A DNA stretch of 64,000 nucleotides from Ascidia mentula (lineage: Eukaryota; Chordata; Ascidiacea; Phlebobranchia; Ascidiidae). Below are positions 1-64,000 of this stretch, piece after piece. Location of the stretch: positions 8,306,001 to 8,370,000 of the forward strand of contig OX387201.1 of assembly GCA_947561715.1 (NCBI GenBank), written 5' to 3'. The position numbers and the translations under genes are program-made. How positions within the stretch are numbered: the stretch's first letter is position 1; each line of letters opens with the position of its first letter. The notes under the pieces were generated by a model that saw only the letters and a list, made by a program, of their open reading frames with translations, was not told the origin of the DNA and did not search any database.

Positions 1-1428
1 CATGACCCCTAGGAACATGACACCTATTTAGCTAGGTTGTGTCACGTAACAAAATAATGCTGTTATTTAAACTATTCTGGTGAACGCTGTCCGCTGTACA
101 AACCTTATATCCCCACGGACAAACTGCTAGTCCTAATAACCTGTAACGACCCATTGATTTGGGTATTAGGCCTACTTCTTTAGAGCTGATGGGGTTGCAT
201 ATGGGACTTTTGCCAAACCAAGTGTCGATATACTAAGGTCTGTTTTTACCGTTGAGCGCGATTTTTTGTGTATCCATGTGTACCAAATTCAATGGATATC
301 AGTTTCAACCTGTCATTTTCTTTGTCCAAACGGCGTCTTTTTTCTAATCTACCTCACGACAGATAAGAGCTTGTAATTAACTAAATGTTAAAAAATTTTG
401 GGAATGCGAGGTGATAAAATATTTCTTCGTTGCATTTACCATTACAGTATTTTGCTCTTATAATTACTTTCTTACTCACAAACAAATACCCGAAGCCTCG
501 AAGTAAATGCGCAACTATGTGTAAGTTAATAAAAAAGCCAGGTGTGTCCAGAGCCAACATATATTCGAACACCTTTCACAGTCAAGCATTGAAGGCCTAC
601 GTCACAGCAATCACTATTTAGCTAGGATAGCAAAATATCTGAGGTCAAGTCCTAGAGGTGATTTGAGCCTGTCACGATGTAGGCTACAAATTCTTCTGAT
701 GTACTTTGTCGGGGACAAAGAAAGATTTCTAACTAAATGAACCGAATTTGGCACAACTTCCCGTAACGATTAGCAAAATGGTTAAAAAAAACAGAGGATT
801 TGTTAAGATCACACTACAGTTTAGTCGTGTTGATGTGGAAGGGGTGTTTTAAATCTGTTCCGAGAGCGAAATTGCAAATTGTTTGGTTGTACTTTGTAGG
901 GGGTAAAATTATCGTACCAACCCAACTAAATTTGGCACAACTTTTTATAGGATTCGGCAAAATAATTTTTTGGTAGTTTTTTGTATCTCCATGTTTGTGA
1001 CAAAAATAATGTTTTTTCTTGATACATGTTGTACCTTAAATATATGTCAAACACACTTTAGAAGCAAAAAATCATAATAATCATTTGCTCGTGAAGTGTA
1101 CTTTTTTTATTCTGCAAGTGTGAGTGTGCTAGCGTCACGTGTAGTTCTTTCTATGACATGTGAACCACACGGAATAAGTTTTAGACTTGTATTTAAAAAA
1201 TTAAACCATTGTGACGACATTTGGACACATGCATGAGCGGGCGTTACAATTATAGCCTAATTACAATTGTATATTTAGTATACTAAAATGTATTGTATTG
1301 TTTAGTGCTCGACTGGAAGTGGTTTGAAAAAATATGTAAGTAAATTTCTTGTTTGAGATGGATTGCCAGTCATGTAAAGGCACAGCTCGATCAGTATTGC
1401 TTTGCCCTAACTGGTGGCAGTCAAAAGC
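1..1428. other. Spacer upstream of MEGF8
   Basis: I see no convincing coding exon here. Short open frames between 381 and 621 on both strands have no recognisable similarity or splice context. The stretch is AT-rich and holds two diverged copies of a roughly 90-base segment (about 699-785 and 888-975). Transcription start and 5' UTR of MEGF8 presumably lie in the last few hundred bases, but I cannot place a promoter. Confidence 0.6.
699..975. repeat. Two diverged tandem copies of a ~90-bp segment
   Basis: The segments near 699-785 and 888-975 both run from a TGTACTTTGT start, through a shared AATTTGGCACAACTT block, to a GCAAAAT block. Spacing between equivalent points is about 180 bases. The similarity is partial, so this is an old duplication or a repeat-family remnant. 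I cannot name the family. Confidence 0.45.
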
Positions 1429-2342
1429 ATGACCCTCCACAACCACAACTGGATATTTTTTACCTCCTGGTTCCTCATCAGATTATTCTGTGTTTGTATT
1501 GGTTGTGGTCATGAGCGTCAAGTTTTTCGAAATACAACATTTGGTTATATAAGTGATGGAAAAGGAAAGCATGCACCCAATTTAAGGTACGTGTACACAT
1601 TAAATGCACAACTGTACCAACATAGACGGATGTTGTTACAGCATTTTAAATTCTAGTTAAGAGATGTGTATTATCTAGTTTGGTGTGTGGTGAGAAAGTA
1701 TATTATAGTACGTATATATACATAGTTAAAAAATTCAACACCATGTGCTGTGATATATTAAAAGCTGTTTTTTGGCGCAGATGTGAATGGTTGATTGAAA
1801 GTCCAGACCCAGCAAAGCTGCCATACATTACGTTAGACTTTATTTTAAAAGATACAGAGTGTGTATTTGACTATGTTACTGTTATCGATGGAAACTCTCA
1901 TGATGGAAAAGTGCTTGGAACCTTTAGCGGTGATACTACCACAAGCACGGTGCCAATACTTCAGGCCCAATCTGGATATATGCTAATTTTCTTCGTTAGG
2001 TAAAATGAAGCATTTTGGTTTAATACCAATTATAAATTGTTTATGAAGGAGTCATTTTTGTAATCATTTATTTGTAGTGATAAAAACTACCAACGTCAAG
2101 GTTTTAATGCTTCCTTTCATGTACATGCCTGTCCTTACAATTGTTCTGGTCATGGTCAATGCATTGACGAGAACTGGTAAGTAACAAATAATTTTGGTCC
2201 TAATTATCTCCATCACATACAATTTCCTTTAATATTTGTGTAGGTGTAAATGCACACCTTCATGGTCTGGAGAAGACTGCCGTTCACCAGCTTGTCCCAA
2301 TGACTGCACAGATTCCAAGCATGGTCTGTGCCTTCTGCAAAG
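1429..2342 (+). other. MEGF8: MEGF8 exons 1-4: signal peptide, CUB1, EGF
   Basis: The first exon encodes a hydrophobic leader (IFFTSWFLIRLFCVCIG) followed by the start of a CUB domain. The CUB core includes CEWLIESP, DTECVFDYVTVIDG and GFNASF, the same landmarks as the first CUB of vertebrate MEGF8. Exons 3 and 4 add two Cys-rich EGF-like segments (CSGHGQC, CKCTPSWSGEDC). Confidence 0.85.
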
Positions 2343-5300
2343 GTAAAAGCAGAAATACCACAAACTTTTGAAACCTGTAATTGTTACTCCAAATTTTATG
2401 TCAATAGTGACAAGCGCTGCTCTTGCCTGGGTGACTTCATTGGTTTAGGATGTGAGTTGAATGATGAAAATGACTTGCCCAATGCCAATACTTGGACTAT
2501 GGTGTACAATTACACCGATAAAACAAGGGAACCTTCTGCACTTGCTGGTCACGCTGCTGTGTATGTGAAGCCCTATCTTTGGATCTTTGGCGGCTATGAT
2601 TTAAATGGACACTCAAGTAGATTGCTAAGATACAACTTTTCATATAACCAGTGGGATGTCATGAATGCATCAAATGGGCCTTCCCCTCGTACTTTTCATA
2701 CTGTGAGTTTGATTCCAAACCAAAGTTTATTTATGTGCCAATTTTTTATTTGATGAATATCCTATAGTAAAGTAAAGTGAATTATGTGTTTACCCAGGGA
2801 AAATTTTTCAACAATTTATTTAAATGCTTTACTGACATTTGTACAGATGTCGATGCTTGCTGAAGATAATAAACACTATCTAGCCGTCTTCGGGGGTCAG
2901 TTGGAGAACAGCAGTTACAGTGATGAACTGTGGATCTACAGCATTTCACACCATTCCTGGTCAGCAGTTACATCAAATCATTCCAGCATGCCCCCTCATA
3001 CCTGCCAACATGCAAGTTCTGTGGTTCAGAAGGATAATACCCAGTATCTGTATGTGTTTGGGGGACAGAGCCAGCTCGCACAGGGTGTGGTTTTCTCTTC
3101 GGAAATGTATCGATTAAACTGGAAAACAAGGACGTGGGTTCATTTACCCTATGATGTGGCCGGTGTTAAAACTTCAAGTCTTAGACTTGCTGGCCACAGT
3201 ATGGTGCATGACAAAATTTCAGGCAATTTAATTGTGTTCGGTGGATATCTTTTTGCTGAGAGTTCAACACGATCAAATAATTTGTATTTCTTTGACATTG
3301 AAAGGAGTTTGTGGTTTGGTGTAGCAGCTGCAAATTCCCCCAAGGCTGTGGTTTTTCATACTGCCAATGTCATCGGAGATTACATGCTTGTGTATGGAGG
3401 AAACACCCATGAGCATGACAAGGATGAGTCCTGCCAATATGATGGGCTCTTTCTGTACCATTTGAGATGCCATGAGTGGCATCAAACATTTCCAAGGGGA
3501 AATCTGATACCGAGCGGGCGTTTTGCACATGCCTCTGCAGTGTCGGAGAAGAACCTGCTTTTTGTTCATGGTGGATATGATGGCACTGTCCTCAGTGACT
3601 TGCTGGCTTATAAAATACCTACATATGCAACACAAGCACCGGCGTTGATTGTCTGTGCAACTTATGATAACAGGGAAAGTTGTTTGTTGAACAAAAAATG
3701 TTCCTGGTGCTCTAAGAATCGATACTGCCTCAGCAGGCACAATGAAAATATGACTTGCCCTGAAAAAAAACTGGAACACCCAACTTGCTTTGGGTTGTGT
3801 GCTCAGCTAAAAAGCTGCACGACTTGTGTGACACTAAACAGGTATATACAACTTTACATACATAACTGAAAACTGAATACCAGAAAGTAAGTAAAGAAGC
3901 TACTGTAAAAAGAATGTGTTACGAACATTGTTGTATGGATTTTGAAGAATTTTTACTTTTCAGATACATCCTTGATGACAGGTATGACTGGATACCGAGT
4001 CCGTGCTCATGGTGTGTCCCAGACCAAAAGTGTTTTCCTTACAATAAACCAGATTCTACAAGTAAGCAGTGTAGTTTTGTTTTGCCAATATAGTCATTAC
4101 CCCAAGGTTTTAAAAAAACATTGTATTTTTTGAAGAAAACATGTCTGTGGCATAAATTTGCCAAAAAATATACACCCTAGCATCAGTTTGTGTATGTTTT
4201 TAGGTCTTTGTGGTTATGGAATGACACACAGTCAACTGTCATGGTGGAATCCCTCAAGGGTTGCAGTTAACACCACCGGAATGTGTTTAAAAAGTAACTT
4301 GCATTCTGGTTTTGTGAAGGTAGCTTACTACAACGACAACAACAGTTCGGTCCCAGACAGTGTAGTAAGCTCTTTTTGCTTAGCTGTAACAGTCCCAACC
4401 ACAAAGGTTTGTAAATAAAAATTTTTTCAGGAAAAGATTGTGCAGCGAAAGTTGGAAATTGACACACTTGATAAAATAATGCTCATCAAAATCCAGGGAT
4501 TCTTGCATATTTTGGACCCAAAACGCTTTAGCAATAACCAACTGGAATTTAAGTTTACAGTTGTAAAAGGTAAATGTTTATTACAAAAATATTTTGAAGC
4601 AAAGTTCCATTGTTCTTTTTCAAAAATTCACGTTGATTTGTGGCTTTCTATAAAGAAAAAGTTTTACACAATCTTCTAATTTGGACTTGGTTGTTGCAGG
4701 TGCTGCTGAGTTTTATTTGAGCGAAGATGAGTCGCAAACATCTCTAGCCAAAATATTTCCCCCTTCTAATCCGCCGGTTAACTTTACGTCTCCACCATCC
4801 CCACAGAATAAAACTCTGACTCAGCACAGCCGGTTTGCATAATTGTGATAATTTTATCTGGGTTAATTTCATATGTGTTTTTAATTTGTGTCATATATTT
4901 CAAGAAACTCATTAAAAAAGTAACAATGTGTTTTTGTTTAGTTTTTATTACAAAGTTGCATTTTCAACACGTGGAAAAGGAAAATTAAAGGTGTTATGGA
5001 GACAAAGGTAAGAACCATGGATAATTATTTGTAACCTCTTTGTTTATTGCTTCACAATTAGCAGTTTGTTCAAATGTACTTATTTATAAATATATAGGCT
5101 GAATGGAAAAAGTTCAGCCTTCTCTTCCATTGATTATGAGTTTCTTGAGCCTTTTCATTCACCGTTGACCGCTGATAAATGCAAAACCTACCACAATTGC
5201 ATGTTGTGTTTGGCTGATCTCACATGTGCTTGGTGTTCTGGCTTGTGTGTAATAAAGCAAAAGCAGTTCGAGGACTACCCTGCTGGGTGCCAACACCCAA

Positions 5301-8300
5301 GTACAGGTAACTTATATTGTCAATCTTTTATTGCTGGTGTTTAAACAAACACAAACAAGTTTGCTTTCAAAAGTCAATAATTTATTGGGATTTTCAGAAC
5401 ACTTTTGTAGATGATTTGTTTAAATTAAAAAGCAATATACAACAATGCCTTGTTGCAGGAATTGCTATGGTTACACCGCTAACAGGTCTAATACTGGACG
5501 TCTCATCCTGTCCGGTTTGTGTTGATCATGGTACATGCCAAGATTGTCTTACAAACTCAACATGTCAATGGTCTATGAAACTTGGGTGCACTGCCAAGAA
5601 TTTAAATTTTGGTGGGTGGAAAAACAGTTCTCAGCTACTAAGTAAAGTATGGTGTAAAGTAGTCTTTAGCATTTCAAGGCAAAGCATTGTCATTAGCTGC
5701 AAAATATAAAAAGCGTTTTAGGTGTCATAAGTGTCCAAACCTAACTACTGTGGTCTTTTTTCAGCTGACACCTTTAAAGTTGCATCTGAATGTCCTGACC
5801 ATTGTTCAGCATATCACACGTGTGGCGAGTGCACGTCTGACTCCAACAACCTCCAGTGTGTCTGGTGCGCAAGTACTCAAACTTGTTTTGCCTTCTCCCA
5901 CCATATTCCGTCCCATGGTTTTGGCCAGTGCGCTGTTTCTATTGCAACAGGAGATTCATGTGTAAAGTATGTGTATTTGCATATCTGGAAAAGACTTTAT
6001 TATACTGCTTTACATTTGGCTGAATATGGCTAGAGAATGTTTGTGATGGTATTAAAGCCATAATTTTTTAGTCAGTGGTTCAACAAATTGGCGTATTTTG
6101 AAGTAGACCTACAACTTATCAACATGAAAACCGACTTCTGTATGTTTTTGAGAAAATGTGGTCATTGTTTTTCAGTTGCACAATGTTAAATACATGCAGT
6201 TCTTGCCTCAAGGAGTTTGGTTGTGGGTGGTGCAGTCTTGTCTCAAATGGATTCCAGGTACATGCACGCAACTTGCATTGTTACTATAACACAAGCAAAC
6301 ATTTAAATTCACAGGGAAATTGTCTTCCGGGAAGTTTTAATGGTGCAAAGGACCCTGGAATATGTGAAGCTACCAGGGGAGCAAACAACAACACTTTGCA
6401 ATGGAACTATGATACATGTCCAGACGTGGATGAATGCAACGTTGGTATGTATACCCAACACAAAATGTTGCTAAACGTTTTATGTGCAAGTTCGGAAGGT
6501 TACTTTGTTGGGGTAGGGGTCTCCAACCAATGACATGTAAAGAGCCAGCTACACTTTATGCCTTAATCTTTGCATGTACTTATTATACAGAATGGCCAAA
6601 TGGAACAGCCCTGCACCGCTGTAGCTCCAACGCCACCTGTATCAATACTTTCCAGTCCTACTCTTGCATCTGTAATCCCGGCTTCAGCGGAGACGGCAAA
6701 GAATGCCAACAAGTATGCCTCAGGAAATGCTCCAACGGGAACTGCAGGTGCGAGTTGCCATGTTTTCTAGTATCAGTCGATTTTACGTTTAAACAAGGCT
6801 TGGTGAAATTGTGGTTTGTGACTCAGCGGCCACCCAGACTACCGCTGCATTTGCGACCTCGGATGGACGACTGAACGAAACGGCCCGGTTGATTGTAGCG
6901 TGGACTGCGGATGCAACTTTCAGAGTACTTGCATAACGGGAATAGGTATGATTTTTGTAAATTATTAATCTTTGATTTCTTCCTTGTGTCGTGTGTAGTT
7001 TTTAAAGGTATATGTTTATATCTTAGTTTAGGAATTTGGTAACATAAATAGTTCGAGATGTTTTATCTCATAAGCAAGTTTATGTTTATGTAAAAATATT
7101 GTTTCGTTTTCGTCTGTATATTTTATATAACTTCAAGGTGTCTGCGATCGTTGTCACCACAACACGAACGGTTCCCTGTGCGAAACATGCAAGAGTGGTT
7201 TCTACAAAATCAGAAGCAACAAGACCGTTTGTAAACCCTGCCAGTGTAATATTCACGGCGATGCGTCAGTGGGTATGTGCGACGTTGCCACTGGAATCTG
7301 CACTTGTCTTCACAGCACAACTGGACCTAATTGTGAACGGTGCCTTCCCGGATATTACGGTGACCCCAGGTAGGATATTTAAAATTTGACCGACGTTTTT
7401 GTCCAGGGTGTTAAGCTTATGTCCATTCTATGTAATGGCTTTATAACCCCAAGGAATAATAATGTTAAATATCCCACAAATAGCAAGATTGTTGTACGAA
7501 GCAAGGCAATTCCCAAGCAACTAAGCAAATATTGTTTCACGAGAGATTCAAGACAACAATATGAAATGAATGTTTTTTGAAGCGAAACGAATTAGAACAG
7601 AAAGACGGCCGCGAATTCAAACTTTTTGTGCAGAAACGGGGGAAGATGTTACAGGAAGTGCGAGGGGCGAATTCTGTTTCCGAAATCCGAAAAGTCGGGC
7701 GCTTTTGGTGCCTGGAAAATACCAAACACACTATTTCCAAACCTTATTTACTGTATGTGGGTCGTTGAAAGCCATCATAGCGAGCTCATACAGCTCACAA
7801 TCGAAAAAGACATCAAAGTGGATTGCCAGGTAATTTTTGGTGAAGGCACTAGAAGAGCATTGTGACGTAGTAAAACTAAACAAATGCAACATAGAATTAA
7901 CGGCGTTATTTTTATGGCACTTTCGAGCCATTGTGTCTCGTTCTATCATATCACGAATCCTTGGTTTTTCAATGTAGACCTCGACCGTTTACGTGTACGA
8001 TGGAATTCCGCACTCCAACTCTTCCAATGCTGTTAAACTCGCCTCGCTTTGTGGAAACACGCGGAAAGATGACGCAACTGTGTTTGCTGAATCAGGTTTG
8101 GTTCTTTTACATTCGTATTTATGGGTTTAGTACGAAAAGGTAAAACTTGAATAAGAGCCCAGTGCCTTTACTGTGGCGTTTATTTCCTGAAACTTTAAGT
8201 ACGTCGTTTGAATCACATTGACGTTGCTGAACGCCATTGCACAAAAATGAAAGTGCACGCGAATTTCAATATTCCTCTGCTACTTTTATAAGTGTGTAAT

Positions 8301-11300
8301 TGAGGTTTCGGCTTCCACTTTCTTTACAACAAACAAACATCATTATGTGCTAAATGCAATTATGTGCGACATTTCTACAACTGAATATAATCATTTGCAG
8401 GTTTTCTAACGGTCGTGTATGAAGCAACTGGAAACAACTCTGTCAACTCTGGTCTCAATGCAACGTACAACGTATTCTCGCCCTGTTCAAATGCAGTCAA
8501 TGCGACCAATCGATGTAGAAGGCCTTCTGTGGATTCACTTTGTCCCAATAACTGCTCGTACGCTCTCGGTCAAGGCTCGTGTAAAAACGTAAGTTGATTT
8601 TACTTGTAATTTTGCAATTTTTTTTTTAAATTTAACTTTTGTTCAAGATTTATCTTATTGCATGTTTTCTTTTTTTGCGGTGCAATAATTATCGCTGTAT
8701 GGTGTAAAAAAATAAAATAAATTTAAATTACCCTTTTTTACATGTTTTTGCCTAGAGGAGTGTTTGGCAGTGCAAACTTCATAATATCAAGTTTCAATAA
8801 TATTAATCAGCTCACCTTTTTCGTTTCTACCTCACACTTTACAAAGTAGAAATCAAACGTATCTGTCTGTTCGGTAACGTATTATTGCCAAACAGAAACC
8901 AAGACCTCTTTACTTCCTCTTCTCCAGGGCATGTGTCACTGCTCGCCAGAGTTTCTGGGTCCTGACTGCAACTTGCATGTGAGCAAAACGAAACTTGCCG
9001 GTTACTGGGCATTGGAATGGGATCAGATTCTGTACAGTCTGTCCAGGCATACGAGCGCACCATTAAAAAGCGACTTGCCCCAACCTGTCTATGGACACAC
9101 TCTCACAGGCGTGGGTGTGGACCTGTTGCTGTTCGGGGGAAGCACCGGCGACCGACCCGTGGCAGACCTGTACAGGTGTGTGTTGTGATGCATGAATTTT
9201 ACTGTTATTTTTTACTATAACGGGATTTTACTAGATATAAATTGTGCAGGTGTTGGATTTCTGGTGTTTATTGTTAAAATCGTAAATAGAAATTATGTTC
9301 CATTTGAATGAGAATAACAGACACTGACGATGCCAGCTGGGCGAAACTAATGTTTCTGATGCTTTTTATTTGTGAAATATCGCGCTGATGTTAATCGTCT
9401 CTGCCACTTTTTTTGCGTATTTTTGGATAGAAATATTGTAAGCCTTAAATAATGCGAACAAATTTGTGACACATACATATAAGCTTTTATCGCTTGTTCG
9501 CATTGGACTTGAATTGCTATTCACGATTCAAAATTTCATACTACACTAAACCAGACTCGACCAGATGTTAAATGAGTCACCAGACATCGGATGCTCGCTA
9601 TGCGCTCTTTAAAATTCGCCTGCGTGTGTATTGGCCTATTATGCAAAGATACGCATATGGATCCTAGCTAAACTTATCAGAGACAATTGGGATATGCTGC
9701 ATATCATATGTAGCTTTTAAAAACAAACAATAAATAATTTCCTACATTAAATAATAACACCATTCAGATACGACACGGTGGAAAAGGATTGGGACAAAAT
9801 TCCCTCATCTGACGTTGCGTGGCCTTTGGGCCGTTATCTTCATGCTGCTGCAAGTTGGAACGATGCTGTTTTCGTTTTTGGCGGTTCGTTTTCTAGCATG
9901 TCCGTGACAAACGAACTGTGGAAGCTTGCTGCGGTTGGCTCAACTAACTACGGTACGTCCTGTCGTGTGTGTGCGAATGGATTATTACGGGTGCTTAAGA
10001 ATATGGCCATACATTTGCGTGGCTCAGTTACGTGTTATGCACAAGGAAACATATTCTAAATTCAAAACTCCGAAACAGTTGACTATGTTTTGTGTTGCCC
10101 GTGTGTTTATGGTCCGTGTCTATTCTGAAGTCAGTTCAGTTTAATAATGCAACCATTTTTGTGCAAGTTTCTCTCTGTGTTTATATTTCTAAGTACGTAT
10201 ATTTTTTTCTATACGAGAGGTTATATGTTAACCTTACCAATACGTATTTAATAGGTTGGGAATTGATGATTTCATCTGGCCACGTACCTCCACTTGCCGG
10301 ACACACGTTCACGTATTGTGGAGATTCCAAATTCGCGGCCATTGGAGGATACAACCCTACGGACGGACTAAATCAAAACGTAACTGAGTTTTTTATACTT
10401 CGGTGCTTATAACCAGTGGCCTTGATTTTGTGTGTGTTTTTTCTGTTTATTGTCGATATTAACACACGAGGTTAGGAAACAACGTGAATGACGTACATTA
10501 CATTGATTTAATGCAAAGGTTCTCAGATGAAGGTCCATGGGCCCCAAAAGGGTTCACAGTGATCTACCGGGGGGCTACAAGATTTTAGTAATATTTTCGC
10601 CGCCGATTTCAAACAAATATTAAAAAAAAACGCCAGAACATTTTGTTATTCTAAGACATCAGTAAAGAAAGAAACTTTAGGTTTTTTCGTGGGTCCATCG
10701 AGTTTTCCTAATTAGCCTTGTGGCCTTTGGACACGAAACTAATTGAAAAACCGTGATTTAAGCCAACAATACGTGTATAGTTAACGGTAATTTTGTTACT
10801 TGTTTTCTGTTGTACCTAAATAGGCCACAATTCCTGTTGCAATATAATTTCTCTTGTCGTCAATGTTTTGTGCATCTCAAAATACTTTGTAATATAAAGC
10901 CAGTATCATCAACAATACCTTTTGCCTCACAGGTTTTCATATTCAACGCCGCCGATTCAACGTGGACCAAGCTGAAACCCAACCGGGGTGCATTGTTCGT
11001 CGGGTTATTCGGCCACACCACTGTGTACGACCAACAAACCAATCTGTTGTACATATACGGGGGAATAACTTTTGATACTTCCTCTGGCGCGACAAAGCCG
11101 TCGTCACGCACCTTCGCATACAGTGTTGTGCATAGGCGCTGGGCAATGGTGCTGGAATCCGAGTCTTACCCACAATTGTTTCAGCCGCCTGCACGCTACT
11201 TCCATTCAGCCGTGTATTACAACGACGGTAAGACAGTTGACATTTTGTTAAGTCTGTCTGTCGTTTTAAATTTGAGCTCGAAATTGCCATTTTGACAATA

Positions 11301-14300
11301 CGGAATACGTATTCAGTAAAAATACATCTCCAAGCAATCATTTCGGGTAGAAATTAAAGTGTGATCGACATTTCCTTTATGCCGGGATTTATCATAAACG
11401 AGGGTTGGGCCAACATATCCGAAAAGGCAATTTTAAATAGGCATGCTTTACAGCGGTGAACTGTGAACTGATATCAAATACAAATTCCCGAGACGCCTTG
11501 GATCACCCAGTATCATTATTATTGTACATTAGTGTTTCGAAAGTGTCTCTGTTTTTAAGGTTCTTCACGTGGTTTCCTCGTCATGGGGGGTTTGTCCAAC
11601 GGTGATCAAGTGGAGAAGAGCGTCTGGTTGTTCCGCTTCGATTGTCATCTGTGGACGAACATGGGTTCAACTAAAACACAGAAAGGTTCATACTTTGTAT
11701 ATTACAATGTAAAGCACCACGTCATCCGTTTTAAAGCAAGTTTGTAAATCCTCGCCCCTCTCACAGCATAACCAAAGTTCGGTATCAGAACAGGATCATT
11801 GGATTTATTTTTAAGTGCATTTTTAGACTTTTTTTTCTGTAGAATTTGTTAGAAATTAGGATTTTGCTCCGAAATGCTTGTCAATTTTGACAAGCTGAAT
11901 CCAAATGTTAACCAGTAGTATGAAATTACTGCCGTAGCCTATAACTAATGAGATTCCCGGACCACTGGTTAAGATCGATTTATTGATCAAGTTGTTTGTG
12001 TTGCGAACATGCAGTAACAGGTGTGAATTTGTACGCCGCCAAGCTGGGCTACCTCATGTCGGCGGCTTCTGTTGTTCATTCCAAACCATCGCAAACTTCT
12101 TATTACTTGTTTGGAGGAAACCGGGAAGGAATTCTACTTAACCAACTTCAGGTATAAGTTGTCATGGCAACACAACGTTTACCAGTTCATGTAATATTTA
12201 ACTGTCTGTAGGGTTTGGCTTGTTCTAAACCAGTGGTTCCCAACCTGGGGGTCGCGACCCCTAAGGGGGTCGCGGGAAGGCTATCTGTGGGTCGCGACAT
12301 ATATGTGATGCTTTTATAACTTGTTACAACACTTAGGCTACAACTAGTTGGGCCTGCTATCGCTTTGTCTTGTCAGGGACGATAAGCAGTAGGCTATGTG
12401 CCACTAACATTGTGCACAGGCACTGTCATTGAAACATCACAGCAATTATTGTCATCAACAATGAAAGTATGAAAAAGCAGTTTAGGGCGTTCAGTTGTAA
12501 GTGGCAGTGAGATATCAAGGTGCAGTGTTTTTCTTTAACCCTGGTCATGGAGAAGAAGCGTAAATATGTTGAAGAATATTTGAAGTTTGGATTTACCCGC
12601 ATAATCTGCACTTGCACTGAAAAGCCTCCGTGTGTCTTGTGCAATGTGGTGCAGTGCTGAATCAAGCCGTCTAAATTAAACCGCCATTTACACACTATGC
12701 ACCCCCAACACGTGAAAAAAAGATTAGGAATTCTTCAAACGTCATGAGGCCGGTTTGAAACGTCAGAGATTTGACTTAGTAGTTTTCAGATTTTAGCGTT
12801 GTCAAATACTCAACCAAGGATTTCAAACTTGGCTATGAAGTTGCAAGTCAGCCGTCTTATGGAGCAAAGTGATTGCCAATAAATGATATACTGTAAAATG
12901 CACTTTGATTGATATTGCTTGGGAAAAAAAAAATGGTGGGGGTCGCAAGTTAGTTTAAATCAATATAGGGGGTCACCAACCACAAAAGGTTGGGAACCAC
13001 TGTTCTAAACTATTGAGCTACAGTAGCTTAACCAGATGTCAAACGTGGCCGTATGGTCGCTATTATTAACTAATGCCGAGAGCGTTTAATTGGATTTTAA
13101 TATAGCCTAGGAAACGCTAACCATTCCAAGAAAATTGAGCTGTTGTCACTGCTTGCCTTGTGTATATATATTGTATGCCTAATTGGTATAAATATATAAT
13201 ATACGTTATCGATAAATTTGCGGTAATTGAACCAATCAAAAACTGACAAGTAAAATCTAGAGACTATTTTCACAAAAACAAAAATGTGGACATGTTGTTT
13301 TGAAATTCGGAACCAAATTTGTTTTCAGGTGTTTCGCGTCGTATCTCTATGTTACGTAGCCAAGAGCAAGTGTGACTGCGAGATGCTCAAAGCAGGTTGT
13401 CTTCTCTGCATGTCGGTAAGCACCCGAACAATACAAACGCACTTTATTGCATTTAAATTATCAGTCATGTATAGTAGCGTTATACGTAATGCGCTTTAGT
13501 TATATCTTCTATATCTTATTTAAGTGAATGCAACGCACAAGGTTGGGCGTCAATTATTTTGAACCTATAGCATGTTAGGTATATAGGGGCTGTATTTGCA
13601 TTCGTGAATTAAATTTACCGAAGTATCCTGTTAGTCATGTGTTTTTGTTCGTAGTTCCCACACCTAAATATTTTACCAAAGGGATTATTTTCAGCAGAAC
13701 GACGATTTCGTTTGCGCGCCCCCTACCGGCAACAAAGTGAGCAACACGCAGTGTAATCTCATATACAACTTCTCGTCTCGTGCCGAAAACTCGATCACCA
13801 CCCAATCCTGCAGTCCATCCAACAATCCCTTCCTCCACTGCTCGCCCGAAACAGAAGTTCCAACTCGACCGTTGCATTGTTCTGACATCGGGTGAGTAAT
13901 AAGATTCGTGACTTGTCACATCTATTGTAGATATTTGCGACTTTTCACTTTTGATAAGGAAGGACGGTTTCAGCCAAGACTCGCTCGACTCTATTTCCGG
14001 GTTGTAATTTGTTTCACCGCTTGCTGTCGTTGCAAGTAATGCGAATGCCTCTTTGCGTCTAAACATTCGTCGGAATTTTGTTGTAATCCCCATTTTCTAT
14101 GTGCTTTCATTTTTTCAATACCAATGTAACAAATGAAATGGCCCCAAGTGTGTTGATGACAATTCAAACGTCCCGGAGCGCTATACGGCAAGAAAAACAC
14201 AAATTGTACGAATAAAGAATGCGCGTCTTGCTAATGAAGGATTATTCACTTGTAAAAATAAAACTTCCAGCACTACAACTCCGCAAATAAACCTCGATAC

Positions 14301-17300
14301 ATTTTTTTGTGTTCGTGTGAGCCCCATGTTACTCCCCTTGATTCCTTGAAGTAATATTGACTTAACTCATAAACCCGTGCATTACACAGGGATTGTGAGA
14401 TGTGCGTTGCTAGAGTTCCCCACTCGTCTGCTTCTTACTGTCAATGGTGCGATAACCAGTGTATTTCATCCGATCAAGAGTGCGCCGCACATAACACCTC
14501 CTGTAGCGGTTGCTATGAAATGGGTAAGCGCGTTCGTTTTAAAATCCACGTTATTCATAGTTTATACCCAGGAAAGTTCGTTTAGAAACTGCATTTATTC
14601 AGTTAATTTGAATTTACTAGGAAAATATGTGCACGACTTCTACAGTTGCTTACATATGTTTTCACTATAGTGTAGTCATTGCAGTCGCATCCATGCAATT
14701 CGTGTTTTTAAGTATTTTTTTATTCTTGGGCAAGAAGCAAAGAAACCTTATTTTGAAACAAGTGGTATAGTGAATTTTTTTTGGGTGAAACTCTCCCTCC
14801 CAGCAAAGCAACGTTTTCTGCATGGCTATTAATGTAGGTTGCCAGAGTTGCGTAGCGACGAGCTGCGTCCAGTGCCTCGCCCAATCACAAAACTGCACGT
14901 GGCGCAATCTTCTTGGCATTACTGGAGAATGGAAATGTGCTTCGACCCGTGAAGGAAGCAGAGGTCTCCCACCTTTGGCCATTCCAATCACCATGACTCG
15001 ATCAGCTCACAGGTGCTGCATGTTTGGATTTACATTTAGCTTACGTGCCACAACCCTTGTTCGAAGCCCCCCCAACCGGCTGCCGCGTATACAATCAATA
15101 GCGATACATCCTTGTTAATCAATACCTGTAGAGATTTTTCCAGAATGAAACAACATGAAAAAGTGTTGGTCTCAATGAAGTGCATTTTAAGCCACTTATT
15201 GTGCAACCCTCTTCTGCATGTATTGAGAAAAACATAAAAACGTCGGTTATTTTTAAAATCCTTTGAACAAATTTCGTTTAAACATTTTAATTACCACCAA
15301 ATGTTTCACTGACAGCTGTCCCGCCAACTGCGGATCCCACACCACATGCGAAAGTTGTTTGACTTCCTCCGGCGGATCCGAAGCGGGATCGGCCTCTTGC
15401 CTCTGGAGCGCCACTTTCCGGACCTGCTTCAGCCCGCTGCAATCCGCATTGCGGTGCTTTGACGGGTCGTGTGGCTTCGTTGTGCAACCGGCGTCTGTCT
15501 GTCCGCTGATTGACTGCGGACGTGTGACGTATTGTCACGAGTGTATTCGGTTACGCGAGTGCGGATGGTTGGGTTTGAACGACGGGAGTGGAAAAGGTCG
15601 ATGCAGGCTCGGCTCACATGAGGTGAAGTCATTTCTCGTATTGAGTTTGGGCGCAGATGTGTTTGTGGGATGCGGTTGACGATTTTTTTGTAACTCTCTA
15701 TATAGTTTTTTTGTTGTCAATATCACGGTCATGTCTCAACGCACAAAGGCAGTTATCGTAAAATTGAACCAACGTTTATAACTAAAAACTTTAGCAATCC
15801 TCTAATCGTTATTTTATGGCAGTTATTGGTTAATTCACGACACAGACGATGATTTACAAACGTGGTGCAATTTTCAGGCGCCAGAAGATACATCCTCAAT
15901 ATCTGGTATGTCACAAGCTGAGTGGTGGTACATGACTTGTCCGGTGGAGGACGAATGTGATAACGGCAACCACGAATGCTCGGCGGCTTCTCCCAACTTC
16001 AATACATGCGTTGATAGGTTGGATGGCTACGAGTGCAAATGCCTGAACGGCTACAAGCGCCCGACGCCCTTGGAAGATTGTCAACCTGTGTGCGAACCAA
16101 GTACGTTTGTTTTATAATTGTTTTCACGCCCGGTTGTATGTTTCCTCCATTCACAAATTTTTCAATTTGACGAAAACTTTGATGATGATAAAAGCATTAA
16201 CACAAATGCCTAAAATTGACAGAAGTTCTGACAATTTATATTGCTTGTTCTGAACTTAAAGTGATATATTAGTGATATTATTCTAGAAACCTTTTGTACG
16301 TTTAGGTTGCGTCCACGGCCGATGCATAAAACCCTACGTATGCCACTGCGATTTTGGATTCACCGACCCGTCATGCTCCACTGCGTGCAACTGCAGCGGC
16401 CTGAGCAACTGCGAACCGAACAACAAGAGCATGTTCGTGATACCCATTCTACAATGTTCTTCAGTCTTTTGTAAACTTATGTTTTTGCAGATGTTTGCGT
16501 TGCGTGAACAACACTCACGGTGCCAATTGTCAACATTGTGACGTGGGATTTGTCGGCGACCCAAGCAGGGAAAGACCCCGCGGGGAAAATCCCTGCATCG
16601 CGTGCGAGGTAAACTGATGAATGCGGCTCATCGTTTTTTTTTCGTTCTAATTGCGTATTTTGATTTCCTTGTACTATATTTGAGTCACAACCCGTGGGTT
16701 AAACCTGCAGCTAAATTAATAATTGAGAATTTTCGCAGACAATTTGCAATGGAAGGTCGAGGGATTGTGTGAGTAATGAAGACAAGGATGGGTCCGAACC
16801 TGTAGCCACGTCGGGACCGAAGAGCTTCGATTCCACCAAGTGTCTCAACTGTTCGGGAAACAGCGTGGGTGATTACTGTGAAATGTGCAAGGACGGATAT
16901 TTCATGGTAAGCTTGTTCAATTACATGGATGCCCATCAACTTGGTTGCACGTAAACCCGTTTTAAATATTTGTCAGAACAGTACGTATCCAATTTTAAGG
17001 TCTAAACTTATAAGCTGCTGCTTTTTCCAAAAGATTTTTTTTTGCAACGACCTTAATTTTAATAAGGCCGTTTGGTCAGCAAAGTCGTCTGATAGTCACA
17101 CCAACTGCACTGATGAGACCTTTTAGGTCGAAACAGTGGCCATCTGTCTGCAGCTTATACACAAATTAATTTTAATAGTTTGTGCAACTATTGATGTAAT
17201 TTTGCAACGCAATCCTGTATTTGCGACACTGGTTAACTGAGGGCGTCGAGGTTATCTAACACCTGTAAGAATTATTCTCACCTTCTCTTCAGCTCAACAA

Positions 17301-20300
17301 CAAATGTCGTCTGTGTTCTTGCAACGGACACGGAAACACGTGCGACAAATACACGGGCGGATCGTGCAACTGTCAGAACAACACAATCACCGAGAGTTCG
17401 GGCGATTGTGCGGAAAAATCAAAAAGCGTGGAAATCCCGTCACGAGCGCCATCCGAGTGTTGGAAAAAGCAGTGCACTAAATGTGTGGATGGTTACGAAG
17501 GCGATCCGACCGACGGGGGACAATGTTTTCGACTGGTAAGTGCCATCGTTTGTATTTGCACTGCCCTAAACTTTTTATGGTAGTGTGATGGATGCCTTAG
17601 AATCATGTAGGGCCGTAGTGGAGTGTATTGACATGTAGAAGCAATGCAAGCCTTTGCAGTACAAAGCGGGAGAGAGATTTGCGTATCACGCTCCAACCTT
17701 GTATGGAGTAAGTGGCTGTCATCCAGCTAGGCCGCAATATCTTGCTTGCGGTGCCAGCAAGCTGCATACAGTAAAAATAATATGCATAACTTATAGGTTG
17801 CTGCCAAATTTTTTTGGTAAAGATTAGATCACATTTGTTTTCAATTTTTATAGCATGGATAGGTCGTTTCACGGCAGTAGAAAAAACTTAAGTCAAGGAA
17901 AAACTAATAGCTTCAAATTTAAGAAAATGTTTCTGTTAAATTTTTGAGTATATCAGTATTGCGCATGCATCCTTTGCATACATCGACCGAATATTCCACG
18001 GGTTTCAGGTTCACATGAATCAAGAGTGGTGTTTCGACCCCAACTTGCAACCTGGGTGCGATGTGAACTACGCAAGCAGAAAAGCCAAACTGCAACCCGA
18101 CCAATCTCTTCTCTTCGCCCTTCACCCGAAGTACACAAACGTGGATATACGACTTCATGTCGACGTCACAGTTGGGGAGGTGGACGTGTATGTGGCCGCC
18201 GACCCGCGTGCTTTCAGTGTCAGGTGACGAAAATGTTTATATTGGGGATAGTTGGAAACTGTTCTGTGACCGTGTACACTAAAGTGTATTCAATTACACG
18301 CGATAGGAGAATGCGTTTAATGTTGGTCATTGTGGTAATTCCACGACTAAATGGTCGGAATCCGCACGAAAGCTTTCTATAGATAGCTAATGGAGGAACA
18401 ACTGTATTTTACTGTAATTGATGACGGAAAAGTAAAACGCACAACAGTGTGCTGTAAAAAAGATGATTTTTTACATTTGATGTTAAATTAGATGCTTCTT
18501 TGTCACGCGGTATTGGACATTGTTTAAAGAAATGCATTTTTTGGACAAATTAAAATGAATACAATTTTTGCAGAACACAAGCCGACAGCGGGAAGCATGT
18601 TGTCGAAGGTTTATTAAGGTATGTGTATTGCCATAATGGAAAATAAATACTTGCCAGCAGTGGTGGGATTCAGTCGTTTCGCACTGGTTCTGTAGAACCG
18701 TCTCACAAAATTTTAAGAGATCAGCGAACCGGTTAGCATTACTGGTTACTGTCAATGTATTTAGTGATAGAACCGGCTGACAAAAAATTTGAATCCCACG
18801 ACTGCTTACCAGTAAAAAGTTGTTAAGTTAACTGTGGATGCATTTATACTTTGTCGCACAACAACTCGTTACACCAGGTTTTGGTTTGTATTTTGCAGAA
18901 ATAGAAGATCACCTTCGGTATCAATGAAAGATTTACCCGTGACCGACTACGACCACACGAAGGGAGTGAGTAAAACTTCCAGCCATTCTCTTTTTTTTCG
19001 TAAAAGAAATACATTTTCTACTTTGCAATGCCAAATTTTTTCCCAATTCCCTTTGAAATTTTCGACCCCTATTACGCCAAGCCAATGCGTTTTGAAACAA
19101 ACTTATAATCGAATTACGGTGTCTCGGAAATTCCGAAGTTCTCCATGGTGATTTCAGTGCATCACCAGTTTCACGAACAGATAAAACTCGCGTGTATAGG
19201 TTTAAGCATAACAGTGAACCTTATTCGTTGCAGCCTGGCTGGATATACCGCTTGGAGGAAGCTCCCAAATTCAACAACTACGTTACATTGTTACCCAACC
19301 AAGCGCTGACGGTCCGCGGGGTTCGGGATCGACTGGTCATCTCCACTCCCCATACTGGCTACGATCTACAATCCACTAAGTTCTACGTCATCATACTCGC
19401 GAGAGAAGCGTCACGCGGTGACGTCACATCCGACGGTTTGGGGAGGGATAGAAGGTCGATTGCTTCTGTCGCCGCAAGAGGGAGATTGTTATTCAGACAG
19501 GTGGGTGCTTTTTGCCTCTTGGACAACAACCGGTACTGCGGTTATAGATTTTATTTTAAATATCGGCAGAAAGTCAAACTGATCCTGCGTGGGCTTGGTT
19601 GTTTTTGCTTGAAAACATAACTCACGTATATAGGTTTTGTATTTCAATTGTTCATCAAATATACAGAAGGGTCACAAAAATTTATGAATATAAAATGTAA
19701 TCGACTCTAATATTTCAGTTTGCAACGGCTATGACAAACATATTTTCTGTATAAACAAACAATTTACAATTTATTTCTTTTTCGCAGGACCAAACACGCA
19801 TTGATCTGTTCGTATTTTTCTCCGTGTTTTTTTCCTGTTTTTTCCTCTTTCTGTCGATCTGCATCGTGGTTTGGAAGATCAAACAAACCGTTGATACGCA
19901 GCAAGCTCGCCTGGCTCATCACATGCAGCTTCAGCACATGGCAAGGTATATCAAGGGCAAAACATCTACCGCTTGTCGTAATATTTAATCTTACACAATG
20001 TGCTGAAGCTTTTGTTTCAAAATTTGTTTGTACAGTAAAGAAGTGATGTCTTGCGCCGGATCCGGGTACCCTGACCCGGCCGAATATTGACCAATTTTCA
20101 ATACCCGGACCCGACCGGATAACACACTTAATTTTACCGGATAGACCAATTTTCAAACACCCGCACTCATGATAAGTTAACCTTAACATAGCATTCTGTT
20201 TGACAATCAAACATTTCTGCCCTACCGATGAAATACACGAATCGGTGTTAACAAACTGCCGGATCCAAATTATCCGGCCGGATTTGATTGATAACTATCC

Positions 20301-23073
20301 GGATCCGGCCGGGCCGGATAATTTGGAACTGGGAACATCACTACAGTAAAGCTAAATGAAAAAAGTTCAGTTGTTTAAATAAGCCGTTTTGTCGTATTTA
20401 AAAGTATTTCCATAATACTGTGCAAGATTAACACAAAACATAATTTCTTGCAGCCGCCCGTATGCCTGTGCTTATGTTTATATTGACCGAAGCCCAGTAG
20501 TGCCCGGGTCACGTGCCTCGACAGTCAGCAACCAATCAACACCCTCAAGGACTCTCGTCCTTGACGCTGACAAACTCACTTATTCCACTACACCTCTTTC
20601 GCAAGGCCGATCATCCACGTTACAGTCGCACAGGAAAACTGGGAGTCCGAAGCAGTCTTTGGTTCCTCGCAAGTGGGTTCATATTTCAACAACTGCCATT
20701 TTTGGAGTTGTTTAAGCTGTTTTTTTGTTTGAGTTGATTGTTGGCATACTCATATCTGTGTTTAATTGTTGTTAAAAAGTTGTTCTTTGAGACTTCCCAT
20801 GTCCTGAAAACATACAATTTGTACGTTTGAGTTGTATAAGTTTGTACACGATCGGCACACAAACGATGGGTAAACCGTGAAAAAAGGTTTCTATTAACAA
20901 TTTATACCAATAATAAAGATTCAGCCCATCATTTTGTCCCCTACAACATCGTAGTTTATACAACTGTTCAAAAGATTTTTTTGCGAAAATAAGTTCTTAC
21001 TGTTTTTTAATCAATCTTCAAACCGCGTTAATAAATCTGTTCAAGTAAATTTAACATCAGGATTTTTTTGTTAAGGGCGATGAAATCGTGTTTGGTGAAA
21101 CCTTCGTCGAGCGAGGGAAACATAACCTGTTCACAATCCGTCGAGGCTTTCGTCTGCGAGACATCTTTATCCCACCCTCCGCTATCGCCGTCGCGACGCA
21201 AAGCTGACGTCACCACGTTACGTCATCGCGCCGGCGTGTCTCTCGACCTTTCCCAGATACCCGAAGCGCAAACCGAGGAATCGCGCAGGTTTGATTCTTA
21301 TATTTTACTTTTTGTGGACAAACACTAGGTTACACCATGCCAAAAACCATTTTATTTCATGTATAACAATAACCCATACATGGGACCTTAATTCAAAGTT
21401 GTCCATCATATTTGGCATCCATAAATTAAACATTTCATAAAATATTTTACATTGTCATTTCCATTGGGACACTTTTTCTTATATTTTTCTGAACAATTCA
21501 ATCTTTTGGTTCGACATGGAAGTCTTTATTCAAGGGGTCATGGTTGTCAGACAATAAAACCTATTTAACAGTCACAATAGAAATTGATTTGTTGTACTAT
21601 TTTGGAATTAAATAATGTTTGCCTTGAATTTTAAAGGATATTTTGTAATAAAAGTGTTGTGGCTAATATCTGCTATAAACAGCACTTTTAATAATATTTT
21701 TATTATTTTGTTTAGTCAGGTATTTAAAATAAACTAGTTGCTTCAAAATTCTTGTTTTCTATGTATTAAGTTTATGTCTTACATAATTATCTTGAATCTG
21801 ATGCAAAATTTCAAGTATTCTCAGGAAAGGCTTTTTGAATTATTAAAAAAACGTCGAGAAACGTAAATACAATAAAGTTTGCCAGAAGAGCAGTATTAAC
21901 CAATTAAAAAAAGTCATTCACAAAAAGCATAAATACTCACTGCAAAGTTCTCAGAAATTTTTGTACCAACAGATGGTAATTAAAATGACCATTTTTGGAT
22001 ATATACTGACCCATATTAGTCATTGCAGCTAGATTAATAGTTTTTGAATTTCACATGTGAATTGACAAAGCAAAGTTATCCAAGTGAGTAAGGGCACTGG
22101 TTGAACACAAAAAAATCTATACATTTCCTTTCTCGGAAACATTTTCTTACTACATGATTAAATAAAGTTTGATGGTTTCGTTTCGCATGTATTTAATCTC
22201 TGAAAAAAATGTCATTCTTTCTGCGTTGTTCGGCAATTTTTACTTCAGTAAAAAAGTTCGAAATTTGTGTAAAAAGATTTTTTTACTCACAGTCATATTT
22301 TCTCAGTCACCATCCTTTCAAAATCTGCCTATTTGATGTTTACAAAAGTTTACAGAATTGTTAAAAATTAACGATCTTTCGTATACCGCAGACATTCCGA
22401 TCACGTTGGACATAGGCGGGCGTGGAAGGATCAGGGCGAAAGACGCAAACGAAACCTCATCGTTCACTTCCAGTCGGAATCAATGACAGAGCACAGTATC
22501 CCCCTTCTCCACTCAACACAAGGCTACCTTACAGTGGTGGCGGGCGCATGTGGCGAATGTCGCCTTACACCAGAACAGGCTCCCGTTGAAGAGCCAGCTC
22601 GTATCGTCTCGTCGCCCACAGAGAAGCGCACCTCATTTCGCCATAAAGTCTTCCGCAAAAGTTTGGACGCGCGGGTGCCGCATGGTGGCGCAAACGATGA
22701 AACTGATTTCGGCACGCCGAGCGTAATATCGCGATCAATCTCAACGCCGACTTTGGCGAAGTCACACGGGACAGCCAAGAGCAACCACAGATCCAGTCCG
22801 CGTATCAAAGCTCCTTCGCGGCTCAGTAAATTCCGCCTCAATCGCAAGCGGCCATGTCCAGTCAACGTGGGACCAATTTCTGTGGAACCGACTGACGACC
22901 GTCACGCAGGCGTCGCCACCGTCATCCTACAAATGCCCAACGCCGCGAACTTGCCATGCGCAATCAGCCTCGGCTCCGCTTTGCTTTCCACGAAAAACAT
23001 GAACCTCCCAGTGGTGCCCGAGTGCAATTCCACCAAGACCAGAAAGACTCTCCCATTGAGAAAGCGTATGTGA
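1429..23073 (+). CDS. MEGF8: MEGF8, multiple EGF-like-domains transmembrane protein
   Basis: Single-pass receptor-like protein. In vertebrates MEGF8 works with MOSMO and the E3 ligase MGRN1 to limit Smoothened and is needed for left-right and BMP-linked patterning (family knowledge). The model has 45 exons, 9090 nt, 3029 residues: 1429-1586, 1781-1999, 2078-2176, 2244-2342, 2408-2702, 2847-3841, 3964-4061, 4204-4364, 4431-4569, 4700-4832, 4942-5007, 5098-5306, 5459-5641, 5765-5966, 6176-6444, 6591-6747, 6827-6945, 7138-7369, 7634-7829, 7978-8095, 8401-8588, 8928-9175, 9768-9952, 10255-10379, 10933-11227, 11560-11685, 12021-12151, 13329-13415, 13695-13891, 14390-14523, 14838-15012, 15316-15622, 15878-16100, 16306-16432, 16491-16608, 16739-16906, 17293-17535, 18009-18223, 18574-18618, 18899-18965, 19234-19500, 19788-19945, 20454-20672, 21076-21288, 22392-23073. 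Phases agree at every junction. Domain order is signal peptide, CUB (to ~158), EGF, kelch block (~200-600), PSI modules, calcium EGF, laminin EGF, second CUB (~1280-1445), second kelch block (~1450-1815), PSI modules, EGF/laminin EGF, membrane helix (~2612-2637) and a long tail. The ATG at 1429 opens a clear signal peptide. Exons 26, 34 and 41 have the weakest splice sites. Confidence 0.93.
7634..8588 (+). other. MEGF8: MEGF8 second CUB domain (exons 19-21)
   Basis: Three exons join in frame to give CYRKCEGRI, YCMWVVES, TVYVYDGIPHS, ASLCGN and LNATYNVFSPC, which parallel the second CUB domain of vertebrate MEGF8. Several overlapping open frames cover this stretch. Only the frame entered from the acceptor at 7633 keeps these landmarks. 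Confidence 0.75.
10514..10755. mobile_element. Possible old hAT-like element in MEGF8 intron 24
   Basis: The outer ends are imperfectly inverted (CAAAGGTTCTCA at the left, TTGAAAAACCGTG at the right). They are flanked by ATTTAATG and ATTTAAGC, which could be a decayed 8-bp target duplication. No coding remnant is visible. Confidence 0.35.
12231..13002 (+). mobile_element. hAT-family DNA transposon remnant in MEGF8 intron 27
   Basis: The termini are CAGTGGTTCCCAACC and its exact inverse GGTTGGGAACCACTG. The element is flanked by identical 8-bp duplications TTCTAAAC (12223-12230 and 13003-13010), the hAT signature. Inside, a broken frame from 12547 reads MEKKRKYVEEYLKFGF, then CVLC, an in-frame TGA at 12658, and KPSKLNRHLHTMH. 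That is the BED zinc finger start of ZBED-like hAT transposases. The 772-bp length and the stop show it is non-autonomous. Confidence 0.93.
12547..12741 (+). pseudogene. Decayed BED-finger hAT transposase fragment
   Basis: The frame starts MEKKRKYVEEYLKFGF and carries CxxC (CVLC) and HxxxxH (HLHTMH) finger ligands. An in-frame TGA at 12658 lies between them and a further stop follows. Only the N-terminal finger region remains. The catalytic and dimerisation parts of the transposase are missing. Confidence 0.75.
16907..17292 (+). other. MEGF8 intron 36 carrying the hammerhead motif
   Basis: This 386-nt intron separates laminin-EGF exons 36 and 37. It starts GTAAGC after TTCATG and ends CTCTTCAG. 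Besides the ribozyme motif it holds duplicated TTAATTTTAATA (17053-17064 and 17166-17177) and TTTTGCAACG (17040-17049 and 17200-17209) blocks, plus a 10-bp segment complementary to ribozyme stem I. Confidence 0.8.
17101..17155 (+). ncRNA. Type I hammerhead ribozyme motif
   Basis: The core CUGAUGA (17110-17116) is followed by stem II (GACCU at 17117-17121, UUU loop, AGGUC at 17125-17129) and GAAA (17130-17133). Stem III pairs A17133-C17134-A17135-G17136 with C17144-U17145-G17146-U17147 around the loop UGGCCAU. The cleavage triplet GUC ends at 17148. Stem I pairs 17105-17109 (CUGCA) with 17149-17153 (UGCAG). Every invariant core position (C3, U4, G5, A6, G8, A9, G12, A13, A14, A15.1, U16.1, H17) is satisfied. 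Self-cleavage is inferred from structure. It lies on the sense strand of MEGF8, so it would cut the intron after C17148. Confidence 0.85.
18658..18804. mobile_element. hAT-type MITE in MEGF8 intron 39
   Basis: The ends CAGTGGTGGGATTCA and TGAATCCCACGACTG are inverted copies differing at one position. Flanks CTTGCCAG (18650-18657) and CTTACCAG (18805-18812) match at 7 of 8 bases, as expected for a decayed 8-bp target duplication. At 147 bp it has no coding capacity. Confidence 0.85.
19788..19945 (+). other. MEGF8: MEGF8 exon 42: transmembrane helix and start of MASRP motif
   Basis: The exon reads DQTRIDLFVFFSVFFSC and continues through a Phe/Leu/Ile-rich helix to WKIKQTVD, closely matching the vertebrate MEGF8 membrane segment. 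It ends inside the codon for the Ser of the juxtamembrane MASRP(F/Y)A motif, completed by exon 43 at 20454. In MEGF8 and attractin this motif is linked to MGRN1-type E3 ligase recruitment (family knowledge). Confidence 0.85.
20041..20343. mobile_element. hAT-type MITE rich in CCGGAT motifs, MEGF8 intron 42
   Basis: The ends AAGTGATGT and ACATCACTA are inverted copies. The 303-bp element is bounded by identical 8-bp duplications CAGTAAAG (20033-20040 and 20344-20351). Internally it has many CCGGAT/ATCCGG and GACCCGG-type repeats, also arranged symmetrically. No coding remnant is visible. Confidence 0.85.
21289..22391 (+). other. Long AT-rich MEGF8 intron 44
   Basis: This intron of about 1.1 kb is the longest in the MEGF8 tail region after the one carrying the hAT element. 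I see no exon, RNA motif or recognisable repeat in it. Confidence 0.6.
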
Positions 23074-24190
23074 GCGGGTTAACATATTTTTTTATGCGGC
23101 CTCGTCGAGCGTTAGTGCAATTTTTGAACTTGGTGCTAACCATTGTATTTCGGGCGATAATTGATTACTGGTTTAATGTAAGAATGTGTGAAACCAAGCT
23201 GCTGGGTGGTTTGTTGACTTTGATTGCAACGGATTTTTTTTTGTCGCCACGGTTTACACCCATGTATTATCTCTCCATTTCGTGTTGTATAAACCGTTTA
23301 GACGCCCAACGAATTGTTTGTTTGAACTGTTTGTCATTTGTGGCAAAATACCTAACCAGCGTCTTCCCACTGCAGATTCGCCTAACGGATCTTTTCCATT
23401 CATATACCTGCTTTTTTGTTGGTGCGGTTTTGTTCCTGTGTCCTTTTTGATACCTTTAACATTGTCCTAGTTCTTCCAGCAATGTTGCATCTACTTGCAA
23501 CCGACCTAGTTGGCGTCATTATTTGTTTCCCTCCACAATTAAATTTTCTTTCATCGACTTTTGTTAATACCAAAATACACAAACTTCGTGCTGTGTTTTT
23601 AGACAAGCTTTTATGCTCTCGATACTCCAAGCACCAATCGCTTTCTACTCTCATTTTTGTTTTTTTGAATTACGTCCATCCATATCTTGAACTCTTTACT
23701 TATTGCAGTATAATTTTTACAGTGAGGAGTGTCAAACCGGTTGTATTGTTGATATGTGCCATGACGTTTCGTTAAATACATTCTGTTGCGAAAAGCCGTC
23801 TGTTTTTATTCAGGTTTAGGCAGTATTGTCTTTTAATGCCTTCAGACGCCAGGTAGAAGATGGTGGGTGACCCATTTAACTGCTAGATACCAAGATACGC
23901 CTCGCGCCTTCGCAGCCAGACACCGGAAATTCTGTCGCTGTCTGAGGCGAAGAAGGTTGCGGCAGTCAGGGTGTGGAGAAAATAGAAAAAGGGGCCGCTT
24001 TGTTGTAACTTTATAGGGGATTGCTCTGCAAAGTTCAGAAGAGCTCGAGCGTTAGAGACGACTCAGTTTCGTGTTTAATAGAAGAACAACTGCGCAAAAT
24101 ACAAGAAAGTAAGTGCGTTACATTGTCACAAACATGCAGTTTTTAAACGTACGTTCATGTTGCGCAGATAAAGAGTACCGAAGCCAGAAA
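23074..24190. other. MEGF8 3' UTR and laminin beta 5' region
   Basis: No canonical AATAAA was found close behind the MEGF8 stop. Open frames on the plus strand near 22956-23775 show no family similarity and overlap the last MEGF8 exon out of frame, so I treat them as UTR or spacer. The right-hand part carries the inferred laminin beta promoter and 5' UTR. Confidence 0.5.
24011..24167 (+). promoter_or_regulatory. Likely laminin beta core promoter and 5' UTR intron
   Basis: A TATA-like TTTATAGG lies near 24011. A 59-nt intron candidate runs from the donor GTAAGT at 24109 to the acceptor TTGCGCAG ending at 24167, placing an untranslated first exon ahead of the ATG at 24191. This is inferred from splice consensus only. 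Confidence 0.4.
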
Positions 24191-27100
24191 ATGAGGTACC
24201 TGTTAGGGATATCAGTTCTTGTACTAGGTAAGCTAGTGCGTTAGTAGGTAATATCAATAGATTTAAATACGCAATTTATTTTAAGGTTTGAGCTATGCAC
24301 AAGGCCAAGGTTGTGTGGGAGGCAGCTGCTTTCCAAGCACTGGTGATTTACTCGTCGGCCGTGGAGACATGCTCAGTGCGTCTTCCACTTGTGGAACGAA
24401 ACGCCATGAACGTTTTTGCATAGTGAGGTATGGGATATTGACTGTTTGCCATGACCAATGGCGCCTTTAACCACGCAGATATTTTCAGTCATCTCAAAGA
24501 TGTCCAAAAATGCTTTACTTGTGATGCCAGCAACCCCAACAAGAGCCACCCTGTCCAAAATGTCATTACTACATTTGGTGACCGTGAGTCTGCTTGGTGG
24601 CAATCGGAAAGTGGTAAACAGGCGGTAAATACCTATCTTTTTATTTTGTCACACATTTTTTAATCCAATGGAACATAATTCATGCTTTTTTTTTCATCAC
24701 CAGGTTTCCCTTCAGTTTGACTTGGAAGCTGAATTCCAGTTTACTCATCTCATTATGACCTTCAAAACATTTAGACCAGCTGCCATGCTGATTGAAAGAT
24801 CCATGGATTTTGGAAAAACTTGGACAATTTACAGATACTTCGCATACGATTGCTTGAAATCATTTCCAGGAATTCCAAATGTGTGTTTTGTTTTAAAACT
24901 TGCATTGTTACAGCACTAACAAATTCTCATTTTTTTCAGACTCCCCCACGTGAAATTGATGACATTGTTTGTGATGAAAGATATTCCAAAATAGAACCAT
25001 CCAATGGTGGAGAAGTTATCTTCAAAGTCCTCCCGCCTTTCATTCAAATTGATGATCCATATAGTCCAAGAATTCAAAACCTTTTGAAAATTACTAACCT
25101 TAGGTCAGTTCAATTTAAGATTGAGAATCAAAACATTTTGGATAAAATTCTGTAAATGTGCCACAGAATTAATTTCACTGAACTTCACACTCTGGGAGAT
25201 GATCTTTTGGACTCACGCCCAGGCATCAAGAACAAATATTACTATGCTCTTTATGAACTCATTGTTCGTGGAAACTGCTTCTGTTATGGACATGCTGACG
25301 AGTGTACCCCAATTGATGGAACCACCACCAGCAATAGTGATATCGCCAGAGTCATGGTATGTTACATATCTGATGATATTTTATACAGTGAGGGGTGACA
25401 TTTTTCAAGTAAAAGAAAAACATTATATTAGATCTGGCAATTTATGTTTTGCTAACCAAGCACAGTTGCTGCTTACCACAGCCATGTGTTATTGCTACAG
25501 GGAATAAGGTCTCCAAAGACAGAGGTAATGATCATTTTAGGTGTGGAAATGGCAGTTCTAACACTGCTCACTGAATGTAAGGTTGATTGTCTAATTGACA
25601 TGTCGTAGACAAGCTTTTCAGCTTTATTAGCAATTACCTTTATTCTTCAAACTGCTGTTATGGCTTTTTGCTTTGCTTTTGTTTTTAACTGTTTCAACTC
25701 ACTCAACCAACCATTGCAGTATGAAAGCGAGACTGGACAACATAGAGTAAGTACTGGTCACGTTTCAGGAACGCCTGCTTGGATTGCAGACCAATATCAT
25801 GCAACATATAAATAATGGGACAATTAGCATGGTTACACTCCAAGTCATCCATTTTGTGGCTAAATCAGACCACTTTCGATTTTTTGCTGCGTGTAATTGT
25901 TTTCTATTGTGAAATTGGCTAAGTTGTAATTGTTTGTCCACCTAAAAATTCAATCGGCATACTGCACAGGTGTTCATGTGTGTATGCAAAAAACATTTGT
26001 GGTACTTAAAAACGATCATGTGCTCATTCACACACTTTGATTAAATGATTCTTGTGCATGTAGTCACACTGTTATGAAAGGGCACAAGGTCGGTCGCATT
26101 GTCAGAGGGAGTTGTAGCCACCTGTTAGGGCCGCAACACTTGATTGCTTGCTAACAACACTTTGTATTGCTTTCCATAGTCAATCGACCAATCATGCATG
26201 GTAAAAAACCGTGATGGTTCTACTGATTTTTACTTCAATTAGCGTTTTTTTTTTACTTTCAATTAGCGTTTGTGTGTCGTTGCGGTTTGAATAGGTCGCA
26301 GTGGAATGCGAAACGTAGGAGGTAAACCAGTCTCCGCCAGAAGTGCATGTTCCCACATAAATGGTTGGAAATAAATAACATAATACAGATACCATTTGGC
26401 GTATCTCGCTTTGGTGATAACGGACAAAGGCGGAGGCTCTCTTGCCTTCATTACTAAGCCAAAACACTAACAAAAACTGTTACTAACTTGGTGATGTGCC
26501 AAACAGGTTCACGGGAGATGTCAGTGCCAACACAACACCGTCGGATTAAACTGTGAGCAGTGCCTTCCATTCTACCAAGACCAGCCCTGGAGACCTGCTG
26601 AAGCAGGCATGCCACACGAATGCAAACGTAAGCGCGCGAAAAAACACAGATATCATATTACAAATATTGTGACAAGTATATATACGTGAATACATGATCC
26701 TTATGAATGCGCAACGTTAAATGTCTTGAATGAGCGAGCCGAGCGTAATTGTATGGCGCAAGGTCGATGTTTCCTGTTGTTAAGTGCTTCCAATGGCGGA
26801 CAATCGTCCCAGCTATATGAGCGTTATTGCCCGCAGTGCTTAGTTCGGTTTCCTCCGCGGAAGGCGCCCAGTCGATTCACGTTGCTGGTTGGTTTCCACG
26901 CATTTCCCGTGATTGGGAAATTATTCTTTTTATGGGTTACGTGTAAAAGCAATTTTGTCATCGTATTGAGGACTGAAACTGTTGCTGTCTTCAAACAACA
27001 GTCTGTCCATAGTAAACAGGCTTTTAGCGCCTTTGTGTAATTGGCACACTTGCACCCAAGAGCAAAACGGCAGTGATAAAAGTAGTCACGCGCTGTTAAC

Positions 27101-30100
27101 TGGGTTTCTCGGTCACACAAAATTCTTTGAAGTTGCTTTTGCGACGAGATAACAATCGCACGTATGTGACAGGCGGGGCAATTGTTTGAAGCAAAGCTGA
27201 AATTACTCCTGTATATGACACTTTCGATTGAATTGTCATAAACAATTGAGCGACTATACATCGGGACTATAACGACATAATTGTTTTGGTGGCGGTGCGA
27301 CGTTTCATCCCTCAATTAGTCACTTTGGCCCCGTTACAAAAAACAATCTTGGTTTTCTGTAAGATTTTATTTCATTATTCTATTTCTACAGCATGTAACT
27401 GCAATAACCACGCAACGGAGTGCCATTTCGACCAAGCTGTTTACGAGGCTACAAGCGGAATATCGGGTGGAGTTTGCGAAAATTGCCAACACAACACTGT
27501 GGGGCGTAACTGTGAGCAATGTGCCCCTTACTACTTCCAGGACCCCAACAAGGACGTGCGGGACCCCACTGTTTGCGCAGGTACTTTGTGGTACTTTGGT
27601 GATTTTGTGTCCAACATAGGAACATATAATGAAACAATAGGTTAAATTATTCGAGAAATTTATCTAAATTCGCAGTCAGTAAACTCTATGGTTGCCGGTT
27701 AAAACAGATGTGTAAATTGTAAACGGAGTTGGAATATACTCCCTTTGCGATGTAGCTTCTTAAGGTTATGAAGACAAAGAATTTTCACAAAGTGCAATCG
27801 GTGATGTGTTTATGTTGTGTGTTTTTGTAAAAGCATGCGATTGTGAGGTGGCCGGGTCGTTGGAGGGGGGTGTGTGCGACGGACGCACCGACGCCTCGCT
27901 GGGCATGATAGCCGGCCAATGTCGTTGCAAGGCCAATGTGGAAGGTCCACGATGCGACCGCTGCAAGCCTGGTTACTACGGTTTGGACGCGAACAACCCA
28001 GACGGCTGTACAGGTATTTACTTGTGTGAATGGAGATTGTTTTTTGGGTTAAAAGTGCAGATGGTGAGGTGGAGAAACGCCATAAAATTAGACAACTATT
28101 TAATTGACACGTTGTAACAGAATGTGATTGCGACTCTTTGGGAACCCTTTCGGGCCCAAATACCTGCGACAGTCGGACCGGACAATGCATCTGCAAGCGC
28201 CACACAACTGGCAGGCGATGCGATATGTGTGTGGTAAGTTGGACTTGATTTGTTGCTTCCGAAAAAATCGAATCAACGCCATAAGATCTGCAACAACCTG
28301 TTTTCTCTTTCAGCCGCAAACCTGGGGCATGAGTGCTGTCCCGACGGGATGCAGCGAGTGTGACTGCGACATTGGTGGTTCCTATGACAACGATTGTGAC
28401 CAGAGAACTGGTCGGTGCAATTGCCGACCCCACATTGAAAGAAGGCGATGCGATTTTGTCACTCCTGGAAACTTCTTGCCCGGACTTGATCATTATATCT
28501 TTGAAGCCGAAGAGGCCGAAATCCAACAGGTAGTTTCGTGTATATGAATACTGTAATGTTGAGGGAGGTGCTTTGGAATATGCGGGTAACGCACACATAA
28601 GGTTATTTTGATTATAATTCGAAAGTGTCTACCCAGCGGATTACAGACACAATAAAATATTTTTTGTAGAATGATTGATTTTTAAGAAAATGTATCGTTT
28701 TGCAGGGAGGCTACGAGGACAAGAGAAAGCATTCCCCACCAGTCACTTGGACTGGAGACGGTTACGTCATTGTGCAAGAGGAAGGTGTGATTACCTTTAT
28801 CGTCCGGGACCTTCCCCGATCTATGGACTATAATCTCATCCTGCGATACCAATCAAACGTGAGTTGAATTCATACAAACAGTGAATCATTACTAAACGTT
28901 GGTGCCATGTCTTAAATTGATTTTGCCTCAGATGCCGGACGTTTGGCAATTTGTGGACATCACCATCGATCGCCCGAACCGTGGGAGCATCCCCACCTCA
29001 AGCCCATGCGGAAACACACGACCGGAAGACGACCACTGGATGACGTCACTGCCCGGACCTCCAACCACTCATTCCATTCTTGGTAAAAAACATGAACATT
29101 TCTTTGAAAAAATACTCTATTTTTGCTGCTCCATTTTATTGGTGATTTAAAAAAAGATACTGTTTGTGGAAAGGTACTGGAACAATCTGTATTTGGACGA
29201 ATCTTGTTAATTTAGCTAGCTTGTAGTTGTTAAGGTTTGGATTTGGAAATCACAAACATAGATTTCGTTTCTTTGTTGTAGGTGTTATCTGCTTGGAGAG
29301 AGACTACACTTATCGCGTGGTGCTGGATATGCGTCGATACCAACGCGAGCGGGTACCTGGCAGCCCCACTCCTGACATTCTTATCGACTCGGTATGTGAA
29401 TATTGTCCTTATCTTCCTCCCTTAAAGGCGGCAATACTAATGTGTTCTTAATTGTGTTGTCAATCAGCGGTTACTGGTCATTGTCAGCAACCATTTTAAC
29501 ATCCTGACTGTAAACAGTTCAATCTGATTATTAATTCAATGGGTTATGTGGTCAATAGATATATTCTGAAAACATTTCTCATTTATGATTTACTTTCTGG
29601 CACGTGTTGTTAACTTCATTACCCGTGGTCTAAATTGCCTCGTTTATTATTGTTACGAGTTGCTACGTACGTGTTGGGAGTAAAGTTTGTTTTACCAAAA
29701 AATATCTGCAGCTGATTGTCGTTCCCGTGCACTCCAGTCTGGATATGTTCTACGGTACAGAGGAAGGCCGACAACGTGAACGTCAATTTACGGAACTTGA
29801 ATGCTTGGATGGGGAGATGTACGTTCCTAACCGTGAACCTCACGAGGAATGCGCTGGACTTCTCTTCTCAATGTCCTCTATAATTCATGACGGAGCACAA
29901 CGTTAGTTTGTTGGCTGTGTGGTCCATGGAACTACTCTGCTATAGTATAGTTGGTCATATGATACCATTATGCCCAAGCACACTTTAACCCATTAACACT
30001 ATTACCTAAAACATTCAGTTTGAATCCGCTTTAATTAAGATTGGCAAATAATTCTTTTAGTAATTTTGTCATAGATAGTTTGTCACTTTTTTGATTTGTT

Positions 30101-33100
30101 TTCACGCGAAAATGTTTTGAATGAATTTTTTTGTGCAGCATGCGACTGCGATCCCCAGGGAAGCGAGAGCTCAATATGCGATTCATGGGGAGGTCAGTGC
30201 TTGTGCAAACCGAATGTAATTGGACGGAGATGCGACCGTTGTGCACCTGGAACGTACGGATTTGGACCATCTGGATGCAGAGGTTGGTATTAGGTTTTGT
30301 GGGGCAGATTTCATAAAAAAAAACGCTGTAGGGTGATTTATACATCGTCGACTTCTACATTTTTTTTAGATTTTTTTAGATCAGGAATCTTTGTACAATT
30401 TGACTAAGCACTGACAAATTTTATTTCTTTACGTTCTTAACGATTGCGTTTAAGCCAAACAATACTAACTACATGTAAATACACCGCTTTCCCCGTCTCT
30501 GTAGAGTGCAACTGCGACTCTCGAGGCTCCCAGAACGACTTCTGTGACGCTGCAAGCGGACAATGCCACTGTTTGCCCGGAGTGTTTGGACGTCGTTGCG
30601 ATCAGTGCAAGGCTGGCCACTACAACTTCCCAGCCTGCCCGAGATGCATCTGCAACGGACACGCTGATATATGCGACCAGAATACTGGCGTCTGTATTGG
30701 ATGTCGCGACCACACCATGGGCGATCACTGCGACGTGTAAGTAGTTTAAATTATTTGTTTACTGTTTTCAACTTGGTCCCTTTCCAGTTATGCAGTGTTG
30801 CGTTAGGTAAACCGCAGTGTAATGGATGAACATGGCGAACTGAACGAAACTAGTCAAATTTACATAAGAACAGTTACAATTGTCTACATATGAACTTCCA
30901 CAGGTGATAAACTAGTCTTCATCAAAACCACTTTTGCAGGTGCATCACCGGTTATTACGGCAACCCGTTGTTAGGCAGCGCAGACCAATGCAAGGCGTGC
31001 ATGTGCCCCGATGGCCCCGACAGTGCTCGGCAGTTCGCCAGTGGATGTCGCCAAGACCAAGTCACCGGACAAGTCACGTGTTATTGTCTTCCAGGATATG
31101 CCGGTAAGACAATGTCAACGAGATTTCTACTGCACGTAAAGCCTATTTTTTATGCATACTTAAACAGGCCCTAAATGTTGTGTGTTAAGTTATCAACTCT
31201 CCTGAAAAATGCCATCATTATGTTTGGTTTATCAGGTGTTCGTTGCGACCGCTGTGCTCCGGCCTATTGGGGAAACCCCCACCAGACGAACGGTCTTTGC
31301 AAAGAGTGCGATTGCAACGGAAACATCGATCCACTCGACCAGGGCGCCTGCGATGCCGCCACTGGTGTTTGCACTGGTTGTCTCTACGACACAGCTGGTC
31401 CGCACTGCGAAAGATGTAAAGACTTCTACTACGGAAGTGCCTTTGACAAGACATGCAGAGGTTGGTAATTGAATTGTTTCCATTTTCTTTGTGTCAGGCA
31501 GTTTTGCAATCGCGTGCACATCCTATAATGACACTTAGGAATTTTGTAAACATAATACACTGCATATTTGCCAATTTAATGGCCGAAATTAAGTTATATT
31601 TGGTTGAAGCTTGACAAATTTGACTGTCTTTCTTTGCAGCCTGCTCTTGCAACATTCTTGGAACCGACCAATCACAGTGCGAGGGAGACCAGTGTCATTG
31701 TGACGTCACAACTGGTCAATGCTCCTGCTTGCCCAATGTCGGAGGAAGGACTTGCGATCAGTGCCACCCCAATCACTGGCGTCTTGCAGGTGGTGAGGGA
31801 TGCGACCCGTGCGATTGCAACCTGGCGAATTCCAAGGGCCCATCCTGCAACGAGGTAAGTATTTCCGACCACGCCAATTTTTATTGTATAACAATTAGCC
31901 AGGTAGGAAATATAACTGCCAGGTTTAATTTCTCGCATAATTCACCTCAACAACACGACAAATTTTAAGGATTTTTCTATTCTTCTGCGTATCTATGTAC
32001 AAGGTAGCGACAACTGGTTAAGGTATAATATGTTCAACGCTTAGAGATACGCGTGTTTTCCGAAGCCAATTACCAAAAAATATCGTCAATGAGTCTAAAA
32101 GTTGGCCGCATTTCCTTTACAGTTCACTGGTCAGTGCCAGTGTAATGAGGGATTCGGTGGACGAACTTGCAACGACTGCGCTGACGGACATTTCGGTAAT
32201 CCCAACCAGCAGTGTTACGGTAAGTCCAGCTTGTCTAGTTCGCATGCTTTCCAAAATTCGCCCCTTAGTTTCAGCCAGCCACCTTATCATTTACCGCACG
32301 TGATGCAAATTGAGCGCTGTACCGAGCACTTGCAAGCTCACCAAAACAGGCCCGCGCAGTAGCAGCAACCACAACCAACCAAACAGCAATGCGTTTGGGT
32401 GTAGGTTTGGTTTAGGTGACATGGCTTTGGGCTTATTTAGACGCCACCACAACAGCTGCCACCCCCGCTACGAGCGTAGAGCAACCTACATACATACCTA
32501 CAAGCACCCCAAGCCCAGACGTGCCGACGCCAACTGGCGCCCCTCTGGTGAAAAGCACAACCCCGTGTAGCGCCAGAGGCGATGCTGGTTGTGACGAGTT
32601 ACCTCCATTAGTGGCTACCACCACGAGCACCCCAGTTGTAATAACAACCACAACAAATGGTGTTGGTTCTTGGACCGACGCTGATGTTGGCGGTCAAACA
32701 ACGTCATCGTCCGTCAACACAGCGGCCTTATCCAGTACTCCAAGCGGCCGGTTGACAACAGCCGCTGATCCGCAAACTTCAGTGTCGACCACTGCTGGTT
32801 CGGTCGCTTCAACTGGTTCTCCCTTGGGTAAACGCTGGCATCCGCCTTGCAACCCCTCAATTGAACCCGTAATTCTCGGTGCCGTTGCTTTGAACTGCAT
32901 CTACCACAACAACCGATTGATCTGGTACACACACATTCACACCAAATGCCTGTGCTATAGAAAACCTCGCATGCTCATTGATCATTCAATCCTGTTCTTC
33001 GTAATTTCTAAATCTGTTTGTCGGACAATCTCAAGAAAATTTGAGTCATGCCTAATTGGGAATCGCATGAATATGTGTCGACTTTATGATTTTGCATCGC

Positions 33101-36100
33101 GCCTAATTTGGCCCAGCTGATCAGGCAAATTTGAAAATGATGCTGATTTATGTATTTACAAAAAAGTTTGTTTCAATTACAAACAATGCATTTTTCCTAC
33201 CCTCAATGGTGTTGTATGTTGATTTTCCCGTGAAAATGTCAAACACATTTTCATAAAACTTGACCGTTTTTTTTCGCTTATCCTACTGCAGCTTGTGATT
33301 GCAACATGGCGGGCTCCAAGTCGAGTCAGTGTAATCCTTCCACTGGCCAATGCGACTGCGTCGAAGGCGCGGGCGGACGACGATGCGACCACTGTCTACG
33401 TGGGTTCACAGGAGAAGTACCCAACTGCGAGGCATGCGGAGAATGCTTTAACAACTGGGATGACATCATTGACGGTTTGAGAGGTGAGTGAAGTCGTTAT
33501 TAATCGCCAAATATCGGTTCACGCGTTAGTAACCAACAACCTTCTCGTATACGTATAACACTGAGAGCAACGTTTAGAGAAAATCGGGTGCTGTGTATAA
33601 AAGTCGTGACAGTAACTCCGTTTACACGATGGTTTAAGACAGCCTCGAAGCAGCCTCTGCTCAATATCTTAAATTTGATTTCTTTTTAGAACGCACCGAA
33701 CGGGCTATAAGCAAAGCGAAGTCCATCGGCGAAACTGGAATCACCGGAATTTATGACAAGGAGTTTGAAGAAATTGAAAGCAACCTTCCCCCACCACCTC
33801 CACAGCAAGACCAGGAGGACAGCGTCGCCTCTCTAGTTGACTTAATCAAGTAAGATAGCTAGCAATGTAATCCAGTGGCAGAATGCAAGGGATTTCCGCA
33901 TGCGTGTTTTGAAACTTATCACAAGAACAAAGGATTTGAAACTTATCCACCAACCTATGTGACTTATTTCGCAGGAACAAGACCGCTGTGCAACAAGATC
34001 GTTTGGTTGACCTCGAAAAATCCATGGCTGAGATTCGGTCCGACGATGTCGCGGTCAAGAAAAACATGACAAGATTGGATGCACAGGCAAAGGCCGTAAA
34101 GGACAAACTGGCAACCCTGCGCGAACAAAAACAGAATATCAGTCGAGTGTCGCCTGTCGGTAAGTTAAAATTATTATCTTTAGACTGCCAACTTGTACAA
34201 AGTGTTATAAATAGAGCATAAATTTATTTGTATGTCCAGTTAGAAGAATTTGTGTCTCTAGAATATTCAATTTTAGTTCAGCTGCCTCAATGGTCACACA
34301 ATAGTTCCTGTGAATATAAACAATCATTTCATTTTTTTCCATTTTCAGCCGCATTCAAACAAGTGGAGGACTCCTTTGCTGCATCTTCTGAATACTTGAA
34401 GGAAGCCGAAGTTGCCTCTACTGAATCCGGTAGTCTCGTGGAACAATCCCAACAAGTGAGAAGCGATGTTGAGGCGTCACTAACCGACAAGAAGGAGGAA
34501 TTCAATATCAATATTGCGCAGGTAAGATCAAGAAATAAGCGCTGATTTATGCTCGTTTTTGTTACGTTTTTGAAATGGGTTTTTGTGATTTGTAGGTGGA
34601 GATGGACTTGGAAAGCCGCAAAGCTGACGTTGATGAACTCACTATTTCGGAATTGAACAAAGACGTAAGATCACTAGTTCCTGCTGACACAGTATTTATA
34701 TAATTTTTTGGATGTTTTTTTTTCGTGTTAAATCTTAATATTTTGCTTTCAATTTAGCTCAGTTGACATTTAAAATATTTTGCCTCCAGATTTGCGGAAA
34801 AGCGACAGAAGGCTGCGACGAGACTTGCGGAGGTGCGGGTTGCGACACGTGCGGTGGTATTGGATGTAAAGGAGCAGCACAGGCCGCCAACGACGCCAAG
34901 GACCGCGCCCAAAAAACACAGGAAACCCTGAACCGTATTTCTGATGAGACTGGCGACTTACGAAGCCGCGTCGAGGTATTTTGCTTTTTTAAGAGTGACA
35001 GATGAAAAATATTGAACATAGAGTCTTGTTCTTACGCTTAACCACACCTGTATGTTCGTCAGGTTGCGAAGGCAAATGCTCAACAAGCAAAGAACGAGGC
35101 GCAGACCGCAAAAGATCGCGCACAGGAAGTGGAAAGTACCATCAGGACGAAGAACACAGAGATCAGAACTTTGATTCAGAATATCCGAAGCTTCTTATCC
35201 AGTAAGGAACAAAATTTTTAATTTGACCACACACACGGAAATTCATTTTAAATCCTCACTATTTCGTTGAAAAATATCAATAAAGAAGCAAATGGTGTCC
35301 GTTTTTGGTTTGCTAATATTGTCCTTTCTTATTGTCCACAACATTTATTGTCATATTCTACAGGTGAGAGAGCTGATCCAAACGATATCCGAGTTATCGC
35401 CAACCGGGTGCTCGAGCTTAATTTACCAGTGACTCGTGACGAGATCGACCAATTAGCTCTTGATATCCGCGACTTGGTCGGCGGCCTTCCAAACGTTGAT
35501 GAGCTTCTCGCGAGCACAGCAGATGACCTGGCGAGAACCAACCAGCTCTTGGTGGACGCCAACAGGGCACAGTAAGTTACTAACATGGGGAAGATATGAT
35601 TTACCCTTTTCTGCAGGAGCTGTGAAGAGTTAGAATTTTTTTACGTCCTCAAAATTGTAAAAAAAATCATTGAAAAGAATTTTGGACGCTAAACAAACTG
35701 ACCCATACCGAACGCGTTGGAAAACATTATACTATTGCGTTAATAGACAGCTTCGTTTTTTCTGTTGTAAGTTCAAACAATATATTTGACTGTGGCAGTA
35801 AAATGTAATGCTTCTTTGTAGGGCGGCCGCATCGGCAGTGGAAAATGACGCCAAAGCTGTGACGACAGCGCTTAAACAGGCCGAGGAATCTTCCTTGCTC
35901 GCTGAAGAAGCCAAGAACCAAGCAGCTTCAGACATCACCACAGCTGAACAGAATATTGGCAGGGTAAGTTAACATTTTTACCAGTATTATTAGGCCGTAA
36001 AAAACTCATAAATAAAATGTTGTATGTATTACCGAATACCCTGTCGTGTTGATTAAATTTGTTCATCTTATTTACAGATTAAAAATGCCACTATGGTGAT

Positions 36101-36875
36101 CAACAACAGAATGACCGACATCTCCAACCGCCTGAGCGACTTCGACACTCGGTTGACCGGCGTGGAGAACCAAATGTCCGACAACCGACTCGAACTTGAC
36201 GAAGTTCTTAGAAAAGCCCAGCAAGCAAACGACGATGCACAAGCAGCTGTTGACGTGAGTGTTAAACATGTTGACAATAAACTACATTCTTGCTGGTTTA
36301 TTGTTTGCTAATGCAAACTTGGCTTTGCGTAAACATTTATTTTGTGTCTGTAGAATTTGCAAGGGCAATCGGACCTCATCCGGCGTGCAACCGACGAAAT
36401 CAACAATAAAAAAGGAAAAACAGATCGTTTGCAGACGCTGAGAGAAGAGGCGGAAGCCCTGGCACGAACAGTTGCGGATAGCTCCAACAAACTTGATGGT
36501 ACGTGAATTCTTGTTTGATGACTGTGCAGTCGTGCATGGGCTGTCATGTTGTTAGTGTATCCCTTTTAGTGTAAGAAAGTCACCTGGTCAATTTTAGGCC
36601 AGGTTGTTTGTTGCGGTGCCTGGTTTGTCTTTCAGAGCTTTTACATGAAATTCTTCATCAACGCAACTTCTTCCATGTTTGTTAATTTAATGAAATTTAT
36701 AGCGAACTTACAGCTGGTGTTATACGCCTCTTTCTTTGCAGAAATATCGATTAAGTTCAACGACTACGACCGAATGCTATCAGCCAAGGATGCCGAGCTG
36801 GACCGCCTTCTTGCCGAGGTCGAGCGGCTCTACGCATCTATACAGGACAAAGAAGAATTCCTGCGCACCTGCTAA
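24191..36875 (+). CDS. LAMB1: Laminin subunit beta (LAMB1/LAMB2 class)
   Basis: Secreted basement-membrane subunit that joins alpha and gamma chains through a coiled coil. Exons: 24191-24227, 24286-24427, 24489-24624, 24704-24880, 24940-25103, 25167-25356, [25720-25746], 26507-26627, 27392-27580, 27834-28013, 28121-28233, 28314-28529, 28706-28858, 28932-29082, 29282-29391, 29712-29901, 30139-30282, 30505-30736, 30940-31103, 31236-31460, 31640-31854, 32123-32219, [32441-32827], 33292-33483, 33690-33849, 33975-34159, 34349-34521, 34596-34664, 34790-34975, 35063-35201, 35364-35571, 35822-35963, 36078-36254, 36354-36498, 36742-36875. Bracketed exons are in-frame cassettes. Length is 1751 residues without them, 1889 with both; human LAMB1 is near 1790. 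Order is signal peptide, LN domain ([19 protein letters not shown]), five laminin EGF modules, a beta-type domain IV, eight more EGF modules, then coiled coil split by the Cys-rich beta knob (exon 34790-34975). A penultimate Cys (LRTC at the end) fits the C-terminal interchain disulfide. The choice of LAMB1 over LAMB2 is not resolved. Confidence 0.94.
24286..25356 (+). other. Laminin beta N-terminal (LN) polymerisation domain
   Basis: Exons 2-6 encode [46 protein letters not shown] and [14 protein letters not shown], near-identical to vertebrate laminin beta LN domains. This domain drives laminin network assembly through alpha-beta-gamma LN nodes (family knowledge). Confidence 0.9.
25720..25746 (+). 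other. Candidate 27-nt in-frame microexon of laminin beta
   Basis: The segment is preceded by a pyrimidine-bearing acceptor ending TTGCAG and followed by a consensus donor GTAAGT. Its 27 nt keep phase 0 and encode YESETGQHR in the first laminin EGF module, between ARVM and VHGRC. Skipping it gives a module that aligns equally well with vertebrate laminin beta, so it could be constitutive or optional. Confidence 0.55.
25747..26506 (+). other. Laminin beta intron before second EGF-module exon
   Basis: This stretch of about 760 bases contains no recognisable exon, RNA gene or repeat. Together with 26628-27391 it makes up the longest intronic sequence in the gene. Confidence 0.6.
28314..29901 (+). 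other. Laminin beta domain IV (LF-type globule)
   Basis: Exons from 28314 to 29901 encode [47 protein letters not shown] and DILIDSLIVVP. These match the beta-chain-specific domain IV that interrupts the laminin EGF array. It distinguishes this gene from alpha and gamma laminins. Confidence 0.88.
32441..32827 (+). other. Mucin-like Thr/Ser/Pro-rich cassette exon in laminin beta
   Basis: The exon starts after GCTTATTTAG and ends TTGG before GTAAAC. It is 387 nt with phase 1 at both ends, so inclusion or skipping both preserve the frame. It would insert about 129 residues rich in Thr, Ser, Pro and Ala ([33 protein letters not shown]), with two Cys in [10 protein letters not shown]. The insert would fall between EGF modules 12 and 13. 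When it is skipped, the flanking exons read [12 protein letters not shown] as in other laminin betas. Compositional bias and phase support an exon. The donor is only moderate. Confidence 0.7.
34790..34975 (+). other. Laminin beta knob (alpha-like domain) exon
   Basis: This exon interrupts the heptad region with a cluster of Cys and Gly ([18 protein letters not shown] and CDTCGGIGC). It corresponds to the short disulfide-bonded knob found only in laminin beta chains. Coiled-coil heptads resume immediately after it. Confidence 0.88.
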
Positions 36876-38513
36876 CGCAGCGCGAGGGGCAACGATCGAC
36901 CATATTACAATATTACGAATAAAGTAATTTCCACAACATAAAATGCACAGAATATCCAACAAATGTCACACAATAAGTTTTTTTGTCGATCGCACAGTTT
37001 CCCGTTCATGTAAATAGGACTTTGTAGAGCTGCTTTCATTTGTACATACATCTTTCACTTATCTTGTAGCCCTTATACTCTGCTTCGCGCGGAATACCCA
37101 ACTAAACGCCTTTCTTACAGCATTGCATCAGTATTTGAGTGCCTCCTCTGCTCCCATGTACACGCTTATGTAATTTCTTTCTCAAACACTTCGCTATAGT
37201 AAGATTTTTTTATATCATTGCTACCAAATTCGACAGGTGCCTCTCGTCATCATTTCGATCGTTCACGGTTATACATAGCTGTATTCGGAACGCCCATATA
37301 ATGTTTGTCCCAGAAGTAATAAGCCGCGGCGTCTCAGAGCTCAAGAAACTTCTAAAGCTCTCGAGCGCCACAGAAAAAAAATTTTGAACTGGTCGGCGAT
37401 TCACTTTGAATGATTTGGATCGTTTATCAGCTCGTTGCCGCTGCTTTGGCCGTGCGGAGGCTTGTGTTTTTGAACGAAATTTTGAAATTTAATAATGTTT
37501 GTATTAATTTATCATAAGCTCGTGTTTCCAGCGTTTGAGATTAATAATTTCGTGCGAGAAACGGCCCCGCATGCGTTTGATTTTGTTGCTTTTTGCTGAT
37601 TTCCTGTAGCGCTAACCCCTTTGTAGCAACCGTCGAAGGTCCATTTCAAGTGATGCATGTTCTTAAGCTTTGTGTTTTGTATATGTAATAAAAAAAACAG
37701 CAGCGGCCGTTTTCCGTGTGTTTTGTAAAACCAAAGAGCCAAAATGGAAAACAGGTTTATGAGCCTACACTGTAGGTAGGGTATACATCCTACCTTGAAG
37801 TTCATAATATATTTGAACAACCAGACAAAGTCCAGAAACACGTTTCTTCTCAAAAATTATTTTATGGAAACATTTAAAATTGTTTTGACTGTGGCTTGGT
37901 AGGGATGTACGTGGTTGTTCAAATCTGAAGCGCCTGATATCGGTATATGGGTGATACGCACGCGACCCTTTTTATGTTTTGTTGACAGCGTATCAACTCC
38001 AAGCTAACTCACCAAGGAAAACTCGTTTAGGTTTGTTGACCAAGACAAGCAAGGTTACCCTATAAACAATATTCAAATTTCTCGCTCGATATTAGAATTG
38101 GTTTGCGTTACTTACCGTGGTAATATTTACTAACTTGCAAATCTGCAACAGCTTGTTCAATATATCATCGCTTCCACAGAAGTTTGGAATGTATTTGCCG
38201 TGAAAAGTAAGATGAATGTGTGGAAATAAGAAAAATATTTCATTGTGCAAGCTATTTATCAATAAAAATATATCTGAGTTGGACGGTGATAATGTAAGGT
38301 TTATTTGCATTTTGTGTCTCTCAATTATCATAATTTTTGAAGGACTTTAATTTTTTATGCAACAACATAGTTAAAAATGAACCTTCGTGGCGCGGATTAA
38401 AAAAACACCGTGGGGACTTTTTTCGCATGCTGATCACCTTTTATTTATTTTTTAGCTTCGTCTTTGTTTTGTGGATATTTGTTTTAATAACTGGCTCTTT
38501 GCCATATTTAAAA
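36876..38513. other. Spacer between laminin beta and ABT1
   Basis: Apart from the laminin beta poly(A) signal I see no gene here. Open frames of up to about 110 codons (37139-37387 plus, 37512-37853 minus) lack family similarity, splice context and coding-like composition. A TTTTTTAG acceptor-like site near 38456 upstream of ABT1 could be a 5' UTR splice or trans-splice acceptor, but this is unproven. Confidence 0.5.
36918..36923 (+). terminator. Polyadenylation signal of laminin beta
   Basis: AATAAA lies about 43 bases after the TAA stop, a plausible cleavage signal for a very short 3' UTR. Confidence 0.6.
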
Positions 38514-39765
38514 ATGTCTGCCGATGACGAGTCAGAAACGACAGCAACTACTAAAACGATTGTACCAGGATTGATTTACATCAGCTATATTCCCCCAAAC
38601 ATGACACCATTCCACATCAGACAATTATTCGAAAAATATGGTGAAGTCGGAAGAATCTTCCTGCAACCTGACGGTATTGTACTATTTACTGTAGTTATGT
38701 ATGTCAGTGGCAACCTTTTACCATACTGGGTTTATGATATGACAAATATAACACCCCCAAAAAATAAACAGTATGTTCAGTTTAAGTAAATTTACTGTAA
38801 AAATAAAATGTATGTTCAGTTAACCTCAGTGTAACACATATGCAATCATACCACATGAGACGGCATGTTTATGCCTGACTTGATAAACCTTGTGGGTGCC
38901 TGACTCAATACCCCTTATAGTTGTATCGGTGCCCAAGGTTCATGAAGTGCATTTGTCTTTAAAGAACACATCCCATCCAAGAAGAAGAAAAAGTTTAAAG
39001 CGAAGTACAACAAAGGATCATTTACAGAGGGGTGGATTGAGATGGGAGACAAAACAATAGCAAAAAGACTTGCTTTAACTCTTAATAACACTCTTATTGA
39101 AGATGGGAAAAAGTCCAAGTTTTCTGATTACTTGTGGAATGTTAAGTATTTGCACAGGTAATGCTAATAATTCTTGAACATAGCACAAAAAGTCATTGAA
39201 AGTTACATCAATGGGGTAACTAATGATAAAATTTTGGTGGGGGACAAATGCTTTGTAGGTTTAAGTGAGTAAAAGTCTTTCAACTTAAAATGCATTCTTG
39301 TTTCAATAAAAAATTAGTGTACATTTTGAAAACCATAACTTACAAATCTTTGTTATAAAAACACAGGAGGGGGCTCTGGCTATACCAATGAGTTATATGC
39401 TTTTTATTTTCAGGTTTCAGTGGCGACACCTAACAGAACATTTGGCTCATGAAAGGGAAACAAAAAAACAAAGAACGAGAATGGAGTTGACCCAAGCCAG
39501 AAAGGAAACTGCTGCATTTGTAGCAAATGTTGAAGCTAGCAAGCGACTTGCCAGCATCAGGCAAAGGAAAGAAAAGAAGGGTGAAGTTTGGAAGGAAAGC
39601 AAACATATACAACACTTCAAGCAAAGGAAAACTGTTGAGGAAATACATAAACAAAGACGACAACAACAGCTTAAACTTTTACAAACTAATGTGCAAGATA
39701 CAGAAAAGTTAAATTCTGGTCCTGTACCGAAACGAAAAGTTGTTTTAAGTAAAATTTTTAGCTGA
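38514..39765 (+). CDS. ABT1: ABT1/ESF2 nucleolar ribosome-biogenesis factor
   Basis: RNA-binding factor that in yeast (Esf2) supports early 18S rRNA processing in the SSU processome. The vertebrate protein is called activator of basal transcription 1. Three exons: 38514-38673, 38965-39157 and 39414-39765, giving 234 residues with matching phases. The RRM opens with VPGLIYISYIPPNMTP and EKYGEVGRIFLQPD. It continues across a Lys-rich insert to EGWIEMGDKTIAKRLALTL. The hallmark block DYLWNVKYLHRFQWRHLTEH is followed by a basic helical tail ending SKIF, as in human ABT1 (ARIF). The ATG at 38514 is chosen because it opens a short acidic leader like the family. Upstream in-frame residues are hydrophobic and unlike ABT1. 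Confidence 0.9.
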
Positions 39766-40477
39766 AATGGAGTTGTGGAGTGTGTGTGTATGCATCAAAT
39801 ATGTTCTGTTCAAACTTAAGTTTGGTATAATGAAAAAATGATTTTTTTTTTGAATTTCATATTCGTGTTTGTAATTTTCAATGCTTAGAAGCAGTTATCT
39901 ATAAGCGTAGATTTCTAAAGGAAGTTGATGCAGGGCAATTTTTAACATGACTTTATTTAACTTTCCCTAAAATATTAAACAAAAAACATAAATTAAAATT
40001 TGTAGTGGCGATACCTTTGTTGAATCCTTACAACTCACATTTTCTGTTTTTTGACACATGCTTAGGAAAGCAACCCCTAGCGCTAAAACACAGAAATATT
40101 TTGGATGGTGTAAATGTTTGCTGGTGATGTATTTTGTTTGGTTCTAAATTGATCAAAACACTTGTATTTTCCTCACAAATATGACGGCAAATTAAATGGC
40201 TTGGACAGAGTACCGATGAAGCCACAAAGGTTATTGAGTCGATCACCTATGTAAAAATCTTGCTTACTATGAAAAACGAAAGCGATAACTCATTTCACAG
40301 AACGTTTACTTCCGTAGACTCGAGCAACAATAAGCCATGTGGCAATGAATTGATTGGTAACAATGACACATATAGTTGTGCAGTATAGAAATGTTGATAT
40401 AAAGCATACATCTCCCAATGACAACTTTGATTAGTCTTGGATCGTGGCACTAAAATTCTTGCAAAAAGTGATTACTA

Positions 40478-40606
40478 GAACTGACCTAGATTATTGCAAA
40501 ATCATCCAAGATACTGATTTACAGAATATATAACATAATTTATTGAATTATTTACGTTCTGTAAACCAGTATCTTGGCTGATTGTGCAATAATTTGGGTT
40601 GGTTTT
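40478..40606. repeat. Long imperfect hairpin (about 48-bp arms)
   Basis: The left arm (40478-40525) and right arm (40557-40606) are near-complementary. Paired blocks include ATTATTGCA, CCAAGATACTG and TTTACAGAA, with a loop of about 30 bases. It may be a fold-back MITE or a hairpin RNA source. Arms are longer than a usual animal pre-miRNA. No target duplication was seen. Confidence 0.7.
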
Positions 40607-40828
40607 ATATCGGCATTACAATCACAAATGTATCGATAAGGAAGAGTTGCACTTACAGTACAAACTAACCTTGGTTACAAACAGAAGCGTTGTAAATGAG
40701 GAAAAAAATGATTGCGGACAATGGAGCTATCGTTAGATAAACACAAAAGTAGTAAGCTTTACATGCCCACTCTGTACACATGCCACGGTGCTTGTCATTT
40801 TTTCGCGCGCGTGTTGCTAGTGGCGATC

Positions 40829-40837
40829 GCCATCTTG
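40829..40837 (-). promoter_or_regulatory. YY1-like site in a CpG-rich promoter region
   Basis: CAAGATGGC on the minus strand matches the YY1 core found near many housekeeping start sites. It sits beside a GGCGATCGCC palindrome, about 490 bases upstream of the ankyrin-gene ATG. Factor binding is inference. Confidence 0.35.
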
Positions 40838-41326
40838 ACTGCAAACAATGAGTCGAAATTACACAGCGCGTAAAAGTTAAGATACGGCCTCGCGCACACG
40901 ACGACCGCTGTTTACCAACACAAAAGCCGTGTGTTGTGCGTGGCTATGTACCTTCGCGCTGTTGCGCAAAGACGTCAGTATTGTTCTCATGGCGCTTTAC
41001 TAATTTTACTGTGTCTGCGAAGTTCTTTGTTTGCGCTTTATAATAAATCTTGGCCAATGTGGAGTTGAAATGACGCGTGTTGGTGGATCGTAAACGACAT
41101 AACGAGGATGACGGTCGTTATCCCCATTAAATTTGTTGTTTAAAGTTTTTAGCAGTGAATGTGGATGCAAAGCTATTGTCCGAGATAGCAATTTGTATCA
41201 GAACGTTTTGTATGAGCTGTGATTTAAGTATCAAACACTGGTGTTGCCTATTACAGAAGCAAATTAGAAGGTGTTAATGCTGTGATAGAAAAATTAGTGA
41301 TGTGACAGTAACAAACAAGAGGTAAC

Positions 41327-44300
41327 ATGACACAAGATGATCTTGAGTTGGATGATAATGAACTTCACATTGCTGTGAGGTTAGGGGATATCGAGGCAAC
41401 CAAAACTGCTTTGAAACAAGGTAAATATATTAACAGTAGGATGAAGAATTTATTTTGGATTTCAGTGTGTTCATGTTCATTTGTTGTAGGTTATGATCCA
41501 GACACAATTGGGCTGTTTGAGTGGAGTGCTTTACATGAGGCAGCATACAATGGAAATGTAGAAATAGTACAGGTAATTTTTAGTGCACATATTGTGTATT
41601 TTTAATTAGTAAAACAGATACTGGTCTATACTTTCTTTGATGTATATGTAGGCTATCACATTATGGTTACATGTGTTTATAGATACTTCTTAACCATGGT
41701 TCAGATCCAAACAAACCGGATTACGTAAGTGCCAACACTCCGCTTCATTATGCTTGTTCTGAGGAACATGCTGCATGCTTAGATGTTTTAATTAAAAATG
41801 GTAAGCTTGCAGTTTACTTTATTGTATGTCATTTTACGTTTTGTTATACATTCAATGTTTTGTTATTTGTGTGTTTAGGAGGAAAACCTGACAAAAAAAA
41901 TCAAAATGGAGAGGATTGCTATGCACTTGCTAGTGATGCAGAATGTTTAAAAGTAATTGAACAACATGGATATGGTATGTAATTGGAAAGTTTAGGCCAG
42001 TTTTGAACTTTAATTTGTATTTTTTGTCAACTTTGGCAGGCCAAAAGCAAAAGCTTACCAAAATCTTTCCAAAAACAAGTCAGAAAGAAGAACCAAAAGT
42101 TCAAACCATCACAAAACCAAAAATTTCCAGTTCACCCAACCGAGCTAGTGATATCGGGTCAAAAGCCCGCTTTGCAGCACCCAAACACTCTGAAAGTACT
42201 GACAGTGGCCTTGCATCACCTACACAGCAATCTCCCATTCTGAAAAGATCAGCTTGGAATGATAGAAAAAGTGATCATGGTATTGCTTCACCAGTCCGAT
42301 CAATAGGAAGTTCATATGGAAGTTTGACTTCATTGGGTTCCTCTTCTTGTTCCACAGCTGATGATAGTACGTGAATTTAGTGATTTTTTGTGTGGTGTTT
42401 TACAACATAAACTTCTCGGAAATAACGGAATTATACAATACATTTTACAGTTTGCTAAAATTTAACATTCTTTTAACTTAAATGTTTTCGGAAGAAAAAA
42501 CGTATGAACACAGAAAAAAATATTTGTTTTATTGTTTGGCAGATGCTGGAGAATTTGTCATGTCATTTCGATACAACAGCAAAAAACAAGAATTTAAATT
42601 ATGCCTATGGGAAATACGCCTTATCAGTTTAATACCTGCTTCACAAATGCCCAAGGTGAGTTTTAAACATTATTGTGCCTGTTTTATGTGTGGTGTGATT
42701 GTCAGGTGAATACCCAGCATGTATAGTGTTTGAACAAAGCTACATTTGGATAATGGTTCGGTAAGAATTCTTATATAAATATAAATAGGGTACCAACATT
42801 CACCTCTACCTCAAAAGCACCATAATCCCTTCTGATGAGTTTGGTCCAAATCCAATTCTTCAGAGAAAATCTGATACCATTCATCTTTTTCCAGGGGAAC
42901 ACAATGCCTCTGGCAACCATAGGTACAATTCTTTAGAGCAAACCTTACATAATGCATGTATATTTTAGAATCACTGTATGTATTTCTAACAAATTTAGCA
43001 TGTTTGCTAACCACATTTGTGATACTATTGAGGTTTTGTTGTTGAATTTTAGTAGTTAGTATGTTATACTATTTGTCATGACAGCATGGTGGCCAAGTGG
43101 CTTGAGAGGGAAGCGAAGCTGGAGTTTAAAAACCCAATCACTCTCGAATACAAAGACGTCTCAAAACATCTTGTTACCTCAAGTGCAATTCAAGTACGTT
43201 AACCAGTTTCGTTTAAGTGTCATGAACACAAAACTGACGCCTTTTAAACCTCTCCGTCTATCATTATATTAACTGGTCTTTTGTTATAAAGGTGTGCCTT
43301 TGTGTTCGGCCCAAGCGGTCTATTATTGGTAACAAAAGCAAGAAAACTCCTCATGATCCAGTTTTGGCAACGCATGAACTGAAAATGACAGATGCAGTAA
43401 AACGTCTAATGAAGGTCTGCTTCATCATGTGCTATGCTTTAGACTACAATATGTACAACACATAGATAAATTACTTTTTACAGTCAATCTGATTGGTGCA
43501 ATATGCTATAAATACCTTTATTTTGGTTAAAGACTAAAACATGCTGCTACCTTTCACAGGAATCGTATGAAACAGAAAGACATGATGTTCTTGGTCTCAC
43601 ACGGCAAGCAATGCCCTTGGAAGATATCATTGCCCACAGAGGAGTTGAAAACCCTTCTTTTTATAGTGACCCAAATGTTCGCATTCATATGTCTTCTATC
43701 CAAGACTCAAACCACCACGAATTAAGGTAAAGTTTGTGAGTAAAATTAGCTGTCTAAAATACAAACATGATGTTAATTGATTGTATTTCATAACAATAGA
43801 TGCGCTAGTGACGGTGACCTGCAGAAATCACATACACATAAAAAGTCTTCTCTTCCTGAACATGGTGCTTACAGTGATCGTGATATAACTGATAATGATG
43901 AAAAGCCAAAGAGGAAGAACAGGTATAATTCCCCTCATGACCTAGTTGTCTGGTTTTAAATTTAATATTCATGTTTCAGTCATGTATCACTGGAAGGTGT
44001 GTCAACTCATGTTGCCCCCTCTACTAAACAAAAGCACATTAAAGTCCCAGTGTTTAGTATCTCGGAATCCCTGGAAATGATGGAAATTAAAACCCACAGA
44101 AACAGGTGAGTCCTTGCTTTTAGGACGTTAATGAGAAATGTACATATATTAAAGTCAAACTTTATATTTTAGCAGCAACAATCAAAATGCTAAAGTTGAA
44201 ATGCCTCAGTTCAACAGTGGATATTATAACACTCCAGGTTAGTTTTGTTAAATTGTTAATTTTTTGTAATATTGTGTTTTGTTGCAAATACCTTAAAAAA

Positions 44301-45431
44301 ATGGCTCAAAAAATACACAAAACCAAAACATGCGAGAATTAAAAACGACAAATTTCCTAAATTTATTTTGTGATTTAGGTCACCACACACAATCCAGAGG
44401 TAGATCCCCCCATCCTCATACAAAACACAAAAGAAACAAGTTACTGGCGGCAGCTGCTGAAAATGTACATCATCTAGATACTTCAGTGGTCCGGGCCATT
44501 GATAACGAAGAAAGCTCAGTGGGAAGTCCATCAGAATCGGTATGTTGATTTTACAATTGTGGAATATAAGGATGGAACCAAATTTCTGTACATTGTCACC
44601 CCACTACTCACATCAACAGTGTTTACTAAACATTTAGCTCGCATTTGTGTAATCGTTACAAACTCGAGATTCCACTAATGCAAGGAACTAAAAAGTTTAA
44701 CTACAGACTTCATTGTCCACTTGTCACCGCCACGAGCTCTAACAATGAACTTTCACTGAATGAAATTTAAATGTTTGATGTGCAATTTTTTGTGTTGCAA
44801 AGCATGAAGATTATTGTTTCAAACAGTCAACTATTTTTAAAGGAAAACTTTAATCCCACGCTATTACTTTAAGGGTAAAGGTCAAAATTTGTAAACCACG
44901 GAATACATGTGTTACACTTTCTTGACTTTTTTTCAGATAATTAGTGATTTTGATGAACCAATTACTCCTCAAGTTTACACCCATCAACGTGCAAATTCAT
45001 CGAGTTCTTTCTCAAGAGTAGACGAAAGTCCATCGCCCGCTCGGCGCCGAAATCCTCACACATACAGTAGTCCAAAGCACACAAGACAGCTTACTGTTCC
45101 GCAGTCTACCTCATCAAAAGGTGCCCACAAGGATTGGGCCCTTGAAATGGACCCCCGCGATAAGCAAGTAAACGTGGAGCTTCGGGGTACTGCCAAACAC
45201 AGTGGGAATACAATTGAAATGAAAACTTTAAGGCCTTCAAGCAAAGAAAAGTCGAGGTCCCGTACCACGTATAACGATACTGGACTAAAATCGCGTCGCG
45301 TGCATCTAGGTAGTGAGACACAAAGGCAACTCGCTAAGGAACATGCTCTGCGAAAGTTAATTTATGACGAGTCGGATTTAACTGATGTTCTGCCAAACTC
45401 CTCCGCAAATCCTTGTTTTGTTTATGACTGA
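41327..45431 (+). CDS. Ankyrin-repeat protein with a C2-like region (unrecognised)
   Basis: I do not recognise an orthologue. Fifteen exons give about 777 residues: 41327-41420, 41490-41572, 41683-41800, 41879-41974, 42040-42366, 42543-42655, 42789-42922, 43085-43193, 43292-43414, 43560-43726, 43800-43922, 43980-44105, 44173-44237, 44379-44539, 44937-45431. The N-terminus (to ~130) has three to four ankyrin repeats, clearest in SALHEAAYNGNVEIVQILL and TPLHYACSEEHAACLDVLI. A Ser-rich linker with SP sites follows (~135-240). Residues ~240-400 resemble a C2 beta-sandwich (EFVMSFRYNSKKQEFKLCLW, NIHLYLKST, AIQVCLCVRPKR) but lack an obvious set of calcium-binding Asp. The rest is a basic, Ser-rich low-complexity tail. 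A cytoplasmic scaffold role is a guess. All exon phases agree, so the gene model is solid although its function is not. Confidence 0.8.
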
Positions 45432-45732
45432 TTTTTGCATCAATGTAGTGCGACACCCGAGTGCTTTCTTTTTTATATTTATCGGCAACAACACTTGTTT
45501 TTACTTGCCTGTAATATTTTCGTTCGCATCAAATTTCATGACATATAGTACGTTTATGCTTTTTATCATTTTTGTGTATTTTTATTGCAGTATTTTTATA
45601 ATTATTATTTCTATCACTGTCTTCCAGCGCTAATTGACATTTTTTTGAACAAGAGTGCAAACTAACTGGAGAGTGTTTTGTATTTGCAAATATGAAGGTA
45701 TTCAGCAGCGCACAAAAAGACACAGGCGATAT
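45432..45732. other. Convergent 3' ends of the ankyrin gene and TAF1C
   Basis: Only 301 bases separate the two stop codons. The minus strand carries AATAAA (TTTATT at 45581-45586), suited to TAF1C. I see no clear plus-strand AATAAA. The 3' UTRs may overlap. Confidence 0.6.
45581..45586 (-). terminator. Polyadenylation signal for TAF1C
   Basis: TTTATT on the plus strand reads AATAAA on the minus strand, about 147 bases after the TAF1C stop. Confidence 0.5.
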
Positions 45733-48700
45733 CTACGTAAATCCTATCATTGACTTTCTTTTTCGGTTCGATTTCCGCAATTTCTTTGAGGGCGAGTTCA
45801 GATTTTGGACTTGAAATTGGCGAACAGGAGAAAAAATATTTGTTGGTCCGTTTACAAGTATTGACTGCGAAAGGTTGCCACATTCCAACCTGGTAAGTGG
45901 GACAACAGGTGTTTTGGGTGAGCTTAGTATCGAAAACACGCTGGAATTGTATTCAGGATCTGGGACGCTGTCATTGCCATCAACAGCTTCAGAAAGATTC
46001 ATGTGCGCGTAACTTGGCAAACTGTCAACCTCGTCACCAGCAGGGTGATCGCCTGGCAAATCCAACACAGACAAAGCTGCTTTGCGCTCATCGTCTTTTT
46101 GCGCTTTCAATTTGTTCTTCTCCAAGGTGCCCCACAGTTCCTCATAGCTGCCGTTCCAAGTCGATACCAAAACCATACCCAAATCTTTTGCTCCTTCGGT
46201 GTCGATTAAATTTAGTTCCGCCACTTGCGAATCACTGTTGTTTATTGCATTGGATGATAAGTTTTCGGATGACGGGTGAACACCCATGTTGTGACAATTC
46301 ACAACGTTGTCACAAAACCTAATCGAATTTCCACACGTTTCGCATACGTCTTGTGGCCCTGACTGGGTTTCCAAATTATGAACTTCGTCATCTTCTTCCT
46401 GTTTGTGAATACGCTGCGAAGAAATCAGTTCATCCTTACGCAGAAAACAAGCATTCCGACAGATCGTACAGCTGCCCTCTTTTGTTTTCCGCAGTTTCTG
46501 TTTCAACCCTTTGCACAACAGATGGGGTGTAAACTTGGTCGCGTTGATACACAACCCAATGCTGTTGGGGTCATTTTCCTTAAGATACTGAGAGGACACC
46601 TGCTCTGCCCAGTTTCTGTAAACTTTTTCGGTGGCCTTCGCTTGACCACGCAATCGTTCGGTATAATACATGGAGTTTGACAATCCCGTCGTTGTAGTGC
46701 CTGTGTCGAAATCTTGCGATGAGTCCACGTGTGAAAGGATTTGATAAAACAAGTCTCCGCACTCAGATACATGAACAACCGCGGCACTATTACCGTGGTT
46801 TAGCGCTGTGATGCCTATAATTGGTTGACTCAGTCTAGATTCAACATAGCCTTGGCACCTTGGTATTGATAACTTAGAGATGCTTCTTCGCACATTAGAG
46901 GAACTGCTCAACGTTCTTACAGGGCTAATTGCGATAGGTGGTTTGCAGTCAGAAGTCTTGTGCTGAATGCAGTGGATTTGCTGTGGATGTTGATTGGCAG
47001 CAACCAGCAAAGAGAAATCTTCACTTTGATCATGAAAGTTGATGCCAGCTAGATGCTGACAAGGCTTTCTGCAATATAGTTATTGTGATTAACTTGAATT
47101 ACAACATATGCATTAAACATAACATGAACTTCCAAATGTTAGATGAAAAACCTACTTCATTGCCAAAGACCATTGAAGGAGTGGCACTTTACTGTAGCGT
47201 TGGTCCATGAGCAAAAGATGAAACTGTGTTGCAACAACACATTGGAAGTCGGCATGACTGTTTCCACTTGGGTCAACACTATGGTGCCTAGACCCAGGTA
47301 ATATTGCCATGACCCTTTCACTATCATTTCCATCTCGCATGTACAGGATTCTACAAATGTAAATGCGGCAAACCAACATTTACTACAATGTTTTTGGTTT
47401 ATAAATAAAACAATTGATATGAGTGGCCGTAGTACCTGGAAGGACTTGGTGACTTTGTTCGCATATCAATCACATTCACTTCCTGTCGATTTGCCAAATA
47501 TATTTGACGCGGATGAGCACCATTTGCCACCTGGACCCAACTATTTTCCATGCCCTGATTGGTTGAAATATTTACTTGTTGTAGTCCAGACAAAGACTTT
47601 GACTGCAGCAAAAGAAGTAACTTTACCTATTTTAGCACTAAAAAAAACACTTGTCTTTTATACCTGGTCATTCACATATTGAGTCTGTTCTGAATTCCAA
47701 GAGTAGACAGACCCGTTGTACAAAGCAACTACACACTCCCCAGCAAAGTATGGGTTTAAGCTTATACTGCTTATTTCACTTGTGCTATGAAACCCACCAC
47801 ACAATTGAACACAGTCTTCACTTATGAATTCAGGCCTGACAAAATAAATCACAGTTTTATAATTACAATAGGTAGGAAACAAGTCAATGTGCAAACATGC
47901 CTGGAAGTTTCATTGTCAGACAAATGAACTTGGGTCTTATCCATTGATGCCAGTAGCACAGAGTTCTGGGTTCTCGCACCAACCATGCACATTTCAGGAT
48001 GTGATAGATGCGATGTGACAGTAGTTTGCAGTACTGTGCCATTTATTTTAATTCTAAAATACACGATACACATTAAAATCCCACTGCATCGAAATTCAAA
48101 CCAAAGGTGCTTAATTTTACCTGTACTTTGAACCTGGAGTTAAGCATGGAAAAATACCTTCCTCCCTTGTCTGTCAAATATTTGTGTTTCATTAACTTAG
48201 CACAAATACAACAATTGTTCTAATTACCTCTTGAAATGGTTGCATGTTTACCAATTGAAAGTCAAGGCTGTCCATTGCATTTCCCTGGGAATATACAAAA
48301 ACTCCACACCTGTCAGAACCACTATAAAAACAACAGACAGGTTTGATTTTGTCTATAAGCAATAGAGCCAATAGTGTTTTTTGGCAGCTCACTAAAACAA
48401 TAATTATGTCCGCCTGCCTTCACTGTATATTTTGACCAGTACCTGGTGTAGACATCTTCATAGTCTATGCAGCCACCAGTGTATGCTTGATTATATTCCA
48501 TAATACGTGTCTGATAAGCTATTTCCTCAAGAATATGTTCATTTAATACATTGCGGGGTATATCACAAAGACTGGGGTTTAAATTCTCAAAAACAGGATT
48601 TAATAATACGGCAGGAGATTTGGTTAATTTTGATTTCTTTTTCTGAAAAGCAAAATCATTTATTTTAGCAATGTATATTTCGCATAAACATGTTTTAAAT

Positions 48701-49826
48701 GTAAAACGTTGCCCTTGCAAATTGGTCAGTATGTTTCTCATGTATATAATTTATTGCTGCCATTGAAAAAACTATTACTAAAAAAACTATTAAATAATTT
48801 TTTTCTAAGGTTTCTTTTAGTCACTATTAAACTTTAATATAACTTACTTTGGGAGACTTCGTGTCTCCATAAATACCATAACCCAAATGATTTGAAACCT
48901 GATAGGGAAACATGTGGGAAAACTCTTCTATAAATGTTCCATGGTAAGCATCAGGGTGGTCTGTAAGAAGGTTGTGAATGTGATCTTCAACATCTGCCAC
49001 GACTCGGGCTAAAAAAAAATTGCTTAACTTTCATTGCACTCTTATAAACTGTTTCCAATTGCATAAACTGCGCACTCTCAGCACAAACATGATAAAGCAC
49101 ATATGCATTTGTAATCTTTAAACGTATATATATCTATTGTGTGCAAACCAGTACAATTAGAACAGGTGGCAAGCAAAATTAAAAAGGCCAACACCAAGTT
49201 AAAACAATATTGATTATGCACAACAAGAAAATATACTCACAGATGTTTTTTCCCTTTTTACTAAGAATTCGACGCTCCTGATACAAATTACGCAGCTGCG
49301 GTCTCTGTATAAATTTATCAACATCATTTGGCTTTCCAAATGGCAGAATTTCTTGCTTCGGCACAAAATGTCTGAAAATAAATGCCTCCTGCATGTCATA
49401 ACACAAGAAAACCTCAAAACTGTTATGTTTCAGTAAAAAGTTAACCTAATATAAAGGCCGCACTTAATTTACTGAACTTCGAAACAACATTATATTACAT
49501 ATGCATAACATGCAATACCTGTGTGATTTGTCATCCAAAACTTGCTGAAGATGCTTCTCTTTTTTAACAGTCACATCAAACTCACCACTTGTGTCCTGTT
49601 CACGAAATTTGGCATGTGAAAGCAGTAATGTGAAACAAATTACAGTCAGCTTTTGCTCATGAAAAGGAGTATTGATTTTATATTTATAGAAGATTGTGTG
49701 CAATAAGACACTTACATTACATTCAAGATTTATAGCTTCCAGGCACCCATATTCAGAAAAAGCGTCCTGGTGGCTTTTGGGGGCACCTTGCCTTGTATTA
49801 GGAAGAACAAAGTCGTAATACTCCAT
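45733..49826 (-). CDS. TAF1C: TAF1C, RNA polymerase I SL1/TIF-IB subunit
   Basis: TAF1C is a TBP-associated factor of the SL1 complex that places RNA polymerase I on the rDNA promoter. Twelve exons on the minus strand, 5' to 3': 49826-49716, 49595-49519, 49371-49241, 49008-48848, 48642-48443, 48321-48228, 48170-48121, 48053-47901, 47835-47664, 47602-47436, 47350-47156, 47068-45733; about 948 residues against 869 in human. Parallels to human TAF1C include DFQCVVATQFHLLLMDQR, GDLFYQILSHVDSS and the extreme C-terminus SKKLRK...MIGF. Mid-protein repeats (NPYFAGECVVALYNGSVYSW) resemble the WD-like propeller of the family. The junction after 47901 needs a GC donor. The long last exon adds a Cys-rich patch not recalled in human. 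The start is uncertain: the first in-frame ATG is 49826, with an open frame extending a little upstream from a GTG. Confidence 0.88.
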
Positions 49827-50443
49827 TAACAAACTCTTCAACGCATTTGCAGTGTTCACAACTTTAACATCAATTTACATTTAGGTGTTTTCCCGTGATG
49901 AACTCCCGCCCCCAGATGTCTCATAAAAAATAAATATTAATCAGAATAAACTATTTCGTTCCACAGTCATGCCACGCCACTGTACCAAGAATAAATTGTA
50001 AAAGGCTCAATAAAAACTTCATATAAACAAAATATCATTTATGGTTCCGACTTCACGCTGCCGCCGCATGTCGATCGGACGTTACAATGCTGCAGGTAAA
50101 ATGGACTGTAATTGGTACATACAGGGTTGCCATATCGTTCTTATTAGTCATTACCAGGATTTGAGCTTATTTTTGCTAGCAGTGTCTTGAAAACTGGTCC
50201 TGGCTGATGATAGACTAACCCTGCTTATGTAGCAGTAGCTCAGAGGTGAATCATCTTGGGAAAAATTTTACGTTCGGGCAAAGCAAAAATTGTCGAGGAA
50301 TAAAATTATTGTTTAAGCACCAAGCACGAGAATTTGCGTTACGGCAAGGAAAAACGGGTAAAATTTACTTTTTGTCTCTGTTTTATTTGTCTGGTGAAGA
50401 ATGCAACAAGGGCGACACGGCAAAAGAAAGATATAGCCTACGA

Positions 50444-50484
50444 CACGACGATATAGCGACTCCTACTACACGACGATATAGCGA
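50444..50484. repeat. Short direct repeat CACGACGATATAGCGA
   Basis: Two exact 16-bp copies with a 25-bp period lie in the divergent promoter spacer. Their role is unknown; they could be a local duplication. Confidence 0.7.
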
Positions 50485-51060
50485 ATAAGAAGGAGTAAGC
50501 GCACGTTGAAAGACGAAACGCAAAAGTAATAAAAAAAACACAAGTGTCTGAAACTCTGGGTGTATTATAGCCTATAATGGCCAAACTAAAATCGACCAAA
50601 TTCAAACAAAATATTAAAGGAAATTCAATTATCTATGTCCATGGCGTTTATTAATTCCTACACATTTTTGCACTATTCCCAAAATAAAGTGATTTGTCAG
50701 TTTGAGAAAGGTTTACGAAAACACCCAATACTTTTGCGAATCATAAATGTTTATTAATCATATGTGCTTAGTCGTTCATGTGAAAGTTTTTGAAACCTTA
50801 GATACCAAATAATTAGCGAATTACCATTCAGACGTTTTGAGCATAGCAGTGTTTATCATCCAGTGTAACGAAAATCTGACCGCCAGACTGACTGGACAGA
50901 ATGTATCCATCCACGGACGTGCAAGCACAACAAGTCAGATCCGAGTAAAACATAGAGAAGTCCACAGCTTGTAAAACTTATGCTCTATGTAATAACATAA
51001 TTCCTAAAAAATATGGAACACCAAAATACGTGCGAGTGTTCACTCATGCGTAATATTTTA

Positions 51061-51070
51061 ACCAATCAGA
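51061..51070 (+). promoter_or_regulatory. CCAAT-box-like ACCAATCAGA upstream of ATG13
   Basis: The sequence matches the NF-Y core CCAATCAG and sits about 330 bases ahead of the chosen ATG13 start. Function is inferred from the motif alone. Confidence 0.3.
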
Positions 51071-51400
51071 GTTCATATTGCAACTTCTTTCTTGACAGCT
51101 GATCAGAAGTTTGTTTACAAGTTACAGCCACTACTAAGCGTGATCATACTTGAATGCATAAAGTGGTGATAAAATCTGTATACTGTGTTGTAAATACATG
51201 TTGCATATGTCATGAAGTCGTAATACTCCAGCGACGTCTATGTCTATACAGATTGTGAATGTTCGGACTTTAAGAAACAAACGGGGCGAGATCACGCAGC
51301 TTTTTTATGCTTTTTGGATTCTATTATCTAAACTAAACTTAATTTTTTTTACATGTGAATAAGTATGTGATATTTTTCTATGCTTGGTGTCTTAACATTC

Positions 51401-54400
51401 ATGGCTCTCTCACCTCAAGATAAACGGGACATGGACAAGTTCTTAAAGTTCCTATGTCTCAAAAGCACACAGATTATAGTACAGGGACGCTTGGGTAAAA
51501 CGATCAAAACAAAATCGGTCCCAACCCCTTCAGGAGCTGAATGGGTAAGAGTACCTTTTTTCTTGACAAATTAATTCCATTTTTTTCTGGCAATTATGTG
51601 TGACTTTGGCTTATACTTAGTAATTTGTTGTTTTTTAAACAGTTTAATCTGGCCATAAAAGATTATCCTGAAATTCACCGTGAAGCTAAAGCATCAATGG
51701 CAAATGGATTACCGGGCAATGGCAAATCTTTGGTGATTGAAATTTCACTTCGAACCAGTGATGCTGACACTCTTGTGCTGGAAGTTTGGTCCATTGGTGT
51801 AACTAGCAAGTAATGCAGATAACAGATGTTTACAGAATACATATGTCAACTAGTTGTCTTTGCCTACATTTCCAGTAATATTTTTTTTCTCAAAACAGTA
51901 CAAGTTGGTCAATTTGTCAATTAAAAAAAAAGTAAAAACAAACTGGCCCATATCACTAAGATTGAAAAGAATGCTGTGAAAAAATTAGGTAATGCATTAA
52001 CATACAAAACATTAATTTGTCCATGTAATCATTGGTTGCCAATGTCTGATATGTCACTGTATGTTATGGGCCAGTTTGATTGTTTCCAAGATTGATCTAC
52101 ACTAGTGATGGTATTTCTTGCTAACAAGTGTTCATATTTCCACAGGTGTGATGATGTTCGAATTCACCACACAGTTTATAACCGCATGTCAATGCTTTTG
52201 AGATCTCTGCTGTGTGTTTCTCGGGTGACACCTGCATATAAATTGTCTAGAAACCAAGGAAATGAATATGTTATTTGTTACAGGTGCACCTCATAATGTA
52301 GCTGTCAATGGGTTATGGACAATATGATAAACTTCAATGTTTTTAGAGTCTATATGGGGCAGATTAGCCTTAATGGTCTTGGTGAAGGCTTTAAGACGTT
52401 ACGGGTTGGATCAGTTGCAAGTCCTGTTGGGACTCTGACAATGTCAGCTGCATACCGAACTATTGAAAACTTACATGTATCAACTAAAGGAATGTAAGTT
52501 TTATGTTTACTTGTCACTAATATTTAAAACTAATATGTGATTGATATTAGCTCTCCTCAACTTTCTGGAAATCACTCTTTATCTGCAGCAAGACCATGTC
52601 ATACCCTGACTTCAAGGCTTCGAACGTAATATGGATACTATTTATATTCTTACTATTTACACAAACATTAAAACATATATTTTTGGATTTATTATTCACT
52701 CACAGGCTGAGTGAAACTTCTGATACAAACCCTTTGGGAGGAAAAGGTTCCAGTTCACCATCATATAACATTTTTAATGCATCCCAATCTACATCTCCAC
52801 AAACAGCCAAGGTAAACTATTTACATTTGGACTTTAAATGAGGTATATAAATTTTTTTTTATGATTTTTTATAGGACGGAGATAAAATTATGAATGCAAA
52901 AGCAATGTTTACTGTCGGCACACCTCCAAATTTGTTGGGAAGCAACACCCATGAAAGATTTCAACAAAGATCACATTCAGCAAGCTTTCAAAGGTGCACA
53001 GCAAGGCAATGATTTGGAGTTTTTAATTTTTTTTACTTTGATTCCCAGGTCACCACAAAACCAGTTTTATCGTAAAGGTTCAAGCCCAGTGAAAATAGCA
53101 TCATCAGCTATTGAAAACAGTGGTGGGCACATAAGACATGGTAAACCAGTTGAACTGTTTTAGTACCTATAAAAGCACTCATGTTAACATGGTTATAATA
53201 TAATCTAGGTTTTTCAGCACCTGTCTTAGATGCTGGAAACTTTACACAAATTAGAAGGCAAAAAAGATCTGAATCAAACCAGCAAACAGATGTGGTTGCA
53301 CACAGTCCTTCAAATATTGGGGACACAGTGGCCACGACTTTTTGCCACTGGAACAACTCCAATGTTACAAAAGTTAAAGCTGATAGTGTGCTATTGCCTA
53401 ACTCCCCGAAGCACTGTGTTCCAGTAACAAAGCCAAACAAAAGTGCAAAGGTTGTAATGGGCTGGAAAGATAGCTCAAATACCAACAAACAGACCACTAA
53501 TTGTGCCTCCTCACCCCCATTTCCTGTGTCTGGTGCCTTTGTGACAGGCAGTAAAACTGCCTCCAAGGCTCAGGCAACATTGGCTGCAGCTGAAGCTGTG
53601 GTTTTGCCATTTACTGATCTTGTAAATATGAGCAACACATCTGATGACAACCTTTCTCAAAAAAGCGACTCAGACAATGGCCTGGAACTTAATGAAAAGA
53701 GGTAGTTGGCTATTAGTTTTTTCATGAATGTTTTTTGATGTTGAAATTTAATGTAGCTTAATGGACAAGAGGTCACATCCCAGAAGTGACAGTAGTGGAA
53801 GTCTTACATCCAAACAAAGTGGAGAGAGCTCTGGAGGCACTCCTGAGCATTACAAAAAGCAAGGAAATGACGACTTTGTTATGGTGGACTTGGTATAACA
53901 TATTGAAAATATCAGCTTCGTTTTTGACGTTTTCACATATGTGTTGACCATTTGCAGAATCCAGCATTTGGTAGAGATGATTCGGTTGGTGATTTGGGAA
54001 ATTTCTATCGAGAATGTGAAAATGTTCCTGAACTTATAATGTTTGAAGAGCAAAAAGGAACAGAAACAGAGGAGACCCTGGTAAGAAAGTGTATTACATC
54101 ACATGAGGAGTATTAAGTATTTTTAGACTAATTTTATGCTGTTGGTGGAAATTTGTAAAACTCCACATGACCTTTCAAAAATACTAATTATAAGGGTCAC
54201 TGTTACCCAACCAACCTCTTTAAAGGCAGTTACCTTTAGGTTAAGTTTGCTCCTTGTTATCTGATGACGATGAGAGCAAAGTTTTTCATTTTTCAATAAT
54301 TTGCTACATAACCACACTCAAAATATAGTAAAATTAAAATTGTTAATTTTTATCAGATATTTGTTCCCCCATTACAAACTACTTAATTAATATTCCTAAA

Positions 54401-54590
54401 GTGGTTGAGTTAATGGTCACTAAATTTCTTTACACAATGGCTAGTAAGTTACTTCGTAGCCATATGCTTGCTGGATTGCACGCTCAAATAATAAATTTTT
54501 GTTCTTAAGCTCGATTTGGCGCAAGAGCTTGAAGATTATACCCAAGATATGAAGGAATTTGATGAATTTATCACCGAGCTCCATACGTGA
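51401..54590 (+). CDS. ATG13: ATG13, autophagy initiation scaffold
   Basis: ATG13 is the HORMA-domain subunit of the ULK1/ATG1 kinase complex that starts autophagosome formation. Eleven exons give 581 residues: 51401-51544, 51643-51809, 52146-52283, 52347-52493, 52706-52811, 52875-52993, 53049-53140, 53209-53701, 53757-53892, 53958-54080, 54510-54590. The HORMA region (exons 1-4) carries [49 protein letters not shown] and [13 protein letters not shown], all strongly ATG13-like. A Ser-rich disordered middle follows. Near the end [12 protein letters not shown] matches the vertebrate LC3-interacting region, and the tail [12 protein letters not shown] matches the human C-terminal block. The ATG at 51401 starts [14 protein letters not shown] like the human N-terminus. 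An upstream in-frame ATG at 51380 would add only seven residues. Confidence 0.93.
51939..52078. repeat. Separated 14-bp inverted repeat in ATG13 intron 2
   Basis: CAAACTGGCCCATA (51939-51952) is exactly inverted at TATGGGCCAGTTTG (52065-52078). The 112-bp interior is AT-rich. It may be a worn fold-back element. No target duplication is visible. Confidence 0.5.
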
Positions 54591-55550
54591 CATTTACGTG
54601 TTGTACAACCTTTTTTGTCACTGTGTTATTTCAATCATGCTTTTGTTTTAGTACAAAGTATAAATAAAGATGACCAACGGTTTTGATTGATTTTTTCCGT
54701 GTCGTGTTTTGGTGCAGGTGTCGGTCATATATGAGAAAAGCACAGGAAGTTTCCAGCAATTGACAATAAAGTCAACAACAATAACTTTTTAAGCCGCGTT
54801 TAACATCTAGCCCGGTATTTAAAGAAATGAATTTTTACATTTTTTTGAGGCCAGCTGTTTTTTAAAATACAAAAAAAACGAGTAGCGTAAGAAAAAAAGT
54901 GGTAAATTTTACGTACACCTATTTGCCGCTGATTACATGCTCCTGCCCTTCTCCTTGTTGTTCCATTTCGCTTGGCGGCCTGGCTTTTTATGCGCGCGTT
55001 TTTGTGGGTGTGGATGATATATTTTATTGTGTATCTGTGGTTAGGTTTATTTAAGGTGATTGTTTCAAATTAAAGGTGGATTTTGGACGTTTTTAAACTC
55101 GTGTGGTTGTAGTCATTTGCTAACTTTTATTACAATAAATGTTTCATTATCTTTTTCCACTTAAAATGTTGAGATTTTTTACAACGAATGTTTGAGATTT
55201 TAATATGGTTGTGGTCACAATTCATAGTTTAATAGGAAAGGTACGGATATTGAAATTTCTGTTACAATTACTGTTGTAGAAAGAATACTTATTCAGATAC
55301 ATGCTGTTTTGTTGTGAATAGAAAAGAGTCTCAACCCAATGGCCATTTTCAAATGAAATTTTACCCACATAGTTTTGGTCTGTTTTTTAGTGCAGTACTC
55401 GTTACATAGTTTACAGTTTGTAAAAATAATGAACGTTTGTTTTGTTGCATAAAGGCACCTGTACAGTTCTCAAACAGTCTGCTTTGATCATAATTTCACT
55501 TTGACTTTAAAATTTGATTCACCCAAAAACGGAATACTTGTAAATATTAA
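54591..55550. other. Spacer between ATG13 and importin alpha
   Basis: It starts with the ATG13 3' UTR, which has AATAAA at 54663. The rest is AT-rich, with no exon or repeat that I can support. It must include the importin alpha promoter. Confidence 0.55.
54663..54668 (+). terminator. Polyadenylation signal of ATG13
   Basis: AATAAA lies about 73 bases past the TGA stop, at a spacing usual for a short 3' UTR. Confidence 0.6.
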
Positions 55551-58500
55551 ATGAACGGGAATCTAGAAACAATGGATCCGAAGCAAGAATATCACAGATT
55601 TAAGAATTGGAAACATAAAGGGAGAGATGCTGAGGTTGGTTAACATTTTTTGTGTTCTGTCAACTGGTTTGGTAACTAATTCTGTGTTTGACAGACGATG
55701 AGAAGACAACGCAATGAAATGTCAGTTGAGTTGCGCAAACAAAAACGAGGTGACCATCTCCTTAAAAGAAGAAATGTTCCTGTTGCAGATGATAGTTTAG
55801 ATGAATCAGATTCTGAAACTAAACCTGTACGTAACTAAACACTCTGTTGCTGTTAAATATTCTAGTTTATGACCACTAACTGGTTTATTTAGCTTTACAA
55901 CCTTCTAAGCTCTACGCAATCTGAACAAGTTTAAGTGACACCATGTAGCAAAATTTACACTAAATTGTGTGTTGTAAAACCTATTTGAAAACAATACTGT
56001 GTCTTTGCAAACCTTCAGGTCTTATAGCTCACTGCTTTTTGTCATTGTCCAGCTGTAACAAAATCCAAAAACTAAGAACTTAAATTTTTATTTAAGTAAA
56101 CTAACTGATGCACAAATATGCAGTCTGTCATTTAAACTTATCTGCAATGTCCGGTTGACTTGAAGCACCTTTTTGAGTAAGCTTTTAGTAATGACCTGAC
56201 AAATAACATTTCAGTTTGTTGTCTATACAAATATGTAGAAATTGTGTCATCGTGGCTGTCACTGTATTTGTCACAATAAAATATATAAGGGTAAGTGCCC
56301 ACATAGTACGTAATTTGTTGTGTAGGTTGGTATGTGGATTCTTGTTCACCGATGAGTTGATATACGCATTAGATTTATTTTTTGATTCAAGCAGTATATT
56401 AGTATGTTACATATGCATTATATACATCTAATGGACTAGTAGTGGTTGCTCTTAGTTCATTGTGTATGACAGAATTTATTGGTAGTTTTTTTATTGTTTG
56501 GTGGTTGGCTTCATATTATTTTGGATTTAAAGACGTACTTGTCTGAGAATATTCGTATGTTTGTCAAAGCACCGTACCCTAAGAACTTAACTGAAGGATG
56601 TATTTACAATGTTTTACTGTAATATTATAGATGTCTTTAAAGTTGGATGAAATCGTTGCGAATGCGAAGAGTGATGATGAAACCGTTCAGCTCAATGCAG
56701 TTCAGCAAGCCCGCAAACTTCTTTCAAGCGACCGCAACCCTCCAATCGATGATCTCATCAGATCAGGTGTGATTTTTATCATTAGATATGTCAAACTTAC
56801 CCCCAGCTAATGAGTCTTCATGCGATACAAACATCCTTAATGGCCATTCTGGTGACTTTAGTTTCCTTCTAAACATGGTTGGAAAATTATTAGAGGCTAA
56901 TTGAAAATTGGAGTTGAAAGCTGAATGAAAAGACAATTAGAATCACATTAATGTCCCAACAGTTGGGACTAAAAAATATAGGTGTTCAGAAGACCAGAAA
57001 TGAAAATTATTCTTAAATAAATTGTTTACAGGTATTTTGCCCATCTTGGTTCAATGCCTTCAGCGTGGTGACCATGCATCTTTGCAGTTCGAAGCTGCCT
57101 GGGCTTTAACCAACATTGCTTCAGGAACATCGCAACAAACCCAAGCCGTTGTCGATGCCGGTGTGTTCCAAATTTGTGTTTTGTGGTTTTTAGTTTGGTA
57201 GGGTTGTGCATTTAAATGATAATTTGTAAAACAAACAAAACTTAACCCACATGTAATGTTATGAAATTCCAGTTCTTGTTCAATGTAAATAGGGTAATTT
57301 TATTTGTTGATGACTCTTGTTTTTTAGTGTGTGCAACCTCTGTTAGCCATTGTATATGTAACTATAAAACGGGTCAAAACTGAACAAATAATGGCTAAAC
57401 AAATAGTTTTAAACCTGCTGCTTGTTAATACAGGTGCTGTTCCCTTGTTTTTGAAACTTCTTAATTCCGAACATCAAAATGTGTGTGAACAGGCTGTTTG
57501 GGCTTTGGGCAACATAATCGGTAAGCTTGTTTTTCTTTTAATCGCCATAATTAACTTTTGCTATGATGCATAAACTTGTTTGGTTACTAGGTGATGGACC
57601 AGCGCTTCGGGACTATGTCATAAGTCTTGGTGTTGTCCAGCCGCTTCTTATGTTTATTAATCCAGATATCCCCATTAGTTTTCTCAGGTTGGTTTACATA
57701 ACTCTCGTCATTGTGATTTTTTTTTGGTCAAATTTTTTTCTTCATCTCTTTGCTTTTTCAGAAATGTCACATGGGTGATTGTGAACTTGTGTCGGAACAA
57801 AGATCCACCACCGCCGACTGAAACTATTCACTCACTTTTACCAGCCCTGTGTGAACTGATTCACCACCCTGATACCAATGTGAGTTTATGTACAGAAAAC
57901 AGTTAAAACACCGACAAGATGTCATATAAAACCCAGTACAAAAGCAATTATGTACATTGCATGAAGGAAAAAAGTTTTAGTTGCATCATATGCAGTGCAA
58001 AATGATATGTAATTTTTACCAAAAAAGAGCATTTTATATACTGTTGAGCTGTATTACACTGTGATCGCAAATGGGGTTTATCATCTGGAGGAACATTATA
58101 TACATTATGTGATATGATAATATTACTATTTTATAGATTCTAGTTGATACTGTATGGGCCCTATCATATTTGACGGACGGTGGTAATGAGTTAATTCAGC
58201 TGGTTATCGATTCTGGAGTTGTCCCATTTCTTGTACCTCTACTTACAAATACAGAAGTCAAAGTGCAGGTAAACATTATTTCTCCAGAAAGGATATGTCC
58301 AACATTTTCGACGGGGGTGGCAAAAAAGTTTTGCATGAATAGCTTAAATTTGTGATAAATCAAAATGTTAGATTGTCCCACCTCCACTACAGTAACATTT
58401 ACTTAGAGCTCCAGCAAAGAATGTGCTTGAAATGCTCAGGATTGTGATTTTAAAAGTTTTTTTGATCTTGCCTCAACTTGTTGGATAAAATTGGATTTGA

Positions 58501-61500
58501 TGGCTGCACTGCCACTGTAACCTAATATTTCAAATGATAAGTGAGCAAATGACCTTACAGTGGAGTGATTTACTTTGGCATAAAAAGTATGAATGAAAAC
58601 TGTTTTGCCAACAAGCAAAGACAAGAAAGAGCAAATTAAGTTAAATCCAAGAACTGTCGGTGCTGCTATCACATGACGCGCCTCCGACTTGTTGCTTAAT
58701 GTTATTGTTGTACCCTTCTATCTAATAAACAGCATTTTAGCTCTGGCTTTCCTTAGGTCAGGTTACAAAAAACCAAAAAATATTAGCAGCGAAACAAAAA
58801 TTACCTATAAGTCTGTGCTGTCAAACCATTTGCAGTAGCTTAGATACTCTGTTTTGCCATTGATCTAGCCAATCAGTTTGTTGTATAATGTGTAGACTGC
58901 CGCAGTTCGGGCTGTTGGCAACATCGTCACGGGAACAGATGATCAAACACAAGAGGTTCTCAATTGTGACGTACTAAAACATTTTCCTGCGCTGTTGTCC
59001 CACCATAAAGAAAAGATCAACAAGGTACTGTGTTGGTGTTGTATAAAGTAAAATGCTAAATATACTAATACCAATCAATTTCTTGCATGTGTTGCATTTA
59101 TGATCAGTGAGATCAAACAAAGTTCTCTATGTTTGCAGGAGGCCGTTTGGTTCTTGTCGAACATCACCGCTGGCAACCAATCACAGGTGCAAGCTGTCAT
59201 TGACGCAGGTCTCATTCCCCAGATCATTATGCACTTAGGCAAGGTTAGACCAGTTTGTATTTACCTAGAGTTACCGCATCCGATCAAGCACAATCACTGA
59301 CAGATCAATGTCAGTCAAGTTGAACAAATTCTGCGACCCAAACACATTTATATTGTGTTGTAAATTTCTGACAAGTTTACAGTGCATTGTTGCCATTTTG
59401 CGATGGCAGTTATCTCAAAGTGGGGCTTATCACATTGGCAGAAACACATCATACTAATAATTGTATGCATTTCGCAGTGATTGGCAATAATCGACATACA
59501 AAATGTCCAATTGTATTCACAGCTGTTAGACATTTTTGCGCTAATCAATATTTCTCTGATGCAAACTTTAACACTGACCTAATGTATGGCTACCAAATAC
59601 CTACCCCACTGAAGAAATGATTGAGAACAAAAAAAGCACAAACAATTTTAAGTTGTCTGTTTAATTTCTGTGTGTCAGCAGGTGCTGACCGTAGTCTGTT
59701 ATCTCTATTACTATTGATTAAGAAAAGATTCTTGGGTGTGTTTGAACCCACTTTTTAGGTTATTGATTAGTTTTATTGATCAAATGGCGGATCTTTGAAA
59801 ACGACTTAATTTTACCTGGGGGACAGTGTGTTGGTCAGTTGGGGGGATGTTCAATGTAATGATGCCATATATATTACAAGTACACTTTCTAATCAGAATT
59901 AAAAAATACAGGATTTAAAATGCAGAAATATTAGGCTGTTTAAATAACACTCCCTATCATATAAGAAAAACTGCTCTGAAAACCTCTAAAACGTAATTAG
60001 AAAGGACAAAAAAGATTTACGTCTTACTGTTTCACAACTGGATTTTTAATGCTTTCCGCAACCTATGACGTTGTCAGATTAGTATATACAACTTGCTAAT
60101 TACATCATTCATTACAGAGTGACTTCCAAACACAAAAGGAAGCAGCATGGGCCATCAGCAACCTGACGATTTCAGGTAACAAGGAACAAGTGGCATTTGT
60201 TGTCGATCAAGGAGTTATCCAACCCTTCTGTAATCTGCTTGTGGCTAAAGATAATCAGGTAGGTGTTGGGAATATTTTAGTATGTTTGTGATACAGTAGA
60301 ACCGAATTTATCCAGAACTTTGCCTAATTTGTATGAAATTGGAAGTACCAAAGATTTGTGATCTTGTTCTTGACAAAACTTCACATGATCTAGATCAGTG
60401 CTTCCCAACCTTTTTCAGTTCGCGACCCACTTTTAATGCAAGTTTTATTGTGCAACCCACAATGAGATATGACCAAACGAATGAAAACAATTTAATAAGA
60501 AAAGAAACAATGTATACACATGCAATTTACTATTAATGCAAACATTTAAAAATGCTTCGCGACCCACCTGAAATAGCTTCGCGACCCACTGGCTGGGAAG
60601 CACTGATCTAGATAAAAACCAATTCTGGCTTAAAGTTCTTTTTTTGCGTCTTGTTCTCTGTATTTGGGTGGAAATTCCCGCTTCAAAATTACATTCATAA
60701 ACCAAACCAAGTCTCAGTTCCATGCTTATTCATGATATTCTTGCTTCACTACATTGTTCTTTACAATATTATAACGTCAGTGCTTGAGGTTAGCATCAAG
60801 TACTCAGCATTAGGCTCGAAACAAATGCCCCCCGACAATATGGAACTTTGCCCAATCTGGACAAATTTATGTTTGTGGGACAAATCAAATCCAGATTAAC
60901 TGTGTATCCTTCTTTTTTTCTAAATTACTAAAAATTGCTATTAGTAAATTGGAAACTTATCTGAAAAGTGCACTTATAAAATTAGCAGCATCTGCAGTTG
61001 GAAATCACAATAACATGGTCTTGTTAGGTAAAAAAAACTCAAAAACAGGGCTAGGGGCATAGTAATTGCAATTATTGATTTGATTATAGTCTGTTTGGAC
61101 TTAACAAAGTCACCAAAGGGTTAGGTATCCTTCTTTAAGCCGGAGATGTACTTTAAAACACAGTAATGGAATAATACATAATTTTTAATATACTCAGGTG
61201 GTGCAAGTTGTGTTGGATGGAATCAGTAACATTCTGAAGTTGGCTGGGGATAATGAAGCGGTTGCAACAATGATAGAAGAATGTGGAGGTATGTGATTTT
61301 CTTAAATATATTTGTAGGTCCAAACTGATATCTGGTTTGTTTTATCTATTATCTGTTTCTTCCCGGAATGTTGGTTTTCATTTTTTTTTCTATGTGCTGT
61401 ATTTCAATTTTAGGACTGGACAAAATCGAAATGCTTCAAAATCATGAGAATGAAGATATTTACAAGCTGGCGTATGAGATCATTGATCAATTCTTTTCTG

Positions 61501-61749
61501 GAGATGTAAGTCAACAACCAAAAAAACATCAGTAGTATTAAAATTTTGATACTTATCAAATGTATAAAACACTGTATGTATGCCTCAATAATTTTTTGAG
61601 AAGTCAACATTTTTCGCTAAGTTTTGGATGGTTTTTAGCAGCACACATATTTTCCTCTACAGCCGGAGTTAGGTCCCGAAGAGGGCGCAATGGGTTATCA
61701 ATTCGACCCAGCAATGTCCCTTCCATCAGACGGACAGTTCAAGTTCTAG
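55551..61749 (+). CDS. KPNA4: Importin subunit alpha, KPNA3/KPNA4 class
   Basis: Adaptor that binds classical nuclear localisation signals and importin beta for nuclear import. Fourteen exons give 519 residues, against 521 in human KPNA4: 55551-55634, 55695-55826, 56631-56766, 57032-57160, 57434-57520, 57591-57687, 57762-57879, 58137-58268, 58896-59024, 59139-59243, 60118-60258, 61198-61288, 61414-61505, 61663-61749. The importin-beta-binding region ([19 protein letters not shown] and HLLKRRNVP) is followed by armadillo repeats. The repeats keep the Trp/Asn ladder: [54 protein letters not shown] and [10 protein letters not shown]. The tail [20 protein letters not shown] is characteristic of this subclass. 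The last exon has an alternative upstream acceptor adding 24 in-frame bases. Two ATGs, 55551 and 55572, are in frame; the first gives the family length. Confidence 0.95.
58269..58895 (+). other. Importin alpha intron 8
   Basis: This intron of about 630 bases, and those at 59244-60117 and 55827-56630, contain no exon or motif that I can support. Intron 11 (60259-61197) carries a small hAT-type element. Confidence 0.55.
60396..60605. mobile_element. hAT-type MITE in importin alpha intron 11
   Basis: The ends CAGTGCTTCCCAACC and GCTGGGAAGCACTG are inverted. The element is bounded by identical 8-bp duplications ATCTAGAT (60388-60395 and 60606-60613). Subterminal CGCGACCCA blocks resemble those of the larger element at 12231-13002, so the two probably share a transposase family. 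At 210 bp it is non-coding. Confidence 0.9.
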
Positions 61750-61962
61750 TTGCGTCAACGCAAGCCGAGCCACTTGCTTCCCTAAGCTGCCCATCGTGGG
61801 AACGCTTGTACTTGGCGACCTCTCATTGTATGCCTGATGGCTGTGTTTTTATCAAACTTCCTCCCATGCGGATGTGTGCGCCTGAATGCTGCAAAATGTG
61901 TGAGTGTGAATCCTCCACTATGCGGGGATGCCTGTGTGAATGTGTGGTGCGAGTGAAACAAC

Positions 61963-61968
61963 AATAAA
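61963..61968 (+). terminator. Polyadenylation signal of importin alpha
   Basis: AATAAA is found about 214 bases after the TAG stop. Confidence 0.6.
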
Positions 61969-62700
61969 GTACTTGCCGCGAATTCCCCCAAAATACACAC
62001 CCCTGTGTGTTTCCCTCGACATCTTTCAATGCAATAGTCGTGAATTCCCCCAAACTACATCCCTCTGTATCTTTTCTTTCACTCCCAAATGGTTTATTAT
62101 CATACAGTTTTTGTGCTTATCTCTAGTATCCTAAAAAAGCAAAACCGTCAGCAATCCTACTACTATATGGGACAACCATCTTTCAGGTTGATATTGGTAT
62201 GAAATGTTGGAAGTTGAGGCTTTCAGCTTTACAATAATTTATTTATTGGCGAATGATTGTGTGCCCCAATTGTTTTTCCATCACCTTCAAGTGTGTGCTT
62301 CAGAAACGTTTCTGAATCAGACGGTATGTTTGCTATAGTTTTGCGTGTCATAAATAGCAGTGTTCCTTGCACACAATCTACATAGTCTCTTGGCACTACG
62401 GTATATGTGGCTAACAAATTGTACATAAAACTATTGAGTGTAAATAGATTCCCAGCTCTTGGTAGACCTGAACTTTACATTCATTGTTCTGTGTTAACAA
62501 TAGAATTGCATGATTGCACGAATATCTGGCTTTTTTCATGCATTTGCAACGTTTGACGGCTCTGCATCAGTTTTGAACAATTCTCATTCAATATGCCCTG
62601 GCAAACAATAAATAGCACACAGGCTTTGAAAATTGGTTTTGTTACTCTTTGAAGGCAGGTTTCAGGCCAAGTTGATTTAAAATCATGTAGATATATTTAA

Positions 62701-62706
62701 TTTATT
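62701..62706 (-). terminator. Candidate polyadenylation signal of the SH3 gene
   Basis: TTTATT on the plus strand reads AATAAA on the minus strand, about 329 bases after the stop at 63035. Another candidate lies near 62237, so the true site is uncertain. Confidence 0.4.
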
Positions 62707-63034
62707 GATTGGATAATACAAGTGGCAGCTGAAAATTCAATCTTGTTTTTATAGTACACAATGTCACATTTGTACAGTAAAATTACACAAAACAATAGTG
62801 CAATTGATACATGGTTTTAAGCACAGAATGAATACACTCCAGTGGTTTCGACTTACACAATGCCCCATGATATACAAGCAAAACAAATCAAAGGCTGTTC
62901 TTGGCTAAGTTGCATAAATTCAGTGAAACTACACATAGGGCATAGCGAACTCAATTGACTTGCTAGATTGTTGTGAATGTGTTCCTGCTTTGGTCCAAGA
63001 AAGCAAAGCTACAAGCAGTGATTAGTGTGCAATC

Positions 63035-63423
63035 TCACATCATTTCCACATAATTGGCTGGGAACAGACCATAGGAGCCGTCTTTCTGCAGCACACCTCT
63101 CCACCAACCCTCGTCTATCTGTTCAATCTCCGTGATAATGTCATCAGGGTCAAAGGTCAACTCACCTTCCTCTTCTGTAACATTAAAAGACAATTTAGTA
63201 GTCAGCCACATAGAGTGCTCGAACTGATACAAGAGAACAACAGATACCTGCTTGATAGTCATACAGAGCTCGCGCGGAAAGACCTCCACCAGGTACATCA
63301 GTATAAGCTTGGAATAAAACATTTTGTTTAATTTATGATACAAGCAAACATTTTGCCAACCATAGTTTGGGAGACCACAATCTGTAAGTATTACATTATC
63401 TGATTGCCTGGTGTGGCTGTCAT

Positions 63424-63465
<42 letters not shown>

Positions 63466-63925
63466 AAATTCCGTTTCGACTGGTATTTGGCAGTTAAAAA
63501 AATCTTTATTCTGCAAATGAATACTTATACCATCATACTGGTTCCCATCTGCATAAGCTGGTTCAGACTGTTGAGCTGGCTCTGGTGCCGCTTCGTATGC
63601 ATTTTCCTCATAATCTTCTTGTGGTGGTGCCTTGTAATATGAGGATGGTTGAGTAGTTGGTTCCTCTGCTATTTCATATGCCTGTTCAGGCTGCTGAGTT
63701 GGTTCGGGTTGGTTGGTTGGTTCTGGTTGGTAGGTTGGTTCTGGTTGATAGGTTGGTTCTGGTTGATAGGTTGGTTCTGGTTGATAGGATGGTTCTGGTT
63801 GGTATGTGGTTGGTGGTGGCTGGTATGGTGGTTCTGGTTGGTATGTAGTTAGTGGTGGCTGGTCCTGTTTCACCTCTGGTTGTTCACTAATGCTGGATGT
63901 TCTTGAACCACTTGAGCTATATTTT
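63035..63925 (-). CDS. DBNL: Drebrin-like/cortactin-type SH3 protein, C-terminal part
   Basis: This is the 3' end of an actin-binding adaptor. The visible minus-strand exons, 5' to 3', are 63925-63531, 63307-63248 and 63174-63035; phases agree and the gene continues beyond the window. The product has a Ser-rich stretch, then a run of YQPEPT-type repeats, an acidic linker ([16 protein letters not shown]), and a terminal SH3 domain. The SH3 reads [46 protein letters not shown] and stops. ARALYDYQA and IDEGWWRG favour drebrin-like (Abp1/HIP-55), while DPDDIIT also fits cortactin. The N-terminal domain that would decide (ADF-H or cortactin repeats) is outside the window. SH3 domains of this class bind proline-rich partners such as dynamin or WASP-family regulators (family knowledge). 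Confidence 0.8.
63429..63458. repeat. TA dinucleotide microsatellite
   Basis: About 15 uninterrupted TA units lie in the intron before the penultimate visible SH3-gene exon. Copy number is likely to vary between individuals. Confidence 0.9.
63700..63850 (-). repeat. 18-bp coding tandem repeats (YQPEPT)
   Basis: Near-identical 18-bp units encode YQPEPT/S/N hexapeptides about eight times inside the SH3-protein exon. DNA-level identity between units suggests recent expansion by slippage or unequal exchange. The Pro-rich product could supply SH3-binding or flexible-spacer sequence. Confidence 0.85.
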
Positions 63926-64000
63926 CTGAAACATAAACATTGACCTTTATTTTCCTAAAAAATATCACAGATGAAATGGACAATCGCCAGTAGAAACCAC

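Follow-up and report, generated by a model that had tools for sequence, protein, structure and literature searches.

In the 64-kb stretch of DNA analysed here (the window), the forward strand carries an intron of a MEGF8 homologue. The reading frame is continuous across the junction of intron 16907-17292, and the best PDB match of the spliced flanking exons is human MEGF8 (E 2.5e-7). Frames near the intron contain a PSI domain above the Pfam cut-off and EGF-type domains, including an attractin-type domain, below the cut-offs; the gene name rests on the match of the flanking exons and on these nearby domains, rather than on a comparison of the whole gene. Inside the intron, a motif scan identified a complete type I hammerhead ribozyme motif on the forward strand, with a minimal extent of 17105-17153. 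The features of the locus, in window coordinates, are as follows.

16907..17292, forward strand: host intron of the MEGF8 homologue, 386 nt, phase 0, GT..AG (splice sites, continuous frame)
17009..17018, forward strand: host segment TATAAGCTGC, fully complementary to 17150-17159; a prediction has it sequester the 3' strand of stem I
17053..17064, forward strand: target-site duplication, left copy (TTAATTTTAATA), exact 12-bp repeat
17065..17165, forward strand: retrozyme insertion, 101 bp, an extra A followed by unit positions 1-100 (genome matches, edges)
17104..17104, forward strand: rare substitution of A for G, which disrupts the family's sixth stem I pair (G in 77 of 79 copies)
17105-17109 and 17149-17153, forward strand: stem I, 5 bp, CTGCA/TGCAG (sequence, scan)
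17110-17116, forward strand: core CTGATGA (sequence, scan)
17117-17129, forward strand: stem II, GACCT/AGGTC, with a 3-nt TTT loop (sequence, scan)
17130-17133, forward strand: GAAA (sequence, scan)
17133-17147, forward strand: stem III, ACAG/CTGT, 4 bp, with a 7-nt loop (sequence, scan)
17148..17149, forward strand: predicted self-cleavage site C17148/U17149 at a GTC triplet, corresponding to unit position 83 (motif register)
17166..17177, forward strand: target-site duplication, right copy (TTAATTTTAATA), exact 12-bp repeat

Both the sequence and the scan give an invariant core, three helices, a NUH cleavage triplet and an open stem I, as in type I hammerheads. The scan required CTGANGA and GAAA together with stems I, II and III of at least 4, 3 and 2 bp, respectively. 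Applied to both strands of the 64-kb window it returned a single hammerhead, the one at 17105-17153, and applied to both strands of 60 dinucleotide shuffles it returned none. These results agree with the initial annotation, which had described the same elements in the same order with a cut after C17148 and had regarded the motif as the only complete one among the CTGATGA strings of the window; its placement on the sense strand of a MEGF8 intron is likewise borne out by the splice sites, the reading frame and the PDB match of the exons. The covariance-model search that it had proposed speaks against the motif. No match in the window reached the Rfam gathering thresholds, and the best sub-threshold matches were Hammerhead_3 (20.8 bits) in the wrong register and RAGATH-1-hammerhead (20.7 bits) in the right register. 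Also against the motif, the predicted fold of 17091-17165 is no better than that of its shuffles (z -0.45). A genome search with RF00163 gave 0 matches, but the model was also silent in all 14 control genomes, so this zero is no evidence of absence. A loose hammerhead pattern, CTGATGA-N(11-18)-GAAAC-N(6-36)-TCTGCAG, has 1854 matches genome-wide (950+904) and none in the reversed control (0+0). Sequence comparison across the genome therefore confirms that the hammerhead motif is real.

The genome assembly (196 Mb, 79 contigs) was searched with window positions 17000-17260, which gave at least 84 matches, many of them tandem or in inverted pairs. Among the matches listed, 62 of 84 begin at window base 17066, the start of the insertion, and 82 of 84 have 94-99% identity (of the other two, one has 83% and one is the window itself). 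The underlying repeat is a non-coding unit of 284/285 bp that occurs singly or in up to six copies in a row, with tandem units abutting seamlessly and no coding sequence in between. Exact copies of the 55-nt ribozyme with its 3' flank number 333 genome-wide (184+149). The MEGF8 insertion is a 5' truncated copy of this repeat with a 3' edge of the 'short' type described below, and it is identical to a reference unit (L006:1501-1785) at 106 of 109 bases, in an alignment that extends into the target duplication. Given the 12-bp target duplication and the hundreds of near-identical copies, sequence comparison indicates that the MEGF8 motif arrived by retrotransposition of a fragment, and that the hammerhead is part of a mobile insertion rather than a feature of MEGF8. 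The initial annotation had implied a pre-mRNA ribozyme specific to MEGF8, an idea that the same two observations do not support, and had mentioned retrozymes and Penelope-like elements (PLEs) as possible sources. It had also named loss of core bases in relatives with no sign of a mobile source as grounds for dismissing the motif; this does not apply here because a mobile source exists.

An intronic ribozyme maintained by selection and controlling MEGF8 pre-mRNA, in the manner of conserved amniote hammerheads, would fit the complete core, the sense strand and the intronic position of the motif. The target duplication and the copies elsewhere in the genome argue against this explanation, as do a rare change in stem I and a predicted interaction with the host intron, and we regard it as very improbable. 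Stem I of the family has 7 bp (AGCTGCA/TGCAGCT), compared with 5 bp and a mismatch in the MEGF8 copy, which is one of the 2 copies among 79 with A at 17104. When the whole intron is folded, the 3' strand of stem I is 97% paired with host bases 17009-17018, and the probabilities of stem I and stem III are 0 and 0.02, respectively. Energy models, which disregard the tertiary structure and the folding order of hammerheads, prefer a competing CACUG/CAGUG helix to the hammerhead fold by 1.4 kcal/mol (MEGF8 copy, -12.1 for the hammerhead vs -13.5 kcal/mol for the best fold; family, -16.6 vs -18.0). Because of the stem I mismatch and the predicted sequestration by the host intron, efficient cleavage of the MEGF8 pre-mRNA is doubtful, its likelihood being lowered rather than removed by these predictions. 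A cut 242 nt from the intron start need not harm splicing, and the effect of the insertion on MEGF8 is probably small. A literature search for MEGF8 together with hammerheads, with subscription journals and preprints outside its scope, found no paper. For MEGF8 the locus is ordinary, a single insertion of an abundant non-coding element.

In the available text of PMC7229834 (Cervera and de la Pena 2020), metazoan non-LTR retrozymes are described as type I hammerheads in low-GC tandem repeats of 170-400 bp with target duplications. The repeat family has a type I hammerhead in a non-coding, low-GC tandem repeat within this size range (~170-400 bp) and dispersed insertions with target duplications of >4 bp (mode 12 bp), without LTRs. 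Its GC content of 47% lies under the limit of <50% given in the text of that paper and slightly over the <45% given in its Figure 1 legend. Units of 285 bp leave no space for the RT + GIY-YIG open reading frame of an autonomous PLE. By these sequence features the family belongs to the metazoan non-LTR retrozymes, an established kind of element, within which it is a sequence family of its own.

Family copies deviate from the majority base at 0.4-1.0% of positions, depending on the region, and the family is therefore young. Within it, the ribozyme shows no sign of purifying selection (0.44% vs 0.61% per base, p 0.24); an earlier count with lower variation in the ribozyme was superseded, its flanks having taken in insertion edges and its copies possibly having been counted twice. 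Some 100 places with the loose pattern, among the matches listed, represent subfamilies that differ in loops II and III. In stem II, 41 distinct strings typed from these matches keep 186 of 205 pairs, and the loops vary more than the stems, a weak count in that at least 7 strings of other length were omitted and the pattern itself fixes the core and the 3' strand of stem I.

To characterise the insertions, the edges of 60 retrozyme loci (36 merged segments) were read, giving 37 rows that represent 36 insertions, one insertion (C1:3331317) being split over two rows. Two insertions (C52:4599433 and C52:4612984) have common flanks and are apparently a segmental duplicate. Target duplications that are exact and at least 10 bp long are present in 27 of 37 rows, compared with 0.6% of 1332 mismatched flank pairs, and duplications of at least 9 bp are 79% AT compared with 63% in the flanks. 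The layout is head-to-head, with 3' ends outward, in 26 of the 36 insertions and one-sided in the other 10. Across the genome, neighbouring retrozyme matches within 1 kb diverge in 20 cases, converge in one (the complex locus C70:6587608) and run in the same direction in 24.

The outer 3' edges of the head-to-head insertions fall into two classes ~30 bp apart, which we term short (unit 95-112, around ~100) and long (unit 122-145, around ~130). Script-based classification of the 26 head-to-head insertions gave 20 short+long, four long+other, one short+other and one short+short. Reading the junctions by eye moved two insertions to short+long, namely the split C1:3331317 and C71:10096546, the latter misclassed because its alignment overran into the 12-bp duplication. 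The final count by eye is 22 short+long, three long+other, one short+short and no long+long. The second edge of the three long+other insertions is at unit 67, 72 or 83, and both flanks of the sole short+short locus are one sequence in inverted orientation. The short/long combination is thus found in 22 of 23 fully classed pairs (p 3e-6 under independent, equally likely edges). A segment at C67:9117719 (L002/L003) has identical inverted flanks and may be a palindromic duplication or an assembly artefact.

The same pattern is seen at 20 further loci outside the 60, taken from the list of 333 copies at places with no near neighbour in it. Every one of the 22 3' edges in view belongs to one of these classes (two of them lie at the boundary, 112), and both loci at which both edges are visible are short+long. 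Of the 10 among these 20 loci with both ends in view, seven have duplications of 11-14 bp and three of only 8 bp. In MEGF8 and two other insertions the 5' end lies near unit 1, but the idea that this end is fixed was rejected because the 5' ends of the 20 further loci are variable.

The spread of plain satellite DNA through unequal crossing-over or gene conversion would produce tandem 284/285-bp arrays that are uniform within an array, as observed. It does not account for dispersed short inserts, 5' truncation or the head-to-head layout, the target duplications refute it for the dispersed copies, and conversion could add uniformity but leaves the fixed edges unexplained. We consider this explanation extremely improbable.

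The genome also contains 121 GIY-YIG matches, some of them in open frames of 800-890 codons. RT and GIY-YIG domains both pass the Pfam cut-off in one locus (L074) and both are found in another (L090), where the RT match of 19.3 bits is below the cut-off. Among neighbouring GIY-YIG matches no more than 6 kb apart, 17 pairs are divergent (3' ends outward), none is convergent and six run in the same direction. In one PLE family, both outer edges could be read in six insertions, two of which have common flanks, leaving five that are independent. All six have a short edge and an edge longer by ~36-38 bp, and all six have 12-bp duplications, compared with at most 7 bp in 28 mismatched flank pairs. 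Four more loci of that family have one outer edge, which is short in two and long in two. The layout of the retrozyme insertions, with 3' ends outward and 12-bp duplications, is therefore common to PLEs of the same genome, and the retrozyme edges carry a mark of the PLE type, a tail of ~30 bp on one end. These edges suggest that the retrozyme insertion was very probably moved by PLE-type machinery.

LINE insertions can also show target duplications, 5' truncations and inversions, and mobilisation of the retrozyme by a LINE, with ordinary twin priming producing 5' inversions, would explain these features. In LINE twin priming, the internal point at which the inverted segment begins is variable. 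The outer ends of the retrozyme insertions are instead two fixed 3' sites, of which one is short and the other long, as in the PLEs of the same genome, and this makes a LINE quite unlikely as the source of the insertions. Alternatively, an autonomous PLE could have this repeat as its pseudo-LTR, in which case the MEGF8 fragment would be a piece of a solo pseudo-LTR. The architecture is the same as that of PLEs, and hammerheads or unit-related fragments are found near PLE sequences (L090, L062, L069 and L080). However, the tandem units are seamless with no coding sequence between them, only 4 of 30 GIY-YIG loci (which span only ~1.5 kb on each side) have any stretch in common with the retrozyme unit, and the 3' sequence of the edge-read PLE family is unrelated to it. 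A pseudo-LTR origin is accordingly unlikely, although somewhat less so than mobilisation by a LINE. The explanations considered here are partly compatible with one another and not all are exclusive. We favour a retrozyme moved by PLE-type machinery. Against this, our search found no PLE family with a 3' end that matches the retrozyme edge sequence.

Several other sequences near PLEs contain hammerhead-like stretches. Two loci (L062 and L065, reverse strand) have, 3' of the GIY-YIG frame, a CTGATGA, a GAAAC and a stem III that is palindromic and very short; this stretch, seen by eye and unlisted by the scan, resembles the minimal hammerheads described for PLEs. Other retrozyme subfamilies are represented near PLEs by related hammerheads or unit fragments at L090:2965-3025 (reverse strand), L062, L069:944-994 (reverse strand) and L080:499-729, and the core is changed in the hammerhead-related sequences of L062 and L069. 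The L090 hammerhead was considered as a part of its PLE but could just as well have come from an independent insertion of a different retrozyme subfamily, and it was not used as evidence. A decayed retrozyme of the MEGF8 type with changed stem II bases (L091, reverse strand, ~3520-3446) is located near the PLE at C71:14025588. A head-to-head cluster at C67:6134028-6146916 contains five GIY-YIG matches with a spacing of ~2870 bp within its halves and long open frames. The retrozyme array of L006 (1-3109) apparently lies, as judged by eye, between repeated short cysteine-rich coding-like stretches and is perhaps in the introns of a repeated gene.

The units within single insertions hold information about the template that was copied. 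We counted minor alleles in multi-unit insertions, using substitutions only, trimming 12 bases at match ends and leaving out the palindromic C67:9117719 and the duplicate C52:4599433; a first count was set aside because edges, and gaps of ambiguous placement at unit 250/251, had confounded it. Minor alleles are present in every unit in nine events from seven insertions, and seven of these nine span both orientations. In 38 of the 39 remaining events, the minor allele is in a single unit, and in one it is present in two of three units. Shuffles gave a mean of 0.56 and a maximum of 4 uniform-allele cases, compared with the nine observed. Because minor alleles are uniform across units, one unit seems to have seeded each insertion, including both of its halves, which is what a monomeric circle would do. 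This uniformity could also stem from gene conversion or from uncut multimeric transcripts of arrays that are young and uniform.

The usual edges are ~17 and ~47 nt beyond the cleavage site at unit 83. A cleaved linear monomer is therefore not the usual template, and a circle or an uncut multimer can be. One insertion (C52:12916910, L023) has a right edge exactly at unit 83 with an extra C, followed by the 12-bp duplication; this edge is possibly a trace of ribozyme cutting in vivo, as run-off from a cleaved RNA. Considering the uniformity and the edges together, the retrozyme cycle probably includes a circular step.

These observations are consistent with a cycle in which tandem retrozyme copies would be transcribed, the hammerhead would release monomers by cutting the transcript after unit position 83, and a host ligase would close the monomers into circles. 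A PLE protein with RT and GIY-YIG domains would nick both strands of AT-rich DNA at positions ~12 bp from each other. Copying would be primed from each of the two DNA ends, would begin within the RNA at unit ~100 or ~130, ~30 nt apart, and would proceed around the circle for up to several units. Head-to-head joining of the two cDNAs would follow. In MEGF8, a single short cDNA, from unit 100 back to 1, would have been fixed. We think it a reasonably good bet that metazoan retrozymes are moved by PLEs in this way, the RNA circle being copied from either end of a staggered break, with each start site used once per insertion, at opposite DNA ends.

Parts of this cycle have precedents in the published descriptions of PLEs, as far as the text available to us extends. 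A PLE begins reverse transcription at two adjacent internal sites (PMC11167929), and it is because of these that a 'tail' of 30-40 bp unique to PLEs is formed. In the same study, uncut RNA was the main substrate in vitro, hammerhead mutants could still insert, and the start site was alike on both DNA strands; strict pairing of short and long was not reproduced there. PMC3846280 describes PLE insertions in which the pseudo-LTRs are inverted, one end carries a tail of 31 bp and the duplications are mostly 8-10 bp, together with the movement of a foreign gene in trans by a PLE. Mobilisation of animal retrozymes by PLEs is only proposed in the available parts of PMC7229834, PMC7761336 and PMC11722881, on the basis mainly of common hammerheads, tandem layout and co-occurrence (PMC7229834 and PMC7761336). 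A tail signature for retrozymes is unreported in the available parts of PMC7229834, PMC7761336, PMC11722881, PMC8490949 and PMC11167929, subscription journals and preprints being outside the scope of the search. The retrozyme junctions analysed here bear the mark described as unique to PLEs, beside PLEs of the same genome with the same mark, so that the proposal can now be tested at exact start sites. The mode of PLE insertion, itself poorly known, is further constrained by the pairing of short with long edges. If correct, our interpretation would settle what mobilises animal retrozymes and would add a rule of one short and one long edge, which is unreported in the available text of PMC11167929.

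Conserved amniote hammerheads sit in introns, as does the MEGF8 motif. They have the sense-strand orientation in common with it and differ in being few conserved copies, whereas the MEGF8 motif is a mobile insertion from a family of hundreds (the amniote hammerheads are mentioned in PMC7229834). With metazoan non-LTR retrozymes, as described in the available parts of the same paper, the family shares the hammerhead type, the range from monomers to multimers, target duplications of >4 bp and co-existing PLEs. It differs from them in that it is a sequence family of its own and in that edges, duplications and unit uniformity are resolved here, from DNA evidence only. Compared with PLEs, as far as these are covered in the accessible text of PMC11167929 and PMC3846280, the retrozyme has the same inverted layout with 3' ends outward, an extension on one end (30-40 bp in PLEs), short duplications in AT-rich DNA and a hammerhead upstream of the start sites. 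Unlike PLEs, it encodes no protein, and its stem III has 4 bp, in contrast to the minimal hammerheads of PLEs (PMC7761336, available text).
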